A stretch of DNA of 64,000 nt, from positions 209,501-273,500 of the forward strand of contig NZ_CP076443.1 of NCBI RefSeq assembly GCF_018866345.1. Reading direction: 5' to 3'. This DNA is from Gemella sp. zg-570 (GTDB lineage Bacteria > Bacillota > Bacilli > Staphylococcales > Gemellaceae). Below are positions 1 to 64,000 of the stretch, piece after piece; positions within the stretch are counted from its first letter, which is position 1, and every line of letters begins with the position of its first letter. The position numbers and the translations under genes were made by a program. The notes beneath the pieces are model-generated. The model was not told where the DNA came from. It did no database searches and was given only the letters and a program-made list of their open reading frames with translations.

Positions 1-296
1 GAAGAAATTAAAAATATTATGGTCATGCGACCACTTTCTTTCCAAATTTGTTTAATATCACATTGAAAAAGTAACATGGGTATGGCTAATGGAATTACAT
101 AAGACCAAATACTGTCATAAACTTCAGATTCTGTAGGAATTATTTTTAAATTACCTAGTGTCGCAGCTATTATCATAGCAATAATAGCACCGGTGATTTT
201 TTTTGCCCATGTAAACTTATCTTCTAAATATATACTAAATGCGGCTATAAATAAAATTATAGCCCACAAAATCCAAATATTATCTGCTTGTATCAT
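1..296 (-). CDS. DUF819 family membrane protein (N-terminal part, cut by window edge)
   Basis: Only the first 98 codons are inside the window; the gene runs off the left end. Translation from the ATG at 296 begins MIQADNIWILWAIILFIAAF and continues with hydrophobic segments broken by a charged stretch (YLEDKFTWAKK), then a conserved-looking IPLAIPMLLFQCDIKQIW. This matches my memory of DUF819 (YjcL-type) inner-membrane proteins, whose substrate is unknown. A strong Shine-Dalgarno, TTAGGAGGTATCT on the minus strand, precedes the ATG. It is the last visible gene of a four-gene minus-strand group with the NUDIX gene and two membrane proteins. Confidence 0.7.
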   Translation of the reverse strand, partial: MIQADNIWILWAIILFIAAFSIYLEDKFTWAKKITGAIIAMIIAATLGNLKIIPTESEVYDSIWSYVIPLAIPMLLFQCDIKQIWKESGRMTIIFLIS

Positions 297-320
297 AGAT
301 ACCTCCTAAGTATTTTATAA

Positions 321-731
321 TTATTTAGTGTAGCCAGTTATTTTTAAACATTTAATAACTTCAATTAATGTTGGTGTCAACTTACTTTTATCAGGCTTAT
401 AAATATCTATCCACTCATAAGAAGATATTTCATTTGCTATTGCAAAATCATATTTATAGTCCACCATAAAAATATAAGATGTGATAGGTATATTTTCAAA
501 CTGAGCTGTTGAATTTATTGTTGTTAAAAATCTTATACTATTTTCATCTACACTAATATTCAATTCTTCTTTTAACTCTCTGATAAGAGCTTCTTCTTTT
601 GTTTCATCAACTTCTAATTTTCCACCTGGCAAAATAAAATGACTAGCATTATTTTTCTTTTTTAGGGCTAAAAGTTTTCTATCTCTAATAATTATTCCTG
701 CTGATTTTATAATTTTATTTTCTTGATTCAT
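321..731 (-). CDS. NUDIX hydrolase (MutT-like)
   Basis: A 136-residue single-domain NUDIX protein, expected to hydrolyse a nucleoside diphosphate linked to another moiety, in the cytoplasm. The Nudix box is visible at residues about 37-59: G-K-L-E-V-D-E43, then R51-E-L-K-E55-E56, fitting GX5EX7REUXEE, with Asn in place of the usual Gly near its end. Length is normal for MutT-type housecleaning enzymes, but the substrate cannot be told from sequence. The start overlaps the end of the upstream membrane protein gene by 17 nt, suggesting translational coupling; its own ribosome binding site is weak. Confidence 0.85.
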   Translation of the reverse strand: MNQENKIIKSAGIIIRDRKLLALKKKNNASHFILPGGKLEVDETKEEALIRELKEELNISVDENSIRFLTTINSTAQFENIPITSYIFMVDYKYDFAIANEISSYEWIDIYKPDKSKLTPTLIEVIKCLKITGYTK

Positions 732-1239
732 AATTTCTATACCAAAATATTCCTATAATAGTTATTATTGCCGTTAAGTAAGGAAAGGCTAAATATATTT
801 TTGCAGTTACACTTATACTCATAAGTATAGCCTGAATTAAGGACGGTACAAATATAATTAAAGGAACTGCCTTATTCACATTAAATTTTTTAGCTAGGTA
901 CATAGTTGCAAGAAGCCAAACAAGTATTATGACTATACAAATTATTCGAGGAATATAAAAATTATAATTTTTAGCAAAACCAAAAGGATTAAATACCAGT
1001 AGAATTATCATAAAAATAAAAATTCCACTTTGAACATTGCTGACAGTTTGCCTATTAATATTCTGATTTATTATAAGAGAATATATTACTAAAAATCCTA
1101 GAAGTGCTAATGACAAAATCACAATTATTTCTATAATATTAGCAGGAACAAACGGATTTGTTAGCATAGGAAAAAAATAAAAAAATAAGTAAATAGAAAA
1201 TAAGAAAAGCAATCTAAATTTTTCAAACTTTTTATTCAT
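715..1239 (-). CDS. hypothetical multi-pass membrane protein
   Basis: A 174-residue protein made almost wholly of hydrophobic segments, about five or six predicted membrane spans, with short charged loops and a basic C-terminal end (RNYESRK). I recognise no family. The ATG at 1239 follows AAGGAGG at good spacing, and this ribosome binding site lies inside the last codons of the upstream membrane gene, so the two are probably co-translated. The 3' end overlaps the NUDIX gene. The neighbours give no clear hint of role. Confidence 0.6.
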   Translation of the reverse strand: MNKKFEKFRLLFLFSIYLFFYFFPMLTNPFVPANIIEIIVILSLALLGFLVIYSLIINQNINRQTVSNVQSGIFIFMIILLVFNPFGFAKNYNFYIPRIICIVIILVWLLATMYLAKKFNVNKAVPLIIFVPSLIQAILMSISVTAKIYLAFPYLTAIITIIGIFWYRNYESRK

Positions 1240-1241
1240 AA

Positions 1242-1568
1242 CTAGTCCTCCTTAGTAACTAATGCACCTATAAAATATCCAGCAAAAGAAAGTATAAAAA
1301 TTATAAGAAATACTACAATAACAGAATTATTATAAATAAAAAATAAGCCTGCACTACACATGGCAGATAAAAAAGGTATTTGTATTTCCTTGCCTAGCCT
1401 GTATGTGAAAAATAAATTTAGAGCAAAAGATAAAAATGCTAAAATAAGCATAATAGCAAAGGCTGCTTTGTCTAAATTATTCGTAGTATAACTAAGTATT
1501 AAGATAGGTATAGCTATATAACTAACTAAAAAAATTAAAAACATTCCAAATAAATGTTTAAAGGTCAT
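1242..1568 (-). CDS. hypothetical small membrane protein
   Basis: A 108-residue protein with about four hydrophobic spans and a short charged end (VTKED). The reading frame stays open upstream to an ATG at 1610, but the ATG at 1568 (MTFKHLFGMF) has the strong ribosome binding site AAAAGGAGG seven nt before it, so I take the shorter form. It is the first gene of the minus-strand group and lies two nt before the next membrane gene. No family recognised. Confidence 0.6.
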   Translation of the reverse strand: MTFKHLFGMFLIFLVSYIAIPILILSYTTNNLDKAAFAIMLILAFLSFALNLFFTYRLGKEIQIPFLSAMCSAGLFFIYNNSVIVVFLIIFILSFAGYFIGALVTKED

Positions 1569-1791
1569 TATTAACCTCCTTTTGTCGAAAATATATTTTT
1601 TCTTTATCAAAGTAAAAAATAATAAAAAATAATTTTGAAATCATTTTTAAAATTTAATGTATATAATTATACACAAATAAAAAAAAAATACAATAAATAG
1701 TTATCAAATCAAATTTAAAATAAATTTATTTGAAATGAAATATCAAAAATTTATTTTTAAATTTTATTATGATCATCTATTCTGAAATAAC

Positions 1792-1820
1792 TTGTTAAAT
1801 ATTAAAAATTAGAGTAAAAT
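1792..1820 (+). promoter_or_regulatory. putative sigma-A promoter of upp
   Basis: TTGTTA (1792-1797), a 17-nt spacer, then TAAAAT (1815-1820), 36 nt before the upp ATG. The rest of the 1569-1855 gap between the divergent genes is AT-rich and shows nothing else I can name. Confidence 0.55.
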
Positions 1821-1855
1821 TATTTTATAACAATTATTTTAAAGGAGTATAGAAT

Positions 1856-2485
1856 ATGTCAAAGGTACATGTATTTGATCATCCCTTAATTCAGCATAAA
1901 CTATCATTCATTAGAGATATAGAGACAAGTTCTAAAGACTTTAGACAACTAACTAATGAAGTTGGTATGTTAATGGGCTATGAATTAACTAGGGATTTAC
2001 CATTGGAAGAAGTAACAGTTACGACACCTGTGGAAACTACAACTTGCAAAAGATTGTCAGGAAAAAAAATAGTTTTTGTTCCAATTTTAAGAGCAGGTTT
2101 AGGAATGGTAGATGGGTTAATGGCTTTAATTCCATCTGCAAGAGTTGGGCATGTTGGTTTGTATAGAGATCCGGAAACTTTGCAACCACACGAATATTTT
2201 GTAAAGATACCTAACGAACCAGAAAAAAGACAATTTATAGTAGTCGACCCAATGTTAGCAACTGGAGGTTCTGCCATAGCGGCGATAAACTCTTTAAAAC
2301 AAAGAGGGGTTACTGATATTAAATTTATGTGTTTAATAGCAGCACCAGAAGGCGTAGAAGCACTAAAAAATGCTCATCCTGAAATTGAAATTTTTATTGC
2401 AGGCTTAGATAGTCATTTGAACGATCATGGCTATATTGTTCCAGGACTTGGTGATGCGGGAGATAGAATATTTGGAACTAAGTAA
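1856..2485 (+). CDS. upp: uracil phosphoribosyltransferase
   Basis: This cytoplasmic salvage enzyme converts uracil and PRPP to UMP. The 209-residue length is exactly usual. The PRPP-binding loop is clear at about residues 127-142 ([17 protein letters not shown]), the RAGLG segment of the family is near residue 79, and the C-terminal uracil-binding part ends [23 protein letters not shown] precedes the ATG at good spacing. In many Firmicutes upp sits directly before the ATP synthase operon, as here. The 149-nt gap to atpB holds a separate promoter. Confidence 0.97.
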
Positions 2486-2528
2486 AATATTAAAATTGTT
2501 TTAATGGGTATTTTAAAACTAAAATTAC

Positions 2529-2557
2529 TTGAAACATAAATTAAAAAATAATATAAT
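2529..2557 (+). promoter_or_regulatory. sigma-A promoter of the atp operon
   Basis: TTGAAA (2529-2534), a 17-nt spacer, and a perfect TATAAT (2552-2557). It lies about 78 nt before atpB and would drive atpBEFHAGDC independently of upp. Confidence 0.7.
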
Positions 2558-2634
2558 GTAAACTGTACGTCTAATATGTTAAGACAGTAGATGATATACA
2601 AAACTAATTTCTAAAAAGAGAGGCGAGAGATTAA

Positions 2635-3363
2635 ATGCATGAGCAAACTTATCTCATCACGAAATTATTTGGTACTGATATTACTTTAAATATACCTAGT
2701 GCCATAGGTACTATTTTAACTTGTTTGATAACATTTTTTATGGTTATGTTTTTCACAAAGAGAGTAGAATTAAGACCAGATAGTAAACGGCAAAATATGA
2801 TTGAAATAATTGCAGACTTAATAAGAAAAGTTATTTCAGAAAATATATCTTGGGCTAAGTATGGAAAAAATTTATGGGCTATGGGGTTAAGTTTAGTAAC
2901 ATTATTAGTAGTTGCTAATACCATTGGAGTTTTATTAGAAATTAGCTATGATGATGTATTATATATAAACTCTGTTACAGCAGATCCAACTTTTACTTTT
3001 ACGTTGGCAGGTATCATGATATTGTTCACTCATTATTATAGTTATAAAAACAAGGGTGCTAAGTTTTACTTGGGTACTTTTGCTTCGAACGGTGTATGGC
3101 TAACACCCTTCAAAATTATAGAAGAGTTTGTAAATATACTTACTCTATCAATGCGTTTGTTTGGTAACATATTCGCAGGTGAAGTTCTATTAGGTATGCT
3201 AGTTTCCCTAGCTACTATCGGCGGAGTTTTATACTTCATACCAGGAATTATCGGGCTTGTAATATGGAAAGGCTTCTCACTATTTATAGGTTTTATCCAA
3301 GCATATATATTTACAACAATGGTGTATACCTACATTTCACATAAAGTTTCAGATGAACACTAA
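2635..3363 (+). CDS. atpB: F1Fo ATP synthase subunit a
   Basis: Fo subunit a forms the proton half-channels next to the c-ring. The 242-residue protein has five or six membrane spans, and the family signature with the essential arginine is visible near residue 175 (LSMRLFGNIFAGEVLLGML). GAGGCGAGAG lies before the ATG at 2635. It is the first gene of the operon; I see no atpI between upp and atpB, although that gene is common at this position in other bacteria. In fermentative Gram-positives this complex mainly works as an ATP-driven proton pump. Confidence 0.95.
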   Translation: MHEQTYLITKLFGTDITLNIPSAIGTILTCLITFFMVMFFTKRVELRPDSKRQNMIEIIADLIRKVISENISWAKYGKNLWAMGLSLVTLLVVANTIGVLLEISYDDVLYINSVTADPTFTFTLAGIMILFTHYYSYKNKGAKFYLGTFASNGVWLTPFKIIEEFVNILTLSMRLFGNIFAGEVLLGMLVSLATIGGVLYFIPGIIGLVIWKGFSLFIGFIQAYIFTTMVYTYISHKVSDEH

Positions 3364-3408
3364 AAACATAATTATTATACAAAAATTTACGGAGGTTAAA
3401 AATTAATT

Positions 3409-3621
3409 ATGGGATTATTAGGAGCAGGAATAGCGGCAGGTTTAGCTGCTTTAGGAGCAGGTATTGGCAATGGATTTTTATTTGGAAAATATATGGAATC
3501 ATCAGCACGTCAACCAGAGCTAGAACCAAAATTCAAATCTAGTGCATTAATGATGTTCGCCTTAGTAGAGGGTTTCCCAATTCTTAGTATCGTAGTGGCG
3601 TTTATACTTATATATAAATAA
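3409..3621 (+). CDS. atpE: F1Fo ATP synthase subunit c
   Basis: The 70-residue hairpin subunit forms the rotor ring in the membrane. Helix 1 shows the glycine-rich packing motif GAGIGNG, the polar loop contains ARQPE, and helix 2 carries the ion-binding carboxylate as Glu54 in ALVEGFPI. The residue after that glutamate is Gly, not the Ser or Thr of sodium-type rings, so proton use is more likely. GGAGG precedes the start. Confidence 0.95.
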   Translation: MGLLGAGIAAGLAALGAGIGNGFLFGKYMESSARQPELEPKFKSSALMMFALVEGFPILSIVVAFILIYK

Positions 3622-3661
3622 TAGATAACTACCAGAATACTAAGATAGGAGGATGTTAAAT

Positions 3662-4186
3662 ATGGGACAATTAATATTTTTAGCTACAGAACATTCTTCT
3701 CAACAAGGTTTTAATATAGCAAATATAATAGTAAACGTAATTGCAGGATTAATTCTTTTTTGGGCACTTTATAAATTTGCTTGGAGTAAACTACTAAATA
3801 TGCTTGATGAACGTCAAGCTTTAGTAAATAATCAACTTGACGAAGCTGAAAGAAACCAAAAAGAATCTTTAGAATTATTAAAAAAAAATCAAGAAAACTT
3901 AGCCAATGCACAAGCTGAAATCAAAGATATGATGGAAAAAGCTCGCGAACAGTCTAAACTTGAAAAACGCACAATTCTAAATGATGCAAAAGAACACGCA
4001 GAACTAATAAAAGAAAATGCTAGACGAGACATCGAAGACGAGAAGAACAAAGCACTAGATGAAATAAGCAAGCAAATAGTAGAATTATCTGTATTGGTAG
4101 CATCAAAAATTATTGAAAAAGAATTAGATGCTAATGCTCAAAGTGTACTTGTAGATAAAATTATAAGAGAGGTAGGGAATAAGTAA
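3662..4186 (+). CDS. atpF: F1Fo ATP synthase subunit b
   Basis: Peripheral stalk subunit. One N-terminal membrane span (about residues 20-40, NIIVNVIAGLILFWALYKF) is followed by a long charged coiled coil, as usual for the family. An ATG at 3653 also lies in frame but touches the AGGAGG; the ATG at 3662 (MGQLIFLATE) has nine nt of spacing and is the better start, giving 174 residues. The stop overlaps the atpH start by one base (TAATG). Confidence 0.95.
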   Translation: MGQLIFLATEHSSQQGFNIANIIVNVIAGLILFWALYKFAWSKLLNMLDERQALVNNQLDEAERNQKESLELLKKNQENLANAQAEIKDMMEKAREQSKLEKRTILNDAKEHAELIKENARRDIEDEKNKALDEISKQIVELSVLVASKIIEKELDANAQSVLVDKIIREVGNK

Positions 4187-4725
4187 TGAGTAAATCGATT
4201 TTAGCTGCTAAAATAGGAAAAACACTATTTAACATTGCTAAAGCAAACAACACATTATCAATAGTTGATAATGATTTAAAACAATGCTCAAAAGCTATTT
4301 TAGAAGAAAATAGCTTCATTACTTTGATGAATAACCCTAATATAAGTAAAGAACAAAAATGTCAAATAATTGATAAAGCATTTAGTGGTGTTAATAAATA
4401 CGTTGTGAATGTTATAAAAATTTTGGCAAATAATTTACAAATAACTTTAATAGGAGATGTAGTAGAAGTTTATACAGAAATAAGTAATGTATTCAACAAT
4501 ACAACTTTTGTAAAAGTAGAATCTGTTTATAAACTAAATTCTGAAGAACTAACTAAATTAGCTGATACTATTAAGGGGAAACTAAATGTTAATAAAGTAG
4601 AAATAGATAATGTTATTGATGAAAGTTTAATTGGAGGACTAAAGATATCTTACAAGGGTAAAGTAATAGACTCCACAATTAAGACAAGAATTAAGGATAT
4701 TCAAAGAAAAATGGCTAACATTTAG
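4186..4725 (+). CDS. atpH: F1Fo ATP synthase subunit delta
   Basis: The delta (OSCP) subunit links the b stalk to the top of the alpha-beta ring. Length 179 residues is normal. The C-terminal part has the family pattern GGLKISYKGKVIDSTIKTRI. Its start overlaps the atpF stop by one base, indicating coupled translation. It is followed after 25 nt by atpA. Confidence 0.93.
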   Translation: MSKSILAAKIGKTLFNIAKANNTLSIVDNDLKQCSKAILEENSFITLMNNPNISKEQKCQIIDKAFSGVNKYVVNVIKILANNLQITLIGDVVEVYTEISNVFNNTTFVKVESVYKLNSEELTKLADTIKGKLNVNKVEIDNVIDESLIGGLKISYKGKVIDSTIKTRIKDIQRKMANI

Positions 4726-4750
4726 TATAAAAAATTAAGGAGGGACATAG

Positions 4751-6253
<1,503 letters not shown>

Positions 6254-6281
6254 AATGTAATTAGAAAAGGCGGTGAATTAG

Positions 6282-7160
<879 letters not shown>

Positions 7161-7174
7161 TTTAAAAAATGATG

Positions 7175-8624
<1,450 letters not shown>

Positions 8625-8638
8625 AATAGGAGATATAT

Positions 8639-9043
8639 ATGAATACTATGAAAGTAACAATAGCTACCCCTCATGGAGAAGTTTATAATGAGCAGAATAT
8701 CAGAATGGTTACAATAGAAACACATAATGGTAGTATGGGCATTATGGCAAAACATGAACCAACAGTTACAACATTAAAAATAGGCACTTTAAAAGTTGTA
8801 GACGATAAAAATAAAAATATCTATTTTGCAGTAAGTGAAGGTGTTGCAGAATGTCATGGCAAAGAAGTTACCATTATAGTTCAAACTGCTGAATTAGCTG
8901 ATATTATTGATAAGGACCGTGCGGAACGTGCAAAACAAAGAGCAGAAGAAAGATTAACCTCTGATACGAACTATGATGTAAAAAGAGCTCAGATAGCTTT
9001 AGCAAAAGCTCTAGCACGTTTAAAAGTAGCAGAATTAAATTAG
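8639..9043 (+). CDS. atpC: F1Fo ATP synthase subunit epsilon
   Basis: Regulatory subunit at the foot of the rotor. The 134-residue protein has the N-terminal beta-sandwich (MKVTIATPHGEVYNEQN) and a C-terminal helical hairpin rich in Ala, Arg and Glu, which in the family can inhibit ATP hydrolysis. AGGAGATATAT precedes the first ATG. It is the last gene of the operon and is followed directly by a strong terminator. Confidence 0.94.
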   Translation: MNTMKVTIATPHGEVYNEQNIRMVTIETHNGSMGIMAKHEPTVTTLKIGTLKVVDDKNKNIYFAVSEGVAECHGKEVTIIVQTAELADIIDKDRAERAKQRAEERLTSDTNYDVKRAQIALAKALARLKVAELN

Positions 9044-9076
9044 AAAAAGTATGACAAATATTTGTCATACTTTTTT
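9044..9076 (+). terminator. terminator of the atp operon
   Basis: A perfect palindrome, AAAGTATGACAAAT then ATTTGTCATACTTT, ending in a run of six T. It starts one nt after the atpC stop codon. Confidence 0.9.
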
Positions 9077-9269
9077 ATTTTAAAATTATTAATGGGAATT
9101 TTTAAAATTATATGTAAAAACGAATAAGAAATTAAATTCTATTTATTTAGATATTAAAATAAAAAATAAAAAATTATTGATTACTAATTTTAATAAATAA
9201 TTTTAATAATAAAGTAGTAAAAAATAAGTTTATAAAAATTTTCTTTAAAAATGTATAGAATAAAATTTT

Positions 9270-9305
9270 CATCTTAATTTTTTAAAAAGAATTTAAGATG
9301 TTTTT
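9270..9305 (+). terminator. second terminator-like hairpin after the atp operon
   Basis: CATCTTAA (9270-9277) and TTAAGATG (9293-9300) can pair over a 15-nt AT loop and are followed by five T. The gap 9077-9435 is otherwise AT-rich noncoding sequence apart from the noc promoter and a palindrome beside it. Confidence 0.4.
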
Positions 9306-9370
9306 GGGAAATTAATATTAAATTTAGCATTAGATAAAGATATTTTATTAAAATTTCTTTGGGAAATATT

Positions 9371-9399
9371 TTGACTTATCAGCCATGATATGATATTCT
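9371..9399 (+). promoter_or_regulatory. promoter of noc-soj-parB
   Basis: TTGACT (9371-9376), 17-nt spacer, TATTCT (9394-9399), 37 nt before the TTG start of noc. The palindrome ATTTC-TTTGG-GAAAT (9353-9367) ends four nt before the -35. Confidence 0.6.
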
Positions 9400-9435
9400 A
9401 TTTTATAATAATGTAAAAAGATGGGAGTGATTTTA

Positions 9436-10287
9436 TTGGTAGGAACAGCAAAGCCATTTAGTAAACTATATAACCTAACACATAGGGCAGACAAGGTAGG
9501 AATTTCTGACGAAGATGTGCTAAAGGAAATATATGTTGATAGAATAGTACCGAGTAAGTTTCAACCTAGACGAGAATTTGATGATAGTAAGATTATAGAA
9601 TTAGCAGAATCAATTAAACAAAATGGTTTGTTGCAATCAATAACTGTAAGAGAGTTAGCAGACGGGAATTATGAACTTATTGCTGGGGAACGAAGACTTA
9701 GAGCCTTAAAATACTTAAACGAAACAAAAACCAAGGCAATAGTAAAAGAATTGACTGATGAACAGATGGCAACCTTAGCCTTAATAGAAAATATTCAAAG
9801 AGAAGAATTAAGTCCCATAGAAGAAGCTAATGCCTATCAGCAATTATTAGAAATAAATAATATTACGCAAGAAGAGTTAGCCAAATCATTAGGAAAAACT
9901 CAGGCAACTGTTGCCAACAAAATTAGATTGTTAAAATTATGTCCCAAAGTAGTAGATGCAATTAGTACAAAAAAAATTACTGAAAGACATGGCAGGGCAA
10001 TGGTTAAATTAGAAACTAATGTTCAAGAAAAAATATTGCAACAAATTCTACTTCAAAATCTAAATGTTGTTCAGACAGAAGAAAAAATCAATAATTACTT
10101 AGAATTAAAAAATGAAAATAAGACTTCTGATAATATTATAAATTATGATGCTCAAAAAATATTGGCAAAGTTGCTCAAAGAAATTTCTAAGCTAGAAGAA
10201 AAATATGATGTAGACTTGTCAAAAGAAGAAGATGAAGAAATGAATGCTGTGGTTCTAACAGTTAGAGTACCTAGATATAAACAATAA
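9436..10287 (+). CDS. noc: nucleoid occlusion protein Noc-like ParB paralogue
   Basis: A 283-residue ParB-family DNA-binding CTPase fold protein. N-terminal AKPFSKLYN resembles the membrane-targeting helix of Noc. Then come the ParB box PSKFQPRREFDD, the CTP-binding motif AGERRLRALKYL, and a helix-turn-helix (TQEELAKSLGKTQATVANKI). The frame is open from ATG 9421, but GGGAGTGAT inside it sits six nt before TTG 9436, which I take as the start. Position before soj and parB is that of noc in Bacillus and Staphylococcus. Expected role: blocking division over the nucleoid. I found no clear canonical Noc site in the window. Confidence 0.85.
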   Translation: MVGTAKPFSKLYNLTHRADKVGISDEDVLKEIYVDRIVPSKFQPRREFDDSKIIELAESIKQNGLLQSITVRELADGNYELIAGERRLRALKYLNETKTKAIVKELTDEQMATLALIENIQREELSPIEEANAYQQLLEINNITQEELAKSLGKTQATVANKIRLLKLCPKVVDAISTKKITERHGRAMVKLETNVQEKILQQILLQNLNVVQTEEKINNYLELKNENKTSDNIINYDAQKILAKLLKEISKLEEKYDVDLSKEEDEEMNAVVLTVRVPRYKQ

Positions 10288-10297
10288 AGGAGAAGGA

Positions 10298-11056
10298 ATG
10301 AAAGTATTAGCAGTGTGCAACCAAAAGGGTGGTGTGGGGAAGACAACAACGGCTATAAATTTAGCAGCATCACTTGCAAGTTTAAAGAAGAAAGTATTAA
10401 TGATAGATACAGACCCCCAAGCCAATGCGACAAGTGGTATCGGTATTGATAAAAATGATGTAGAAAAATCAATTTATAGCGTACTTGTTGATGAAGTAAA
10501 TATAAATACAGCTATAAAACCTACGTCTTATGACAATCTTGATATAGTTCCATCAAGTATAGAACTAGCTGGTGCAGAAGTAGAACTTGTTTCTGTAATC
10601 AGTCGTGAACAAAGAATGAAAAATTCCATATCAGAATTAGAAAGTTCTTATGACTATATAATTATAGACTGTCCTCCATCTTTGGGTCTTATTACACTAA
10701 ATTCACTGACGGCTGCTGACGGAGTAATAATTCCTGTACAAACAGAATATTACGCCTTAGAAGGATTAAGTCAACTGATGAATACATTTAATATAGTTAG
10801 AAAACACCTAAATTCAACATTAGAAATTTTTGGTGTTCTGCTGACAATGACAGATAGCAGAACCAATATTTCTAGTCAGGTATCAGAAGAAGTGCGTAAA
10901 TATTTTAAAGAAAAAATTTTTGATACCATAATTTCAAGAACGGTAAGACTTAGTGAAGCTCCAAGTTTTGGCGAACCTATTATTGAATATGCAAAGTCTT
11001 CTACTGGAGCAAAACAATATCTAGCATTGGCAAAAGAGGTGATTGGTCGTGGCTAA
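10298..11056 (+). CDS. soj: chromosome partitioning ATPase Soj/ParA
   Basis: A 252-residue P-loop ATPase of the MinD/ParA class. The deviant Walker A KGGVGKTTTAINLAASL is at residues 10-26, Walker A' VLMIDTDPQANAT follows, and Walker B is IIIDCPPSLGLI. It partners ParB in origin segregation and, in Bacillus, control of DnaA. AAAGGAGAAGG precedes ATG 10298, ten nt after noc. Its end overlaps parB by 8 nt. Confidence 0.96.
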   Translation: MKVLAVCNQKGGVGKTTTAINLAASLASLKKKVLMIDTDPQANATSGIGIDKNDVEKSIYSVLVDEVNINTAIKPTSYDNLDIVPSSIELAGAEVELVSVISREQRMKNSISELESSYDYIIIDCPPSLGLITLNSLTAADGVIIPVQTEYYALEGLSQLMNTFNIVRKHLNSTLEIFGVLLTMTDSRTNISSQVSEEVRKYFKEKIFDTIISRTVRLSEAPSFGEPIIEYAKSSTGAKQYLALAKEVIGRG

Positions 11057-11903
11057 ATCAAAAGGATTAGGAAAAGGTCTAGGAGCTATTTTTCAAACGG
11101 AAAATGTTGAACAAATAGATGACAACTTTGTAAAAATTGAAGAAATAGATATAGAAAAAATTAAAAAAAATCCTTATCAACCCAGAACAACATTTAATGA
11201 AGAAAAAATCACAGAATTAGCAGGATCAATAGAAACAAATGGTCTTTTGCAACCCATAATTTTAAAAAAATCTATTAATGGCTACTATATAGTTGCAGGG
11301 GAAAGACGGGTTAAGGCATTTGAAAAATTAGGAAAGAAATCAATTCCAGCCATAGTAAAAAAATTTAGTGACGAAGAGATGATGGTTTTTGGCATTTTAG
11401 AAAATTTACAGCGCGAAGACTTATCAGTTTTAGAAGAGGCCTTGAGTTATAAACAATTAATGGATAGTTTAAAAATAACGCAAGAAGAGCTTGCTAAAAA
11501 ATTAGGTAAGAGTAGACCCTATGTTACTAACACCTTACGTTTACTAAAATTACCCCAGTCTGTAAAAGAAATGCTGGCAAATAATTTAATAACTGCAGGG
11601 CATGCAAAGACTCTACTCGGCTTGAAAGTAGAAAAAGAAATTCCTATTCTTGCACAAAAAGTTATTAAAGAAAATATGTCAGTTAGAAATTTAGAAGACT
11701 ATATAGCTAAAATTAAAAATCCTGCAATTATAAAAAAAACTATCAAAAAAGATATTTTTATTGAAGAACAAGAAAATATTTTGAAAAAATTATTGGGGAC
11801 GGAAGTTAAGATAAAACAAAGTCGTAATAAAAAAGGTAAGATAGAAATAGAATTTAATGATAATGAAGAATTTGACAGAATAGTGGGATTATTTAGGAAC
11901 TAA
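11049..11903 (+). CDS. parB: chromosome partitioning protein ParB/Spo0J
   Basis: A 284-residue CTP-dependent DNA clamp that loads on parS. It begins AKSKGLGKGLGAIF, the usual ParB N-terminus that stimulates Soj, then has NPYQPRTTF, the CTP motif AGERRVKAFEKLG and a helix-turn-helix (TQEELAKKLGKSRPYVTNTL). I choose GTG 11049 because AGAGGTGAT lies six nt before it; a TTG at 11043 is less well placed. No consensus parS (TGTTTCACGTGAAACA) is visible in the window. Confidence 0.94.
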   Translation: MAKSKGLGKGLGAIFQTENVEQIDDNFVKIEEIDIEKIKKNPYQPRTTFNEEKITELAGSIETNGLLQPIILKKSINGYYIVAGERRVKAFEKLGKKSIPAIVKKFSDEEMMVFGILENLQREDLSVLEEALSYKQLMDSLKITQEELAKKLGKSRPYVTNTLRLLKLPQSVKEMLANNLITAGHAKTLLGLKVEKEIPILAQKVIKENMSVRNLEDYIAKIKNPAIIKKTIKKDIFIEEQENILKKLLGTEVKIKQSRNKKGKIEIEFNDNEEFDRIVGLFRN

Positions 11904-11905
11904 AA

Positions 11906-12760
11906 ATGGAAGTGTTAAAAAATAAATTTTTAAATATAATAACAGATGAAAATTTGTACAAAATTCTTTTAGAGAAAATATTATTAATAATATTAATTGC
12001 AGTTATAGCCAGCCTTACAACCAAAATAATTTTAAAAATTTCTGATTACATAATGCTAACAAGTTTAAAAACTAATGAAAAATTTGGCATTAAGGCTAAT
12101 ATAAAACGTACCGATACGTTGCATAAATTAATCAATAACCTAATAAAATATCTGATATACTTTATAGCTTCTATTCAGATACTCTCTGTTTTCGGTATAA
12201 ACACAACAGGAATTTTAGCAAGTGCTGGGATAGTCAGTGTTGCCATTGGATTTGGAGCTCAAAGTCTTGTTAAAGATGTAATTACAGGATTTTTCTTGAT
12301 ATTAGAAGGTCAGTTTGATGTTGGGGATTATGTAAAAATAAATAATCAATCTGCTTTTATAGCCGAAGGAAGTGTCCTTGCCCTAGGTTTACGTTCAACA
12401 AAAATACTCGCTAATAGTGGTGAAATTTATTTTATTCCCAATAGTAGCATTAATCAAGTTATTAATTATTCTCAAACTTATAATCTAGCTACAGCAGAAT
12501 TTTCTATTTTAATTACAGAAAGTTTAGAAAAATTAGAAATGGAAATAAATAGCTTACTAGATTCATTAAATTCAAGTGATAACTACAATAAATATTTTTA
12601 CAAAAAAGAAAAAATAATATTGACTGCTATTACAAAAATAGAAGATAATATTGCTAGTATTAAAGTAGGGGTTAAGGTCAAATTAAATAAATCTAGTCTA
12701 GTAGAAACAAAACTAAGAAAAGATTTTTATAATAAATTTCAAGGCAGATTGAAAGGTTAA
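11906..12760 (+). CDS. small-conductance mechanosensitive channel (MscS family)
   Basis: A 284-residue membrane protein with three N-terminal spans. The pore helix is the family pattern GILASAGIVSVAIGFGAQSL (about residues 107-126), followed by the beta domain (VKDVITGFFLILEGQFDVGDY). It would release solutes on hypo-osmotic shock. It starts two nt after parB with a weak AGGAAC ribosome binding site, so coupling is likely. Staphylococci have the same parB-mscS order. Confidence 0.9.
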   Translation: MEVLKNKFLNIITDENLYKILLEKILLIILIAVIASLTTKIILKISDYIMLTSLKTNEKFGIKANIKRTDTLHKLINNLIKYLIYFIASIQILSVFGINTTGILASAGIVSVAIGFGAQSLVKDVITGFFLILEGQFDVGDYVKINNQSAFIAEGSVLALGLRSTKILANSGEIYFIPNSSINQVINYSQTYNLATAEFSILITESLEKLEMEINSLLDSLNSSDNYNKYFYKKEKIILTAITKIEDNIASIKVGVKVKLNKSSLVETKLRKDFYNKFQGRLKG

Positions 12761-12772
12761 TAAGAGGAGCTT

Positions 12773-12958
12773 ATGGATTACGATTTGAATGATATTATCG
12801 AAATGAAAAAAAAACATCCTTGCGGAACAAATCGTTGGCAAATTACCAGGATGGGAGCAGATATAAAAATTAAATGCTTAAAGTGTGATAATTCAATAAT
12901 GATGGTACGCAGAGAATTTAACAAAAAAATAAAAAAAATACTGGAGAAAAATAAGTAA
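12773..12958 (+). CDS. DUF951 family protein (YyzM-like)
   Basis: A 61-residue cytoplasmic protein of unknown function. The family core is clear: MKKKHPCGTNRWQITRMGAD then IKIKCLKCD, with one Cys after His-Pro and a CxxC pair that could bind zinc. AGAGGAGCTT precedes the ATG, 12 nt after the MscS gene. In Bacillus its counterpart yyzM is also downstream of parB and before ychF; ychF is not present here. Confidence 0.88.
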   Translation: MDYDLNDIIEMKKKHPCGTNRWQITRMGADIKIKCLKCDNSIMMVRREFNKKIKKILEKNK

Positions 12959-13027
12959 AATAGGATAATTATTTTTAATTATTTTTTAAAAAATTACTTA
13001 GGCTATTAAACAAAAAATATATATTAG

Positions 13028-13066
13028 AAAAATTATGTTTTGATTTTTTGAAACATAATTTTTTTA
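13028..13066 (+). terminator. terminator of the noc-parB operon
   Basis: AAAATTATGTTT (13029-13040) pairs with AAACATAATTTT (13051-13062) over a 10-nt loop, followed by T residues. Confidence 0.75.
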
Positions 13067-13095
13067 TTAAAATATAATTTTAAAAACTCTAAGTG

Positions 13096-13131
13096 CAGTG
13101 AGATTGCTAGAATATCTTACTGTATTTTTTT
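13096..13131 (+). terminator. second terminator-like hairpin
   Basis: CAGTGAGAT (13096-13104) and ATCTTACTG (13114-13122) pair with one G-T wobble over a 9-nt loop and are followed by TATTTTTTT. It lies 30 nt after the first terminator and overlaps the start of the trmR promoter region. Confidence 0.6.
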
Positions 13132-13157
13132 GCTTGGATATGTTATTATGTTAAGAT
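13130..13157 (+). promoter_or_regulatory. possible promoter of trmR
   Basis: TTGCTT (13130-13135), 16-nt spacer, TAAGAT (13152-13157), 47 nt before the ATG. Weakly consensus. Confidence 0.35.
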
Positions 13158-13204
13158 AATATTTTTAAATTTTATATGTCTAGTAAAAATTTACAGGAGA
13201 AAAA

Positions 13205-13852
13205 ATGGTTGCAATAGAATCTAAAGATAGCCTATATGTAGAAAATCTACTACCAGATAGTGAGAAATTTTTTAAAGAATTAGAAATATTTGCTAAAGAA
13301 AATCATGTTCCTATTATTGATAAGATAGGCTTGGCATATTTAGTTCAATTATTAAAAATAAAAAAAGCTAAAAATATTTTAGAAATTGGCACAGCTATTG
13401 CTTACAGTTCTATAAATTTATGCGAAAAAGTTGGCTGTAAGGTTACAACTATTGAGCGTGATAAAAAAATGTATGATTTGGCAAGAAAAAATGTGTCTGC
13501 AAGAAATCTACTAAATAAAATAAGTTTGATTTATGGCGATGCTTTAGAATTGTCAGAAGAAGTAGTAAAAAATTCTCCTTATGATGTAGTTTTTATTGAT
13601 GGGGCAAAAAGTCAAAGTAGAAAATTTTTTGAATTATATGAACCATATTTTTCTGAAGATGTGCTAGTAATTACGGATAATGTTTTGTTTAAGGGGATGG
13701 TAGCAGACCCCAGCATTATTAAACAGAGTAGAGATTTAAAACAATTATCAAGAAAAATTAATAATTATAATGAGTGGCTAATGAAAAATAAAAATTATGA
13801 AACGGTAATTTTACCCTTTGGAGATGGAATAGCTATTACTATTAGAAGTTAG
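13205..13852 (+). CDS. trmR: tRNA 5-hydroxyuridine methyltransferase TrmR
   Basis: A 215-residue class I SAM-dependent O-methyltransferase of the YrrM/COMT-like family. Motif I is ILEIGTAIAYSSINL (about residues 60-74), the acidic residue after strand 2 is in TTIERDKKM, and the metal-site region is DVVFIDGAKSQS. In Bacillus YrrM methylates 5-hydroxyuridine at tRNA position 34 to 5-methoxyuridine. The two next genes make that hydroxyuridine, so the context supports this assignment over a generic methyltransferase. AGGAGAAAA precedes ATG 13205. Confidence 0.88.
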   Translation: MVAIESKDSLYVENLLPDSEKFFKELEIFAKENHVPIIDKIGLAYLVQLLKIKKAKNILEIGTAIAYSSINLCEKVGCKVTTIERDKKMYDLARKNVSARNLLNKISLIYGDALELSEEVVKNSPYDVVFIDGAKSQSRKFFELYEPYFSEDVLVITDNVLFKGMVADPSIIKQSRDLKQLSRKINNYNEWLMKNKNYETVILPFGDGIAITIRS

Positions 13853-13883
13853 TAGTAAAAATATTTTAACTTAAATCTTATGG

Positions 13884-13889
13884 TATAAT
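13884..13889 (+). promoter_or_regulatory. extended -10 promoter element before trhP1
   Basis: TGGTATAAT, an extended -10 (TGN then TATAAT), 47 nt before the trhP1 ATG. No good -35 was seen. Confidence 0.4.
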
Positions 13890-13935
13890 AATTTCATTTT
13901 TTTAGTTTTATTTTTTAATTATTGAAAGGTAAATT

Positions 13936-14862
13936 ATGACAGTAGAATTAGTAGTAACACCTAAAAGTATTGACCATATTTACGAATTAATAAATGTTGG
14001 AGCAGACGCATTTGTTATTGGTGAAGAAAAATTTGGTCTAAGATTAGCTGGTGAATTTGATAGGGAAGATTTGAAAAGAGCTATTCAAATAATACATCAA
14101 GCAGGAAAAAAAGCATACGTCAGTGCAAATGCAATTTTTCATAATAAACATTTAGAAGAACTTGTAGACTATTTAAAATATGTAGATACTTTAAGTCCTG
14201 ATGCAGTGATATACGGCGAACCAACTATAATAACTATAGTAAGAGAAGAAAAATTAAATTTCAAATTGCAGTGGGATCCCCATACTCTAGCAACAAATTC
14301 TTTTTCTTGCAATTATTGGGGCAAGCGAGGAGCATACAGAACTTGTCTATCTAAAGAACTTACAATAGAAGAAATTGAAGAAATAGCTGTCAAGTCAGAA
14401 TATGAACTTGAAGTGCAAGTCCAAGGAATGTTATGTATGTTTCAGTCTATAAGAAGTTTAGTGGATAATTATTTTCTGTATAGCGACAAGGAAGAATATA
14501 TAGAAAAATATTCTAACTCTAAAAAACTATTTTTATACAGTAAAGACAGAAATGAACGCTATCCAATTTTTGAAGATTCCAACGGTACCCATATTATGAG
14601 TGCCAATGATATTTGTGCGATTGAATATTTGGATAGATTAATTTCATCGGGGGTAACAGCCCTAAAAATTGACGGAATTTTAAAAAGTGAAGACTACATC
14701 ACAGAAGTAACAACAATTTATCGTGATGCTATTGACTTATACTATGAAGATGAAGAATCTTATCAAGAAGAAAAGAAAGATTTTTACGACGATATTGAAA
14801 GAATAAAACCTAAGTATAGAAACATAGATTTAGGATTTTTCAATAAAAAAACTATATATTGA
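13936..14862 (+). CDS. trhP1: tRNA hydroxylation protein P1 (U32 peptidase family)
   Basis: A 308-residue U32 family protein, orthologous in position and length to Bacillus YrrN/TrhP1. With TrhP2 it forms 5-hydroxyuridine at tRNA wobble position 34 using prephenate. It starts TVELVVTPKSIDHIYELINVGADAF, a diverged form of the [16 protein letters not shown] family start. The U32 signature region reads LEVQVQGMLCMFQSIRSLV, in which the second cysteine of the usual motif is missing. Paralogue TrhP2 downstream keeps it. Confidence 0.85.
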   Translation: MTVELVVTPKSIDHIYELINVGADAFVIGEEKFGLRLAGEFDREDLKRAIQIIHQAGKKAYVSANAIFHNKHLEELVDYLKYVDTLSPDAVIYGEPTIITIVREEKLNFKLQWDPHTLATNSFSCNYWGKRGAYRTCLSKELTIEEIEEIAVKSEYELEVQVQGMLCMFQSIRSLVDNYFLYSDKEEYIEKYSNSKKLFLYSKDRNERYPIFEDSNGTHIMSANDICAIEYLDRLISSGVTALKIDGILKSEDYITEVTTIYRDAIDLYYEDEESYQEEKKDFYDDIERIKPKYRNIDLGFFNKKTIY

Positions 14863-14960
14863 TTAATAATTTTAGATTGTTTAATATTTTTTATTAAAAA
14901 TATTTTAAAATTATAATGCTTTAAGTAAAAAACTTAAATAAAATTTCTAATTTAGAATTT

Positions 14961-15001
14961 AAAAGGAGGCAGGGTCATACTTGAATATGACTACCTAATT
15001 T
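14961..15001 (+). promoter_or_regulatory. trhP2 ribosome binding site with an intervening hairpin
   Basis: AAAAGGAGG (14961-14969) is more than 30 nt from the ATG at 15002. Between them GTCATA and TATGAC pair over CTTGAA, and the stem can be extended by AGG with CCT across a two-base bulge. Folding out this element leaves about six nt between AGGAGG and ATG. A six-codon frame TTG-AAT-ATG-ACT-ACC-TAA also lies within it. Confidence 0.5.
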
Positions 15002-16276
15002 ATGGCAATACCAAAAATTTCAGAAATAATTAATGGAAAAAGAGTAATAACGAGAAAACCAGAATTACTAATGCCAGCAGGTAATTTGGAAAAATTAAAG
15101 GTTGCAGTTCACTATGGAGCTGATGCAATTTTTCTTGGTGGTCAAGAATTTGGTCTGCGAAGTAATGCAGATAATTTCACTATCGAAGAAATAAAAGAGG
15201 GTTGCGAATTTGCTAAGGGTTACGGAGCAGATATTTATGTAACAGCAAACATTATAGCCCACAATGAAAATTTTGGCGGCTTAGAAGAATTTTTATCAGC
15301 CTTGCAAGATGCAGGTGTTAGAGGAATAATAGTAGCTGACCCTTACATAATAGAAACTTGTAGAAGAGTTGCTCCTAATGTAGAAATACATATAAGCACA
15401 CAGCAATCAATTTCTAATTATAAGGAAGTGCAATACTGGGAAAGTGAAAATGTTCACCGAGTAGTTTTAGCAAGAGAAACTGGTTATGAAGAAATTAAAG
15501 AAATTCGTGAAAAAACAAATGTAGAAATAGAAATGTTTGTACATGGTGCTATGTGTATAGCCTACTCGGGCAGATGTACCTTGAGTAATTATATGACGGC
15601 TAGAGATAGTAACAGGGGTGGTTGTTGTCAATCGTGTCGCTGGAATTATGACTTGTATGAAGAAGATAAGACAGAAGATACAGCACTTTATACAGAAGGT
15701 TCCGACCCTTACGCCATGAGTCCAAAAGATTTAACTCTAATAGAGAGTATACCAGAAATTATAGAATTAGGTATTGATTCTTTAAAGGTAGAGGGGCGTA
15801 TGAAATCTATACACTATGTTGCAACTGTTGCTAGTGTTTATAGAAAATTAATAGATGATTACTGTGCCGATCCAGATAATTTTGAAATGACACCAGCCTA
15901 CAAATTAGAATTGTATAAATGTGCTAACAGGGATACAGCTTCATCATTTTTCTACAATATACCAACTTACAAAGAACAAATGTTTGGTAATCAAGGTGGC
16001 AAGAAAACAAATTTTGATTTCGTAGGACAGGTTTTACACTATGATGAAAGTAGTGGAATAGCAACTATTCAACAAAGAAATCATTTCAAAACTGGTGATA
16101 GGGTAGAATTTTTTGGCCCCGAGATAGAAAGTTTTGAACAGGTTATTGGCGAAATCTATGACGAAGATGGCGACTTGATAGACGCTGCAAGACACCCGCT
16201 ACAAATTATCAGAACAAAAATTGATAGTAGGGTATTCAAGCAAAATATGATGAGAAAAGAAATTGGAGCAAGATAA
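15002..16276 (+). CDS. trhP2: tRNA hydroxylation protein P2 (U32 peptidase family)
   Basis: A 424-residue U32 protein like Bacillus YrrO/TrhP2. The family start is [20 protein letters not shown] and the full U32 signature is visible near residue 178 ([20 protein letters not shown]), followed by a cysteine-rich [12 protein letters not shown] that could hold an iron-sulfur cluster. A C-terminal beta domain follows. Acts with TrhP1 in prephenate-dependent formation of 5-hydroxyuridine on tRNA. The start is fixed by homology and lies unusually far from its Shine-Dalgarno. Confidence 0.92.
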
Positions 16277-16278
16277 TT

Positions 16279-16899
16279 ATGAATAAACCTTTAGTTATCG
16301 GTATAGTTGGTGGAAGTGGTAGCGGAAAAACTACTGTTACCAAAAGAATTATAGAAGAATTAACCAAAGATAAAGTTGTATTAATTGAACAAGATTATTA
16401 TTACAAAGACCAAAGTCATATGACCATGGAAGAAAGAATAAAAACTAATTACGACCACCCAGATGCATTTGATAATGAATACTTATGTTCTCAACTTAAA
16501 GAATTAATTGCAGGAAAAACTGTTGAAATGCCAAGATATGATTATGTAAATCACACAAGAAGTAAAGAAACAGTTATTCAAGAATCAAAAGAAGTTATTA
16601 TTTTAGAGGGCTTATTCGGTTTGTATTCAAAGACTATAAGAGAATTTTTAGATATAAAAATTTTTGTAGATACACCCAGTGATATAAGAATATTACGTCG
16701 CTTGCTTAGAGATATGAACGAAAGAGGTCGTAGTGTTGAATCTGTAATTAATCAATACTTAACTTCAGTAAGACCTATGCACGAACAATATATACAACCG
16801 ACTAAACAATATGCAGATATAATAATTCCTGATGGTGGTTATAACGACATAGCAGTAGATATATTAATAACAAAAATTAAATCAATACTAGAAAAATAA
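16279..16899 (+). CDS. udk: uridine kinase
   Basis: A 206-residue enzyme phosphorylating uridine and cytidine to UMP and CMP with GTP or ATP. The P-loop [13 protein letters not shown] is at residues 8-20, the family segment DHPDAFD near residue 60, and the lid region is [21 protein letters not shown] precedes the ATG, two nt after trhP2. The order trmR-trhP1-trhP2-udk-greA is that of Bacillus. Confidence 0.97.
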
Positions 16900-16949
16900 T
16901 ATAAAAAAGTGTATACTAAATTTTAGAAAGTATAAAAAGGAGATAATAC

Positions 16950-17438
16950 ATGGCAATAGAAGAAAATTTAGAATATCAAATGACACAAGAAGGTTATGAC
17001 AAGTTAATAGCAGAATTAGAACACTATAAAAAAGTAAAACGGCCAGAAGTTATAGAAAAAATAAAAATTGCACGTAGTTTTGGAGACTTGTCTGAGAACT
17101 CTGAGTATGATGCTGCAAAAGACGAACAAGGATTTATAGAGCAAAAAATTCTTGAAATGGAACAAATGATTCGTTATGCAAAAATTATTGAAATTGATAC
17201 ATCATCAAATACAATACGTTTGGGTCATACGGTAACTTATGTAGAAGTACCTAATGGTGAAGAAGAAACTTACAAGATAGTGGGTAGTGCAGAAGCAAAT
17301 CCTTTTGAATTTAAAATTTCTAATGAATCTCCAGTGGCTCAAGCCTTGTTGGGTAAAGAAGTTGGCGATGTGGTAAAAGTTTCTCTACCTACTGGTCCAG
17401 AAGATTCAATCGATATTAAAATTTTGAAAGTTGAGTAA
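16950..17438 (+). CDS. greA: transcription elongation factor GreA
   Basis: A 162-residue factor that rescues backtracked RNA polymerase by stimulating transcript cleavage. The N-terminal coiled coil carries the acidic tip in [17 protein letters not shown], and the C-terminal FKBP-like domain ends [30 protein letters not shown] precedes ATG 16950. It is followed by mtnN with almost no gap. Confidence 0.97.
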
Positions 17439-17442
17439 TTAT

Positions 17443-18126
17443 ATGATAGCTTTAATTGGTGCAATGCCAGAAGAAGTTGCTATTATTAAATCTGAAATAA
17501 AAGATTTAAGCATAGAAAAAAAAGCCCATGTAGAATTTTATTTGGGAAAATATTTAGAAAAAGAAATAATACTTATGCTTTCTAAACCGGGTAAAGTAAA
17601 TGCAGCTATTGCCACTTCTTTATTACTTGATAACTATAATATTGATTATGTTATAAATATTGGTTCTTGTGGTTCTTTGGATAATAAATTAGAAATTGGC
17701 GATATGATAGTGGGAACAGAAATATCTTACTTTGATGTTGATGCAAGACATTTCGGTTATAGATTTGGACAAGTACCCCAGATGCCAGCTTCATACAAAA
17801 GTGCTACTGACTTAGTAAAAAAAGCTGAAAATATTAGTTTATCAAATAACAATATTCACTTTGGTCTAGTTGGCACATCGGATTCTTTTATTTCTGATGA
17901 GAATAGAAAAAAAGAAATTTTAAAATATTTTCCAAAAATGTTGGTTGTAGACATGGAGGCTGCAGCCATAGCCCAAACTTGTTATAACTTTGGCGTGAAG
18001 TTTATAATATGTAGAAGTGTTAGCGACAAGGCAGAAGAAGGAAGTAGAATTACCTTTGATGAGTTTTTACAAATTGCAGCTGAAAATTCTTCTAAACTAA
18101 CTACGGAATTAATAAAACAATTATAG
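17443..18126 (+). CDS. mtnN: 5'-methylthioadenosine/S-adenosylhomocysteine nucleosidase
   Basis: A 227-residue nucleosidase that removes adenine from methylthioadenosine and S-adenosylhomocysteine, clearing by-products of SAM-using enzymes such as TrmR nearby. It starts MIALIGAMPEEVAIIKSEI, and has the phosphorylase family motif NIGSCGSLD and the catalytic segment VVDMEAAAIAQTC. A TTG at 17431 is in frame but lies inside greA; ATG 17443 aligns with family N-termini. Last gene of the block; a terminator follows. Confidence 0.95.
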   Translation: MIALIGAMPEEVAIIKSEIKDLSIEKKAHVEFYLGKYLEKEIILMLSKPGKVNAAIATSLLLDNYNIDYVINIGSCGSLDNKLEIGDMIVGTEISYFDVDARHFGYRFGQVPQMPASYKSATDLVKKAENISLSNNNIHFGLVGTSDSFISDENRKKEILKYFPKMLVVDMEAAAIAQTCYNFGVKFIICRSVSDKAEEGSRITFDEFLQIAAENSSKLTTELIKQL

Positions 18127-18173
18127 AAAATTCTTGCTTGAAATATTTATTTCAGGCAAGAATTTTTTATTTT
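18127..18173 (+). terminator. terminator after mtnN
   Basis: AAAATTCTTGC and GCAAGAATTTTTT pair, continued by TTGAAATA with a wobble partner on the other arm, and end in a T run. The 18174-18430 gap is AT-rich with only the argS promoter element recognised. Confidence 0.88.
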
Positions 18174-18345
18174 TAAACCTAAATATTAAAATTTAAAATT
18201 TTATTTTTATTGCTTAATTTAAAAATAAAAATATAAGTTATGAAAGATTAAGATATAAATAAAAAAATTTTAAAATTTATGCTATTTTCTATTGAAAAAT
18301 TTATTAAATAAAAGTAATATAGCTATGTAATTAAATAATAAATTA

Positions 18346-18354
18346 TGTTATAAT
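18346..18354 (+). promoter_or_regulatory. extended -10 promoter of argS
   Basis: TGTTATAAT, an extended -10 element with perfect TATAAT (18349-18354). No clear -35. The same ATGTTATAAT string precedes proS and the thiamine operon. Confidence 0.5.
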
Positions 18355-18430
18355 TTTTATTTGAAAAGATATAGTAAACTATATAAATTTATTACCCATG
18401 CTTTTTATACTAAAATATCAAGGAGAAATG

Positions 18431-20068
18431 ATGAAAGCAAAAATTATTAATTTACTTAAGTCATCTGTTGAAAAAATAGGTGCAGCAGATATTGATATTT
18501 ATGTAGAAACTCCAAAAAATATAGGTAATGGAGATTTTTCTAGTAATATAGCAATGCAACTTACAAAAATTCTAAGAAAAAATCCTAGAATTATTGCTGA
18601 AGAAATAATAAATAATATTGAAGAAAATAGTTTTGTAGAAAAAATTGAAATAGCAGGTCCAGGTTTTATTAATTTTTTTGTAAATAAATCTAATCTTGCT
18701 GATATTCTTTCTGAAGTTTTTCAAAAAAATGAAAATTTTGGAGAAAATCAAACAGGAAATAATGAGAAAATTTTATTAGAGTATGTATCAGCCAATCCGA
18801 CAGGAGATTTACACGTTGGTCATGCTCGTAATGGAGCGGTAGCAGATTCTTTAGCTAGGATTATGAAAAAATCTTCTTATGACGTTACAAGAGAATTTTA
18901 CGTCAATGATGCTGGTAAGCAAATTAAGAATTTAAGCATGTCAGCTGACGCTAGATACAAACAAGCTCTAGGTCTTGATGTACAAATGCCAGAAGACGCC
19001 TATAATGGAAAAGATATTGTAAAATTAGGGCAAGTTTTGGCTAAAGAATATGGAGATAGTCTTTTAAGTAAAAAAGAAGATGAATATCTTAAATTCTTGC
19101 GTTCATATTCAGTAAATTATCAGCTAGAAAAATTAAAAAATGATTTGAAAGATTTTAGGGTAGAGTTTGATAATTTTTACAGTGAAACTTCCTTGTACGA
19201 AAGTGGCAAGGTAAAAGCAACGCTAGAAAAATTAGAAGAACTAGGGCATCTATATAAATTAGACGGTGCAACTTGGTTAAGAACTACTGAATTATTAACA
19301 GGAGATGATAAAGACAGAGTTCTTATAAAAGCAGACGGTGCCTATACATATTTCACACCCGATATTGCCTATCACAAGGATAAATTCGACAGAGGTTTTG
19401 AAAAATTAATAAATTTATTTGGGGCCGACCATCACGGCTATGTTCCAAGACTTAAAGCATCTGTAAATGCAACTGGTTATAATTCAAACAATTTAGAAAT
19501 TTTGATTATGCAACTTGTAAGATTACTTGAAAATGGTCAAGAAGTAAAAATGAGTAAGCGTACAGGTAAATCAATAACCATAAGAGATTTAATTGATGAA
19601 GTTGGAGTAGATGCTGCACGTTATTTCTTGGTTATGCGTAGTGCAGATGCCCATCTCGATTTTGATTTTACCTTAGCCAAAGAACAAAGTAGTGATAATC
19701 CACTTTACTACGTTCAATATGCCCACGCTCGTATATGTTCAATCTTGCGTCAAGCAGATGAACAAAAAATAGAAGCTAGACAATATAATAAAGAACTTTT
19801 AACAGATGATTATTCTGTGGAAATATTAAAAAATCTAGCCTATTTCCCAGAAGTAGTAGCTCAGGCTGCAAAAAGTTATGAACCGCACAGGGTATGTAAT
19901 TATATGCAAAATCTTGCAGCATCCCTCCACAAGTTTTATGGTAACAAGAAGGTAATTACTGACAACAAAGAACAAACAGCTAGTTATCTTGCCCTAATAA
20001 AAGCTGTAAAAATAACAATTAAAAATGCTTTAGAATTAATAGGAGTTAATGCTCCAGAAAAAATGTAA
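18431..20068 (+). CDS. argS: arginine-tRNA ligase
   Basis: A 545-residue class I aminoacyl-tRNA synthetase. The HIGH-type motif is ANPTGDLHVGHARNGAV (about residues 122-138) and the KMSKS-type motif is VKMSKRTGKSI. The C-terminal DALR anticodon-binding domain ends LELIGVNAPEKM. The open frame continues upstream to 18398, but AGGAGAA precedes the pair of ATG codons at 18428 and 18431; the second, five nt after AGGAG, gives the typical MKAKIINLL start. Confidence 0.96.
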   Translation: MKAKIINLLKSSVEKIGAADIDIYVETPKNIGNGDFSSNIAMQLTKILRKNPRIIAEEIINNIEENSFVEKIEIAGPGFINFFVNKSNLADILSEVFQKNENFGENQTGNNEKILLEYVSANPTGDLHVGHARNGAVADSLARIMKKSSYDVTREFYVNDAGKQIKNLSMSADARYKQALGLDVQMPEDAYNGKDIVKLGQVLAKEYGDSLLSKKEDEYLKFLRSYSVNYQLEKLKNDLKDFRVEFDNFYSETSLYESGKVKATLEKLEELGHLYKLDGATWLRTTELLTGDDKDRVLIKADGAYTYFTPDIAYHKDKFDRGFEKLINLFGADHHGYVPRLKASVNATGYNSNNLEILIMQLVRLLENGQEVKMSKRTGKSITIRDLIDEVGVDAARYFLVMRSADAHLDFDFTLAKEQSSDNPLYYVQYAHARICSILRQADEQKIEARQYNKELLTDDYSVEILKNLAYFPEVVAQAAKSYEPHRVCNYMQNLAASLHKFYGNKKVITDNKEQTASYLALIKAVKITIKNALELIGVNAPEKM

Positions 20069-20081
20069 TAGGAGAAGAAGA

Positions 20082-20543
20082 ATGACAGAATTAAAAAAAG
20101 TAAATAGTTTATCAATCACAGAACAATGCTATCAATATATTGTAGAAAATGATATTAAAAGATTAAACATTTATGACTTTTTTGATTATATCAAACCACA
20201 ATTAAACTTATCAGAGGAAGAATTTATATCACAAATGTCTTATTTCTATACTGACTTAAATGTTGACGGACGTTTTGTCTGTGTAGAAGATGGTAACTGG
20301 ATGTTAAAAGAAAAATTATCTTTAGAAGATGTACAAAATTTTACAGAACCGAGTATAAGCACTTACTCATTAGATGAAGAAGATTTCGATTTATCAGAAG
20401 AATATGAAGAAGAAATTACTGATGAAGTTGATGAGCTTCTAAAAGATGAGGAAGAAGACGAAGAAGATGAAGACCTATATAATGAATATGGAAGAGATGA
20501 AATAGTATCTAAGTTTAGTGTTGATTCGGAAGAAGAATTTTAA
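20082..20543 (+). CDS. rpoE: RNA polymerase delta subunit
   Basis: A 153-residue auxiliary subunit found only in Firmicutes, which aids recycling of RNA polymerase. The folded N-terminal domain (about residues 1-90) includes IYDFFDYIKPQLNLSEEEF, and the C-terminal third is an acidic tail of Glu and Asp. ATAGGAGAAGAAG precedes ATG 20082, 13 nt after argS; the frame is open further upstream but lacks a ribosome binding site. A terminator follows. Confidence 0.95.
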   Translation: MTELKKVNSLSITEQCYQYIVENDIKRLNIYDFFDYIKPQLNLSEEEFISQMSYFYTDLNVDGRFVCVEDGNWMLKEKLSLEDVQNFTEPSISTYSLDEEDFDLSEEYEEEITDEVDELLKDEEEDEEDEDLYNEYGRDEIVSKFSVDSEEEF

Positions 20544-20548
20544 TTATA

Positions 20549-20580
20549 TTATAGCTACGACATTTCGTGGCTATATTTTT
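20549..20580 (+). terminator. terminator after rpoE
   Basis: TATAGCTACGA pairs with TCGTGGCTATA (one wobble) over a short loop and is followed by TTTTT. Confidence 0.85.
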
Positions 20581-20607
20581 ATAGAATAAATTATTAAGGA
20601 GCAGGAT

Positions 20608-21159
20608 ATGAAAATTTTAATGGTCCGTCATGGAGAAACAGATTATAATAAAAATCATTTGGTACAAGGAAGTACAAACATTCCCCTAAATCAAGAGGGG
20701 ATAAATCAAGCCATTAAGGCGTCAGAAAAAATAAGAGATTATAAAATAGCAAGGGCCTACAGTAGTCCTTTAGATAGAGCCTATGATACTTGCAGATACA
20801 TGCTAGATAATTCTAATAATGCTGATATTGAAATAACAAAAGATATTAGAGTGATAGAAAAAAATTATGGAAAATTTGAAGGTGCAACTTATGAAGAGTG
20901 GCGTAAAGGACGAGAGAATAATGACCTATCTTCAGTAGAATTAGATACTAACGTTGCCAAAAGAGTAGAAGAATTTTTAAAAGAAAAGTATGTTCTTCAT
21001 GAAAACGAAACCATTTTAGTAGTCTGTCATGGAGCATGTACTAGAATATTTTTAGAAAGTAAAAATCTAAGACCTAATAAAAATTATATTATTAACACAT
21101 CACTTAATGAATTAGAATATAACGGTTCTGAATTTAAGCTGTTAAAATATAATGTTTAA
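20608..21159 (+). CDS. histidine phosphatase family protein (phosphoglycerate mutase-like)
   Basis: A 183-residue cytoplasmic phosphatase. The catalytic RHG motif is MVRHGETDYNKN at residues 5-16, the second histidine is in VVCHGACTRIF near residue 142, and arginines of the pocket lie in SSPLDRAYDT. Substrates in this family range from phosphosugars to alpha-ribazole phosphate, so the exact role is open. AAGGAGCAGG precedes the ATG. It stands alone between two terminators. Confidence 0.88.
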   Translation: MKILMVRHGETDYNKNHLVQGSTNIPLNQEGINQAIKASEKIRDYKIARAYSSPLDRAYDTCRYMLDNSNNADIEITKDIRVIEKNYGKFEGATYEEWRKGRENNDLSSVELDTNVAKRVEEFLKEKYVLHENETILVVCHGACTRIFLESKNLRPNKNYIINTSLNELEYNGSEFKLLKYNV

Positions 21160-21167
21160 GAAAAATT

Positions 21168-21207
21168 AACTATGAAATATAAAAAATATATTTTATAGTT
21201 TTTTTAA
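21168..21207 (+). terminator. terminator after the histidine phosphatase gene
   Basis: AACTATGAAATATA pairs with TATATTTTATAGTT (one G-T wobble) over a short A-rich loop, followed by seven T. Confidence 0.8.
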
Positions 21208-21269
21208 TGTATAACAAGCTTAAAATTTTTTGAAAATTTTAATAAAAAATATATTTTTTTTATTATTTA

Positions 21270-21278
21270 TGTTATAAT
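21270..21278 (+). promoter_or_regulatory. extended -10 promoter of proS
   Basis: ATGTTATAAT with TATAAT at 21273-21278, 36 nt before the proS ATG. Confidence 0.5.
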
Positions 21279-21314
21279 CTAGCTATATTTAAATTTAAAA
21301 GGTGGTATTTTATT

Positions 21315-23009
21315 ATGAAACAAACGAAAACATTCATTCCAACTACAAGAGAAATACCAGCTAGTGCAGAAGCAATAAGTCATAAATTGTTAATTAAAGC
21401 AGGTATGGTTAAGCAGGTCTCAGCTGGCGTTTATACTTATCTGCCCTTAGCTAACAATGTTGTTGAAAAAATTAAAAAAATTATTCGTGAAGAACATGAA
21501 GCTATCGACGCAGCAGAAATTGTAATGCCCTTATTACAGGCACAAGAATATTGGCAAAGGTCAGGTCGCTGGAATAAAATGGGCGATGAACTTATGCGTA
21601 TTACAGATAGAAAAGGTGCAGGCTATGCCATGCAGGCTACTTCTGAAGAAATAGTTTGTCAGACGGTAGAGAATATGCTAACGTCATATAAACAACTACC
21701 CCTAACACTTTACCAAATTCAAACAAAATTCCGTGACGAAGTTCGCCCTCGGTTAGGACTATTACGTTGTAAAGAATTTATTATGAAAGATTCATATTCA
21801 TTTCACGACTCTTCAGAGTCATTGCGTGAAGGTTATATAGATCACTTCAATGCATATTGTAAAATTTATGATAGAATGGATTTAAAATATCGTGCAGTTC
21901 AGGCAGATTCAGGTAATATTGGTGGTTCTTACACTCACGAATTTCAAGCCTTGGCTGATGTAGGAGAAGATACAATAGCCTACACTGATGAATCAGATTA
22001 TGCAGCAAATATCGAAACTGCAAAAGTTGTAGAAGAAAATTACACAATGCCAGTTTATGAGAAAAAAGAACGTTCACTTTTAGAAACTCCAGCCCAAGAA
22101 ACTATTGATGAAATTGCATCCTATTGTGGTGTAGAAGTTAATCGTGCAATGAAAGCTTTAGCCCTAAAAGCTGACGGAGAACTTTACCTAGTTTTAATGC
22201 GAGGTAATGACCAATTAAATGATTTGAAATTTAAAAAAGTAACTGGAACAAGTGAAGTTGAAATGGCAAGCCCAGAAGAAATAGAATCAATGGGGTCAGT
22301 AGTGGGATACATGGGACCATTCGGTATTAAAAACTGTAGAGTGATTGCCGACATTGCAGTTAAATATATGTACAATCATAGTTGTGGTGCCAACAAAAAA
22401 GGATTCCACTACATCAACGTAAATCCAGGAGATTATGAAGTAGATGGATTTTATGATTTGCGTATGATAGAAGAAGGAGATTTAGCAGAAGACTTATCAG
22501 GTAAAGTGAAATTTGCTAAGGGTATAGAGATTGGTCAAGTCTTTGAACTTGGACAAGGATATTCTAAATCAATGGGTATTAACTATTTAGATGCCAAGGG
22601 TAAAGCACAACCATTCTATATGGGCTGCTACGGAATAGGAGTATCACGTCTGCTATCTGCAGTCATAGAACAACACAATGACGAGTACGGTATAATTTGG
22701 CCAAAAGAAGTAGCACCATATCAAGTTCATTTACTTTGCTTAGACATGAAAAAAGAAGAACAAGTGAAACTATCAGAAAAAATTTATAAAGAACTGAACA
22801 ATGCAAAAATAGAAGTTTTATTCGATGATAGAAATGAACGTGCTGGAGTGAAATTTAATGACGCCGACCTAATAGGGATACCACTACAAATTATTGTAGG
22901 TAAAAAAGCTCAAGAAAATATAGTTGAAATCAAAGAAAGAAAAACGGGCGAAAAAGTCGAGTATTCAACAGATAAAATATTAGAAATCATTAAAGAATTT
23001 TACGCATAA
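21315..23009 (+). CDS. proS: proline-tRNA ligase
   Basis: A 564-residue class II synthetase of the bacterial type with an editing insertion. Motif 2 is TKFRDEVRPRLGLLRCKEF, the proline site shows GGSYTHEFQ, and motif 3 is GCYGIGVSRLLSAVIEQ. The INS domain (about residues 220-390), which hydrolyses mischarged Ala-tRNAPro, is present. AAAAGGTGG precedes ATG 21315. In Bacillus proS and polC are adjacent, as here. Confidence 0.97.
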   Translation: MKQTKTFIPTTREIPASAEAISHKLLIKAGMVKQVSAGVYTYLPLANNVVEKIKKIIREEHEAIDAAEIVMPLLQAQEYWQRSGRWNKMGDELMRITDRKGAGYAMQATSEEIVCQTVENMLTSYKQLPLTLYQIQTKFRDEVRPRLGLLRCKEFIMKDSYSFHDSSESLREGYIDHFNAYCKIYDRMDLKYRAVQADSGNIGGSYTHEFQALADVGEDTIAYTDESDYAANIETAKVVEENYTMPVYEKKERSLLETPAQETIDEIASYCGVEVNRAMKALALKADGELYLVLMRGNDQLNDLKFKKVTGTSEVEMASPEEIESMGSVVGYMGPFGIKNCRVIADIAVKYMYNHSCGANKKGFHYINVNPGDYEVDGFYDLRMIEEGDLAEDLSGKVKFAKGIEIGQVFELGQGYSKSMGINYLDAKGKAQPFYMGCYGIGVSRLLSAVIEQHNDEYGIIWPKEVAPYQVHLLCLDMKKEEQVKLSEKIYKELNNAKIEVLFDDRNERAGVKFNDADLIGIPLQIIVGKKAQENIVEIKERKTGEKVEYSTDKILEIIKEFYA

Positions 23010-23010
23010 A

Positions 23011-23058
23011 AAATAAAAAAGAGTAGCTAGAAATTAAATTTTCTGGCTACTCTTTTAG
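23011..23058 (+). terminator. terminator after proS
   Basis: AAAAGAGTAGC-TAGAAA pairs with TTTCTGGCTACTCTTTT with one wobble; a T-rich tail follows. Confidence 0.85.
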
Positions 23059-23122
23059 TTTTTGTACTAGAAATATGTTATACTAGATAGGATAAAATTA
23101 TATTGAAAATAGAGGATAAAAA

Positions 23123-26100
23123 ATGACTAATAAACATTTTTCTTTATTACTAAAAACCTTAGACCTTAATCATCTTTTAGAAAAAGAAGATTTTGCAAGT
23201 ATAATTCTTGAAAATATTTTTAAAGACAAGAAAAATAAAATATGGACTTTTAATTTTGAAGTTAAGAGCTTACCAAACGTAAATGACTTTATAATTTTTA
23301 TAAAAAAATTTAGAGAAAGTTTTTTTGAAGATTATTCAGTAACCTATAATTTTAAAATTAAAGGGTTTATTTCAGATGAAAAAATTTTAGAATACTGGCC
23401 ATTTGTTGTCGCAGAAAAATTTGTTGATTTGCAAAATGAAAAAATAGTAGAATTAATTTTATCTAACACTGCAAAAATAGAAAATAAGGAATTAATTATC
23501 AAGGTTTTAACTCCGATAATTTGGAATAATTATATAGAAAGTAATGAAGTAGAATTTTTAAAAATCTATAAAAAATTAGGAATAGACCTTATATCTATAA
23601 AAGCAAATTTCAAACTGGAAAAAATTATTACTAAAAAAGAAGAAGAAATAAATAATGAACTGGCTAGATTAGAAAAAATAGACCTAGAAAATGAAAAAAA
23701 ACAAGAAGTTAAAGAAGAAGTCGCTAAAATTAATGTAGCAAAATTTGGTAAAGCTATTTCAGATGAAGAAATACAAGAAATAAAAGATATTATAGGATAT
23801 AAGGGGTCAGCAAATATTTTTGGTCAAATTTTTGAAATAGAAAAAATAGAATTTAGAAAGGGTGGCGGACAATATCGTATTAAATTGACAGACTATACAG
23901 AATCGATAATTATGCGTATTTTTTTCAATGCTGATAATGCAAAATTTAAGACGAGTACAAGAAAAAATGCTCTTATAGAGCTTATTTCCACTTTGAAAGA
24001 GGGGCAATGGATAAAATTAGAAGGTAATGTATCTTACGATAATTATTTGAATGATACGGTAATAGAACCTCGAGCTATTGAACTGGCAACTAAAGAAGAA
24101 AAAATGGATACTCATGAAGGGAAAAAACGTATCGAATTAAATCTTCATACGAAAATGTCCTCACTAGATGGAGTAGATTTTGCTGGTGATTATATTAAAA
24201 GAGCTTTGACTTGGGGGCATGCTGCCATAGCCTTTACCGACACTTACGGAGTTCAGGCTTATCCAGAAATTTGTTTATCAACTAAGGGCAAAGATATAAA
24301 AGCTATTTACGGTCTGAATGCCTTTATTATAGATGACGGTATCCGAGCAACAACAAACAAAAAAGATATTCTATTAAAGGATGCAACCTATGTAGTGTTT
24401 GACGTTGAAACGACTGGGCTATCTGCTGAACGTGATAAGTTAATAGAAATAGCGGCAGTTAAGGTCAGGGACGGAAAAGAAATTGATAGTTTTGAATCTT
24501 ATATTAATCCACGCAGAAATATTTCAGAATTTATAACAAGACTAACAAGCATAAGTAATGAAGATGTCAAAGACGCACCTTTTGAAGAAGAGGTAATGAC
24601 AAATTTTTATAAGTGGTTAGATGATGATGATATTTTAGTTGCTCACAATGCTAAATTTGATTTGGGAATGATAGGGAAATCTTTTGAACGACTGGGTATA
24701 ATGAAAGATTTACATTATGCAAGTATAGATACCCTATTTATTTCTCGTGCAGTCAATAAAGAAACAAGTCGTCATGGACTTAGCCCTTTGGCAAAATTTT
24801 ATAAAGTAAAATTGCTTCAACACCACAGAGCCATTTATGACACAAGAACAACATCAGGAATATTTGTTAAAATGTTAAATCAATTAGATGAACTTGGCAT
24901 AAAAAAACATAGCCAGATAGATACTATTATTGATTTGGAAACTGCCCATAAAAGATCTCGTGCTTTTCCTTGTTCTATCTTAGTAAAAAATTCTCAAGGG
25001 CTAAAAGATTTATTTAGATTGGTGTCTTATAGTTCAACACAATTTTTATCTTCAGGGAAACCAACTATTCCCCGTAGTTTACTTGAAAAATATCGCCAAA
25101 ATCTTTTAATTGGAAGTGGCAATTCTGCCAATGAAGTTTTTGAAGAATTATTAAATTCACGCCAGGATAAAATTATAGAAACCCTTAAATTTTATGATTA
25201 TATAGAAGTTCAACCCCTGCATCATTACGAAAGATTTATAAATGAAGAACGTTTGGCTGATAAAGAAGAATTAAAAAATGAGATAAAAAGACTAATAAAT
25301 TTAGCTAAACAGCAAGGCAAAATTGTAGTTGCCACAGGCGATGTTTATTATCTTGATAGTTATCAACAAGTTTATCGCCAAATTCTAAGACTTACGGTTA
25401 AAAATAATCCTGCCGCAAGAGATATTATGCCAGTTTCTAATCTATTAACAACTGATGAAATGTTGGCTGAATTTTCATTTTTAAATGATAAAAAATTAAT
25501 TGAGGATATTGTAATAAATAATACCCATAAAATTAATAATATGATTGATGTAGTTGTTCCCTTAAAAGATAAGTTATACACTCCAAAAATTGAGGGTGCA
25601 GAAGATGAAGTAAGAAATATGAGTTATGAAAAAGCTCGAAAAATATATGGGGGCAAGTTGCCAGAAATAGTAGAAAAAAGATTAGAAAAAGAATTAAATT
25701 CTATAATTAATAATGGATTTTCAGTTGTATATTTAATTTCTAGTAAATTAGTAAAAAAATCTTTATCCGATGGCTACTTAGTAGGTTCTAGGGGTTCTGT
25801 TGGTTCTTCTTTGGTCGCTACCATGATGGATATTACAGAAGTAAATCCCTTAGTACCTCACTATGTTTGCCCTAAATGCCAGCACAGCGAATTTTTCTTA
25901 AAGGGTGAATACGCATCTGGTTTTGACTTGCCGAATAAAAATTGTCCTCACTGTCAAACTAAGATGAAAAAAGATGGACAAGATATCCCCTTTGAAACTT
26001 TTTTAGGATTTAAAGGAGATAAGGTACCCGATATTGATTTGAATTTTTCAGGAGAGTATCAACCGACGGCACATAATTTTACAAAAGAAATTTTTGGAGA

Positions 26101-27463
26101 AGATTATGTTTATCGAGCAGGAACCATATCAACAGTTGCAAAAAAAACAGCCTATTCATTTACAAGAGAATATTTTGAGAAAAATGATATAGAAAAACGC
26201 GATGTCGATTTAGAAAGAATAGCTACTGGTTGTGAAGGAGTTAAGCGAACTACAGGGCAACATCCAGGAGGAATTTTGGTTGTGCCAAATGATATGGAAA
26301 TTTTTGATTTTACTCCATATCAATATCCAGCAGATGATGCAAACAGTGCTTGGCTTACGACACATTTTGATTTTCACTCTATTCATGACAACATATTAAA
26401 ATTTGATATTTTAGGTCATGATGACCCGACCATGATTAGAAAATTACAAGACCTATCAGGAATTACTCCTACTGAAATTGATGTTTCTGATAAAGAAGTT
26501 ATGAAGATTTTTTCTTCTCCTGATGTTTTAGGTGTTACAAGTAAAGATTTAGGTTGTGCAACAGGAACTTTAGGTATTCCAGAATTTGGAACAGGTTTTG
26601 TAATTCAAATGCTTCAAGATACCAAACCAACAACTTATTCAGAATTGGTACAAATTTCAGGGTTATCGCATGGTACAGATGTTTGGTTGGGGAATGCCCA
26701 CGAACTTATAAAAAAAGAAATTTGTACTTTAAAAGAAGTTATAGGTTGTCGGGATGACATTATGGTTTACTTAATTTATGCAGGATTAGAAGAAAGTTTA
26801 GCATTTACAATTATGGAAAGTGTTCGTAAGGGCAGAGGTCTAAAAGAAGAATGGGAAGAAGCTATGCGTGCCAATAATGTTCCTGAATGGTATATAAATT
26901 CTTGCAAAAAAATTAAATACATGTTCCCTAAGGCTCACGCCGCAGCCTATGTACTAATGGCACTTAGAATTGCCTGGTTTAAAGTCTACCACCCAATAAT
27001 TTATTACTGTGCATATTTCTCAGTAAGAGCAAATGATTATGACATAAAAACAGTAGTTAAGGGTAAAGAATTTTTAGCTAAAAGAATAAAAGAAATAAAA
27101 GAAACAGATAAAAGTCAAGTTTCTGGTAAAGATTTGGATTCTTTAGTAAGTTATGAACTAGCTTATGAAATGTTGCAACGTGGTTATAAATTTGCAGGAA
27201 TAAATTTAGAAAAATCTCAAAGTTTTGACTATGTAATAGAAGGTGATACACTGATACCTCCATTTTCAATAGTTCCTTCACTCGGTAAAAGTGTCGCCCT
27301 AAGAATTGTTCAAGCTAGAGAAGAAAAAGCCTTTTTATCCGTGGAAGATTTTTCTAAAAGGGGCGGAGTTTCTACAACTATAATGGAATATTTAAAAGAC
27401 TTAGGAACTTTTAAAGGACTACCAGAAAAAGCACAATTATCATTCTTCGATGAATTATTTTAA
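23123..27463 (+). CDS. polC: DNA polymerase III alpha subunit, PolC type
   Basis: The Gram-positive replicative polymerase, 1446 residues. In order: an N-terminal domain; an OB fold (about 240-330); a PHP domain split by the exonuclease; the DEDD exonuclease (VFDVETTGLSAERDKLIE, about 428-445); the second PHP part; the zinc site CPKCQ...CPHCQ; the catalytic core (VPDIDLNFSGEYQP, near 970); TTGQHPGGILVVP; a C-terminal helix-hairpin-helix and clamp-binding QLSFFDELF. Catalytic and exonuclease residues look intact. The PHP motifs are altered: NLHT for the usual HLHT, TDT for TDH, and DVYYL for NVHYL. AGAGGATAA precedes the ATG. Confidence 0.97.
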   Translation: MTNKHFSLLLKTLDLNHLLEKEDFASIILENIFKDKKNKIWTFNFEVKSLPNVNDFIIFIKKFRESFFEDYSVTYNFKIKGFISDEKILEYWPFVVAEKFVDLQNEKIVELILSNTAKIENKELIIKVLTPIIWNNYIESNEVEFLKIYKKLGIDLISIKANFKLEKIITKKEEEINNELARLEKIDLENEKKQEVKEEVAKINVAKFGKAISDEEIQEIKDIIGYKGSANIFGQIFEIEKIEFRKGGGQYRIKLTDYTESIIMRIFFNADNAKFKTSTRKNALIELISTLKEGQWIKLEGNVSYDNYLNDTVIEPRAIELATKEEKMDTHEGKKRIELNLHTKMSSLDGVDFAGDYIKRALTWGHAAIAFTDTYGVQAYPEICLSTKGKDIKAIYGLNAFIIDDGIRATTNKKDILLKDATYVVFDVETTGLSAERDKLIEIAAVKVRDGKEIDSFESYINPRRNISEFITRLTSISNEDVKDAPFEEEVMTNFYKWLDDDDILVAHNAKFDLGMIGKSFERLGIMKDLHYASIDTLFISRAVNKETSRHGLSPLAKFYKVKLLQHHRAIYDTRTTSGIFVKMLNQLDELGIKKHSQIDTIIDLETAHKRSRAFPCSILVKNSQGLKDLFRLVSYSSTQFLSSGKPTIPRSLLEKYRQNLLIGSGNSANEVFEELLNSRQDKIIETLKFYDYIEVQPLHHYERFINEERLADKEELKNEIKRLINLAKQQGKIVVATGDVYYLDSYQQVYRQILRLTVKNNPAARDIMPVSNLLTTDEMLAEFSFLNDKKLIEDIVINNTHKINNMIDVVVPLKDKLYTPKIEGAEDEVRNMSYEKARKIYGGKLPEIVEKRLEKELNSIINNGFSVVYLISSKLVKKSLSDGYLVGSRGSVGSSLVATMMDITEVNPLVPHYVCPKCQHSEFFLKGEYASGFDLPNKNCPHCQTKMKKDGQDIPFETFLGFKGDKVPDIDLNFSGEYQPTAHNFTKEIFGEDYVYRAGTISTVAKKTAYSFTREYFEKNDIEKRDVDLERIATGCEGVKRTTGQHPGGILVVPNDMEIFDFTPYQYPADDANSAWLTTHFDFHSIHDNILKFDILGHDDPTMIRKLQDLSGITPTEIDVSDKEVMKIFSSPDVLGVTSKDLGCATGTLGIPEFGTGFVIQMLQDTKPTTYSELVQISGLSHGTDVWLGNAHELIKKEICTLKEVIGCRDDIMVYLIYAGLEESLAFTIMESVRKGRGLKEEWEEAMRANNVPEWYINSCKKIKYMFPKAHAAAYVLMALRIAWFKVYHPIIYYCAYFSVRANDYDIKTVVKGKEFLAKRIKEIKETDKSQVSGKDLDSLVSYELAYEMLQRGYKFAGINLEKSQSFDYVIEGDTLIPPFSIVPSLGKSVALRIVQAREEKAFLSVEDFSKRGGVSTTIMEYLKDLGTFKGLPEKAQLSFFDELF

Positions 27464-27489
27464 AAATATCAAATAAATTAAATGCTAGA

Positions 27490-27530
27490 TAATATTTAGT
27501 GGGATAAAAATTCTCACTAAATATTTTTTT
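27490..27530 (+). terminator. terminator after polC
   Basis: AATATTTAGTG-GGA pairs with TCTCACTAAATATT (one wobble) over an A-rich loop, followed by seven T. The remaining gap 27531-27771 is AT-rich; TATAAT near 27735 may serve pgeF. Confidence 0.85.
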
Positions 27531-27771
27531 GTAAATTATTTACAATTTTAGTTAGAAAAGATAAAATATTTTTTATCAAGTCAAGTCTATAAATAAAATA
27601 TTTTGCAAGTAAAATTTTTCAGTAGCTTAGTATGTATTTTTTATATAAATATTAAATTTAAATTTTTAAAATAATATTTTATTTATTTTTTCTCAAGAAT
27701 TACAATTAATTTTACTTTTATCTTAGGAATAGTTTATAATATAGTTAATATTCAAATAAACAGAGGATTTT

Positions 27772-28470
27772 ATGAGAGAAGAAAAATATTTGTATTTGTA
27801 TGAAGATGAGAGGGTAAAATTTGCTTTTACAAAAAGAGAAGTTGACGGAAAAAATATTGAAGATATAAAAAAAGTTTTGAGTAAGTATAGTTTTAATGTT
27901 GATAAATTATCTTATGCTAAACAGGTTCATGGTTCTAAAGTAGAGTTGGTAAATTCAAATATTATTAATTTTTCAACAGAGTGCGATGCCCTAATAACTG
28001 ACAAAGTAAATACCCCTTTACTAATTTTCACAGCAGATTGCCTGCCACTTATATTTTATGACAAAACAAAAAAAGTTGTTGCCCTAGCCCATGCAGGTTG
28101 GAGGGGAACTTATGACAAAATAGCTTCTCAAGTAGTTAGCAAAATGAAAAATATTTACACATCTTCTGAAAAAGATATTCAAGTCTTTCTTGCCCCACAT
28201 ATCAGTATTAATAATTATCAAGTATCACTTGAACTTATAGAAAAATTTTCTAAATTTAATATCAAGAACTACTATAAAAGAATAGAAAATTCTTATTTTT
28301 TAGATTTAGAAACTATTAATAAATATTTTTTAATTAAAGCTGGTATTTTGGAAAAAAATATTTCTTCAAGTGGTTTTTGTACTGTTGCAGATAATGATAA
28401 ATTTTTATCTTATAGAAAAGACAAGGGAACAGAAAAAAGAATAGCCACAGTAATCGAGTTGAAAAAATAA
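27772..28470 (+). CDS. pgeF: peptidoglycan editing factor PgeF (laccase-domain, DUF152 family)
   Basis: A 232-residue protein of the YlmD/YfiH family. Proteins of this family use zinc or copper; in E. coli the protein edits cell-wall precursors carrying L-Ser instead of L-Ala, and purine nucleoside phosphorylase activity has also been reported. Motifs seen: AKQVHGSKV (His), TADCLPLIFYD (Cys), LAHAGWRGT (His) and the C-terminal SSGFCTVADNDKFLSYRKD. Usually it sits by the cell-division ylm genes; here it heads a run of three little-known genes. AGAGGATTTT precedes the ATG. Confidence 0.88.
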   Translation: MREEKYLYLYEDERVKFAFTKREVDGKNIEDIKKVLSKYSFNVDKLSYAKQVHGSKVELVNSNIINFSTECDALITDKVNTPLLIFTADCLPLIFYDKTKKVVALAHAGWRGTYDKIASQVVSKMKNIYTSSEKDIQVFLAPHISINNYQVSLELIEKFSKFNIKNYYKRIENSYFLDLETINKYFLIKAGILEKNISSSGFCTVADNDKFLSYRKDKGTEKRIATVIELKK

Positions 28471-28489
28471 GAAACTAGGAGGCAAAATA

Positions 28490-29020
28490 ATGGACGATAT
28501 AAAAATAGTTGAGCAAATAAGCAGTTTTAAAAAAATTCCTCTGGGTTCTGATGCTTGGCGATTGGCATTTTATCATATAGCAAGAGAATTTTGGAATATG
28601 GGGGAACATTTTATAGTGCTTGATAAGGCAAGTTACGAACAAAATGGCTATCACCTACCATTAATAAGAGAATACAAGGGAAGTGTAGCAGTTCAATTTT
28701 TTACCAACTATGAAAAAGCTAGAATTTTTGTTGAAGATAACAAGGATTTATTTGAAGTGGCTGGGAAAAAATTAATTTATAAGATAAAACAGGGGGCATT
28801 TCAGCAAGTTTTTGCACCCTTTTTTGCCCAACAAAAATTTAATTACATAATCAATGCTCCAGAAGAACATTTTTTGGATACTTTTGAAAGATTAATAGGG
28901 CTTATGGAAGCTGATAGTGATTATATAGTTGATGAATTTCAAAAAAGTTTATTGGACGAAGGTAATTATAAAGAATTTTTTGTGGATATTTGTAAAAAAT
29001 ATTTAGTTTTTGTAGGTTAG
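28490..29020 (+). CDS. hypothetical protein, weakly SseB-like
   Basis: A 176-residue soluble protein that I do not firmly recognise. The stretch GYHLPLIREYKGSVAVQFFT followed by NYEKARIFVED recalls the core of SseB-family proteins (a VPL strand, then FTS, then an Ala-rich helix), and YIINAPEEHFLDTFERL could be its last strand and helix. No catalytic motif, signal peptide or membrane span is visible. AGGAGGCAAAATA precedes ATG 28490, 19 nt after pgeF, so co-transcription is likely. Confidence 0.55.
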   Translation: MDDIKIVEQISSFKKIPLGSDAWRLAFYHIAREFWNMGEHFIVLDKASYEQNGYHLPLIREYKGSVAVQFFTNYEKARIFVEDNKDLFEVAGKKLIYKIKQGAFQQVFAPFFAQQKFNYIINAPEEHFLDTFERLIGLMEADSDYIVDEFQKSLLDEGNYKEFFVDICKKYLVFVG

Positions 29021-29080
29021 CTACTAGGGCTAAAAAATATGATATAATTAAGTGTAAAATAAAATAAATGGAGAAAAAAA

Positions 29081-29881
29081 TTGAAATATATAGTATGTAA
29101 TAGTGAGCAAGCTGTTTTTAATCGAGTTTATGACGAATTAGAAAAATTTATAGAAGCCGGTGCAGTTTTTTCTTTTTCTGAAAAAATATTGGGTAGTCAG
29201 TTTGAAAAAAGAATAGTAGATGAACATATTAACGGTAAATACAACTACAATCATGTTATTTTTATCGGTCAAAAAGAATTTCTTAATATGGACAAGGAAG
29301 AAGATTTTGGTCTGTATAGACTTATGAGAAAAAATCTTTACAAGCCTCTTGAAGTGGACTATAAAAATATATTTTCACCTGAATACCAAAAAGAAGAAGA
29401 TATATATTTATACAAGGAGATACTCAAAGAAAATCCTATTGATGTAGCAATTTTATTTATAGACAAGGCAGGCTATATTTTAAATTATAACAGGGTAACA
29501 GAAGAAAATAGTGATGTGCATATTTACGAATTATCATCTTATGAAAAAAATAATTTAATAGAAAAATATGGTTTCAAGCTAAATAGTGATAAGGTAGTAG
29601 CTATGGGTTATGACAATATCATGTCAGCAAGAAATATATTTTTAATAGCCATAGGCAGTGATAAAAAAGAATATGTTGCTAATATCTTTGAAGAAAATGA
29701 AGATAAAAGCCCAATCTCTTTATTAAAAAATCACAAAAATTTAACTATCTTTGTGGATAAGGACGCGGGTTATAAGTCAGAAGAGGAAGTGAATAAGCTA
29801 ATCAAAGAAAAACAACGCAAGAAAAAAGAATTAGTAGAACAAATGAAAGTAGAGAAGTACATAGCTAAGGAAGATGAATAA
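29081..29881 (+). CDS. NagB-like protein lacking the deaminase catalytic residues
   Basis: A 266-residue protein. Its second half follows glucosamine-6-phosphate deaminase: VVAMGYDNIMSARNIFLIAI (like TVGVGTLLDAEEVMILVLG) and ISLLKNHKNLTIFVDKDAG. The catalytic segments are changed: where NagB has MDEY, this has QKEF (Asp to Lys65), and where NagB has GNDGHIAFNE it has DKAGYILNYN (Asp to Ala130, His to Tyr132). The C-terminus is a charged Lys/Glu-rich helix. It is therefore probably a non-catalytic sugar-phosphate-binding or regulatory protein. Start is TTG 29081 after ATGGAGAAAA; a TATAAT lies in the 60-nt gap before it. It overlaps the next gene by 8 nt. Confidence 0.7.
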   Translation: MKYIVCNSEQAVFNRVYDELEKFIEAGAVFSFSEKILGSQFEKRIVDEHINGKYNYNHVIFIGQKEFLNMDKEEDFGLYRLMRKNLYKPLEVDYKNIFSPEYQKEEDIYLYKEILKENPIDVAILFIDKAGYILNYNRVTEENSDVHIYELSSYEKNNLIEKYGFKLNSDKVVAMGYDNIMSARNIFLIAIGSDKKEYVANIFEENEDKSPISLLKNHKNLTIFVDKDAGYKSEEEVNKLIKEKQRKKKELVEQMKVEKYIAKEDE

Positions 29882-31235
29882 TATTAATGACTATAAACAT
29901 ATAATTGATTACGATTTTAGCAAGCTTGACCTAAAAGATACAGTAGCAGTTAGTTTTAAAATAAAAAATAATATAACAGCCTACGACTTTCTAACCATAT
30001 TTTACGAAAAAAAGGGAAAAAGATTTGCCATTAAAAGACCCAATGCCAAGGATATGATTATAGGAATAGGGCATGAATATACTTGGAATTTTGATTCTAA
30101 TGATTTTCTAACCAATTATAAAAATGATACCATAACATCAGATTTTGAAAATCTAATGTCCCAAACAAGCAAAATAAATATTGATGATTTTTCAAACGAT
30201 TATTTTGGCATGTATGGTGGTGTTTCTGCTGGTAATAATAAAAAATCACAAGAGTGGATAGATTTTAGCGACACTATTTTTGTGATACCCAGCATACTAG
30301 CAGTTTTTAAGGATGAAGAAATTTTATTTACACTATTTTTTAAAAACAAAAAAGATGTAGATTTTTCTAAACAATGGCAAGATAGAATAGTATTTTTAAG
30401 AAAAATTGCAAATAAAGAATTTATACCCTTGAGATTAATCCAGCCAAAATCAGTAAGAGAAATATATCCAGAAGTTTGGCAAGATAACATAAAAGAAGCC
30501 TTAGAACAAATAGAAAATAATATTTTTAAAAGAATAGCCCTGTCAAGAAAGAATCAAATAGTCTTAGATGAAGAAATTTCTTTGGCAAAAATTGTAAAAT
30601 ATTTTACCAAGAAAAAACTTTATTTCATAGCCTTTGAATCTAAGAAAAGTTCCTTTATCACCAGTAATCCTTTGCTATCCTTATCAACCTCACAAGAGGA
30701 ATTAAAGGCTTATTTATACTTGCAAAAAGAAAACTTATTTAATGGTCGTCGTTCCATAGATTTTGATGAAGAAGATATAGAAAAAAATTACAAAAAAGAA
30801 CTAGAAGAAAAAACTGGTTACACTTTTGAAATTTTTAAGGATAAAATATTAACCGGCAAGGCCTTGGATATTTATTCTGTATGCAGAACAAAAGGAAATA
30901 AGCCCCTAAAAGACATAAAATTACTGAGTTTACTCTATCCAATATCAATAATAAAGGGTTATCCCAAAGAAGAAACAGAAAAATTTTTAAAAGAAAGAGA
31001 AAATATAGGTTACGGTTTTTGGTACTCCCCATTTGGTTTTATAAATCATAATTTAGAAGCTAATTTTTATACTTGTGGCAATATGATTGTGTCCTTCAAA
31101 AAAATCATTACCATATTCACAACAATTTTAGTAAATGACTTAATGACCTATGAAGATATTATCGAAAATAGTGATGACTTGGTAGCCAAAAATTTAAAAT
31201 TATTTGATAATAAAGACTTAGAAGGTAATGACTAG
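29874..31235 (+). CDS. isochorismate synthase-like (MenF/chorismate-binding family) protein with degraded active site
   Basis: A 453-residue protein collinear with MenF-type chorismate enzymes: FGMYGGVSAG...FVIPSILAVF (about 111-145) matches the FGG-F-VLP region, WQDNIKEALEQIENNIFKRIALSRK (202-226) matches the segment before KVVLAR, and GYGFWYSPFGFI (379-390) matches GWYAGPVGWI. Key residues appear lost: the general-base Lys is Arg220, the SPE glutamate is Leu267 (SNPLLSL), HPTPAV reads YPISII (His to Tyr355), and the metal-binding ETELK region reads AKNLK. It is probably not an active isochorismate synthase. No other men gene is in the window. Overlaps the NagB-like gene. Confidence 0.65.
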   Translation: MNNINDYKHIIDYDFSKLDLKDTVAVSFKIKNNITAYDFLTIFYEKKGKRFAIKRPNAKDMIIGIGHEYTWNFDSNDFLTNYKNDTITSDFENLMSQTSKINIDDFSNDYFGMYGGVSAGNNKKSQEWIDFSDTIFVIPSILAVFKDEEILFTLFFKNKKDVDFSKQWQDRIVFLRKIANKEFIPLRLIQPKSVREIYPEVWQDNIKEALEQIENNIFKRIALSRKNQIVLDEEISLAKIVKYFTKKKLYFIAFESKKSSFITSNPLLSLSTSQEELKAYLYLQKENLFNGRRSIDFDEEDIEKNYKKELEEKTGYTFEIFKDKILTGKALDIYSVCRTKGNKPLKDIKLLSLLYPISIIKGYPKEETEKFLKERENIGYGFWYSPFGFINHNLEANFYTCGNMIVSFKKIITIFTTILVNDLMTYEDIIENSDDLVAKNLKLFDNKDLEGND

Positions 31236-31238
31236 AAA

Positions 31239-32126
31239 ATGAAAAAATTTTAAGTGATTATAGAAAAGGAATTATTTATGCTCTTTTAGGTGCAAGTTTT
31301 TAGGGACTATCTGGAGTTTTAGGAGAATACTTGCTCAATGTTTCTAAACTTAATTCAACTTGGACAATAAGCAATCGCATATTTTATTCGGGCTTTATAT
31401 GTTACTTATTCTCTACACCAAAGAAAATAAAGAAAATTTTTAGTCCCTTTGCCAACAAAAAAGATGTAATAAAATTAATAAATTTTGCTTTTTTAGGTCT
31501 GCTTATTTGTCAAGGAATTTATTTTTTATCAATAAAATATACTAACTCATCAATAGCCACTATCCTGCAATATTTAGGACCTACAATGATTATGTTCTAT
31601 TATTGCATCGCTAAAAAAGATTGCCAGTTTTGAATGAACTGCTTGCTATCTTTTTATCGTTTTTTGGTACTTTATAGCAACTCACCTAAATTTTTATAAT
31701 ATTATAATATCTCCTTGGGGGCTGTTTTGGGGAATATTTTCTGCACTCGGCTTGGCATCTTATAATATTTTATCAATAGACCTAATAAAAAATACGGTTC
31801 TATCTTAACAGTAGCTTGGGGATTTTTTATTGCTGGTCTTGTTATTCAAATAGCAACTGGCAGTTTTTATATTCCAGCAGGATTTAATCTTATTGATTTT
31901 TTGCCATGTTCGGAGTTATAGTTTTTGGTAAGATACTATTATTTTCAATATACCTAGAAGTTGTTCAACTTATTGGAGCAGTTAGAGGAAGCATAGTTAG
32001 TTGCTTTGAAGCCATAGTTGCTATTATTTTTTTCTTTTATCCTCTTAGGAAGAAAAAAATTTTTTTTATGACATATTAGGAATAGTAATTATTTTATCAT
32101 CGGTACTCATACTTAACAAAAAATAG
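31239..32126 (+). pseudogene. decayed DMT/EamA family transporter
   Basis: Fragments in several frames together read as a ten-span drug/metabolite transporter. The first span (GIIYALLGASF) is broken by TAG at 31301-31303 where Trp is expected, followed by GLSGVLGEYLL. An open piece at 31331-31633 ends at a run of A near 31612, after which the sense continues in another frame (LPVLNELLAIFLSFF). Later pieces are LFWGIFSALGLASYNIL, TVAWGFFIAGLVIQIATGSF and VQLIGAVRGSIVSCFEA, each in a shifted frame. At least one nonsense and several frameshift lesions are needed, so it is a dead gene. The 100-codon open piece is not a separate gene. Confidence 0.85.
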
Positions 32127-32172
32127 TTTACTTGCAATAATATTATAAAATTAATAAAATATAGATAGCGAT

Positions 32173-32208
32173 GAGAATATTAGTATTTGCTAATATTCTT
32201 TTTTTATA
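32173..32208 (+). terminator. intrinsic terminator immediately upstream of rho
   Basis: GAATATTAG pairs perfectly with CTAATATTC over a 6-nt loop and is followed by seven T. It ends about ten nt before the rho Shine-Dalgarno, leaving no room for a promoter after it. Confidence 0.8.
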
Positions 32209-32228
32209 AAAATTTTAAGGAGAAAAAA

Positions 32229-33497
32229 ATGGACTATAAAAGTTTTGATGACTTATACAAGACTATGACAACAAAAGAATTGACCCTACTTGCCAAAGAT
32301 TTGAAAGTAGAACGTTATTCAACATTAAATAAAAAAGAGTTGGTGCTTGCCATATTAGAAAAACAAATGGAAAAAGACGGCAACTACTACTTAACAGGCG
32401 CTTTAGATGATATTCACCAGGAACAAGGTTTTGGATTTTTACGAACGGTAAATTACAATAAGGGCGAAGTTGATATTTATATTTCTTCATCACAGATTAG
32501 ACGCTTTGAATTAAAAAAAGGCGATGAAGTTACTGGTAAAGTTCGTAAGCCCAAAGAAAATGAACGCTACTACGGTCTTCTTCAAGTTGATTTTATAAAT
32601 GGTGTAAATGCTGAAGAAATAAAATCACGTCCCCATTTTCAAGCCCTTACTCCTATCTACCCCAATCAAAAAATAAAATTAGAAACAACAAAAGAAAAAT
32701 TATCTACTAGATTTATAGACTTGGTAAGCCCTATTGGATTTGGACAACGTGGCTTAATAGTTGCACCACCAAAAGTTGGAAAAACCACATTAATAAAAGA
32801 AATTGCCAACGCAATTCGTAAAAATTATCCCGATAAAAAATTAATTATTTTACTTATTGATGAAAGACCTGAAGAAGTAACAGACATGGAAGGTTCTGTT
32901 CAAGGGGCTGAGGTTGTAAGTTCTACCTTTGATGAAAAACCAGAAAATCATGTCAGAGTTGCAGAATTAGTGATTGAACACGCCAAAAGACGAGTTGAAC
33001 TTGGGCAAGATGTGATAATATTAATGGACAGTATAACAAGACTAGCAAGAGCCTATAACATAGTTTCGCCAAGCAGTGGCAAGGTACTTTCTGGAGGAGT
33101 TGACCCCTATAGCTTGCACAAACCAAAATCATTTTTTGGCGCAGCCCGTAATGTAGAAGGTGGCGGAAGTCTAACAATTATAGCGACGGCTTTAGTAGAT
33201 ACTGGTTCTCGTATGGACGATTTAATATTTGAAGAATTTAAGGGGACAGGAAATATGGAATTAGTCCTTTCTCCAGACTTGGCAAGAAAAAGAATTTATC
33301 CAGCCATTGATTTTGCAAAAAGTTCAACAAGAAAAGAAGAATTACTACTAACAGAAGATGAAATTGCAGTAATTAACCAAACAAGATTAAAACTAGCAGA
33401 CGTTTCAGAACCAGCTATAGCAGTCCTTAATCATCTAAAAAAACATGATACTAATAAAGAATATGTTGAAGAAATGTTAAAATTTATTAATAAATAA
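32229..33497 (+). CDS. rho: transcription termination factor Rho
   Basis: A hexameric RNA helicase of 422 residues. The N-terminal helical domain is followed by the RNA-binding cold-shock fold ([20 protein letters not shown]). The P-loop is [13 protein letters not shown] near residue 180, Walker B is [11 protein letters not shown], and the Q/R loop regions [12 protein letters not shown] and [10 protein letters not shown] are typical. The frame is open from 32187, but AAGGAGAAAAAA precedes ATG 32229. An intrinsic terminator lies just before it, so its mRNA must read through that hairpin. Confidence 0.95.
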
Positions 33498-33584
33498 AAT
33501 ATTTATAACTATATAAAGTTAATTTATTATAAAAATATTCAAAAAAATTTTACTAATTATTAAATCCTATATAAATAAAATTTA

Positions 33585-34068
33585 TGGAAGAAATATTACG
33601 GAAATAAGAATAGCAAATATTGATGAAGTACTAGAAATAAGTAAAATTCATGCTAGAGAATGGAGTAATACATATAAATACTTAATTCCTAAAGACAAGC
33701 TGGCTAATATAAGTGGGGATATGTGCTTGAAGCTAATAAAAATATTATAAAAAATAAAAAAGCGAATATTTATGTGGCGCAAGTAGGAGATATAGTTTTG
33801 GAAAATATAGGCTAAATGAAAATGATGGAGAAATTTATGTTATATATTCTTAAAGAATATCAAAATAGGGATATAGGACATCAGCTATTTCAAAAGCCTT
33901 AAATATATTGCTAAAAGATTATAAGAAAACTAAAGTCTTAATTTTATCTCAAAACCATAAAGCTAGAAAATTTTATGAAAAATTTGAATTAGTAGGAGCT
34001 AAAAAAATTAATTTTTTGAAATTGAATTAGATTCTTGTGTGTATGAATATAATTTAAAAAATAAATAA
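33585..34068 (+). pseudogene. decayed GNAT acetyltransferase
   Basis: Reading across frames gives ITEIRIANIDEVLEISKIHAREW, TYKYLIPKDKLANIS, a piece ANIYVAQVGDIVL, then EYQNRDIGHQLFQKALNILL (acetyl-CoA binding loop region, with the usual RGxGxG altered), and NHKARKFYEKFEFELVGAKK with a C-terminal SCVYEYNLKNK. This is the layout of a GNAT N-acetyltransferase, broken by several frameshifts. No intact frame longer than about 50 codons remains. Confidence 0.75.
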
Positions 34069-34162
34069 TTAAAATATTTAATCAGTATTACAGAAAATAA
34101 GCAAAATTAAATATACTTTAAATTTAGAAATAATAAGAAAATATTTATAGGTATAAAATAAA

Positions 34163-34618
34163 AATGAAAAAAATAAAAAAATTTTAAAAGTCTATTTTAG
34201 CTTTATATTCTTATTACTAGGCTTAACTATTTCATTTTATTTATGGGCAAAAACTTATAATACAAATCTAGAATTTAAACCCGTAAAATCAAGGGTAAAA
34301 AAGTAGAGGGAATTTATTATAAAAAATAGGGGGAACTACCGAATATAAGATCACAGTTTCGTTTGAAGATAAAAAATATGAACTACAAAATGTAATTATG
34401 GATTATCATATAGAAATAGTAATATTATTGACGTATTTTTAGCTAAGGCTATGCTATATGAAAATATAGAAGGTCTTAGAACAGATACTAAAGAAGCGAG
34501 ATATTATTTTCTAAGTTTAGGACTAGACCTAATATTATTATTATTTTTGTTTTTCTATCATTTACTTGAATTTAATAAGATGAGGAAGGGAATAAATATT
34601 AAAAAGTATAAATTATAA
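34163..34618 (+). pseudogene. decayed membrane protein (DUF3592-like)
   Basis: Fragments read KKIKKILKVYFSFIFLLLGL, then TISFYLWAKTYNTNLEFKPV, then YKITVSFEDKKYELQ, and after further shifts TKEARYYFLSLGLDLILLLF and a basic end. Two hydrophobic spans flanking a small beta-rich extracellular segment recall DUF3592 proteins, but I am unsure of the family. Frameshifts occur near 34200, 34310 and 34400. The surrounding stretch 33498-34786 holds nothing intact. Confidence 0.6.
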
Positions 34619-34755
34619 ATTGCTCTAAATTTAATTTTTTATTGTTTTTCTTTCGGAAAAATTTTTAAAATATGTAATAAACTAGATAAGTAAACTTTAT
34701 AACAAGTATTTCCAAAGAAATATTTATTCCTTTTAAAATTTTAAAAATAAAAGTA

Positions 34756-34786
34756 TTGATTAGCTTTTCTAATCAATACTTTTTTT
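34756..34786 (-). terminator. terminator of the thiamine transporter operon
   Basis: On the minus strand, AGTATTGATTAG and CTAATCAATACT form a perfect stem followed by a T-rich tract (the run of A upstream on the plus strand). The plus-strand side also ends in eight T, so it could act in both directions. Confidence 0.75.
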
Positions 34787-35509
34787 TTATATTCCTAATT
34801 TTTGTAATATTGCTTTTTTAAATTTTAGTTTTTGGTAGTCTATATCTTCTGTTTCGTCGAAAGTTATTACTACTTCATCAACTAGTTGACCTGGTTTATT
34901 TTTTAAAATGTATATTCTATCGCTTAGATTTATAGCTTCTTCTATATCGTGGGTAATTATTAGACTTGTTAGCCCTAATTTTTTATGAATATCCAAATAC
35001 CACTGGTGTAGCTCTCTTTTTGTAATAGCGTCTAAGGCACTAAAGGCTTCATCTAGTAAAAATAATTTTTCCTTAAACATATAGGTTCTTAGTAGAGCTA
35101 TTCTTTGTCGCATGCCACCACTTAGTTCTTTTGGGTACTTGTCCTTATATTTTTCTAAACCGAATTGAATGAGCTTCTCCTCTGCTTCTTTAAGGGCTTC
35201 TTCTTTTTTCACCCCTCTTATAATAAGGGGTAGGGCAATATTTCTTATAACTGTTTTATGCTCTAGCAATAAATCTTTTTGGAGCATATAGCTTACTTTT
35301 CCGATAAAATTGCTATCTTGTCCTATTTTTATAGAACCAGCTTGTAATTTTTCAATTCCCGCTATGATGTTAAAAAGAGTTGATTTACCTACACCGCTTG
35401 TTCCGATTATCGAAACGACTTCACCTTTTTTAACATACATATTTATATTTTCTAATACTGGATTGTTAGGATAGGTATAAGTTAAATTTTCTATTTCTAA
35501 TATCTTCAT
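34787..35509 (-). CDS. thiZ: ABC transporter ATPase, thiamine-precursor type (ThiZ)
   Basis: A 240-residue ATPase of the nitrate/sulfonate/taurine class. Walker A is GTSGVGKST (about residues 36-44), the signature is LSGGMRQRIALLRT, Walker B is LFLLDEAFSALD, and the switch histidine is in IITHDIEEA. The Q-loop is MLQKDLL. It would energise uptake of a pyrimidine precursor of thiamine. The start overlaps the thiY stop by one base (TAATG). The TPP riboswitch upstream of the operon supports the thiamine assignment. Confidence 0.88.
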   Translation of the reverse strand: MKILEIENLTYTYPNNPVLENINMYVKKGEVVSIIGTSGVGKSTLFNIIAGIEKLQAGSIKIGQDSNFIGKVSYMLQKDLLLEHKTVIRNIALPLIIRGVKKEEALKEAEEKLIQFGLEKYKDKYPKELSGGMRQRIALLRTYMFKEKLFLLDEAFSALDAITKRELHQWYLDIHKKLGLTSLIITHDIEEAINLSDRIYILKNKPGQLVDEVVITFDETEDIDYQKLKFKKAILQKLGI

Positions 35510-36507
35510 TATTTTATGTATTCATTCGTAAAGCCAGCATTTTCTTTTAATGGATTTTCTGTAATTTTATTTTCGTTAAGCCACTTATAAAATTTATTCC
35601 ATCTTGCAGGGTCTATTTCTCCCCATTTATCTTTATTTGTAGCGTATTGTTTTGCTAAATATTTTTGTGATTCAATAACAAACTCTTTTTTATCCTTTAG
35701 TTCAGGAGCGTACTTAATAAGTATCTCAGCAGCTTCTTTAGGATTTTCTATTGCATACTGATAACCTTTTTTAATTGCTTGAATTATTTTTTTGGCTTCG
35801 TCACCATTTTCTTTTAAATACTTGTTATTTGCAATTATTACTGGTGAATAATAATCAAGTTCTGGGGCAAAATCTTTTAGGTAAAAGAAGTTTGTGTCTA
35901 TATTCATACTTTTAGCCAGTAGTCCGTCCCAAGCATAAAAAATCCATGCAGCATCAAAGACTTTATTCTCAATAGCCGTAACAGAGTTGCTATCCGTATT
36001 AGGAACCAATTCTAACTTTTTAAAGTCAGCTTTTTCTTTATCCATAATATTTTTTATCATGGCAAGTTCTATTGGATCATTCCAAGTTCCGTATTTTTTA
36101 TTTTCCAAATCTTTTGGTCTAGTTATATTTGCCTGTTTTTTTGAGATAATTCCTGATGTATTATGTTCTATTATTGCTGCGACAGCAGTTATTTCTGCTC
36201 CTTTTGCTAGTTTGTTTGCCATGCTATCTTGAAAATATATGGCAAAGGGAGCTTTGTTATTTATTACCAAGTCTGAAGAACTATCTTCTGGGGGTAATTT
36301 TATATCTAAGTCAATCCCAGCTTCTTTTAAATATCCCTTTTCTTTAGCTACATATAGCCCAGTGTGATTAGTATTAGGTGTCCAATCTAGTATAAAATCT
36401 ACTTTTTTAAGTTTTGTAGTTTCTTCTTTTTTTGTTGCACAAGCTGTAATACTTATTATCATAATAAGTGACAGAATGCTATAAAGTATTTTTTTAATTA
36501 TTTTCAT
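35509..36507 (-). CDS. thiY: thiamine-precursor-binding lipoprotein (ThiY, NMT1/THI5-like)
   Basis: A 332-residue extracytoplasmic binding protein anchored by lipid. The signal peptide has a basic start and a lipobox ISITAC with Cys at about residue 23. The mature part starts with VDFILDWTPNTNHTGLYVA, typical of NMT1/THI5-like proteins that bind formyl-aminopyrimidine. Of two adjacent ATG codons after AGGAGAAA, the second (36507) has the better spacing. The gene overlaps thiX by about 14 nt. Related nitrate/sulfonate binders have a different start motif. Confidence 0.88.
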   Translation of the reverse strand: MKIIKKILYSILSLIMIISITACATKKEETTKLKKVDFILDWTPNTNHTGLYVAKEKGYLKEAGIDLDIKLPPEDSSSDLVINNKAPFAIYFQDSMANKLAKGAEITAVAAIIEHNTSGIISKKQANITRPKDLENKKYGTWNDPIELAMIKNIMDKEKADFKKLELVPNTDSNSVTAIENKVFDAAWIFYAWDGLLAKSMNIDTNFFYLKDFAPELDYYSPVIIANNKYLKENGDEAKKIIQAIKKGYQYAIENPKEAAEILIKYAPELKDKKEFVIESQKYLAKQYATNKDKWGEIDPARWNKFYKWLNENKITENPLKENAGFTNEYIK

Positions 36508-37273
36508 CATTTTCTCCTATATATTTCCATTTAATAAGTTTCTTTTCACTAATTTTTATAATTTTCATACTTAATAAACTAATTGCTGATACCAGAATAA
36601 TTATTGCAAACATTGTGTCGTATTGAAATAGTTTTTTTGTCCTAATCATATATACTCCAAGACCTTCAAAACCTCCCAACCATTCAGAAACAACCGCCGC
36701 TATAAAGGCGTAAGATACACTGACACGCAAACCAGCATAGAAATAGCTTAAAGAATTTGGAATCTTAACATGCTTCATTATCTGCCATTTATTAGCCTTC
36801 ATCAATTTTAAAAGTTGTATCGTGTCTTCATCAGCATTTCTGAAACCATCTAATATGCTAATTATTATTGGGAAAGTAGTTGTTATTATTATTAAAACTA
36901 TCTTTGGAGCCATACCGTAGCCTAACCATAAAACCAGTATAGGAGCTATGGCAATAGTGGGAACTGTTTGTGTTATTATCAGTAGGGGATAGATTGCCCT
37001 ATTAAAAGAGTTAAAAGTATCCATTAAAACAGCTAAAAGACAAGCTATTAATATACCGTAACTTAGCCCTATAAAAGCTTCTATTATTGTTATTTTACTA
37101 TGAAATAATAATTGATTATAATTTTTTATAAAGGCTCTGGCTATCTCTAATGGTGTAGGTATAATAAATTTTGGTAATAAACCAAGATTTCCAGAAATTT
37201 GCCAAATAAATATAATTAAAGAAAATGTAACTAGACTAATATGTCTATTTATCAAATTTTTTAATTTTTTCAT
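36494..37273 (-). CDS. thiX: ABC transporter permease, thiamine-precursor type (ThiX)
   Basis: A 259-residue permease with six hydrophobic spans. The cytoplasmic coupling helix with the EAA-like motif is visible near residue 150 (DGFRNADEDTIQLLKLMKAN). It ends KWKYIGENDENN, overlapping thiY. The ATG overlaps the last codons of the upstream thiamine-binding gene, and GGAG lies 13 nt before it. Substrate inferred from the riboswitch and the neighbouring ThiY. Confidence 0.88.
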   Translation of the reverse strand: MKKLKNLINRHISLVTFSLIIFIWQISGNLGLLPKFIIPTPLEIARAFIKNYNQLLFHSKITIIEAFIGLSYGILIACLLAVLMDTFNSFNRAIYPLLIITQTVPTIAIAPILVLWLGYGMAPKIVLIIITTTFPIIISILDGFRNADEDTIQLLKLMKANKWQIMKHVKIPNSLSYFYAGLRVSVSYAFIAAVVSEWLGGFEGLGVYMIRTKKLFQYDTMFAIIILVSAISLLSMKIIKISEKKLIKWKYIGENDENN

Positions 37274-37526
37274 AAGACGTCATAATCTCTCCATAGTTTA
37301 TTTTCACGTTGGCAAATATATTTTTATGTTCTTTCCCAGCTAAGTCTATAGCCATTTTCAAGCTATCCATGAGATAATTAAATTCCCCCTCAATAACCGT
37401 TTCAAAAGGAGAAACCACAATCTTGTCATGCCTACTTTTTAAAAAATATATGACCTTATCAATAATTTCTATCCTATCCTCCCTACCAAGTGGTAAAATT
37501 TGTAAAGCAATGCTACAATTTAGCAA
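37245..37526 (-). CDS. thiamine-binding protein (YkoF/MTH1187 family)
   Basis: A 93-residue ferredoxin-like fold protein of the group once called DUF77, cytoplasmic, thought to bind thiamine or its pyrimidine part. Visible features: CSIALQILPLGREDRIEIIDKV at the start, then SPFETVIEGEFNYLMDSL, in which the Pro-Phe-x-Thr is family-typical. The frame is open from 37556, but GAGGAGG (minus strand) sits nine nt before the TTG at 37526. That Shine-Dalgarno is the likely target of the TPP switch. First gene of the operon, overlapping thiX. Confidence 0.8.
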   Translation of the reverse strand: MLNCSIALQILPLGREDRIEIIDKVIYFLKSRHDKIVVSPFETVIEGEFNYLMDSLKMAIDLAGKEHKNIFANVKINYGEIMTSYEKIKKFDK

Positions 37527-37535
37527 AATAAAAAA

Positions 37536-37574
37536 CCTCCTCAATATTAAGTACAAGTACTCTATTTTAGGAAG
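37536..37574 (-). promoter_or_regulatory. anti-Shine-Dalgarno element of the TPP switch
   Basis: On the minus strand CTTCCT (37574-37569) can pair with the Shine-Dalgarno AGGAGG (37541-37536), one wobble. The same CTTCCT, read as TTCCTA, can instead pair with TAGGAA (37636-37631) at the 3' edge of the aptamer. Confidence 0.5.
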
Positions 37575-37627
37575 TTGTGTTTTATCTAATTTTATGACCC
37601 ATTAACAGTCAAATTCATGACTAAATT

Positions 37628-37707
37628 AATTTCCTACGCTGGCATTATCCAGATCAGGTATGGTCGAACCTACAAGGTTCCTCTCAGACTGTTCACAGAC
37701 TCCCTTA
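37628..37707 (-). promoter_or_regulatory. TPP riboswitch (THI box)
   Basis: The minus strand has the conserved THI elements in order: CTGAGAGGAACC, a variable hairpin (GAACC-TTGT-AGGTTC), ACCTGATCTGGATAATGCC and AGCGTAGGAA. It binds thiamine pyrophosphate and lies between the promoter and the thiamine-binding gene. No terminator hairpin with a T run follows, so control is probably at translation. Confidence 0.95.
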
Positions 37708-37713
37708 TTTCTA

Positions 37714-37742
37714 ATTATAACATACTGTATAGGCTTTAACAA
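37714..37742 (-). promoter_or_regulatory. promoter of the thiamine transporter operon
   Basis: Minus strand: TTGTTA (37742-37737), 17-nt spacer, TATAAT (37719-37714) with TGT before it. Transcription would start right at the 5' edge of the riboswitch. Confidence 0.75.
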
Positions 37743-37822
37743 GAAATTAAAATTTAATTTTTCTAAAATTTAAAATTTTTTGCTATAATATTATGGAGGA
37801 AAAAATACGAAAGGAGAATTTT

Positions 37823-38356
37823 TTGAAAAACCAATATCTCATAATAGACGGCTACAACCTCTTATTCAAGCTGAAAGAATATTCTAAAATAAAAAGTTCT
37901 GCCTTTCAAACAGAAAGAGATAGCCTTATAGAAATACTAAAAGAATATGCTTCTGGCAACAACTACAAAGTTTATTGTGTTTTTGATGCCTACAAAAATG
38001 GTAATAAGGAATATATAAAAGAAGAAAATCCAATTTATATAGTCTACACTAAAAACGGGGAAGATGCTGACAGATGGATAGAAAGAAAAACAAAAGAACT
38101 CTACATAAATCATTTTGTCGACGTAATAGTTGTTAGTGATGACAGGGATGAAAGAGATAGTGCTTTAGGATATGGAGCTATCCTTAGAGATTGCCATAGA
38201 TTTATAAAAGATTTGTATGACAGAAAAAATCAAATGTCAAAATACATAAAAAAACACAATGAAACAAGAATTAAAAATAGAAATATCAGAATAAGTGCCA
38301 AAGACAGAAAAAAATTAGAACAATTTTTACTAACAGGAAAAAAATTTAATAATTAA
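37823..38356 (+). CDS. rae1: ribosome-associated mRNA endonuclease Rae1 (YacP, NYN domain)
   Basis: A 177-residue PIN-like (NYN domain) nuclease. Motifs: YLIIDGYNLL (first catalytic Asp, residue 9), VYCVFDAYKN, a segment GEDADRWIERK with acidic residues, and VVVSDDRDERDSA. In Bacillus Rae1 cuts certain mRNAs in the ribosomal A site. AAAGGAG six nt before TTG 37823 sets the start; the frame is open to 37793. In Bacillus this gene follows cysS-mrnC-rlmB; here that cluster is about 16 kb away. The C-terminus is very basic. Confidence 0.88.
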   Translation: MKNQYLIIDGYNLLFKLKEYSKIKSSAFQTERDSLIEILKEYASGNNYKVYCVFDAYKNGNKEYIKEENPIYIVYTKNGEDADRWIERKTKELYINHFVDVIVVSDDRDERDSALGYGAILRDCHRFIKDLYDRKNQMSKYIKKHNETRIKNRNIRISAKDRKKLEQFLLTGKKFNN

Positions 38357-38385
38357 AAATATTTTTTTTAAAAAAGGAGATTACT

Positions 38386-38643
38386 ATGCAATTTCAACTT
38401 AACGACAAAAAAGATTTTTTATATTACGGAGAAGATGAAAAAACATCTATCTGTTATTTAGTTTTTCCCAAAAATCCAGACGGTAGCCAAACAATAACAA
38501 AAGTTTTTGTTGATGAAAAATACAGAGGTCAAGGCTTAGCAGGCAAACTAATGCAAGAAGTAGTTACCTATGCCAAAGAAAATAATATTAAATTAGACGC
38601 CACTTGCTCTTACGCTATAAAATGGTTTGAAAAAAATAAATAG
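38386..38643 (+). CDS. small GNAT family N-acetyltransferase (YjdJ-like)
   Basis: An 85-residue protein with the core of a short GNAT type: TITKVFVDEKYRGQGLAGKL (the acetyl-CoA loop RGQGLAGKL, about residues 47-55), then VVTYAKENNIKLDATCSYA and a final KWFEKN. Such small Gcn5-related proteins are found across bacteria with unknown substrates. AAAAAAGGAGATTACT precedes the ATG, 29 nt after rae1, so the two are probably co-transcribed. Confidence 0.85.
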   Translation: MQFQLNDKKDFLYYGEDEKTSICYLVFPKNPDGSQTITKVFVDEKYRGQGLAGKLMQEVVTYAKENNIKLDATCSYAIKWFEKNK

Positions 38644-38645
38644 AA

Positions 38646-38692
38646 AAATAAAAACTAAGATTTTTGTAATTAAAAATTTTAGTTTTTTATTA
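38646..38692 (+). terminator. terminator after the GNAT gene
   Basis: AAAAACTAAGATTTTT pairs with AAAAATTTTAGTTTTTT (one mismatch or wobble) and ends in T residues. Confidence 0.75.
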
Positions 38693-38847
38693 TCTTTAGC
38701 TGGTTAATTTTATTTTAGAACTTGATAAATATTCTAAAGAACGTTTAATTATTTGTCTTCATAGATTGCATATTATTATTGCTAATTTCATTTTAGAATA
38801 TGCAGTTTTACAATTCTAAAATTAATTAGAAAATATTTAAAAAATAC

Positions 38848-38876
38848 TTGCATTATTATTTTTAAGTATGTATAAT
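38848..38876 (+). promoter_or_regulatory. promoter of the S10-spc-alpha operon
   Basis: TTGCAT (38848-38853), 17-nt spacer, perfect TATAAT (38871-38876), followed by a long structured leader to rpsJ. Confidence 0.8.
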
Positions 38877-38883
38877 AGTAATG

Positions 38884-38980
38884 TTGGTCTTATTAAAGAC
38901 TTGCGTTGAAGCGAAAGGTTACCGACACGCCAGGCCGCTTTGCCATGGCATAACGTAGTTGGATAACTTTCGTGGAGAAG
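38884..38980 (+). ncRNA. structured 5' leader of the rpsJ operon
   Basis: A small hairpin GTCTT-ATTA-AAGAC is followed by a multi-stem element. CGAAAGGTTACC (from 38912) pairs with GGATAACTTTCG (38961-38972), enclosing CCAGGC-loop-GCCATGG. The sequence is far richer in G and C than the surroundings and resembles a leader I remember before rpsJ in other Firmicutes. A role in control by a ribosomal protein is inferred, not shown. Confidence 0.65.
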
Positions 38981-39023
38981 TCATTGCTAGACGATGGCGA
39001 ATATACAAACAGGAGGAGAAATG

Positions 39024-39332
39024 ATGGCAAAACAAAGAATACGTATCCGTCTAAAAGGATATGACCACAGATTAGTAGATCAAAGTGCAGAAAAAATTGT
39101 TGAAACAGCAAAACGTTCTGGTGCAAAAGTGTCTGGACCAATTCCGTTACCAACAGAAAAAGCTGTGTACACAATCTTACGTTCAGTTCACGTTTATAAA
39201 GATAGTCGTGAGCAATTTGAACAACGTACTCACAAACGTCTAATCGATATTATTGAACCAACACAAAAAACAGTTGACGCTTTAATCAGCTTAAACTTAC
39301 CATCAGGTGTTGACATCGAATTAAAATTATAA
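39024..39332 (+). CDS. rpsJ: 30S ribosomal protein S10
   Basis: A 102-residue small-subunit head protein, also known as the antitermination factor NusE. It starts [26 protein letters not shown] is followed by two adjacent ATG codons at 39021 and 39024; the second, seven nt after AGGAGG, matches family N-termini. The longer frame from 38994 lies in the leader. First gene of the S10 operon. Confidence 0.97.
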
Positions 39333-39352
39333 TAATCAGGAGGTGACTTTCG

Positions 39353-40015
39353 ATGACTAAAGGTATCTTAGGTAGAAAAGTTGGTATGACTCAAATTTTT
39401 GCTGAGAACGGTGAATTAATCCCAGTAACAGTTATAGAAGCAAAAGGCAACGTCGTACTACAAAAGAAAACAGTAGAAGTAGAAGGATACAACTCAATCC
39501 AATTAGGATTTGATGACAAACGTCCTTACGACAAAGAACGTAAAGACCGTTTAGTAAAAGTAGCTAACAAACCTGAGCAAGGTCATGCTGACAAAGCAAA
39601 CACTGCTCCAAAACGTTTTGTTCGTGAAATTAGAGATGCTGATGTAGCAAATTATGAAGTAGGTCAAGAAGTCCAAGTTGATATTTTTGCAACAGGAGAC
39701 TTAGTTGACGTAACAGGAACAAGTAAAGGTAAAGGATTCCAAGGGGCAATCAAACGCCACGGGCAAAGTCGTGGACCAATGGCTCACGGTTCTCGTTACC
39801 ACCGTCGCCCTGGGTCAATGGGACCTGTAGCACCTAACCGTGTATTTAAAGGTAAAGCACTACCAGGTCAAATGGGTGGAGTTACAGTAACTACTCAAAA
39901 CTTAGAAGTTGTAGGTGTTGATGTAGAAAACGGAGTTATCTTAATCAAAGGCTGTATCCCAGGTTCTAAGAAAAGTTTCGTAAAAATCCAATCAGCAGTT
40001 AAATCTGGTAAATAA
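39353..40015 (+). CDS. rplC: 50S ribosomal protein L3
   Basis: A 220-residue large-subunit protein near the peptidyl transferase centre, slightly longer than the usual 209 or so. Typical [16 protein letters not shown] start and the conserved loop [20 protein letters not shown], whose tip reaches the A-site. AGGAGGTGA precedes the ATG, 20 nt after rpsJ. A short insertion around residues 75-90 accounts for the extra length. Confidence 0.97.
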
Positions 40016-40043
40016 GAAATATACGGAAGGAGGAAATTAGCAC

Positions 40044-40667
40044 ATGACACAATTAGATTTATTTAAACAAGATGGTACTAGAGTTGGTGTAGTTGAAGCT
40101 AATGATGCAGTATTTGGAATTGAACCAAATCAACACGTTTTATTCCAAGCTGTAACTTTACAAAGAGCTTCTTTACGTCAAGGTACTCACAAAACTAAAG
40201 GACGTTCTGAAGTATCAGGTGGTGGTCGCAAACCATGGCGTCAAAAAGGAACAGGACGTGCTCGTCAAGGGTCTATTCGTTCGCCACAATGGCGTGGAGG
40301 AGGAATTGTATTTGGTCCAACACCACGTGATTATGGCTTTAAAATGCCAAGAAAAATGCGTAGGCTAGCATTACGCTCTGCTTTATCTTCTAAAGTTGCA
40401 GCTAATGAAGTATTCGCATTAGAAACATTATCATTTGATGCAATCAAAACTAAAAACTTTAAAGAAATGATGACAAACTTAGGTTTGGATAAAAAAGTAT
40501 TATTCGTAGTATCTCAATATGAAGAAAATGCTTTATTATCAGGAAGAAATATCCCAGGAGTCAATATAATTGAGTCTGAAGGATTAAATGTAGTAGACAT
40601 CTTAGGACACAATAAAGTTGTATTCACTAAAGATGCAGTAGAAAAAGTTGGGGAGGTATTAGCATAA
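40044..40667 (+). CDS. rplD: 50S ribosomal protein L4
   Basis: A 207-residue protein whose long loop lines the exit tunnel; the loop shows [20 protein letters not shown] (about residues 52-71), the region where macrolide-resistance changes arise in other species. In E. coli L4 also represses its own operon. AAGGAGG precedes the ATG. The stop overlaps the rplW start by one base. Confidence 0.97.
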
Positions 40668-40948
40668 TGGAAGCTCGCGATATTATCAAACGCCCAGTTT
40701 TAACTGAGAAATCATATTTATTAATGCAAGAAAATAAATATACTTTCTTAGTAGGTACACGTGCTCACAAAACTCAAATCAAACAAGCTATCGAAGAAAT
40801 TTTCGGAGTTAAAGTTGAAAAAGTGAACGTGATGAATTATAAAGCTAAATTCCGTCGTGTTGGAAGACATGCAGGATTTACAAATAAAAAACGTAAAGCT
40901 ATTGTAAAATTAGCTGAAGGACAAACAATCGAAGGATTATTTGCTTAA
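40667..40948 (+). CDS. rplW: 50S ribosomal protein L23
   Basis: A 93-residue protein at the tunnel exit, docking site for signal recognition particle and trigger factor. Starts [20 protein letters not shown], with the flexible loop [27 protein letters not shown] inside the end of rplD serves as Shine-Dalgarno, and the start overlaps its stop, so the two are coupled. Confidence 0.97.
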
Positions 40949-40983
40949 TAAGAAATTAAAACCACTATGGAGGGAAATGACAA

Positions 40984-41814
40984 ATGGCTATTAAAGTATA
41001 TAAGGCTATAACTAATGGTCGTCGTAATATGACATCATTAGATTTTGCAGAAATAACTGCAACAAAACCAGAAAAGTCATTATTAGCGCCGCTACCGAAA
41101 AAAGCGGGAAGAAATAATCAAGGTAAAATAACAGTTCGCCACAATGGGGGAGGACACAAAAAACAATACCGCATTATTGACTTTAAAAGAAATAAAGACA
41201 ATGTACCAGCAAAAGTTGCTACAATAGAGTACGATCCAAATCGTTCTGCAAATATCGCATTGTTACACTATGTTGATGGTGAAAAACGATACATAATTGC
41301 ACCGAAAGAATTAGTTGTTGGACAAGAAGTAGTTTCAGGGCAAGAAGTAGATATTAAAGTAGGTAACTCTTTACCGCTTGCTAATATTCCAGTAGGTACT
41401 TTAATACACAACATAGAACTTAAACCAGGTAAAGGTGGACAATTAGTTCGTTCTGCTGGTGCAAGTGCTCAAGTATTAGGTAAAGAAGGTAAATACGTAT
41501 TAGTTCGTCTTAAATCAGGAGAAGTAAGAATGATTTTAGCGACTTGCCGTGCAACAATAGGTGAAGTTGGTAACGAACAACACGGATTAATTAATATAGG
41601 TAAAGCAGGAAGAACTCGTTGGCTAGGTAAAAGACCTACAGTTCGTGGTTCTGTTATGAACCCTAACGATCACCCACACGGTGGAGGTGAAGGACGTACT
41701 TCAATCGGACGCAAATCACCAATGTCGCCTTGGGGTAAACCTACACTTGGGAAGAAAACACGTTCTAAAAAAGCTCGTTCAAACAAATTCATTGTACGTG
41801 CTCGTAACAAATAG
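40984..41814 (+). CDS. rplB: 50S ribosomal protein L2
   Basis: A 276-residue protein central to the peptidyl transferase domain and intersubunit bridge. Conserved [17 protein letters not shown] near the start and the C-terminal [18 protein letters not shown] loop containing the essential histidine. GGAGGGAAATGACAA precedes ATG 40984. A 78-nt gap with a strong hairpin separates it from rpsS. Confidence 0.98.
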
Positions 41815-41828
41815 GAAAATAGCTGGAC

Positions 41829-41856
41829 TTGGTAAGGAGCAAAAGCTCTTTACCAA
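41829..41856 (+). other. strong hairpin between rplB and rpsS
   Basis: TTGGTAAGGAGC and GCTCTTTACCAA form a 12-bp stem (one G-T pair) closed by AAAA. No T run follows, so it does not look like a terminator. It could be an mRNA processing or protein-binding site. Confidence 0.6.
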
Positions 41857-41892
41857 CAACACAGCATACAACATTCGAAAGGAGATAACACA

Positions 41893-42174
41893 ATGGCTCG
41901 TAGCTTAAAAAAAGGACCATTCGCTGATCACCACTTATTAGCAAAAGTAGAAAAAATGAATGGCCAAGAGAAAAAACAAGTAATTAAAACTTGGTCACGT
42001 CGTTCAACAATATTCCCAACTTTTATTGGAATTACATTTGCTGTATATGACGGAAGAAAACATGTACCTGTTTATGTAACTGAGGATATGGTTGGACATA
42101 AGCTTGGAGAGTTTGCACCGACAAGAACATATAAAGGTCACGCAGCAGACGATAAAAAAACAAGAAGAAGATAA
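41893..42174 (+). CDS. rpsS: 30S ribosomal protein S19
   Basis: A 93-residue protein of the 30S head touching the A-site tRNA bridge. Starts [20 protein letters not shown] and shows the signature [35 protein letters not shown] precedes the ATG. Confidence 0.97.
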
Positions 42175-42202
42175 TAAATAGATAAAATCAAGGAGGCACC
42201 TC

Positions 42203-42538
42203 ATGGAGTCAAAAGCAATCGCTAAGACAGTCCGCATAGCACCTCGTAAAGTAAGACTTGTATTAGACTTAGTACGTGGCAAAAAAGTGGGCGAAGCATT
42301 AGGAATTTTAGAATTCACACCTAGAGCAGCTTCATTACCAGTGGCTAAAGTTATCAAGTCAGCTACTGCAAATGCTGAACATAATTACGGAATGAATATA
42401 GAAGACTTAGTAGTATCACAAGCTTTTGCAAACGAAGGACCAACTCTTAAGAGATTCCGTCCACGTGCAAAAGGATCTGCAAGTGCAATTAACAAAAGAA
42501 CAAGTCATATTACTATCGTAGTAAGCGACAACAAATAA
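42203..42538 (+). CDS. rplV: 50S ribosomal protein L22
   Basis: A 111-residue protein whose beta hairpin reaches the exit tunnel; the hairpin region is [20 protein letters not shown]. Conserved [15 protein letters not shown] near the start. AAGGAGG precedes ATG 42203, 28 nt after rpsS. Confidence 0.97.
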
Positions 42539-42576
42539 TATTTTAGTATATCTAAAAAACAAAAGGAGGCTAAACT

Positions 42577-43230
42577 GTGGGTCAAAAAGTACATCCAATA
42601 GGATTGCGTGTAGGAATTATTCGTGATTGGGATTCAAAATGGTATGCAGAAAAAGATTTTGCTACAAACTTACACGAAGATTTTAGAATACGTGAATTTA
42701 TAAGTAAACAATTAAAAGACGCATCAGTTTCTAAAGTAGAAATTGAAAGATTTGATAAAAAAGTAAACATTTCAGTACACACTGGCAAACCTGGTATGGT
42801 AATCGGTAAAGGTGGAACTGAAATTGATAAATTAAGACTATCGTTAAATAAATTAACTGGAAAAAGAGTACACATAAACGTTGTGGAAATTAAAAAAGTT
42901 GATATCGACGCTAAACTAGTTGCAGAAAATATTGCTCGTCAATTAGAAGCTCGTGTATCATTCCGTCGTGCTCAAAAACAAGCTATCCAAAGAGCTATTA
43001 GAGGTGGAGCAAAAGGAATTAAAACTCAAGTATCAGGACGACTTGGTGGAGCAGATATGGCTCGTTCAGAAGGATATTCAGAAGGGTCGGTACCTCTACA
43101 TACATTAAGAGCTGATATTGACTACGCTCATGAAGAAGCTGATACAACTTATGGCAAACTTGGAGTTAAAGTTTGGATTAACCGTGGTGAAGTATTACCA
43201 ACTAAAAAATCTGAAAAAGGAGGTAACTAA
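42577..43230 (+). CDS. rpsC: 30S ribosomal protein S3
   Basis: A 217-residue protein at the mRNA entry channel. GTG start after AAAAGGAGGCTAAACT; begins [20 protein letters not shown]. The KH domain motif is [13 protein letters not shown] (about residues 68-80), and the C-terminal domain has [17 protein letters not shown]. The stop lies two nt before rplP. Confidence 0.97.
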
Positions 43231-43232
43231 TT

Positions 43233-43658
43233 ATGTTAATGCCTAAACGTGTAAAATATCGTCGTCAACACAGACAATCAACAAAAGGTAAAGCAAAAGC
43301 TGGCACAGTAGTAGATTTCGGAGAATACGGATTACAAGCTACAACAGCATCAAGAGTTACTTCTCGTCAAATAGAATCAGCACGTATTGCTATGACACGT
43401 TATATGAAACGTGGTGGTAAAGTGTGGATTAAAATATTCCCCCACATGCCTTACACTAAAAAACCTTTAGAAGTTCGTATGGGTTCTGGTAAAGGTGCAG
43501 TTGAAGGATGGGTTGCAATAGTTAAACCAGGTAGAGTGATGTTTGAAGTTGCTGGAGTAAGTGAAGAAGTTGCTCGTGAAGCTCTAAGACTTGCATCTCA
43601 CAAATTACCTGTTAAATGTAAATTTGTAAAACGTGAAGAAACAGGTGGTGAAGCATAA
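43233..43658 (+). CDS. rplP: 50S ribosomal protein L16
   Basis: A 141-residue protein at the A-site side of the large subunit. Starts [20 protein letters not shown]; the first ATG has AAGGAGG at eight nt and agrees with the family start MLLPKR. Conserved [19 protein letters not shown]. It overlaps rpmC by one base. Confidence 0.97.
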
Positions 43659-43867
43659 TGAAAACAAGAGAATTCAAATCTATGATTAGAGAATTAACTT
43701 CACAAGAGTTAGAAACAAAAATTAAAGAATTAAAAGAAGAGCTTTTCAACTTACGCTTCCAATTGGCAACAGGTCAATTAGAAAATACAGCTCGTATTAG
43801 TCAAGTTAGAAAATCAATCGCTCGTATGAAAACTGTTATTCGCGAAAGAGAATTAGCGAATAAATAA
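43658..43867 (+). CDS. rpmC: 50S ribosomal protein L29
   Basis: A 69-residue two-helix protein near the tunnel exit. The signature [20 protein letters not shown] is visible. The start overlaps the rplP stop (TAATG), with GGTGGTG as ribosome binding site. Confidence 0.96.
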
Positions 43868-43881
43868 AATAGGAGGTAACT

Positions 43882-44145
43882 ATGACTGAAAGAAATGATA
43901 GAAAAGTTTACGTAGGTAAAGTTGTTTCAACTAAAATGGATAAAACAATCACAGTTTTAGTAGAAACTTACAAAAAACATCCACTTTACGGGAAACGCGT
44001 AAAATATTCAAAAAAATTCAAAGCACATGATGAAAATAATGTAGCAAAAATTAATGATATTGTAAAAATAATGGAAACTCGTCCATTATCTGCAACAAAA
44101 CACTTCCGTTTAGTAGAAGTAGTAGAAGAAGCAGTAATTATCTAA
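43882..44145 (+). CDS. rpsQ: 30S ribosomal protein S17
   Basis: An 87-residue OB-fold protein. Starts [20 protein letters not shown], followed by [20 protein letters not shown]; the end [10 protein letters not shown] is typical. AGGAGGTAACT precedes the ATG. Confidence 0.96.
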
Positions 44146-44184
44146 AAAAGTATAAATATACTGTAATAAGGAGGCAAAAAGCGC

Positions 44185-44553
44185 ATGATTCAACAAGAAA
44201 CACGCTTAAAAGTAGCTGATAACTCAGGAGCAAAAGAAGTTTTAACAATCAAAGTTCTTGGTGGTTCAGGACGTAAAATTGCTAATATTGGTGATGTAAT
44301 TGTATGTTCTGTAAAAAAAGCAACACCAGGAGGAGTTGTTAAAAAAGGTGATGTAGTTAAAGCTGTAGTAGTTCGTACAAAAACAGGAGCTCGTCGTAAT
44401 GATGGGTCATATATAAAATTTGATGAAAATGCTTGTGTAATTATCCGTGATGATAAGAGTCCACGTGGTACTCGTATCTTTGGTCCAGTTGCTCGTGAAC
44501 TAAGAGACGGTAACTATATGAAGATCGTATCACTAGCTCCAGAAGTATTATAA
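44185..44553 (+). CDS. rplN: 50S ribosomal protein L14
   Basis: A 122-residue protein at the subunit interface. Starts [20 protein letters not shown] and ends [12 protein letters not shown], both nearly invariant in the family. AAGGAGGCAAAAAGCGC precedes the ATG, a slightly long spacing. First gene of what is the spc part of the operon in many bacteria. Confidence 0.98.
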
Positions 44554-44593
44554 TCACTTAAAAAGTAGAAATAAAGAAGGAGGCCAGCAAGAC

Positions 44594-44899
44594 ATGTTCA
44601 TTAAAAAAGGTGATAAAGTAGTAGTAATTACCGGAAAAGATAAAGGTAAAGTTGGGATAGTAAAACAAGCTTTACCAAAAGAAGACCGTGTAGTTGTTGA
44701 AGGTGTTAATATTGTAAAAAAACACACAAAATCATCTCAAGCAGCACCTCAAGGTGGAAGAGTTGAATTTGAAGCACCAATTCACGTATCTAATGTAATG
44801 TTACAAGATCCTGAAACTGGAAAACCAACAAGAGTAGGTTTTGAAGTGAGAGATGGTAAAAAAGTACGTATATCTAAAAAATCAGGAAAAGAAATTTAA
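44594..44899 (+). CDS. rplX: 50S ribosomal protein L24
   Basis: A 101-residue assembly-initiator protein with a KOW motif ([20 protein letters not shown], residues 5-24). AAGGAGGCCAGCAAGAC precedes ATG 44594. Ends in a basic tail [13 protein letters not shown]. Confidence 0.97.
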
Positions 44900-44930
44900 T
44901 TAATAGTAGAGAAAGGAGGCACTATTTTAG

Positions 44931-45470
44931 ATGGCTCGTTTAGGAGATAAATTTAAAACAGAGATAACAAAAGAATTAATGACAAAGTTCGGATACAAAA
45001 GTGTAATGCAAGTACCGAAAATTGAAAAAATCGTAATTAACATGGGTGTAGGAGATGCAGTTCAAAACTCTAAAAACCTAGACAATGCAGTTACAGAATT
45101 AACTTTAATATCTGGACAAAAACCACTAGTAACAAGAGCTAAAAAATCAATAGCAACTTACCGTTTACGTGAAGGGATGCCTATTGGAACTAAAGTTACT
45201 TTGCGTGGAGAAAGAATGTATGAATTTTTTGATAAATTAGTAACAGTAGCACTTCCTCGTGTTCGTGACTTCCATGGTGTTTCTAAAAAAGCATTTGATG
45301 GGCGTGGGAATTATACGCTAGGAGTTAAAGAGCAACTAATTTTCCCAGAAATTGACTATGATAAAGTAAGTAAAGTTAGAGGTATGGACATAGTAGTTGT
45401 AACTACAGCTAAAACAGATGATGAAGCTCGTGAGTTATTAGCACTTTGTGGAATGCCGTTTGCAAAATAA
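44931..45470 (+). CDS. rplE: 50S ribosomal protein L5
   Basis: A 179-residue protein that binds 5S rRNA and contacts the P-site tRNA. Conserved [18 protein letters not shown] and the C-terminal [39 protein letters not shown] precedes the ATG. Confidence 0.98.
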
Positions 45471-45488
45471 TATTAGAGAGGTAGTATA

Positions 45489-45758
45489 ATGGCTAAAAAA
45501 TCAATGGTAGAGCGTGAACTAAAACGCCAAAGATTAGTTGAAAAATATGCAGCTAAAAGAGAAGAATTAAAAGCTAAAGGTGATTACATCGGATTAAGCA
45601 AACTTCCAAAAAATTCAGCGCCAGCAAGACTACGTAATCGTTGTAGCATTACGGGACGTCCACATGGATACATTGGTAAATTTGGAATTTCACGTATTAA
45701 ATTCCGTGAATTAGCTTATAAAGGTCAAATACCTGGAGTTAAAAAATCAAGTTGGTAA
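45489..45758 (+). CDS. rpsN: 30S ribosomal protein S14, long zinc-free form
   Basis: An 89-residue S14 of the type without a zinc site. It starts [20 protein letters not shown], and the core [20 protein letters not shown] has a single Cys; the CxxC pairs of the 61-residue zinc form are absent. In most Bacilli that I recall, the gene between rplE and rpsH encodes the short zinc form, and the long form is a separate zinc-starvation paralogue. Here the long form occupies the operon site. The ribosome binding site AGAGAGGTAG is weaker than in its neighbours. Confidence 0.95.
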
Positions 45759-45787
45759 TATAAAAATAGAAAGGGGGATTTATCCTA

Positions 45788-46183
45788 ATGACAATGACAG
45801 ATCCTATCGCAGATTTACTTACTCGTATTCGTAATGCTAATATGGTAAAACACGAATCACTAGAAGTACCAGCATCAAACATAAAAAAAGAAATAGTTGA
45901 AATCTTAAAACAAGAAGGTTTTATCAAAGATGTAGAATATATCGAAGATAACAAACAAGGAATAATCAAAATCTTCCTTAAATACTCAAGAGGAGAAAGA
46001 GTAATTAAAGGAATTAAAAGAATTTCAAAACCTGGTTTACGTGTATATGCTAAAGCTGATGAGCTTCCAAAAGTATTAAACGGATTAGGTATAGCAATCG
46101 TCTCAACTTCAAATGGAGTTGTAACTGATAAAGTTGCTCGTAAAAATAATACAGGTGGAGAAGTATTAGCTTACATCTGGTAA
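45788..46183 (+). CDS. rpsH: 30S ribosomal protein S8
   Basis: A 131-residue central-domain protein; in E. coli S8 also represses the spc operon. Starts [20 protein letters not shown] and ends with the signature [37 protein letters not shown] precedes the first ATG. Confidence 0.97.
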
Positions 46184-46205
46184 TAATAGAAGGAGGAGCC
46201 AATTA

Positions 46206-46742
46206 ATGTCTCGTATAGGTAATAAAGTTATTACGATACCTGCAGGAGTAGAAGTTAAGTTAGATAACAACTTAGCAGTAGTAAAAGGACCTAAAGGTGA
46301 ATTAACAAAACAATTTGACGCTGAATTAACATTTAACGTTGAAGGTAATGAAATAACAGTAGTACGTCCAAGCGATTCAAAAAGACATCGTACAATACAT
46401 GGAACAACTCGTGCATTATTAGCTAACATGATTGAAGGTGTTTCTAATGGATTTAGAAAAGAACTAGAATTAATCGGGGTTGGTTATCGTACTCAAATGC
46501 AAGGAAATAAATTAGTGCTTAGCGTTGGTTATTCTCACCCAGTAGAATTTGAACAAATTGAAGGAATTAAACTAGGTGTTGAAGGAAATACTAAAGTAAG
46601 TATTGAAGGAATTAGCAAAGAATTAGTAGGGCAATATGCGGCGAAAGTTCGTGCAGTACGCCCACCAGAACCTTATAAAGGAAAAGGTATTCGCTATGTT
46701 GGGGAATATGTACGCCGTAAAGAAGGAAAAACTGGTAAATAA
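46206..46742 (+). CDS. rplF: 50S ribosomal protein L6
   Basis: A 178-residue protein near the factor-binding site. Starts [20 protein letters not shown] and ends [20 protein letters not shown], the family signature. AAGGAGGAGCC precedes the ATG. Confidence 0.98.
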
Positions 46743-46769
46743 TAGATAAAAGAAAGGAGTGTTTCAAAT

Positions 46770-47126
46770 ATGATTACGAAACTTGATAAAAACAAAGTTC
46801 GTAAAAAAAGACACGCAAGAGTACGTGTAAAAGTTCAAGGAACTAAGGAAGTACCACGTTTAAACGTATATCGTTCAAACACAAATATTTATGCACAAAT
46901 TATTGATGATGCTAAAGGTGTAACATTAGCATCTGCTTCATCACTAAAATTAGCTGAAGTATCTAAATCAAGCGTAGCTGCAGCAAAAGAAGTTGGAAAA
47001 TTAATTGCTGAAGCAGCAAAATCAAAAGGAATTACTAAAGTTGTTTTCGACCGTGGAGGATATTTATACCATGGACGTGTTAAAGCATTAGCTGATGCAG
47101 CACGTGAAAACGGACTAGTATTCTAA
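46770..47126 (+). CDS. rplR: 50S ribosomal protein L18
   Basis: A 118-residue 5S rRNA-binding protein. Conserved [20 protein letters not shown] and the C-terminal [37 protein letters not shown] precedes ATG 46770. Confidence 0.97.
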
Positions 47127-47146
47127 TAAGGAGGGAAATAGACAAG

Positions 47147-47644
47147 ATGCGCCAAGAAGAAATCAAAAAAGAATTTGAAGAACGTGTAGTTGCTATTCGT
47201 CGTGTAGCTAAAGTTGTTAAAGGTGGACGTCGTTTCCGTTTCTCTGCTTTAGTAGTAGTGGGTGATAAAAATGGACGTGTTGGATTTGGAACTGGTAAGG
47301 CCCAAGAGGTACCAGATGCAATTAAAAAAGCAGTAGAAGCTGCAAAACACAACTTAATAAATGTACCAATTGTGAACGGAACAACACCTCACGAAATTAT
47401 CGGTAACTTTGGAGCAGGTTCTGTATTAATAAAACCAGCAGCGCCTGGTACTGGGGTTATAGCTGGTGGTCCAGTTCGTGCCGTATTAGAATTAGCAGGA
47501 ATTTCAAACATTCTTTCTAAATCTTTAGGTTCTAACACACCAATTAATATGGTACGTGCAACAGTTGAAGGATTAACTAGACTACAAACAGTAGAACACG
47601 TAGCAGCTTTACGTGGAAAATCTGTGGAAGAATTATTAGGATAA
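47147..47644 (+). CDS. rpsE: 30S ribosomal protein S5
   Basis: A 165-residue protein of the decoding-accuracy region. Signature [20 protein letters not shown] near the start, [18 protein letters not shown] next. AAGGAGGGAAATAGACAAG precedes ATG 47147 ([19 protein letters not shown]). Confidence 0.97.
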
Positions 47645-47660
47645 GAGGAGGGAATAGATC

Positions 47661-47837
47661 ATGACATTAAAAGTAACCCTAACTCGTAGTACGATAGGAC
47701 GTCCAGAAAAACAAAGAAAAGTAGTTCAAGCCTTAGGTCTTAGAAAAATGCACCAAACAGTAGAACATAAAGATAATGCTGCAATTCGTGGTATGATTAA
47801 TAAAGTATCACACTTAGTAACAGTAGAAGAAAAATAA
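47661..47837 (+). CDS. rpmD: 50S ribosomal protein L30
   Basis: A 58-residue ferredoxin-like protein, encoded between rpsE and rplO in the standard order. Starts [20 protein letters not shown] and includes [20 protein letters not shown], the family signature. GAGGAGGGAATAGATC precedes the ATG, 16 nt after rpsE. Confidence 0.96.
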
Positions 47838-47858
47838 AATAAGGAGGTGCTCGTCTAA

Positions 47859-48299
47859 ATGAAATTACATGAATTAAAACCAGTTGAAGGTTCTAGAAAA
47901 GAACGTAATAGAGTAGGTCGTGGGATTGGTTCAGGAAACGGAAAAACAAGTGGACGTGGTCACAAAGGTCAAAAAGCACGTAGTGGTGGTGGAGTTCGCC
48001 CAGGTTTTGAAGGGGGACAAAATCCTTTATTCAGACGTATTCCAAAACGTGGATTTAAGAATGTAAATAGAAAAGATTACGCTCTTGTAAATCTTGCAGA
48101 TTTAAACAAATTTGAAGATGGTTCTGTAGTTAGCCCTGCCGCTCTATTAGAAGCAAAAGTTATTAAAAAAGAACTTTCAGGTGTAAAAGTATTAGCTACA
48201 GGTAAGTTAGAGAAAAAACTTACAGTACAAGCTCATAAATTCTCATCTTCAGCAAGAGAAGCAATTGAGGTAGCTGGTGGAGTTTGTGAGGTGCTATAG
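47859..48299 (+). CDS. rplO: 50S ribosomal protein L15
   Basis: A 146-residue protein with a glycine- and basic-rich N-terminal extension ([20 protein letters not shown]) and a globular C-terminus. AAGGAGGTGCTCGTCTAA precedes the ATG. The stop is two nt before secY, and GGTGCTATAG in its end serves secY translation. Confidence 0.97.
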
Positions 48300-48301
48300 T
48301 A

Positions 48302-50259
<1,958 letters not shown>

Positions 50260-50273
50260 TCAGGGAGGAATAT

Positions 50274-50489
50274 ATGGCAAAAGATGTCATTGAAGTAGAA
50301 GGTTTAGTGGTAGAAAACTTGCCTAATGCAATGTTTAAAGTAGAATTAGAAAATGGTCATGTTATTTTAGCGCATGTTTCTGGGAAAATTAGAATGAATT
50401 ATATAAGAATTTTACCTGGAGATAAAGTTACAGTTGAAATGAGTCCGTATGACCTAACTAAAGGTAGAATAACTTATAGATTCAAATAA
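50274..50489 (+). CDS. infA: translation initiation factor IF-1
   Basis: A 71-residue OB-fold protein that occupies the A-site during initiation. Starts [20 protein letters not shown] and ends [22 protein letters not shown] precedes the ATG. No map gene (methionine aminopeptidase) lies between adk and infA, although many relatives have one. Confidence 0.97.
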
Positions 50490-50517
50490 GTTATAATTTC
50501 AAGGAGGAAATATAAGG

Positions 50518-50631
50518 ATGAAAGTAAGACCATCAGTTAAAAAAATCTGTGACAAATGCAAAGTAATTCGTCGTGGTGGTAAAGTATTAGTGATTTGCGA
50601 AAATGCAAAACATAAACAAAAACAAGGATAA
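50518..50631 (+). CDS. rpmJ: 50S ribosomal protein L36
   Basis: A 37-residue zinc-ribbon protein. It begins [20 protein letters not shown] and ends AKHKQKQG; Cys11, Cys14 and Cys27 with His32 form the zinc site, so this is the zinc-binding type. AAGGAGGAAATATAAGG precedes the ATG. Confidence 0.95.
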
Positions 50632-50648
50632 TAGGAGGTGCAAAATTA

Positions 50649-51014
50649 ATGGCACGTATTGCAGGTGTTGATATACCTCGTGAAAAACGAGTAGTAATAT
50701 CATTAACATATGTATATGGTATAGGTTTGAAAACTTCTCAAAAAATCTTAAAAGAAGCAGGAGTTTCTGAAGATGCAAGAGTAAAAGATTTAACAGGTGA
50801 AGAACTTGATAAAATTCGTGAAATAGTAGATAACTACAAAACAGAAGGTGATTTACGCCGTGAAGTTTCATTAAATATTAAACGTTTAATGGAAATTGGA
50901 TGCTTCAGAGGAATTCGTCATCGTCGTGGGCTTCCTGTACGTGGACAAAATACTAAAAATAATGCTCGTACAAGAAAAGGTCCTAAGAAAACAGTAGCGA
51001 ACAAGAAAAAATAA
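50649..51014 (+). CDS. rpsM: 30S ribosomal protein S13
   Basis: A 121-residue head protein forming bridges to the large subunit. Starts [20 protein letters not shown]; helix-two-turn-helix segment and the C-terminal [36 protein letters not shown] precedes the ATG. Confidence 0.97.
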
Positions 51015-51039
51015 TTAGAATAGGAGGAGAATAAACACT

Positions 51040-51429
51040 ATGGCTCGTAAACAACAATCACGTAAACGTCGTGTGAAAAAAAATATACAAAACGGTGTAG
51101 CACACATTCGTTCAACATTTAATAACTCAATAGTAACAATCACTGATGAGCATGGTAATGCAGTAGCATGGTCAAGTGCAGGAGCATTAGGATTTAAAGG
51201 TTCTAGAAAATCAACTCCATTCGCGGCACAAATGGCAAGTGAAGCAGCAGCTAAAACAGCTATGGAGCATGGTATGAAATATGTAGATGTAACTGTAAAA
51301 GGTCCAGGAGCTGGACGTGAAGCAGCTATTAGAGCATTACAATCTGCAGGTTTGGAAGTAACATCAATAAAAGATGTAACACCAGTTCCCCACAACGGTT
51401 GCCGTCCACCTAAACGTCGTCGTGTATAA
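51040..51429 (+). CDS. rpsK: 30S ribosomal protein S11
   Basis: A 129-residue platform protein. Signature [20 protein letters not shown] near residue 23 and the end [33 protein letters not shown] precedes ATG 51040. No rpsD lies between it and rpoA, as is usual in Firmicutes. Confidence 0.97.
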
Positions 51430-51469
51430 TAGTATTGACATTGACAAAATTTAGAGGAGGTTTAACATA

Positions 51470-52411
51470 ATGTTAGCAATAGAAAAACCAAAAATACAAA
51501 TCGTTGAATTATCAAATGATGAAAAATTCGGTCGCTTTGTAGTAGAACCATTAGAGCGTGGATACGGAACTACATTGGGTAATTCATTGAGAAGAATGTT
51601 AATCTCATCATTACCAGGTGCAGCTGCAAGGTGTATAGATATTACAGGAGTTCAACATGAATTTTCTGCAATAAGAGGAGTAGTAGAAGACGTTACAGAA
51701 ATAATTATGAACGTTAAAAATATTGCCTTCCAATTACATTCTGAAGAAGAAAAAGTTGTATCAATTAACGTTAAGGGTCCAAAAGTAGTAAGAGCTGAAG
51801 ATATTATGGCTGATTCTGATGTTGAAATTTTTAATAAAGACCAACATATAGCAACAGTAGCTGAAGATGGACAACTTGAAATGTTAATCTATGTAGGTAA
51901 AGGACGTGGTTTTGTTCCAGCAGATGGCAACAAACGTCGTGATTTACCAATAGGAGTAATAGCTATTGATTCAATTTATACACCAGTAGAAAAAGTAAAC
52001 TATACAGTTGAAAAAACTAGAGTAGGTCAAAGTACAGACTTTGATAAACTTACAATAGAAGTAAGCACAAATGGAACTATAAAGGCCCAAGATGCTTTAG
52101 GTCTAGCATCAAAAATCCTAATATCTCACTTAGAGTTATTTATGGAAATGTCTGAAGAAGCGGCTAATACAAGTGTATTAATTGCTAAAGAAGAAGATGC
52201 TTCTGGACAAATGTTAGATATGACAATAGAAGAATTAGATTTATCAGTTCGTAGTTACAACTGCTTGAAACGTGCAGGAATAAATACAGTACAAGAACTT
52301 GCAAATAAATCTGAGCAAGAAATGATAAAAGTACGTAACTTAGGAAGAAAATCACTTGACGAAGTGCGTGTTAAATTAGAAGATTTAAACTTAGGTTTTA
52401 GAGAAGAATAA
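51470..52411 (+). CDS. rpoA: DNA-directed RNA polymerase subunit alpha
   Basis: A 313-residue assembly platform of RNA polymerase. N-terminal domain signature [20 protein letters not shown] (about residues 30-49); C-terminal domain [20 protein letters not shown] binds UP elements and activators. GAGGAGGTTTAACATA precedes the ATG. Confidence 0.98.
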
Positions 52412-52425
52412 TAAGGAGGAATACT

Positions 52426-52794
52426 ATGGGTTACAGAAAATTAGGACGTACATCTGCACACCGTAAGGCAATGTTAAGAAATTTAGTAACTGCTCTAATA
52501 GTTCACGGAAGAATTGAAACAACAGTTACAAGAGCTAAAGAAGTTCGTTCTTTAACAGAAAAAATGATTACTTTTGGTAAAAAAGGTGACTTAGCAGCAA
52601 GACGTAACGCAGCTAAATTCATGCAACCAGTAGCTGTTGCAACAGCAGAAGGTAAAAGCCAATTAGCACTTAAAAAATTATTTGAAGAAGTTGCACCAAA
52701 ATATGCAGACCGTAATGGTGGCTACACTCGTATTCTACGTGTAGGACCTAGACGTGGAGACGGAGCAGAAACTGCAATTATCGAATTAGTTTAA
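52426..52794 (+). CDS. rplQ: 50S ribosomal protein L17
   Basis: A 122-residue protein near the tunnel exit. Starts [33 protein letters not shown] precedes the ATG, 14 nt after rpoA. It is the last gene of the superoperon. The ecfA/cbiO and truA genes that follow rplQ in many relatives are missing; a long gene-free region comes instead. Confidence 0.97.
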
Positions 52795-52879
52795 TATAAA
52801 ATTTTTCATACAACAAATAACATACTACATACACAATACAACACAACAACATACAACAATAAATTATTAAACTAACTTT

Positions 52880-52983
52880 GTTGGTCAAAAGAGTGCTTGA
52901 AATGCGTAAATATTATTTGCGTCGTCTAGCTCTAGCCAGTATCCTGGTTATATGATTTAACTAGGATACGCTTTTGTCCCAAC
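52880..52983 (+). ncRNA. candidate structured RNA downstream of rplQ
   Basis: An outer stem joins GTTGG-T-CAAAAG (52880-52891) to CTTTTG-TC-CCAAC (52971-52983). Inside are two hairpins: CGTAAAT/ATTTGCG (52905-52921) and the 11-bp GTATCCTGGTT/AACTAGGATAC (52939-52969, one wobble). The segment is richer in G and C than its surroundings. It has the look of a riboswitch-like or other multi-branch RNA, but I could not match it to a class I know. No gene follows. Confidence 0.55.
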
Positions 52984-53008
52984 TATTTACAAATTCTAAT
53001 TATACTTT

Positions 53009-53042
53009 AAAAGATTACTTATAGGCGGTAGTCTTTTTTTTA
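53009..53042 (+). terminator. terminator after the structured RNA
   Basis: AAAAGATTAC pairs with GTAGTCTTTT (one wobble) over a 9-nt loop, followed by a run of eight or more T. It probably ends the rpsJ-rplQ transcript. Confidence 0.8.
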
Positions 53043-53692
53043 TTTTTATAAAATTTAGGTCAGTAAAAAATAGTTAGCCTCTTAATTTTAAAAATTTTAG
53101 CTAGAGAAAAATTTTTTATAATAAGTATAAAATAAATTTATTTTAAAATTTGGTTCTATAATAATTAGTAATAATGATAAAAATCAAAAAATAAAACAAT
53201 TAGGCTTATTTAAGTATGTAAAAAATACACAATTAAAAATAAACATAAAAAATATAAAGAAAAATAAGAATAATTTATAGTGAAATTTCTATATTTTTGA
53301 ATTTTTGTAAGATAAATATTTTTTATAATTACTTGTTGACAAATAGCCAATATTTTTATTTTAATAACTTAATAATACTTGCAAGATTAAATTATTTTGA
53401 TTATAAAATTAAAATAACAAAAATCAAGATACAAAATTAAAAGTAGTGTAAAGAAGTTAAAGTATAAAATTTTTATTCTATAAAATAATTAGTAATAAGA
53501 AAAAATATTACTAGTTATTTTTTTATAAATTAAAAAATTTAGTAAGGAGTAAATAAAAAATTTGTAGCTTTAGTGTAATTGTTAAGTAAATTATTTTAGC
53601 AATTTAATATTTTTTAAATTAAAATTTTATCAAGAAATTTCGTTTTTTAATTTTAAAATTTTAAGTGTTCTATAAAAAGATATTTTATTAAT
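53043..53692 (+). other. gene-free AT-rich stretch before cysS
   Basis: No convincing reading frame on either strand. It holds a promoter-like TTGACA-18 nt-TTTAAT (53336-53365) and an orphan terminator at 53484-53524. Confidence 0.6.
53484..53524 (+). terminator. orphan terminator
   Basis: AATAATTAGTAATA and TATTACTAGTTATT pair over 14 bp (one wobble) with an A-rich loop and are followed by seven T. No gene precedes it within 450 nt. Confidence 0.65.
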
Positions 53693-53693
53693 A

Positions 53694-53702
53694 TGGTAAA
53701 AT
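53694..53702 (+). promoter_or_regulatory. possible extended -10 of cysS
   Basis: TGGTAAAAT, 68 nt before the TTG start of cysS. It overlaps the upstream end of the open frame, arguing against a start at 53693. Confidence 0.35.
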
Positions 53703-53770
53703 ACTATTGTTTATCCTTATATTGTGTTAAAATAAGTTGTGAAAAGTTTTGTAAAATAAGGAGAAGAGTT

Positions 53771-55171
53771 TTGATAAAAATTTATAATACTCTAACGCAA
53801 AAAAAAGAGATTTTTAAACCCATAGAAGATAATAAGGTGAAAATGTATGTTTGTGGACCGACTGTTTATAATTATATTCATATAGGTAATGCCCGTCCCA
53901 TAATCTCTTTTGATGTTGTTAGAAGATACTTTGAATATGCAGGCTATGATATAAAATATGTGTCGAATTTTACTGATGTAGATGACAAGATTATTAAGGC
54001 TAGCCAGGAGGAAAAAATACCGACAAAAGATTTGACGGATAAGTACATACAAGCATTTTATGAAGATTATGACGCCTTGGGTTGCAAGCGTGCTGATAGT
54101 AATCCGCGTGTTAGCGACTATATACCAGAAATAATTGAATTTATAAAAAAACTTGTAGATGAAGATTTTGCCTATGAAGTAAATGGTGATGTTTATTTTA
54201 GAACTCGTAGAAAAAAAGATTATGGTAAGTTGAGTAAGCAATCAATAGAGGACTTAATAAGTGGGGCAAGGGTAGAAGCCAACGACCAAAAAGAAGACCC
54301 ACTAGATTTTGCCCTGTGGAAAGCGGCAAAGGCTGGTGAAGTTTTTTGGGCTAGTCCTTTTGGCAATGGGCGACCTGGTTGGCATATAGAATGTTCTGTT
54401 ATGGCAAAAGAAACTTTGGGGACAACCATAGATATTCATGCTGGGGGACAGGATTTGACTTTTCCTCACCACGAAAATGAAATAGCCCAGTCTGAATGCC
54501 ATAATCACGCCCAGTTTAGTAATTATTGGATGCACAATGGTTTTATAAATATTGACGGAACAAAAATGAGTAAGTCGCTGGGTAATTTTACCCTATTAAA
54601 AGATATTAGAAAAAGTGTTGAACCTATGGTAATTAGGCTATTTATGCTAAGTGTTCACTACCGAACACCAATAAATTATTCCTTAGAAACTATTGAACTA
54701 GCAAAAACTAATTATAATAAAATCAAAACTTCATATCAAAATTTATTATTTAGGCTTGCTAATTCTATGACACAGCAAAGGTTAGATGATGATGTTGTCA
54801 ATGAAGCCTCGGATAATATTAGCTACTTGGAAGAACAGATGAATGATGATTTTAATACTGCTAATGCCCTGTCTTCTTGGTATGATTTAGTAAGAATTAC
54901 TAACGTTTATACTGAACGTGATGAAGTTAATAAGGAAACTTTGGAAGTCTTAAAGGCAACTTTTGAAACTTATGTAGAAATATTAGGAATTAGCCTAGTA
55001 GATGATAAGGCAAATATGGAAGATGAAAAAATAGACAATTTGATAAATAAGCGAGAAGAAGCAAGAAAAAATCGTGATTTTGCCTTGGCTGATAAGATAA
55101 GAGATGATTTAAAGGAACAAGGAATTATTTTAGAAGATACCAAACAAGGAGTTAGATGGAAGAGAATATAA
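53771..55171 (+). CDS. cysS: cysteine-tRNA ligase
   Basis: A 466-residue class I synthetase. First zinc Cys in [18 protein letters not shown], which also holds the HIGH motif; further zinc ligands in [11 protein letters not shown] and [13 protein letters not shown] at [10 protein letters not shown]. The C-terminal DALR domain follows. The frame is open from 53693, but AAGGAGAAGAG eight nt before TTG 53771 sets the start ([11 protein letters not shown]). Its end overlaps mrnC by 16 nt. cysS-mrnC-rlmB is the Bacillus order. Confidence 0.95.
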
Positions 55172-55596
55172 AATTTAGTTTTCAAAAGGTAAATATAAAA
55201 AATTCTGCTAATATCCAAGCCTTGTCCCTAGCCTACATAGGAGATAGTATCTATGATATTATGAGCCGTGAATATATGATGACCTACCACATAGGAAAAA
55301 TAAATGATTTGCATAAATTGGTTTCGGGCATGGTGTCTGCCAAGGCGCAGGCTAAATTTATGCAATCTATTTTGGAAAATAATATTCTGACGGAAGAAGA
55401 AGTTGCCATTTATAAGAGGGCAAAAAATCAAAAAAATAACTCTAAGGCGAAGAATGCCAGTATTATGGAATATAAGTTGGCAACAGGTTTAGAAGCGGTT
55501 TTTGGTTATTGGTATTTAGAAAAAAATTTTTTGAGATTGGAGCAAGTATTTACTTACATTATAAATGAATATGAGAAATCAGGAGAAAAAATTTAA
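55156..55596 (+). CDS. mrnC: Mini-ribonuclease 3 (23S rRNA processing)
   Basis: A 146-residue RNase III-like catalytic domain without the dsRNA-binding domain. It matures the ends of 23S rRNA in Bacillus. Motif [19 protein letters not shown] holds the catalytic acidic residue; the end [19 protein letters not shown] provides the second site. It starts at ATG 55156 inside the last codons of cysS and overlaps rlmB by 32 nt, so the three are translated as a tight unit. Confidence 0.93.
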
Positions 55597-56398
55597 AAAT
55601 AATAAAGATTTCAATTTGAATAAATTTAAAAAACAGGAAAATTCATACAAAATTTCAGATGAAAGTAGCGAAAAAGAAATTATAGCTGGACGTAATAGCA
55701 TTTTGGAAGCCATAAATGCTGGACGAGAAATAAATAAAATTCTTTTTCAAGAGGGGATAGAAAAGGGGCGTTTAAAAAGTATTTTTGCCATAGCAAATGA
55801 AAAGAAAATTATTTGCCAAGAAGTCCCTAAAAGAAAGCTGGATAATTTAACTACTGAACGTCATCAGGGTCTTGTCGCTTTTGTCGCTCCCTATAACTAC
55901 TATGAATTAGATGAAATGCTAAATTCTTTGGGTACTATTGATAAGGATACTACCCTATTACTACTAGACCATATCGAAGATCCGCATAATCTGGGTGCTA
56001 TTATTAGGAGTGCAGAAGCGAGTGGAATAAAGGGTGTAATTATCCCAAAACGTAGGGCGGCAGTAGTAAGTCAAACCGTCGTTAAATCATCTGCCGGAGC
56101 AATAGAATATATGCCAGTTGCCAGGGTGGGTAATCTTTTGGACAGTATAAATAAGTTAAAGGAAAAAGGATTTTGGATTGCCGGCACAAGCCTAGGAAAA
56201 AATTCCGAAAATTATACAAAGATAGCAAGAGATGTTCCCCTAGTAATAGTCATTGGTAATGAGGGCTACGGAATTAGCAAGAGTGTAAGCGAGGCTTGTG
56301 ATTTTCTTTATCACCTGCCAATGCTGGGCAAAACACAAAGTCTTAATGCGTCAGTAGCAGCTGGAATTATAATGTATGAACGTATCAGAAAAGAATAA
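55565..56398 (+). CDS. rlmB: 23S rRNA (guanosine-2'-O-)-methyltransferase RlmB
   Basis: A 277-residue SpoU (TrmH) family methyltransferase. A basic N-terminal extension (about 35 residues) precedes the substrate-binding domain (IAGRNSILEAINAGREINKI) and the knotted SAM domain with motifs LLLLDHIEDPHNLGAIIRSA, VVIVIGNEGYGIS and PMLGKTQSLNASVAAGI. An ATG at 55571 is also possible; AATGAATATGAG gives no strong ribosome binding site, in line with coupled translation from mrnC. In Bacillus rae1 follows; here a terminator follows. Confidence 0.93.
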   Translation: MNMRNQEKKFKNNKDFNLNKFKKQENSYKISDESSEKEIIAGRNSILEAINAGREINKILFQEGIEKGRLKSIFAIANEKKIICQEVPKRKLDNLTTERHQGLVAFVAPYNYYELDEMLNSLGTIDKDTTLLLLDHIEDPHNLGAIIRSAEASGIKGVIIPKRRAAVVSQTVVKSSAGAIEYMPVARVGNLLDSINKLKEKGFWIAGTSLGKNSENYTKIARDVPLVIVIGNEGYGISKSVSEACDFLYHLPMLGKTQSLNASVAAGIIMYERIRKE

Positions 56399-56429
56399 AA
56401 TCTTGTAACTTTTGTTACAAGATTTTTTA
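56398..56429 (+). terminator. terminator after rlmB
   Basis: AAATCTTGTAAC and GTTACAAGATTT form a perfect stem over TTTT, followed by six T. Confidence 0.92.
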
Positions 56430-56795
56430 TTTTACCTAGTAAAATAAATTTATACAAAAAGAAAAAAACTATAAAACAAATTCAAATAAAAATAATTAGA
56501 AAAAAAATTATTAAATAATTTCAAATAAAATATAAAATCAAAAATCAAAATAATACAAGCTAAAAAAATTAAAACTAGAAGCCAAACAAAAACTATAAAA
56601 CAAGCTCAAAAAATTAAAATAAAATAAGTCAAGTTGTAAAAATCAAAACCAGCCCCACAAAAAACTATACCAAATAAAATATTTAAAAAAATAAAATTAA
56701 ACTCAAAACAATTATAAAAACAAGAAAAAATACATAGACCTAACAAATATAAATATAGTATAATAAAACTAAAAAAACACAAAAAGGAACCCAAG
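56430..56795 (+). other. gene-free, T-poor stretch before the restriction-modification gene
   Basis: A long A-rich segment with repeated ACTATAAAACAA-type strings (near 56469 and 56590) and almost no coding potential on the plus strand. TATAAT at 56759-56764 is a possible -10 for the next gene. Its base composition matches the restriction-modification gene and not rlmB, so the island boundary probably lies just after the rlmB terminator. Confidence 0.6.
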
Positions 56796-58838
56796 ATGGC
56801 AAAAATAAAATCAATAGAACCCAACATAGCAGACCTAGTAAACGGCTGGCTAAAAAACTACAAGCTAGACTACAAACTCGAACAAGAAAGCCTAAATGCA
56901 GAAATAGACAAGGCACTAGACGAATACAAATCAAAAAATGGAGGAAGTGGAGGCAACAGACCTGATGCCAAACTCCTACTACAAGACAAAAACCTAAACT
57001 ACTACCCCGTCCTAATAGAATACAAAGGCTACAAAGACAAACTCATAAAACTAGACGAAAACGGAAATGTAGACAACAGAAACAGCAAAAACTCCCCCAA
57101 CTACAAAAACATAAACGACTATGCAGTAAACGGAGCAGTCCACTACGCCAATGCAATCCTACACTACACAAGCTACACCCAAGTAATAGCTATAGGAGTA
57201 ACAGGCTATAAAAACGACAAAGAAGAAATCAAACACACAATAGGAGTCTACTACGTATCAAAAGAAAACTTTGGAATAGGTCAAGAAATCGGAAAATACA
57301 CAGACCTATCATTTTTAAGAAAAGAAAACTTTGACGACTTCATAAAAAAAATAAGTGAACTATCCCTAACAACAGAAGAACTAGAAGCCCTAAAAGACAA
57401 AAGAGAAAAAGAAATCAATGCCAGTCTAGTAAAACTAAACAACGACATATACGCAAGCGAAAAAGGACTTAGCGAAAACGACAGAGTATACCTAGTATCA
57501 GCGAGTATAATGGCAAACCTAGGAATACCTGGAGAAGTAAGCCCACTAGAAAAATCAGACCTAAAATCATCACAAGAAGAAGGCAACACAGACGGAGAAA
57601 TCATAATAAGAAAAATAAAATCCTTCCTAAAAAAGAAAAACCTACCCTATACAAAACAAAAATTAATAGTAAGAAGTTTAGAAAACACCCTACTTTCAGA
57701 CAACATAAACAAGGCAGTAAACGGAGAAAGCCAACTAAAAAGAATATTTGCAAAAATAATAGACGACTTAGGCATCTACTACAAAATAGGACTAACAACA
57801 GACTTCACAGGAAAACTATTTAATGAAATGTACTCTTGGTTAGGATTTACCCAAGACAAACTAAACGATGTAGTCCTAACACCCTCTTATGTAGCAAACC
57901 TACTCGTAAAACTAGCCAGAGTAGATAAAGACAGCTACGTTTGGGACTTTGCGACAGGTTCAGCCGGACTACTAGTAGCCGCAATGAACGAAATGATAAT
58001 AGACGCCAAAGAAAAAATAAAATCACCAGCCGAACTAGAACAAAAAATACTCCAAATAAAAGCCGAACAACTACTAGGACTAGAAGTCCTATCAAACATC
58101 TACATGCTAGCCATACTAAACATGATACTAATGGGAGATGGTAGCTCAAACATACTAAACAAAGACTCACTAACAGACTTTGACGGCAAATACGGCTTTG
58201 GCAAAACAGAAGAAACCTTCCCAGCCACAGCCTTTATCCTAAACCCACCCTACTCAGCCCAAGGCAACGGCATGGTCTTTGTAGAAAAAGCCTTGTCAAT
58301 GATGAACAAAGGCTATGCGGCAATCATCATACAAAACTCAGCAGGAAGTGGCAAGGCAAAAGAAATAAACCAAAAAATACTAGAAAAAAACACCCTACTA
58401 GCCAGCATAAAAATGCCAATAGACCTATTTGTCGGCAAATCAAGCGTCCAAACCAACATATACGTCTTTAGAGTAGGAGAAAGACACCAAAAAGATGAAA
58501 TAGTAAAATTCATAGACTTTTCAAATGACGGCTACACAAGAAGCAACAGAAAAAAAGCAAGCAACAACCTAAGAGATACCGACAGAGCAAAAGAAAGATA
58601 CGAAGAAATAACAAACCTAGTCCGCTTTGGCAAAAGCAAACTAAATATCTTTACAGAAAAAGAATACTATGAAGGACATATCGACCCAAACAATGGAGCA
58701 GACTGGAACCAGTCAGCCCCAATAGACACAAGACCAAAACTAGAAGACTTTAAAAAAACCGTGGCAGATTATTTGGCTTGGGAAGTAGCAAACCTTATAA
58801 AAAATACAGACCAGGAGGAAGCAAAATCAAAAAAATAA
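56796..58838 (+). CDS. restriction-modification protein (nuclease plus N6-adenine methyltransferase, BcgI-like type IIB/IIG)
   Basis: A 680-residue protein. The N-terminal part has a PD-(D/E)XK nuclease pattern: RPD57 then LIEYK with Glu75 and Lys77. A helical HsdM-like segment follows (LTPSYVANLLVKLA), then methyltransferase motif I WDFATGSAGLL (about 382-392) and motif IV NPPY (about 483-486), the adenine-N6 type. With a separate specificity gene after it, the layout matches BcgI-like systems, where one subunit cuts and methylates. Codon use is strikingly poor in T. AAAAAGGA precedes ATG 56796. Its last codons form a likely -1 frameshift site into the specificity gene. Confidence 0.85.
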   Translation: MAKIKSIEPNIADLVNGWLKNYKLDYKLEQESLNAEIDKALDEYKSKNGGSGGNRPDAKLLLQDKNLNYYPVLIEYKGYKDKLIKLDENGNVDNRNSKNSPNYKNINDYAVNGAVHYANAILHYTSYTQVIAIGVTGYKNDKEEIKHTIGVYYVSKENFGIGQEIGKYTDLSFLRKENFDDFIKKISELSLTTEELEALKDKREKEINASLVKLNNDIYASEKGLSENDRVYLVSASIMANLGIPGEVSPLEKSDLKSSQEEGNTDGEIIIRKIKSFLKKKNLPYTKQKLIVRSLENTLLSDNINKAVNGESQLKRIFAKIIDDLGIYYKIGLTTDFTGKLFNEMYSWLGFTQDKLNDVVLTPSYVANLLVKLARVDKDSYVWDFATGSAGLLVAAMNEMIIDAKEKIKSPAELEQKILQIKAEQLLGLEVLSNIYMLAILNMILMGDGSSNILNKDSLTDFDGKYGFGKTEETFPATAFILNPPYSAQGNGMVFVEKALSMMNKGYAAIIIQNSAGSGKAKEINQKILEKNTLLASIKMPIDLFVGKSSVQTNIYVFRVGERHQKDEIVKFIDFSNDGYTRSNRKKASNNLRDTDRAKERYEEITNLVRFGKSKLNIFTEKEYYEGHIDPNNGADWNQSAPIDTRPKLEDFKKTVADYLAWEVANLIKNTDQEEAKSKK

Positions 58839-59995
58839 AAGCCTCACTGGATAAAAAACTAAAAAATATTCAGTGGGGCGAGTATAGGATTGGGGATTTG
58901 TTTGAGGTTAAATCATCGAAAAAAATTTTTCACGCTAACAATATAGAGATTATGGAAGAAAAAATATTAGATAGTTATCCTTATGTTGTTAGAAAAACTG
59001 GAGAAAATGGAATTAGAGGGTATATTAAACAAAGTGAAGAATTTTTAAATCCTAAAAATACATTATCTTTTGCACAAGACACATTCACGGTTTTTTACCA
59101 AAAGGAAAAATATTTTACAGGAAATAATGTTAAAATACTTGTGCCTAAATTTTCTGAATTTAATGAAAGTATTGGAATATTCTTTGTAGGAATATTTAAA
59201 CATTTATTAAGTAATTTTAGCTGGGGGACAGGCTCTACTAAAGAATGGATAAATTCATTTATTCTAAAACTCCCAATCAAAAATGGAGAAATTGATTTTG
59301 AATTTATGGACGCTTATATAAGCGAGCTAGAAGAGGAGCGTATAAGCGAGCTAGCCGCTTACTTGACAGTAAGCGGCTTGGATAACTATAAGTTATCCAC
59401 TCTTGAGCGTGAGGCACTAGACCTTGTCTTAGCAGATAAACTTACTTGGGCGGAGTTTAGGATTGGAGATTTGTTTGAGAAAATCAAAACAAAAAATTTA
59501 AAAATGAAAGTAGGAGATTTATCTCCTAGAAAGACAGAAAAATTCAATCTTCCAGTTTTAACCGCAGGAATTGAAAATCAAGGACTTAATAACTACGCTC
59601 CTAAAGCAAATGCAACTATATTAAAAAATGTAATTTCAATATCTGCTAATGGAGCAAATACTGGTGCAACATTTTATCAAAGTAAAGAATTTACAGTGTT
59701 ACAAGATGCTTATGCAATATCTTGCAAGTTAGATTTTTCACTTAATGACAATCATAATTTGTTTTTAACAGGTGCAATTAGGAAATCTATATATGGTAAT
59801 TTTGCTTGGACAGATAAAGCAGGTTGGGAAAAAGTAAAAAAAGAATTTATCCAACTCCCAACCAAAAACGGTGAAATTGATTTTGAATTTATAAATACCC
59901 TAATATCAGCCGTACAGAAGTTAGTTATTAAAGACGTGGTACTTTACGCTGATAAAAAAATTCAAGCAACTAAAGAAGTTGTGAAGAGGAAGTAA
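58778..59995 (+). CDS. restriction-modification specificity subunit (HsdS-like, two recognition domains)
   Basis: Two HsdS-like halves: each begins WGEYRIGDLFEV or WAEFRIGDLFEK and ends KNGEIDFEF followed by a helix, so there are two target-recognition domains reading a bipartite DNA site. The open frame, -1 relative to the upstream gene, starts at TTG 58778, which has no ribosome binding site. A perfect AGGAGG at 58813 is followed seven nt later by ATC, not ATG, and the next ATG/GTG/TTG codon (58898) lies inside the first domain. Synthesis by -1 frameshifting from the upstream gene, or by a rare AUC start, is therefore suspected. Composition differs sharply from the partner gene. Confidence 0.85.
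   Translation: MGSSKPYKKYRPGGSKIKKIKASLDKKLKNIQWGEYRIGDLFEVKSSKKIFHANNIEIMEEKILDSYPYVVRKTGENGIRGYIKQSEEFLNPKNTLSFAQDTFTVFYQKEKYFTGNNVKILVPKFSEFNESIGIFFVGIFKHLLSNFSWGTGSTKEWINSFILKLPIKNGEIDFEFMDAYISELEEERISELAAYLTVSGLDNYKLSTLEREALDLVLADKLTWAEFRIGDLFEKIKTKNLKMKVGDLSPRKTEKFNLPVLTAGIENQGLNNYAPKANATILKNVISISANGANTGATFYQSKEFTVLQDAYAISCKLDFSLNDNHNLFLTGAIRKSIYGNFAWTDKAGWEKVKKEFIQLPTKNGEIDFEFINTLISAVQKLVIKDVVLYADKKIQATKEVVKRK
58813..58879 (+). promoter_or_regulatory. candidate programmed -1 ribosomal frameshift signal
   Basis: Shine-Dalgarno-like AGGAGG (58813-58818), 10-nt spacing, slippery A_AAA_AAA (58829-58835) in the zero frame of the upstream gene, stop TAA (58836-58838), then from 58841 a stem GCCTCACTG (58841-58849) with CAGTGGGGC (58871-58879), one wobble, 21-nt loop. 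All parts and spacings resemble the E. coli dnaX site. Frameshifting would give a 1066-residue fusion. Confidence 0.6.
58886..58906 (+). repeat. 5' recognition-domain repeat, copy 1
   Basis: AGGATTGGGGATTTGTTTGAG, with a copy at 59459-59479 differing at one base. It marks the start of each HsdS half. Confidence 0.8.
59288..59307 (+). repeat. 3' recognition-domain repeat, copy 1
   Basis: GAAATTGATTTTGAATTTAT, an exact copy at 59873-59892. Upstream similarity extends the pair to about 38 nt with three differences. Confidence 0.85.
59317..59354 (+). repeat. short tandem repeat in the central region of the specificity gene
   Basis: TATAAGCGAGCTAG at 59317-59330 and again at 59341-59354, a period of 24 nt (8 codons) that encodes a repeated ISEL. 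Confidence 0.75.
59354..59398 (+). repeat. two adjacent perfect inverted repeats inside the specificity gene
   Basis: GCCGCTTACT-TGAC-AGTAAGCGGC (59354-59377) and GGATAACT-ATA-AGTTATCC (59380-59398), separated by two bases, in the linker between the recognition domains. Confidence 0.8.
59459..59479 (+). repeat. 5' recognition-domain repeat, copy 2
   Basis: AGGATTGGAGATTTGTTTGAG, partner of 58886-58906. Confidence 0.8.
59873..59892 (+). repeat. 3' recognition-domain repeat, copy 2
   Basis: Exact copy of the 20-nt repeat at 59288-59307. Confidence 0.85.
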
Positions 59996-60015
59996 AAAAT
60001 ATAAGGAGATAAAAT

Positions 60016-60870
60016 ATGAATAATGAAATAAAATTATTTGAGGGCAATAAGATACGTTCGATTTGGGATAGGGACAAAGAAGACTGGTATTTTAGCATAA
60101 TTGATGTTGTCGCAGTTTTGACGGAGAGTAAAGATGCTGGAGCTTATTGGAGAAAATTAAAACAAAGATTAAAAGAAGAAGCTAGCGAGGTCGTGACAAA
60201 TTGTCACGCACTGAAATTAAAGTCGCATAAAGACGGTAAAATGTATAAAACTGACGTTGCCGATATGCAAGGGATTTTCCGTATCATACAATCCATTCCA
60301 TCTCCAAAAGCTGAACCATTTAAGATGTGGCTAGCCCAAGTAGGAAAAGAAAGAATTGATGAAATAATTGACCCGGAACTAACAATCGACAGAGCCTTAG
60401 AAACTTATCTAAAAAAAGGCTATACAAGAGAATGGATTAACCAAAGACTACAAGCTATTCAAGTTAGAAAAGAATTAACTGATACTTGGCAAGACCACGG
60501 AGTAAGAGAGGGTAGAGAGTATGCAATTCTTACAAATGAAATTACTAAGGCTTGGACAGGTATGACAACAAGAGAGTACAAAGATTACAAGGGACTAAAA
60601 AAACAAAACCTTAGAGATAATATGTCTACACTTGAACTTGTATTAAATATGCTAGCAGAAGCTACAACAACAGAACTTGCCAATGCAACCAACCCCCAAG
60701 GCTTAGAAGAAAATAAAAAAGTTGCAAAACGTGGTGGCTCTATTGCAGGTAATGCTAGAAAAGAAATTGAAGAAGAAACAGGGCAAGCTGTAATAACATC
60801 AAAAAATGCTATTGATTTTGGAAAATTGATTGGTGATGTAACAAAATCAATTTCAGAAGATAAAAAATAA
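60016..60870 (+). CDS. DinD-like protein (BRO-N/P-antirepressor family)
   Basis: A 284-residue protein. The N-terminal BRO-like domain shows IRSIWDRDKEDWYFSIIDVV, then YWRKLKQRLKEE. The C-terminal part has the DinD-type GGSIAGNARKEIEEETGQ. E. coli DinD is damage-inducible and binds RecA filaments; relatives are often found next to restriction-modification genes, which suggests a link with DNA breaks. AAGGAGATAAAAT precedes ATG 60016, 20 nt after the specificity gene, so it is likely in the same operon. Base composition is normal for the window, unlike the restriction-modification gene. Confidence 0.85.
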   Translation: MNNEIKLFEGNKIRSIWDRDKEDWYFSIIDVVAVLTESKDAGAYWRKLKQRLKEEASEVVTNCHALKLKSHKDGKMYKTDVADMQGIFRIIQSIPSPKAEPFKMWLAQVGKERIDEIIDPELTIDRALETYLKKGYTREWINQRLQAIQVRKELTDTWQDHGVREGREYAILTNEITKAWTGMTTREYKDYKGLKKQNLRDNMSTLELVLNMLAEATTTELANATNPQGLEENKKVAKRGGSIAGNARKEIEEETGQAVITSKNAIDFGKLIGDVTKSISEDKK

Positions 60871-61066
60871 AATTTTAAAAAAGATAAGAAATAATCAAAC
60901 CGTGATAAATTTTTACTCTTTAAAAATAAAAGTTGTAGAGTAAATGTATAAAACATTGTAAAATAAAAAAAGCAGACACTAAAGAAAATAAATTTTAAAA
61001 AAATAAAATTTTCTTATCTTTTTTCTACTCAAAACCAACTACAAATTTCAATTAAAACTTAAAAAT

Positions 61067-61100
61067 AAAAAACTTACAGAAATTAGTAACTGTAAGTTTT
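61067..61100 (-). terminator. bidirectional terminator between the DinD-like and LysR genes
   Basis: AAAACTTACAG and CTGTAAGTTTT form a perfect stem with T runs on both strands. It ends the LysR transcript and could also end the restriction-modification operon. Confidence 0.85.
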
Positions 61101-62007
61101 ATTTTTTTAAGTTTTCAAGAATGGTATTGAGTAAATTTATAGTTATTTGTGGTAGCTGTTCATTTTTTCTAAAGATTGCTATATATTCAGCCTTAATATC
61201 AGTTTTTTTAAAACTATAAATTGTAGCGTCTTCTTCAAGATAGTTATTAATTAAATTTTCTGGAATAAAGGTGCAGCCCATACCAGATTTAGCAAGATTG
61301 ACTGCTGTTGGTACGGTACTTGTCGTAATAGAAGTATTTAATTCTAAATTATTTTTTTTGAAAAAATTTTCTACCATTTTTCCTATGCCGTATTGCAAGG
61401 GCGTTAAAATTATAGGTTCATTATTTAAGAGGGCAAGGGACTTAGAAAATTTTGTAATATCCTTTATCTTACCATTATATAATTTGCTAGATTTGTGAGC
61501 GAATAAATACATATTTTCAGTATAGATAATATTATAGGATAATTTTTCATTGAATATGGGCGACATACCAATAACAACATCGAGCTGGTTATTTTCTAAC
61601 ATTTCTTCGGAAATATTTTGATTTTTCTCAAATAATTCAATCATAATATTAGGATTTGTTTGTTTAAATTGGGGTATAACCTTATATAACATAGCCGTTG
61701 CCAAAGCTGGATTTATACCCAGACGAATTTTTCCTTTTTTGTTATTACGTATCAAGTCAAATTCACTCTGCATTTTCTGTTCCAACTTATCTATTTCAGT
61801 CAGATAGTTAAGGTATCTTTCCCCTGCAAAAGTTAAATTTATCTGCCCATTTATTTTTTGAAAAATTTTAATTTCTAATTCTTCTTCAATATTTTTAATA
61901 AATTTACTCAAGTAGGGTTGTGATACAAAAAGTTCAGTAGCTGCTTTTGTAATATTTTTACTTGTAATAATTTTAGTAAGATAGTCTAATTTTCTCTTAT
62001 TATCCAT
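61099..62007 (-). CDS. LysR family transcriptional regulator
   Basis: A 302-residue regulator. The winged helix-turn-helix is at residues about 5-60 (SKNITKAATELFVSQPYLSKF) and the effector-binding periplasmic-type fold fills the rest (FDLIRNNKKGKIRLGINPAL starts it). ATG 62007 follows CAGGAGCTTAT on the minus strand. It is divergent from the amidohydrolase-exporter pair, the usual sign of local control. Two ATAAC-N6-GTTAT boxes lie in the intergenic region. Its effector is unknown. Confidence 0.92.
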   Translation of the reverse strand: MDNKRKLDYLTKIITSKNITKAATELFVSQPYLSKFIKNIEEELEIKIFQKINGQINLTFAGERYLNYLTEIDKLEQKMQSEFDLIRNNKKGKIRLGINPALATAMLYKVIPQFKQTNPNIMIELFEKNQNISEEMLENNQLDVVIGMSPIFNEKLSYNIIYTENMYLFAHKSSKLYNGKIKDITKFSKSLALLNNEPIILTPLQYGIGKMVENFFKKNNLELNTSITTSTVPTAVNLAKSGMGCTFIPENLINNYLEEDATIYSFKKTDIKAEYIAIFRKNEQLPQITINLLNTILENLKK

Positions 62008-62023
62008 ATAAGCTCCTGTAAAT

Positions 62024-62039
62024 AACTAAAGAGTTATAA
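62024..62039. promoter_or_regulatory. candidate LysR operator box 1
   Basis: ATAAC-TAAAGA-GTTAT, 17 nt upstream of the regulator start codon. Suggests autoregulation. Confidence 0.45.
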
Positions 62040-62187
62040 AAAAAATTCTATTTAGTTATATTTAAAAATTTTATAATTTATTAGTATTATAACAAGTTGA
62101 TATAGATATTATACAGAAAAATTTCTATAAAAGCTATTAAATAAAATAAATTTAATTTTTCTTTTAAATAATTATTAAATTTTTAAA

Positions 62188-62203
62188 ATAACTATTTGGT
62201 TAT
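62188..62203. promoter_or_regulatory. candidate LysR operator box 2
   Basis: ATAAC-TATTTG-GTTAT, same half-sites and spacing as box 1, 82 nt before the amidohydrolase start codon. Confidence 0.45.
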
Positions 62204-62284
62204 GTTTTTTATTTTAAAAGGAATTTTACAAGAAATTTTAAGTCTATTAAAATTAAGTTAAGAAAAATAAAAGGAGTATTAATT

Positions 62285-63481
62285 ATGAATAATCTTTTAA
62301 ATAAAATTTATAAAATTTTAGAAGAAAAAGAAGAACGCATGATAGAAATTCGTCGTTATCTGCACGAAAATCCAGAATTATCTTTTTATGAAACTGAGAC
62401 GGCAAAGTATATAAAAAATTTTTATAAAGATAAGGATTGTCAGATAAAAACTAATGTTGGTGATGGCTACGGAATAGTTGTTGATATTATGGGAGCAAAA
62501 CCAGGAAAAACTATTGCTATTCGTGCTGATTTTGACGCTCTACCAATTCAAGAAGAAACAGGTTTACCTTATGCTTCAAAGAAAAAAGGTGTAATGCACG
62601 CTTGTGGTCATGACGCACACACAGCCTATATGTTGGTTTTGGCAGAAACACTTATTGAATTAAAAGATGAATTAAGCGGTAATGTTAGGGTAATTCATCA
62701 GCCAGCAGAAGAAGTGCCACCGGGTGGAGCAAAATCTATGGTTGAGGCTGGGGTTCTTGATAATGTAGATGCAGTTTTAGGTATTCATGTTATGAGTACA
62801 ATGCCAACAGGAAATGTTGAGTACAGGGCAGGGGCAATTCAAACAGGACGAGCAAATTTCAAGGTTACCTTAAAAGGAAAGGGTGGTCATGGTTCAATGC
62901 CACATCTTGCTAATGATACGATAGTTGCGGCATCTCATTTTGTAACTGCGGTGCAAACTATAATTAGTAGAAGAGTAAATCCTTTTGATACAGCAGTAGT
63001 TACTATTGGTTCATTTGATGGAGTGGGTTCTGCTAACGTAATAAAAGAAAAAGTAACTTTGGAGGGTGATGTTCGTATTATGAATGAAGAAGCCCGTGAT
63101 GTTATCGAAAAAGAATTTACAAGATTATTAGCAGGTATCAGTTCAGCCTTTGGTCTTGAATATGAACTTGATTACAAAAATGATTATCCAGTCTTGGTAA
63201 ATGATTATGAAGTTACAGCCCTAGTAAAAAAATCACTAGAAGAAAATAAAATAGCAGTAGTTAAAAATGTTCTTGAGTGTCCTAAGCAAACACCGTCAGA
63301 AGATTTTGCTTATTATGCACAAGAAAAACCAAGTTGTTTCTTTTATGTAGGAGCTTATAAAGAAGGGTCTGTAATGTATCCACACCATAATCCAAAATTT
63401 AATATTGATGAAAAATCAATATTAATATCTGCCAAAGCTATGGCAACAGCCTTATTAGAATGTTTAAAGGAGAATGAATAA
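62285..63481 (+). CDS. M20 family amidohydrolase/aminoacylase
   Basis: A 398-residue metal-dependent hydrolase of the M20D type, which cleaves N-acyl amino acids or related amides. The motif MHACGHDAHTAYML (Cys and His metal ligands, near residue 102), the catalytic glutamates in HQPAEEVPPGGAKSM, and the dimerisation domain (about 185-300) are seen. Candidates include hippurate hydrolase, N-acetyldiaminopimelate deacetylase or amino-acid-conjugate hydrolase; sequence alone does not decide. AAAGGAGTATTAATT precedes ATG 62285. Two nt separate it from the exporter gene. Confidence 0.88.
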   Translation: MNNLLNKIYKILEEKEERMIEIRRYLHENPELSFYETETAKYIKNFYKDKDCQIKTNVGDGYGIVVDIMGAKPGKTIAIRADFDALPIQEETGLPYASKKKGVMHACGHDAHTAYMLVLAETLIELKDELSGNVRVIHQPAEEVPPGGAKSMVEAGVLDNVDAVLGIHVMSTMPTGNVEYRAGAIQTGRANFKVTLKGKGGHGSMPHLANDTIVAASHFVTAVQTIISRRVNPFDTAVVTIGSFDGVGSANVIKEKVTLEGDVRIMNEEARDVIEKEFTRLLAGISSAFGLEYELDYKNDYPVLVNDYEVTALVKKSLEENKIAVVKNVLECPKQTPSEDFAYYAQEKPSCFFYVGAYKEGSVMYPHHNPKFNIDEKSILISAKAMATALLECLKENE

Positions 63482-63482
63482 A

Positions 63483-64000
63483 ATGCAAACAAATTACAAG
63501 GGAACAAATAAATTATTAATCGGTATTGTACTAGCAGTTTTAGCTTTTTGGTTATTTGCCCAATCAATGTTAAATATAGCACCTGACGTACAAAAAACTT
63601 TAAAAATTTCAGCTGGTGCTATGAATATCGGTATTTCAATAACAGCTCTATTTTCTGGAATTTTTATTGTTGCAGCTGGAGGTTTAGCTGATAAATTAGG
63701 TCGTGTTAAATTTTCTTTAATAGGTCTTGTTTTAAATATTATAGGGTCAGCCCTATTAGTAGTTGCGACTGGTTCAGGTTTATTTATAGCAGGTCGTGCC
63801 TTGCAAGGTCTTGCAGCCGCATTTATTATGCCAGCAACAATGGCACTTGTTAAAACTTATTATGACGGAGCAGAACGTCAACGTGCAGTTAGTTACTGGT
63901 CAATCGGTTCTTGGGGTGGTTCTGGTCTTTGCTCTTTATTTGGTGGGGCAGTTTCTAGTTCACTAGGTTGGAAGTATGTATTTATTATTTCGATTGTTGT
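63483..64000 (+). CDS. MFS transporter, DHA2-like (N-terminal part, cut by window end)
   Basis: 172 codons are visible from ATG 63483, beginning MQTNYKGTNKLLIGIVLAVL. The first spans follow, with MFS motif A as GGLADKLGRVKF and the span-4/5 region GRALQGLAAAFIMPATMALV, typical of 14-span DHA2 exporters (QacA/LmrB-like). The frame is open to the end of the window. AAAGGAG lies in the last codons of the amidohydrolase gene. A substrate cannot be assigned. Confidence 0.88.
   Translation, partial: MQTNYKGTNKLLIGIVLAVLAFWLFAQSMLNIAPDVQKTLKISAGAMNIGISITALFSGIFIVAAGGLADKLGRVKFSLIGLVLNIIGSALLVVATGSGLFIAGRALQGLAAAFIMPATMALVKTYYDGAERQRAVSYWSIGSWGGSGLCSLFGGAVSSSLGWKYVFIISIV

What the first reader, a model, noticed from the sequence alone, without database searches (positions are those of the whole stretch)
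58813..58879. dnaX-like programmed -1 frameshift signal fusing a restriction-modification enzyme to its specificity subunit
Seen: the restriction-modification gene ends with A_AAA_AAA in its reading frame, followed at once by TAA. A perfect AGGAGG lies exactly 10 nt upstream, and a 9-bp stem (one wobble) starts 5 nt downstream of the heptamer. The specificity gene is in the -1 frame across this point, and no ATG, GTG or TTG in its frame lies at a usable distance after the AGGAGG; the codon at proper spacing is ATC. Known: E. coli dnaX uses an upstream Shine-Dalgarno at 10 nt, A_AAA_AAG and a downstream hairpin. Inference: ribosomes make both a 680-residue enzyme and a 1066-residue fusion carrying the recognition domains, setting a fixed ratio of subunits. 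I know of no described case in restriction-modification systems.
Basis: partly seen in the sequence, partly recalled or inferred. Interest (0 to 1): 0.87.

Follow-up and report, generated by a model that had tools for sequence, protein, structure and literature searches.

The report
Frameshift-made fusion of restriction enzyme
A restriction-modification gene pair has no proper start for its target-recognition part; a slippery site plus RNA hairpin, kept across many bacterial phyla, very probably makes some ribosomes slip and build it fused to the enzyme, which may set how many recognition parts are made.

Summary
AGGAGG (58813-58818), A_AAA_AAA (58829-58835), TAA and a stem 5 nt on are there; the stem is 13 bp, not 9. 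Of 89 distinct loci with an RM about 70% or more identical (window included, found by RM protein similarity), 85 carry an in-frame G_GGA_AAA, G_GGA_AAG or A_AAA_AAA at the end of RM, with S in the -1 frame; record titles name 11 phyla. A 12-bp stem follows (97.7% of cells paired, compensatory changes at 6 pairs), far stronger than synonymous recodings of the same S peptide. Two loci keep the geometry with a different stem. Best control: three relatives have RM fused in frame to a one-domain S, and there heptamer and stem are gone. Most less similar relatives use ordinary starts and have no stem. I infer -1 programmed ribosomal frameshifting giving RM plus an RM-S fusion, plausibly an RM/RM-S enzyme equal to BcgI's 2RM:1S. 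Frameshifting is not measured; ratio and complex are inference. My searches of the held library found no frameshifting described in a restriction-modification system. One locus (L031) lost the heptamer; four of 85 have a possible ATG start.

The parts
56796..58838 (+). RM gene, 680 aa: N-terminal PD-(D/E)xK-like nuclease (RPD...IEYKG, residues 55-78), helical region, N6-adenine methyltransferase (DFATGSAG, NPPY); ends TCA AAA AAA TAA
   Evidence: PADLOC PDLC03616 Type IIG, E 1.1e-246; motif residues invariant or nearly so in 83 RMs
58813..58818 (+). AGGAGG, Shine-Dalgarno-like element 10 nt upstream of the heptamer, inside the RM coding sequence
   Evidence: SD-like elements in 52 of 85 loci against 8% of 1700 control windows
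58829..58835 (+). slippery heptamer A_AAA_AAA (G_GGA_AAA or G_GGA_AAG in most relatives)
58836..58838 (+). TAA, stop of RM in frame 0, directly after the heptamer
58841..58853 (+). 5' arm of the stimulatory stem (GCCUCACUGGAUA), 5 nt after the heptamer
58867..58879 (+). 3' arm of the stimulatory stem (UAUUCAGUGGGGC); codes for the conserved xWGE motif of S
58835..59995 (+). S (specificity) part in the -1 frame, 386 aa, two target-recognition domains, no usable canonical start of its own
   Evidence: Methylase_S, two stretches; fold like Type I S subunits
56796..59995 (+). predicted -1 frameshift product RM-S, 1066 aa (frame change at 58835)
   Evidence: inference

Best explanation
The junction is a -1 programmed ribosomal frameshift signal. 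Ribosomes translating RM pause at the heptamer, helped by the stem 5 nt downstream and, in many hosts, by an SD-like element about 10 nt upstream. The tRNAs in the P and A sites slip back one base (GGA AAR to GGG AAA; in the window AAA AAA to AAA AAA). Slipped ribosomes go on into S and make an RM-S fusion; the others stop at once and make RM alone. SHOWN by comparison: heptamer, stem, -1 frame and lack of an S start are kept by selection, and heptamer and stem are lost where the two genes are fused in frame. INFERRED: that slippage happens at a useful rate; that RM and RM-S assemble as RM/RM-S with two RM domains to two recognition domains, equal to the 2RM:1S of BcgI; that the frameshift is kept because a permanent fusion of a two-domain S would give one RM to two recognition domains. 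I put frameshifting at about 0.93 and the RM/RM-S stoichiometry role at about 0.7.
For: (1) Of 89 distinct loci with an RM about 70% or more identical, 85 have the heptamer and S in the -1 frame. With L172 and the pattern-found L136 and L137 there are 88 junctions: 44 G_GGA_AAA, 40 G_GGA_AAG, 4 A_AAA_AAA; 81 of 88 heptamers stand directly before the frame-0 stop. (2) Selection on nucleotides, not residues: the Gly codon is GGA in 76 of 76 against 1171 of 3658 in the same genes; the codon before it codes L, S, E, P, M, Q or A but ends in G in 84 of 88, the other 4 being the A_AAA_AAA loci. (3) Stem: 12 pairs, 97.7% of cells paired over 76 in-register loci, 6 pairs and 57 cells with changes on both sides; slid controls pair 34-49%. 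(4) Against synonymous recodings that keep the S peptide: mean z -4.1 over 83 loci, 75 of 83 with at most 1 of 100 as good. (5) L054 and L065 have a different stem sequence, 12-15 bp, z -4.5 and -4.7. (6) In-frame fusions L075, L080 and L063 lack heptamer and stem, z +0.5 to +0.9, though L075/L080 code nearly the same peptide; on the RM tree they sit inside the frameshift clade in two places. (7) Seven relatives with an ordinary ATG (L003, L099, L100, L108, L142, L144, L145), each tested at two windows in its true S frame, have no such stem: z -1.1 to +2.0, none of the 14 tests significant. (8) S frame: 43 of 85 without ATG/GTG/TTG; in 3 of 85 the -1-frame codon just before the heptamer is TGA. 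(9) S has a shared consensus from the first codon after the slip (24 S parts). (10) An engineered HsdM-HsdS fusion is active in vivo, and the purified one needs added free HsdM (PMC3510504, passages).
Against: No protein, ribosome-profiling or reporter data. G_GGA_AAA, the commonest heptamer here, is named as inefficient in E. coli in the introduction of PMC4066793 and is not among its 18 selected motifs, though its section 18 counts it with the more efficient motifs found in IS elements. L031 lost the heptamer (TTG GAA AAG) but keeps the stem sequence. L034, L039, L098 and L107 have TGA stops that create an ATG in the S frame just after the heptamer. Of five loci at 35-51% RM identity only L172 has heptamer and stem; L099 and L100 have ordinary starts, L208 appears to, and L095 has no S after it. 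33 of 85 have no SD-like element. Eight frameshift loci have a short S frame; in L032, L042, L052, L059, L068 and L088 the rest of S continues in another frame or past a stop, so S there is broken; L015 and L067 are unclear. The A-or-G choice in the heptamer against tRNA-Lys-CUU (Fisher p 0.0009) does not survive correction for descent (6 pairs, p 0.25). One-domain in-frame fusions number three, from two origins.
Confidence: 0.88

Rival explanations
1. S is made as a separate protein by internal initiation at a non-standard codon (ATC at 58826 in the window) after AGGAGG, coupled to termination of RM, as in AUU initiation in IS911, where the same SD also stimulates frameshifting (title in a reference list, otherwise recalled).
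For: AGGAGG lies 7 nt before ATC; the reference list of PMC4066793 names AUU-mediated initiation plus -1 frameshifting in IS911; ATT stands at this place in 6 of 85 loci.
Against: The codon before the heptamer is CCT in 27 and CTT in 22 of 85, ATC only in the window, TGA (a stop) in 3. The first codon after the slip is ATA in 41 but GTA in 34. It does not explain the heptamer or a stem kept beyond S coding needs.
Confidence: 0.05
2. Transcriptional slippage: RNA polymerase adds or drops an A in the A run and mRNAs coding the fusion arise.
For: The window has seven A's; PMC3711429 (section 19, part 1, read) treats longer A runs as slippage-prone.
Against: The longest run at the site is 3 or 4 bases in 81 of 85 loci and 7 in 4 of 85; slippage by the polymerase would not be expected to need this stem.
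Confidence: 0.02
3. Plain gene pair: S is translated from TTG or other starts upstream or inside, and heptamer and stem are by-products of conserved peptide sequence or serve mRNA stability.
For: The window has a TTG at 58778; 42 of 85 loci have some ATG/GTG/TTG in range; several distant relatives use ordinary overlapping or nearby ATG starts.
Against: Those starts have no common place; Gly codon and preceding third base are fixed beyond residue needs; the stem is not explained by the peptide, since L075/L080 keep the peptide and lose the stem.
Confidence: 0.03
4. Frameshifting is real, but its role is not stoichiometry of an RM/RM-S dimer: for example cis-assembly, low S dosage to delay restriction in a new host, or keeping S from pairing with foreign M subunits.
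For: The system lies on a plasmid, on phages and in many phyla; S diverges fast (27-43% to the window) while RM is 69-89% alike.
Against: The one-domain in-frame fusions and the 2RM:1S stoichiometry of BcgI and BsaXI fit the stoichiometry reading more simply.
Confidence: 0.2

Closest known systems
E. coli dnaX -1 frameshift signal (tau/gamma)
   Same: Upstream SD, tandem slippery heptamer, stem about 5 nt downstream; geometry recalled, and matched by the window.
   Different: In dnaX the -1 product is the shorter one, ending at an early stop; here frame 0 stops at once and the -1 product is longer and gains the DNA-recognition domains. Family heptamers are mostly G_GGA_AAR.
BcgI and other Type IIB enzymes (RM + S; BsaXI solved)
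   Same: Nuclease-methyltransferase RM chain plus S with two recognition domains; S and RM models match Type I S and M chains best and BsaXI also (Foldseek, TM-scores only 0.3-0.6).
   Different: There S is a separate subunit; here it is predicted to be covalently joined to a part of the RM chains by frameshifting.
AloI, CjeI, TstI (single-chain RM-S1-S2)
   Same: RM and a two-domain S in one chain.
   Different: There every chain is fused (1 RM to 2 recognition domains, called a mystery in PMC3874165); here free RM is predicted as well, which would restore 2:2.
HaeIV (single-chain RM with one recognition domain, homodimer)
   Same: The in-frame fusions L075, L080 and L063 have this layout.
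   Different: The window and the frameshift loci have two recognition domains and a frame change.
EcoKI HsdM-HsdS gene overlap and its engineered fusion
   Same: M and S overlap by 1 nt; the engineered fusion is active in vivo, and in vitro with added HsdM (PMC3510504, passages).
   Different: EcoKI S has its own start and translational coupling; the fusion was man-made.
Other bacterial gene families with -1 frameshifting (IS3-type transposases, magnesium chelatase in GeneTack)
   Same: Slippery heptamer at the junction of two adjacent ORFs; natural in-frame fusions in relatives (magnesium chelatase); stimulatory hairpins (IS3 family).
   Different: No restriction-modification family is named in the passages and sections seen of PMC3711429, PMC4066793 or PMC5009743.

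Membership tests
bacterial -1 programmed ribosomal frameshift signal | X_XXY_YYZ heptamer in frame 0 at the frame change | tested here: met
   window and 85 of 89 close loci; exception L031
bacterial -1 programmed ribosomal frameshift signal | downstream structure at about 5-8 nt, conserved by covariation | tested here: met
bacterial -1 programmed ribosomal frameshift signal | upstream SD-like element (optional stimulator) | tested here: met
   AGGAGG in the window; 52 of 85 loci
bacterial -1 programmed ribosomal frameshift signal | measured frameshift product | not testable with these tools
   no expression data
dnaX gene family | host gene codes DNA polymerase III tau/gamma | tested here: not met
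   the gene is RM; likeness is of mechanism only
Type IIB (BcgI-like) restriction-modification | nuclease and N6-methyltransferase in one RM chain, no ATP motor | tested here: met
   the only Pfam hits in RM are N6_Mtase and a sub-threshold VRR_NUC
Type IIB (BcgI-like) restriction-modification | S with two recognition domains | tested here: met
Type IIB (BcgI-like) restriction-modification | S as a separate subunit with its own start | tested here: not met
   no usable start in the window
Type IIB (BcgI-like) restriction-modification | cleavage on both sides of a bipartite site | not testable with these tools
   biochemistry needed
Type IIB single-chain (AloI-like) | RM and S in one continuous reading frame | tested here: not met
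   window is two frames; of 89 close loci only L075, L080 and L063 are in frame, with one recognition domain

The most novel reading that the evidence does not exclude
A clade of Type IIB-like restriction-modification systems found under the names of 11 phyla, on a plasmid and on phages, is run by -1 programmed ribosomal frameshifting. One cistron yields RM and RM-S, which pair into an asymmetric enzyme with one two-domain reader per two catalytic chains. Lineages whose S has shrunk to one domain drop the frameshift and fuse in frame. This would be a fourth Type IIB architecture beside BcgI (2RM + S), AloI (RM-S1-S2) and HaeIV (2 RM-S1), and the first defence system I know of whose subunit stoichiometry is set by frameshifting.
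Probability: 0.68. Interest if true: 0.88.

Novelty: new variant of a known kind. Interest (0 to 1): 0.85.

Why it matters
If frameshifting is shown, a widespread, horizontally moving immune system depends on recoding, and its specificity gene is mis-annotated: of two E. coli RefSeq genomes looked at, one starts S 69 nt after the end of RM and the other calls its first piece partial. It offers an answer to a printed puzzle, how a single-chain enzyme with two recognition domains per RM can work (PMC3874165, passages), and adds a conserved, compact frameshift cassette with natural loss controls. Specificity predictions and cloning of such systems would have to keep the junction.

Tried and rejected
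Heptamer ending against tRNA-Lys-CUU: 25 of 39 genomes with G_GGA_AAA and 8 of 33 with G_GGA_AAG have a CUU-type tRNA-Lys pattern (Fisher p 0.0009); not codon bias, but only 6 independent pairs on the tree (p 0.25), so kept as a lead. The window's own genome shows no match to that pattern.

RNAalifold on the first alignment A1 gave no structure; one site (L094) was mis-picked and several rows were out of register. A2 leaves out L047, L052, L054, L059, L065, L066 and L069; those seven were still tested singly, and L054 and L065 again over 80 nt. L084 and L087 were too short for the stem tests. In one search the recoding null for L099 and L100 was built on the wrong frame; it was redone in the true S frames, with five more ordinary-start loci, and only one search is used.

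The BRO/DinD-like gene after S is not part of the system as far as seen: of the loci then in hand only two own-genome loci and one other locus hit it. An alignment of a fusion with RM-only and S-only rows (A3) seemed to put the S rows on RM and was dropped. The RM model is middling (pLDDT 73), the S model good (87). Neither RM nor S has a PDB sequence hit at E 0.001. Counts rest on the best 80 of 192 relatives that the scan reported plus other searches. L136 and L137 were found by a pattern that includes the junction and L172 is only 35-40% identical, so all three are left out of '85 of 89'. L107 is a partial RM (133 residues at 74%). Starts of distant relatives were read by eye, seven of them then tested.

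Literature: ten searches of the held library, nine of them with a frameshift or recoding word; one search was on BcgI. Searches list only 25 of 1,017 and 15 of 268 papers. No listed title or abstract start describes frameshifting in a restriction-modification system. The three papers and the three were not opened, nor five of the seven. Sharma et al. 2011 is not held and supplementary tables could not be read, so a cluster there is possible.
Full report
WHAT IS THERE. The RM gene (56796-58838) ends TCA AAA AAA TAA. Fold energy is -19.5 kcal/mol, z -7.8. S is open in the -1 frame to 59995; the only canonical start near it in that frame is a TTG 51 nt before the heptamer.

WHAT THE GENES ARE. 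RM matches PADLOC's Type IIG model PDLC03616 (E 1.1e-246) and Pfam N6_Mtase. In 83 RM proteins of this clade the PD...E-Y-K nuclease-like residues and NPPY are invariant or nearly so. S matches Methylase_S; its model (pLDDT 87) finds Type I S subunits first and BsaXI S at rank 10. The RM model (pLDDT 73) finds Type I M chains first, then BsaXI and BpuSI. TM-scores are modest, 0.3 to 0.6.

RELATIVES. I fetched RM relatives from genomes, viral contigs, plasmids and phages. Identical junctions are counted once. Of 89 distinct loci with an RM about 70% or more identical to the window's, window included, 85 have the heptamer at the end of RM in frame 0 and S in the -1 frame (lowest full-length identity 70%, L107 partial). 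The other four are L031 (heptamer lost) and three in-frame fusions, L063, L075 and L080. Outside this set, of five loci at 35-51% identity, L172 (Pseudomonadota, 35-40%) has heptamer and stem, while L099 and L100 have ordinary ATG starts, L208 appears to, and L095 has no S. L136 and L137, found by a junction pattern, make 88 junctions in all. Organism names of the records give Bacillota, Bacteroidota, Pseudomonadota, Campylobacterota, Fusobacteriota, Spirochaetota, Lentisphaerota, Deferribacterota, Chloroflexota, Cyanobacteriota and Altimarinota; many are metagenome bins, so single assignments may be wrong.

SELECTION ON THE HEPTAMER. The Gly codon is GGA in 76 of 76 loci of the first set, against 1171 of 3658 Gly codons in the same genes. 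The codon before it varies in residue but ends in G in 84 of 88. The window and its nearest kin have A_AAA in place of G_GGA and stay slippery. Parsimony needs 15 changes between heptamer types on the RM tree of 83 such rows.

SELECTION ON THE STEM. On 76 in-register loci RNAalifold finds 12 pairs, -19.7 kcal/mol; 97.7% of cells pair, 57 cells at 6 pairs have changes on both sides, and slid controls pair 34-49%. Since the stem codes for S, I recoded the S peptide with each gene's own codon usage: over 83 loci the mean is -18.6 against -7.4 kcal/mol, mean z -4.1, and in 75 of 83 at most 1 of 100 recodings is as stable. L054 and L065 code a different peptide and have a different, longer-looped 12-15 bp stem, z -4.5 and -4.7 over 80 nt.

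NATURAL CONTROLS. In L075 and L080 the frame change is gone: RM runs in frame into one recognition domain, the site reads TTGAAAAAG, and although the peptide (DALLNEKLKNVKWGEY in L075) is close to that of the frameshift loci, the stem is lost (z +0.5 and +0.6). L063, an independent fusion by the tree and with a different peptide, is likewise without stem (z +0.9). Seven relatives with ordinary ATG starts, tested in their true S frames at two windows each, give z -1.1 to +2.0. So stem and heptamer go with the need to change frame, not with the peptide.

NO ORDINARY START. In 43 of 85 loci there is no ATG, GTG or TTG in the S frame from its opening to 45 nt past the heptamer; 68 of 85 lack ATG. 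In 3 of 85 the codon just before the heptamer in that frame is TGA. Four (L034, L039, L098, L107) have a TGA stop that makes an ATG in the S frame, so a start by coupling is possible there. The system of E. coli phage PhiR12_3 matches 29 of 5426 complete E. coli genomes, 22 of them over at least 80% of the query. Of two looked at, RefSeq starts S 69 nt after the end of RM in one and calls the first piece of S partial in the other. Such annotation is what a gene without a start would get.

SD ELEMENT. An SD-like word of 4 nt or more lies 6-22 nt before the heptamer in 52 of 85, against 8% of 1700 control windows in the same genes. It looks scarcer outside Bacillota in the list, so the stem seems the general stimulator; that last is my reading of the list, not a count.

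HOW IT LIKELY WORKS. Frame-0 ribosomes make RM; slipped ones make RM-S. Where the S frame is not cut by a contig end, all but eight frameshift loci have 335-412 residues after the slip, enough for two recognition domains; of the eight, six are visibly broken and two (L015, L067) unclear. In-frame fusions have one domain (three loci). BcgI is 2RM:1S (PMC3874165 and PMC4081073, passages) and BsaXI (RM)2S (PMC11997821, passages). An RM/RM-S pair would have the same make-up. A fused EcoKI HsdM-HsdS works but in vitro needs extra HsdM (PMC3510504, passages); fused M-S and M-half-S of a Staphylococcus Type I system are active (PMC6158711, passages). PMC3874165 calls the action of AloI and CjeI, 1 RM to 2 domains, a mystery. 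PMC4081073 (passage) tells of TstI acting as a homotetramer on two sites, so single-chain enzymes have other ways out. These make the RM/RM-S reading attractive; none proves it.

KNOWN OR NEW. G_GGA_AAG is among the efficient E. coli heptamers; G_GGA_AAA is called inefficient in the introduction of the same paper but listed with the more efficient IS motifs in its section 18 (PMC4066793: section 20 read, other passages). The GeneTack survey picked its 146 clusters by seven A-rich heptamers (PMC3711429: abstract, outline, section 19 part 1, section 34, passages), which would miss G_GGA_AAR. Passages of the 2016 review seen (first 300,000 characters held) name no restriction-modification case. 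Ten searches of the held library showed none in what was listed. The mechanism is of a known kind; its use in this family and the layout are, as far as I could see, new.

LIMITS. Frameshifting is not measured. Assembly errors could fake single odd loci, not 85. The tree is a quick one.

Noticed in passing
own genome G000:C1:155137-158785 (L203:1638-5286); window 56371-60000: A second 3.66-kb copy of RM plus S, 97.4% identical by blastn, with the RM broken by frame changes around residues 175-290 but junction and S frame intact.
   Followed up: partly
window 60016-60870: BRO-N/DinD-like protein directly after S, matching PADLOC candidate PDC-S13 (E 6.6e-140); not seen beside the system elsewhere among loci in hand.
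   Followed up: partly
heptamers of 72 loci: G_GGA_AAA goes with genomes that have a tRNA-Lys-CUU pattern, G_GGA_AAG with those that lack it (25 of 39 against 8 of 33 have it), as expected if AAG must be read by tRNA-UUU to slip; not significant after correction for descent.
   Followed up: partly
L095: About 51% identical RM C-terminus on a viral contig with no S after it but a terminator-like hairpin.
   Followed up: no
L100:1-5699: Lactobacillus gasseri plasmid with two RM-S pairs in tandem, the first with a short S, both with starts of their own as annotated.
   Followed up: no
L208: A 46-48% identical system in the same genome as the in-frame fusion L080, with the RM split between two frames mid-gene and S in its own frame.
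   Followed up: no
A4, A5: RM is 69-89% but S only 27-43% identical to the window in the loci aligned (34 RMs, 23 S parts), while the first 17 residues of S keep a common consensus: recognition domains turn over behind a kept frameshift cassette.
   Followed up: partly
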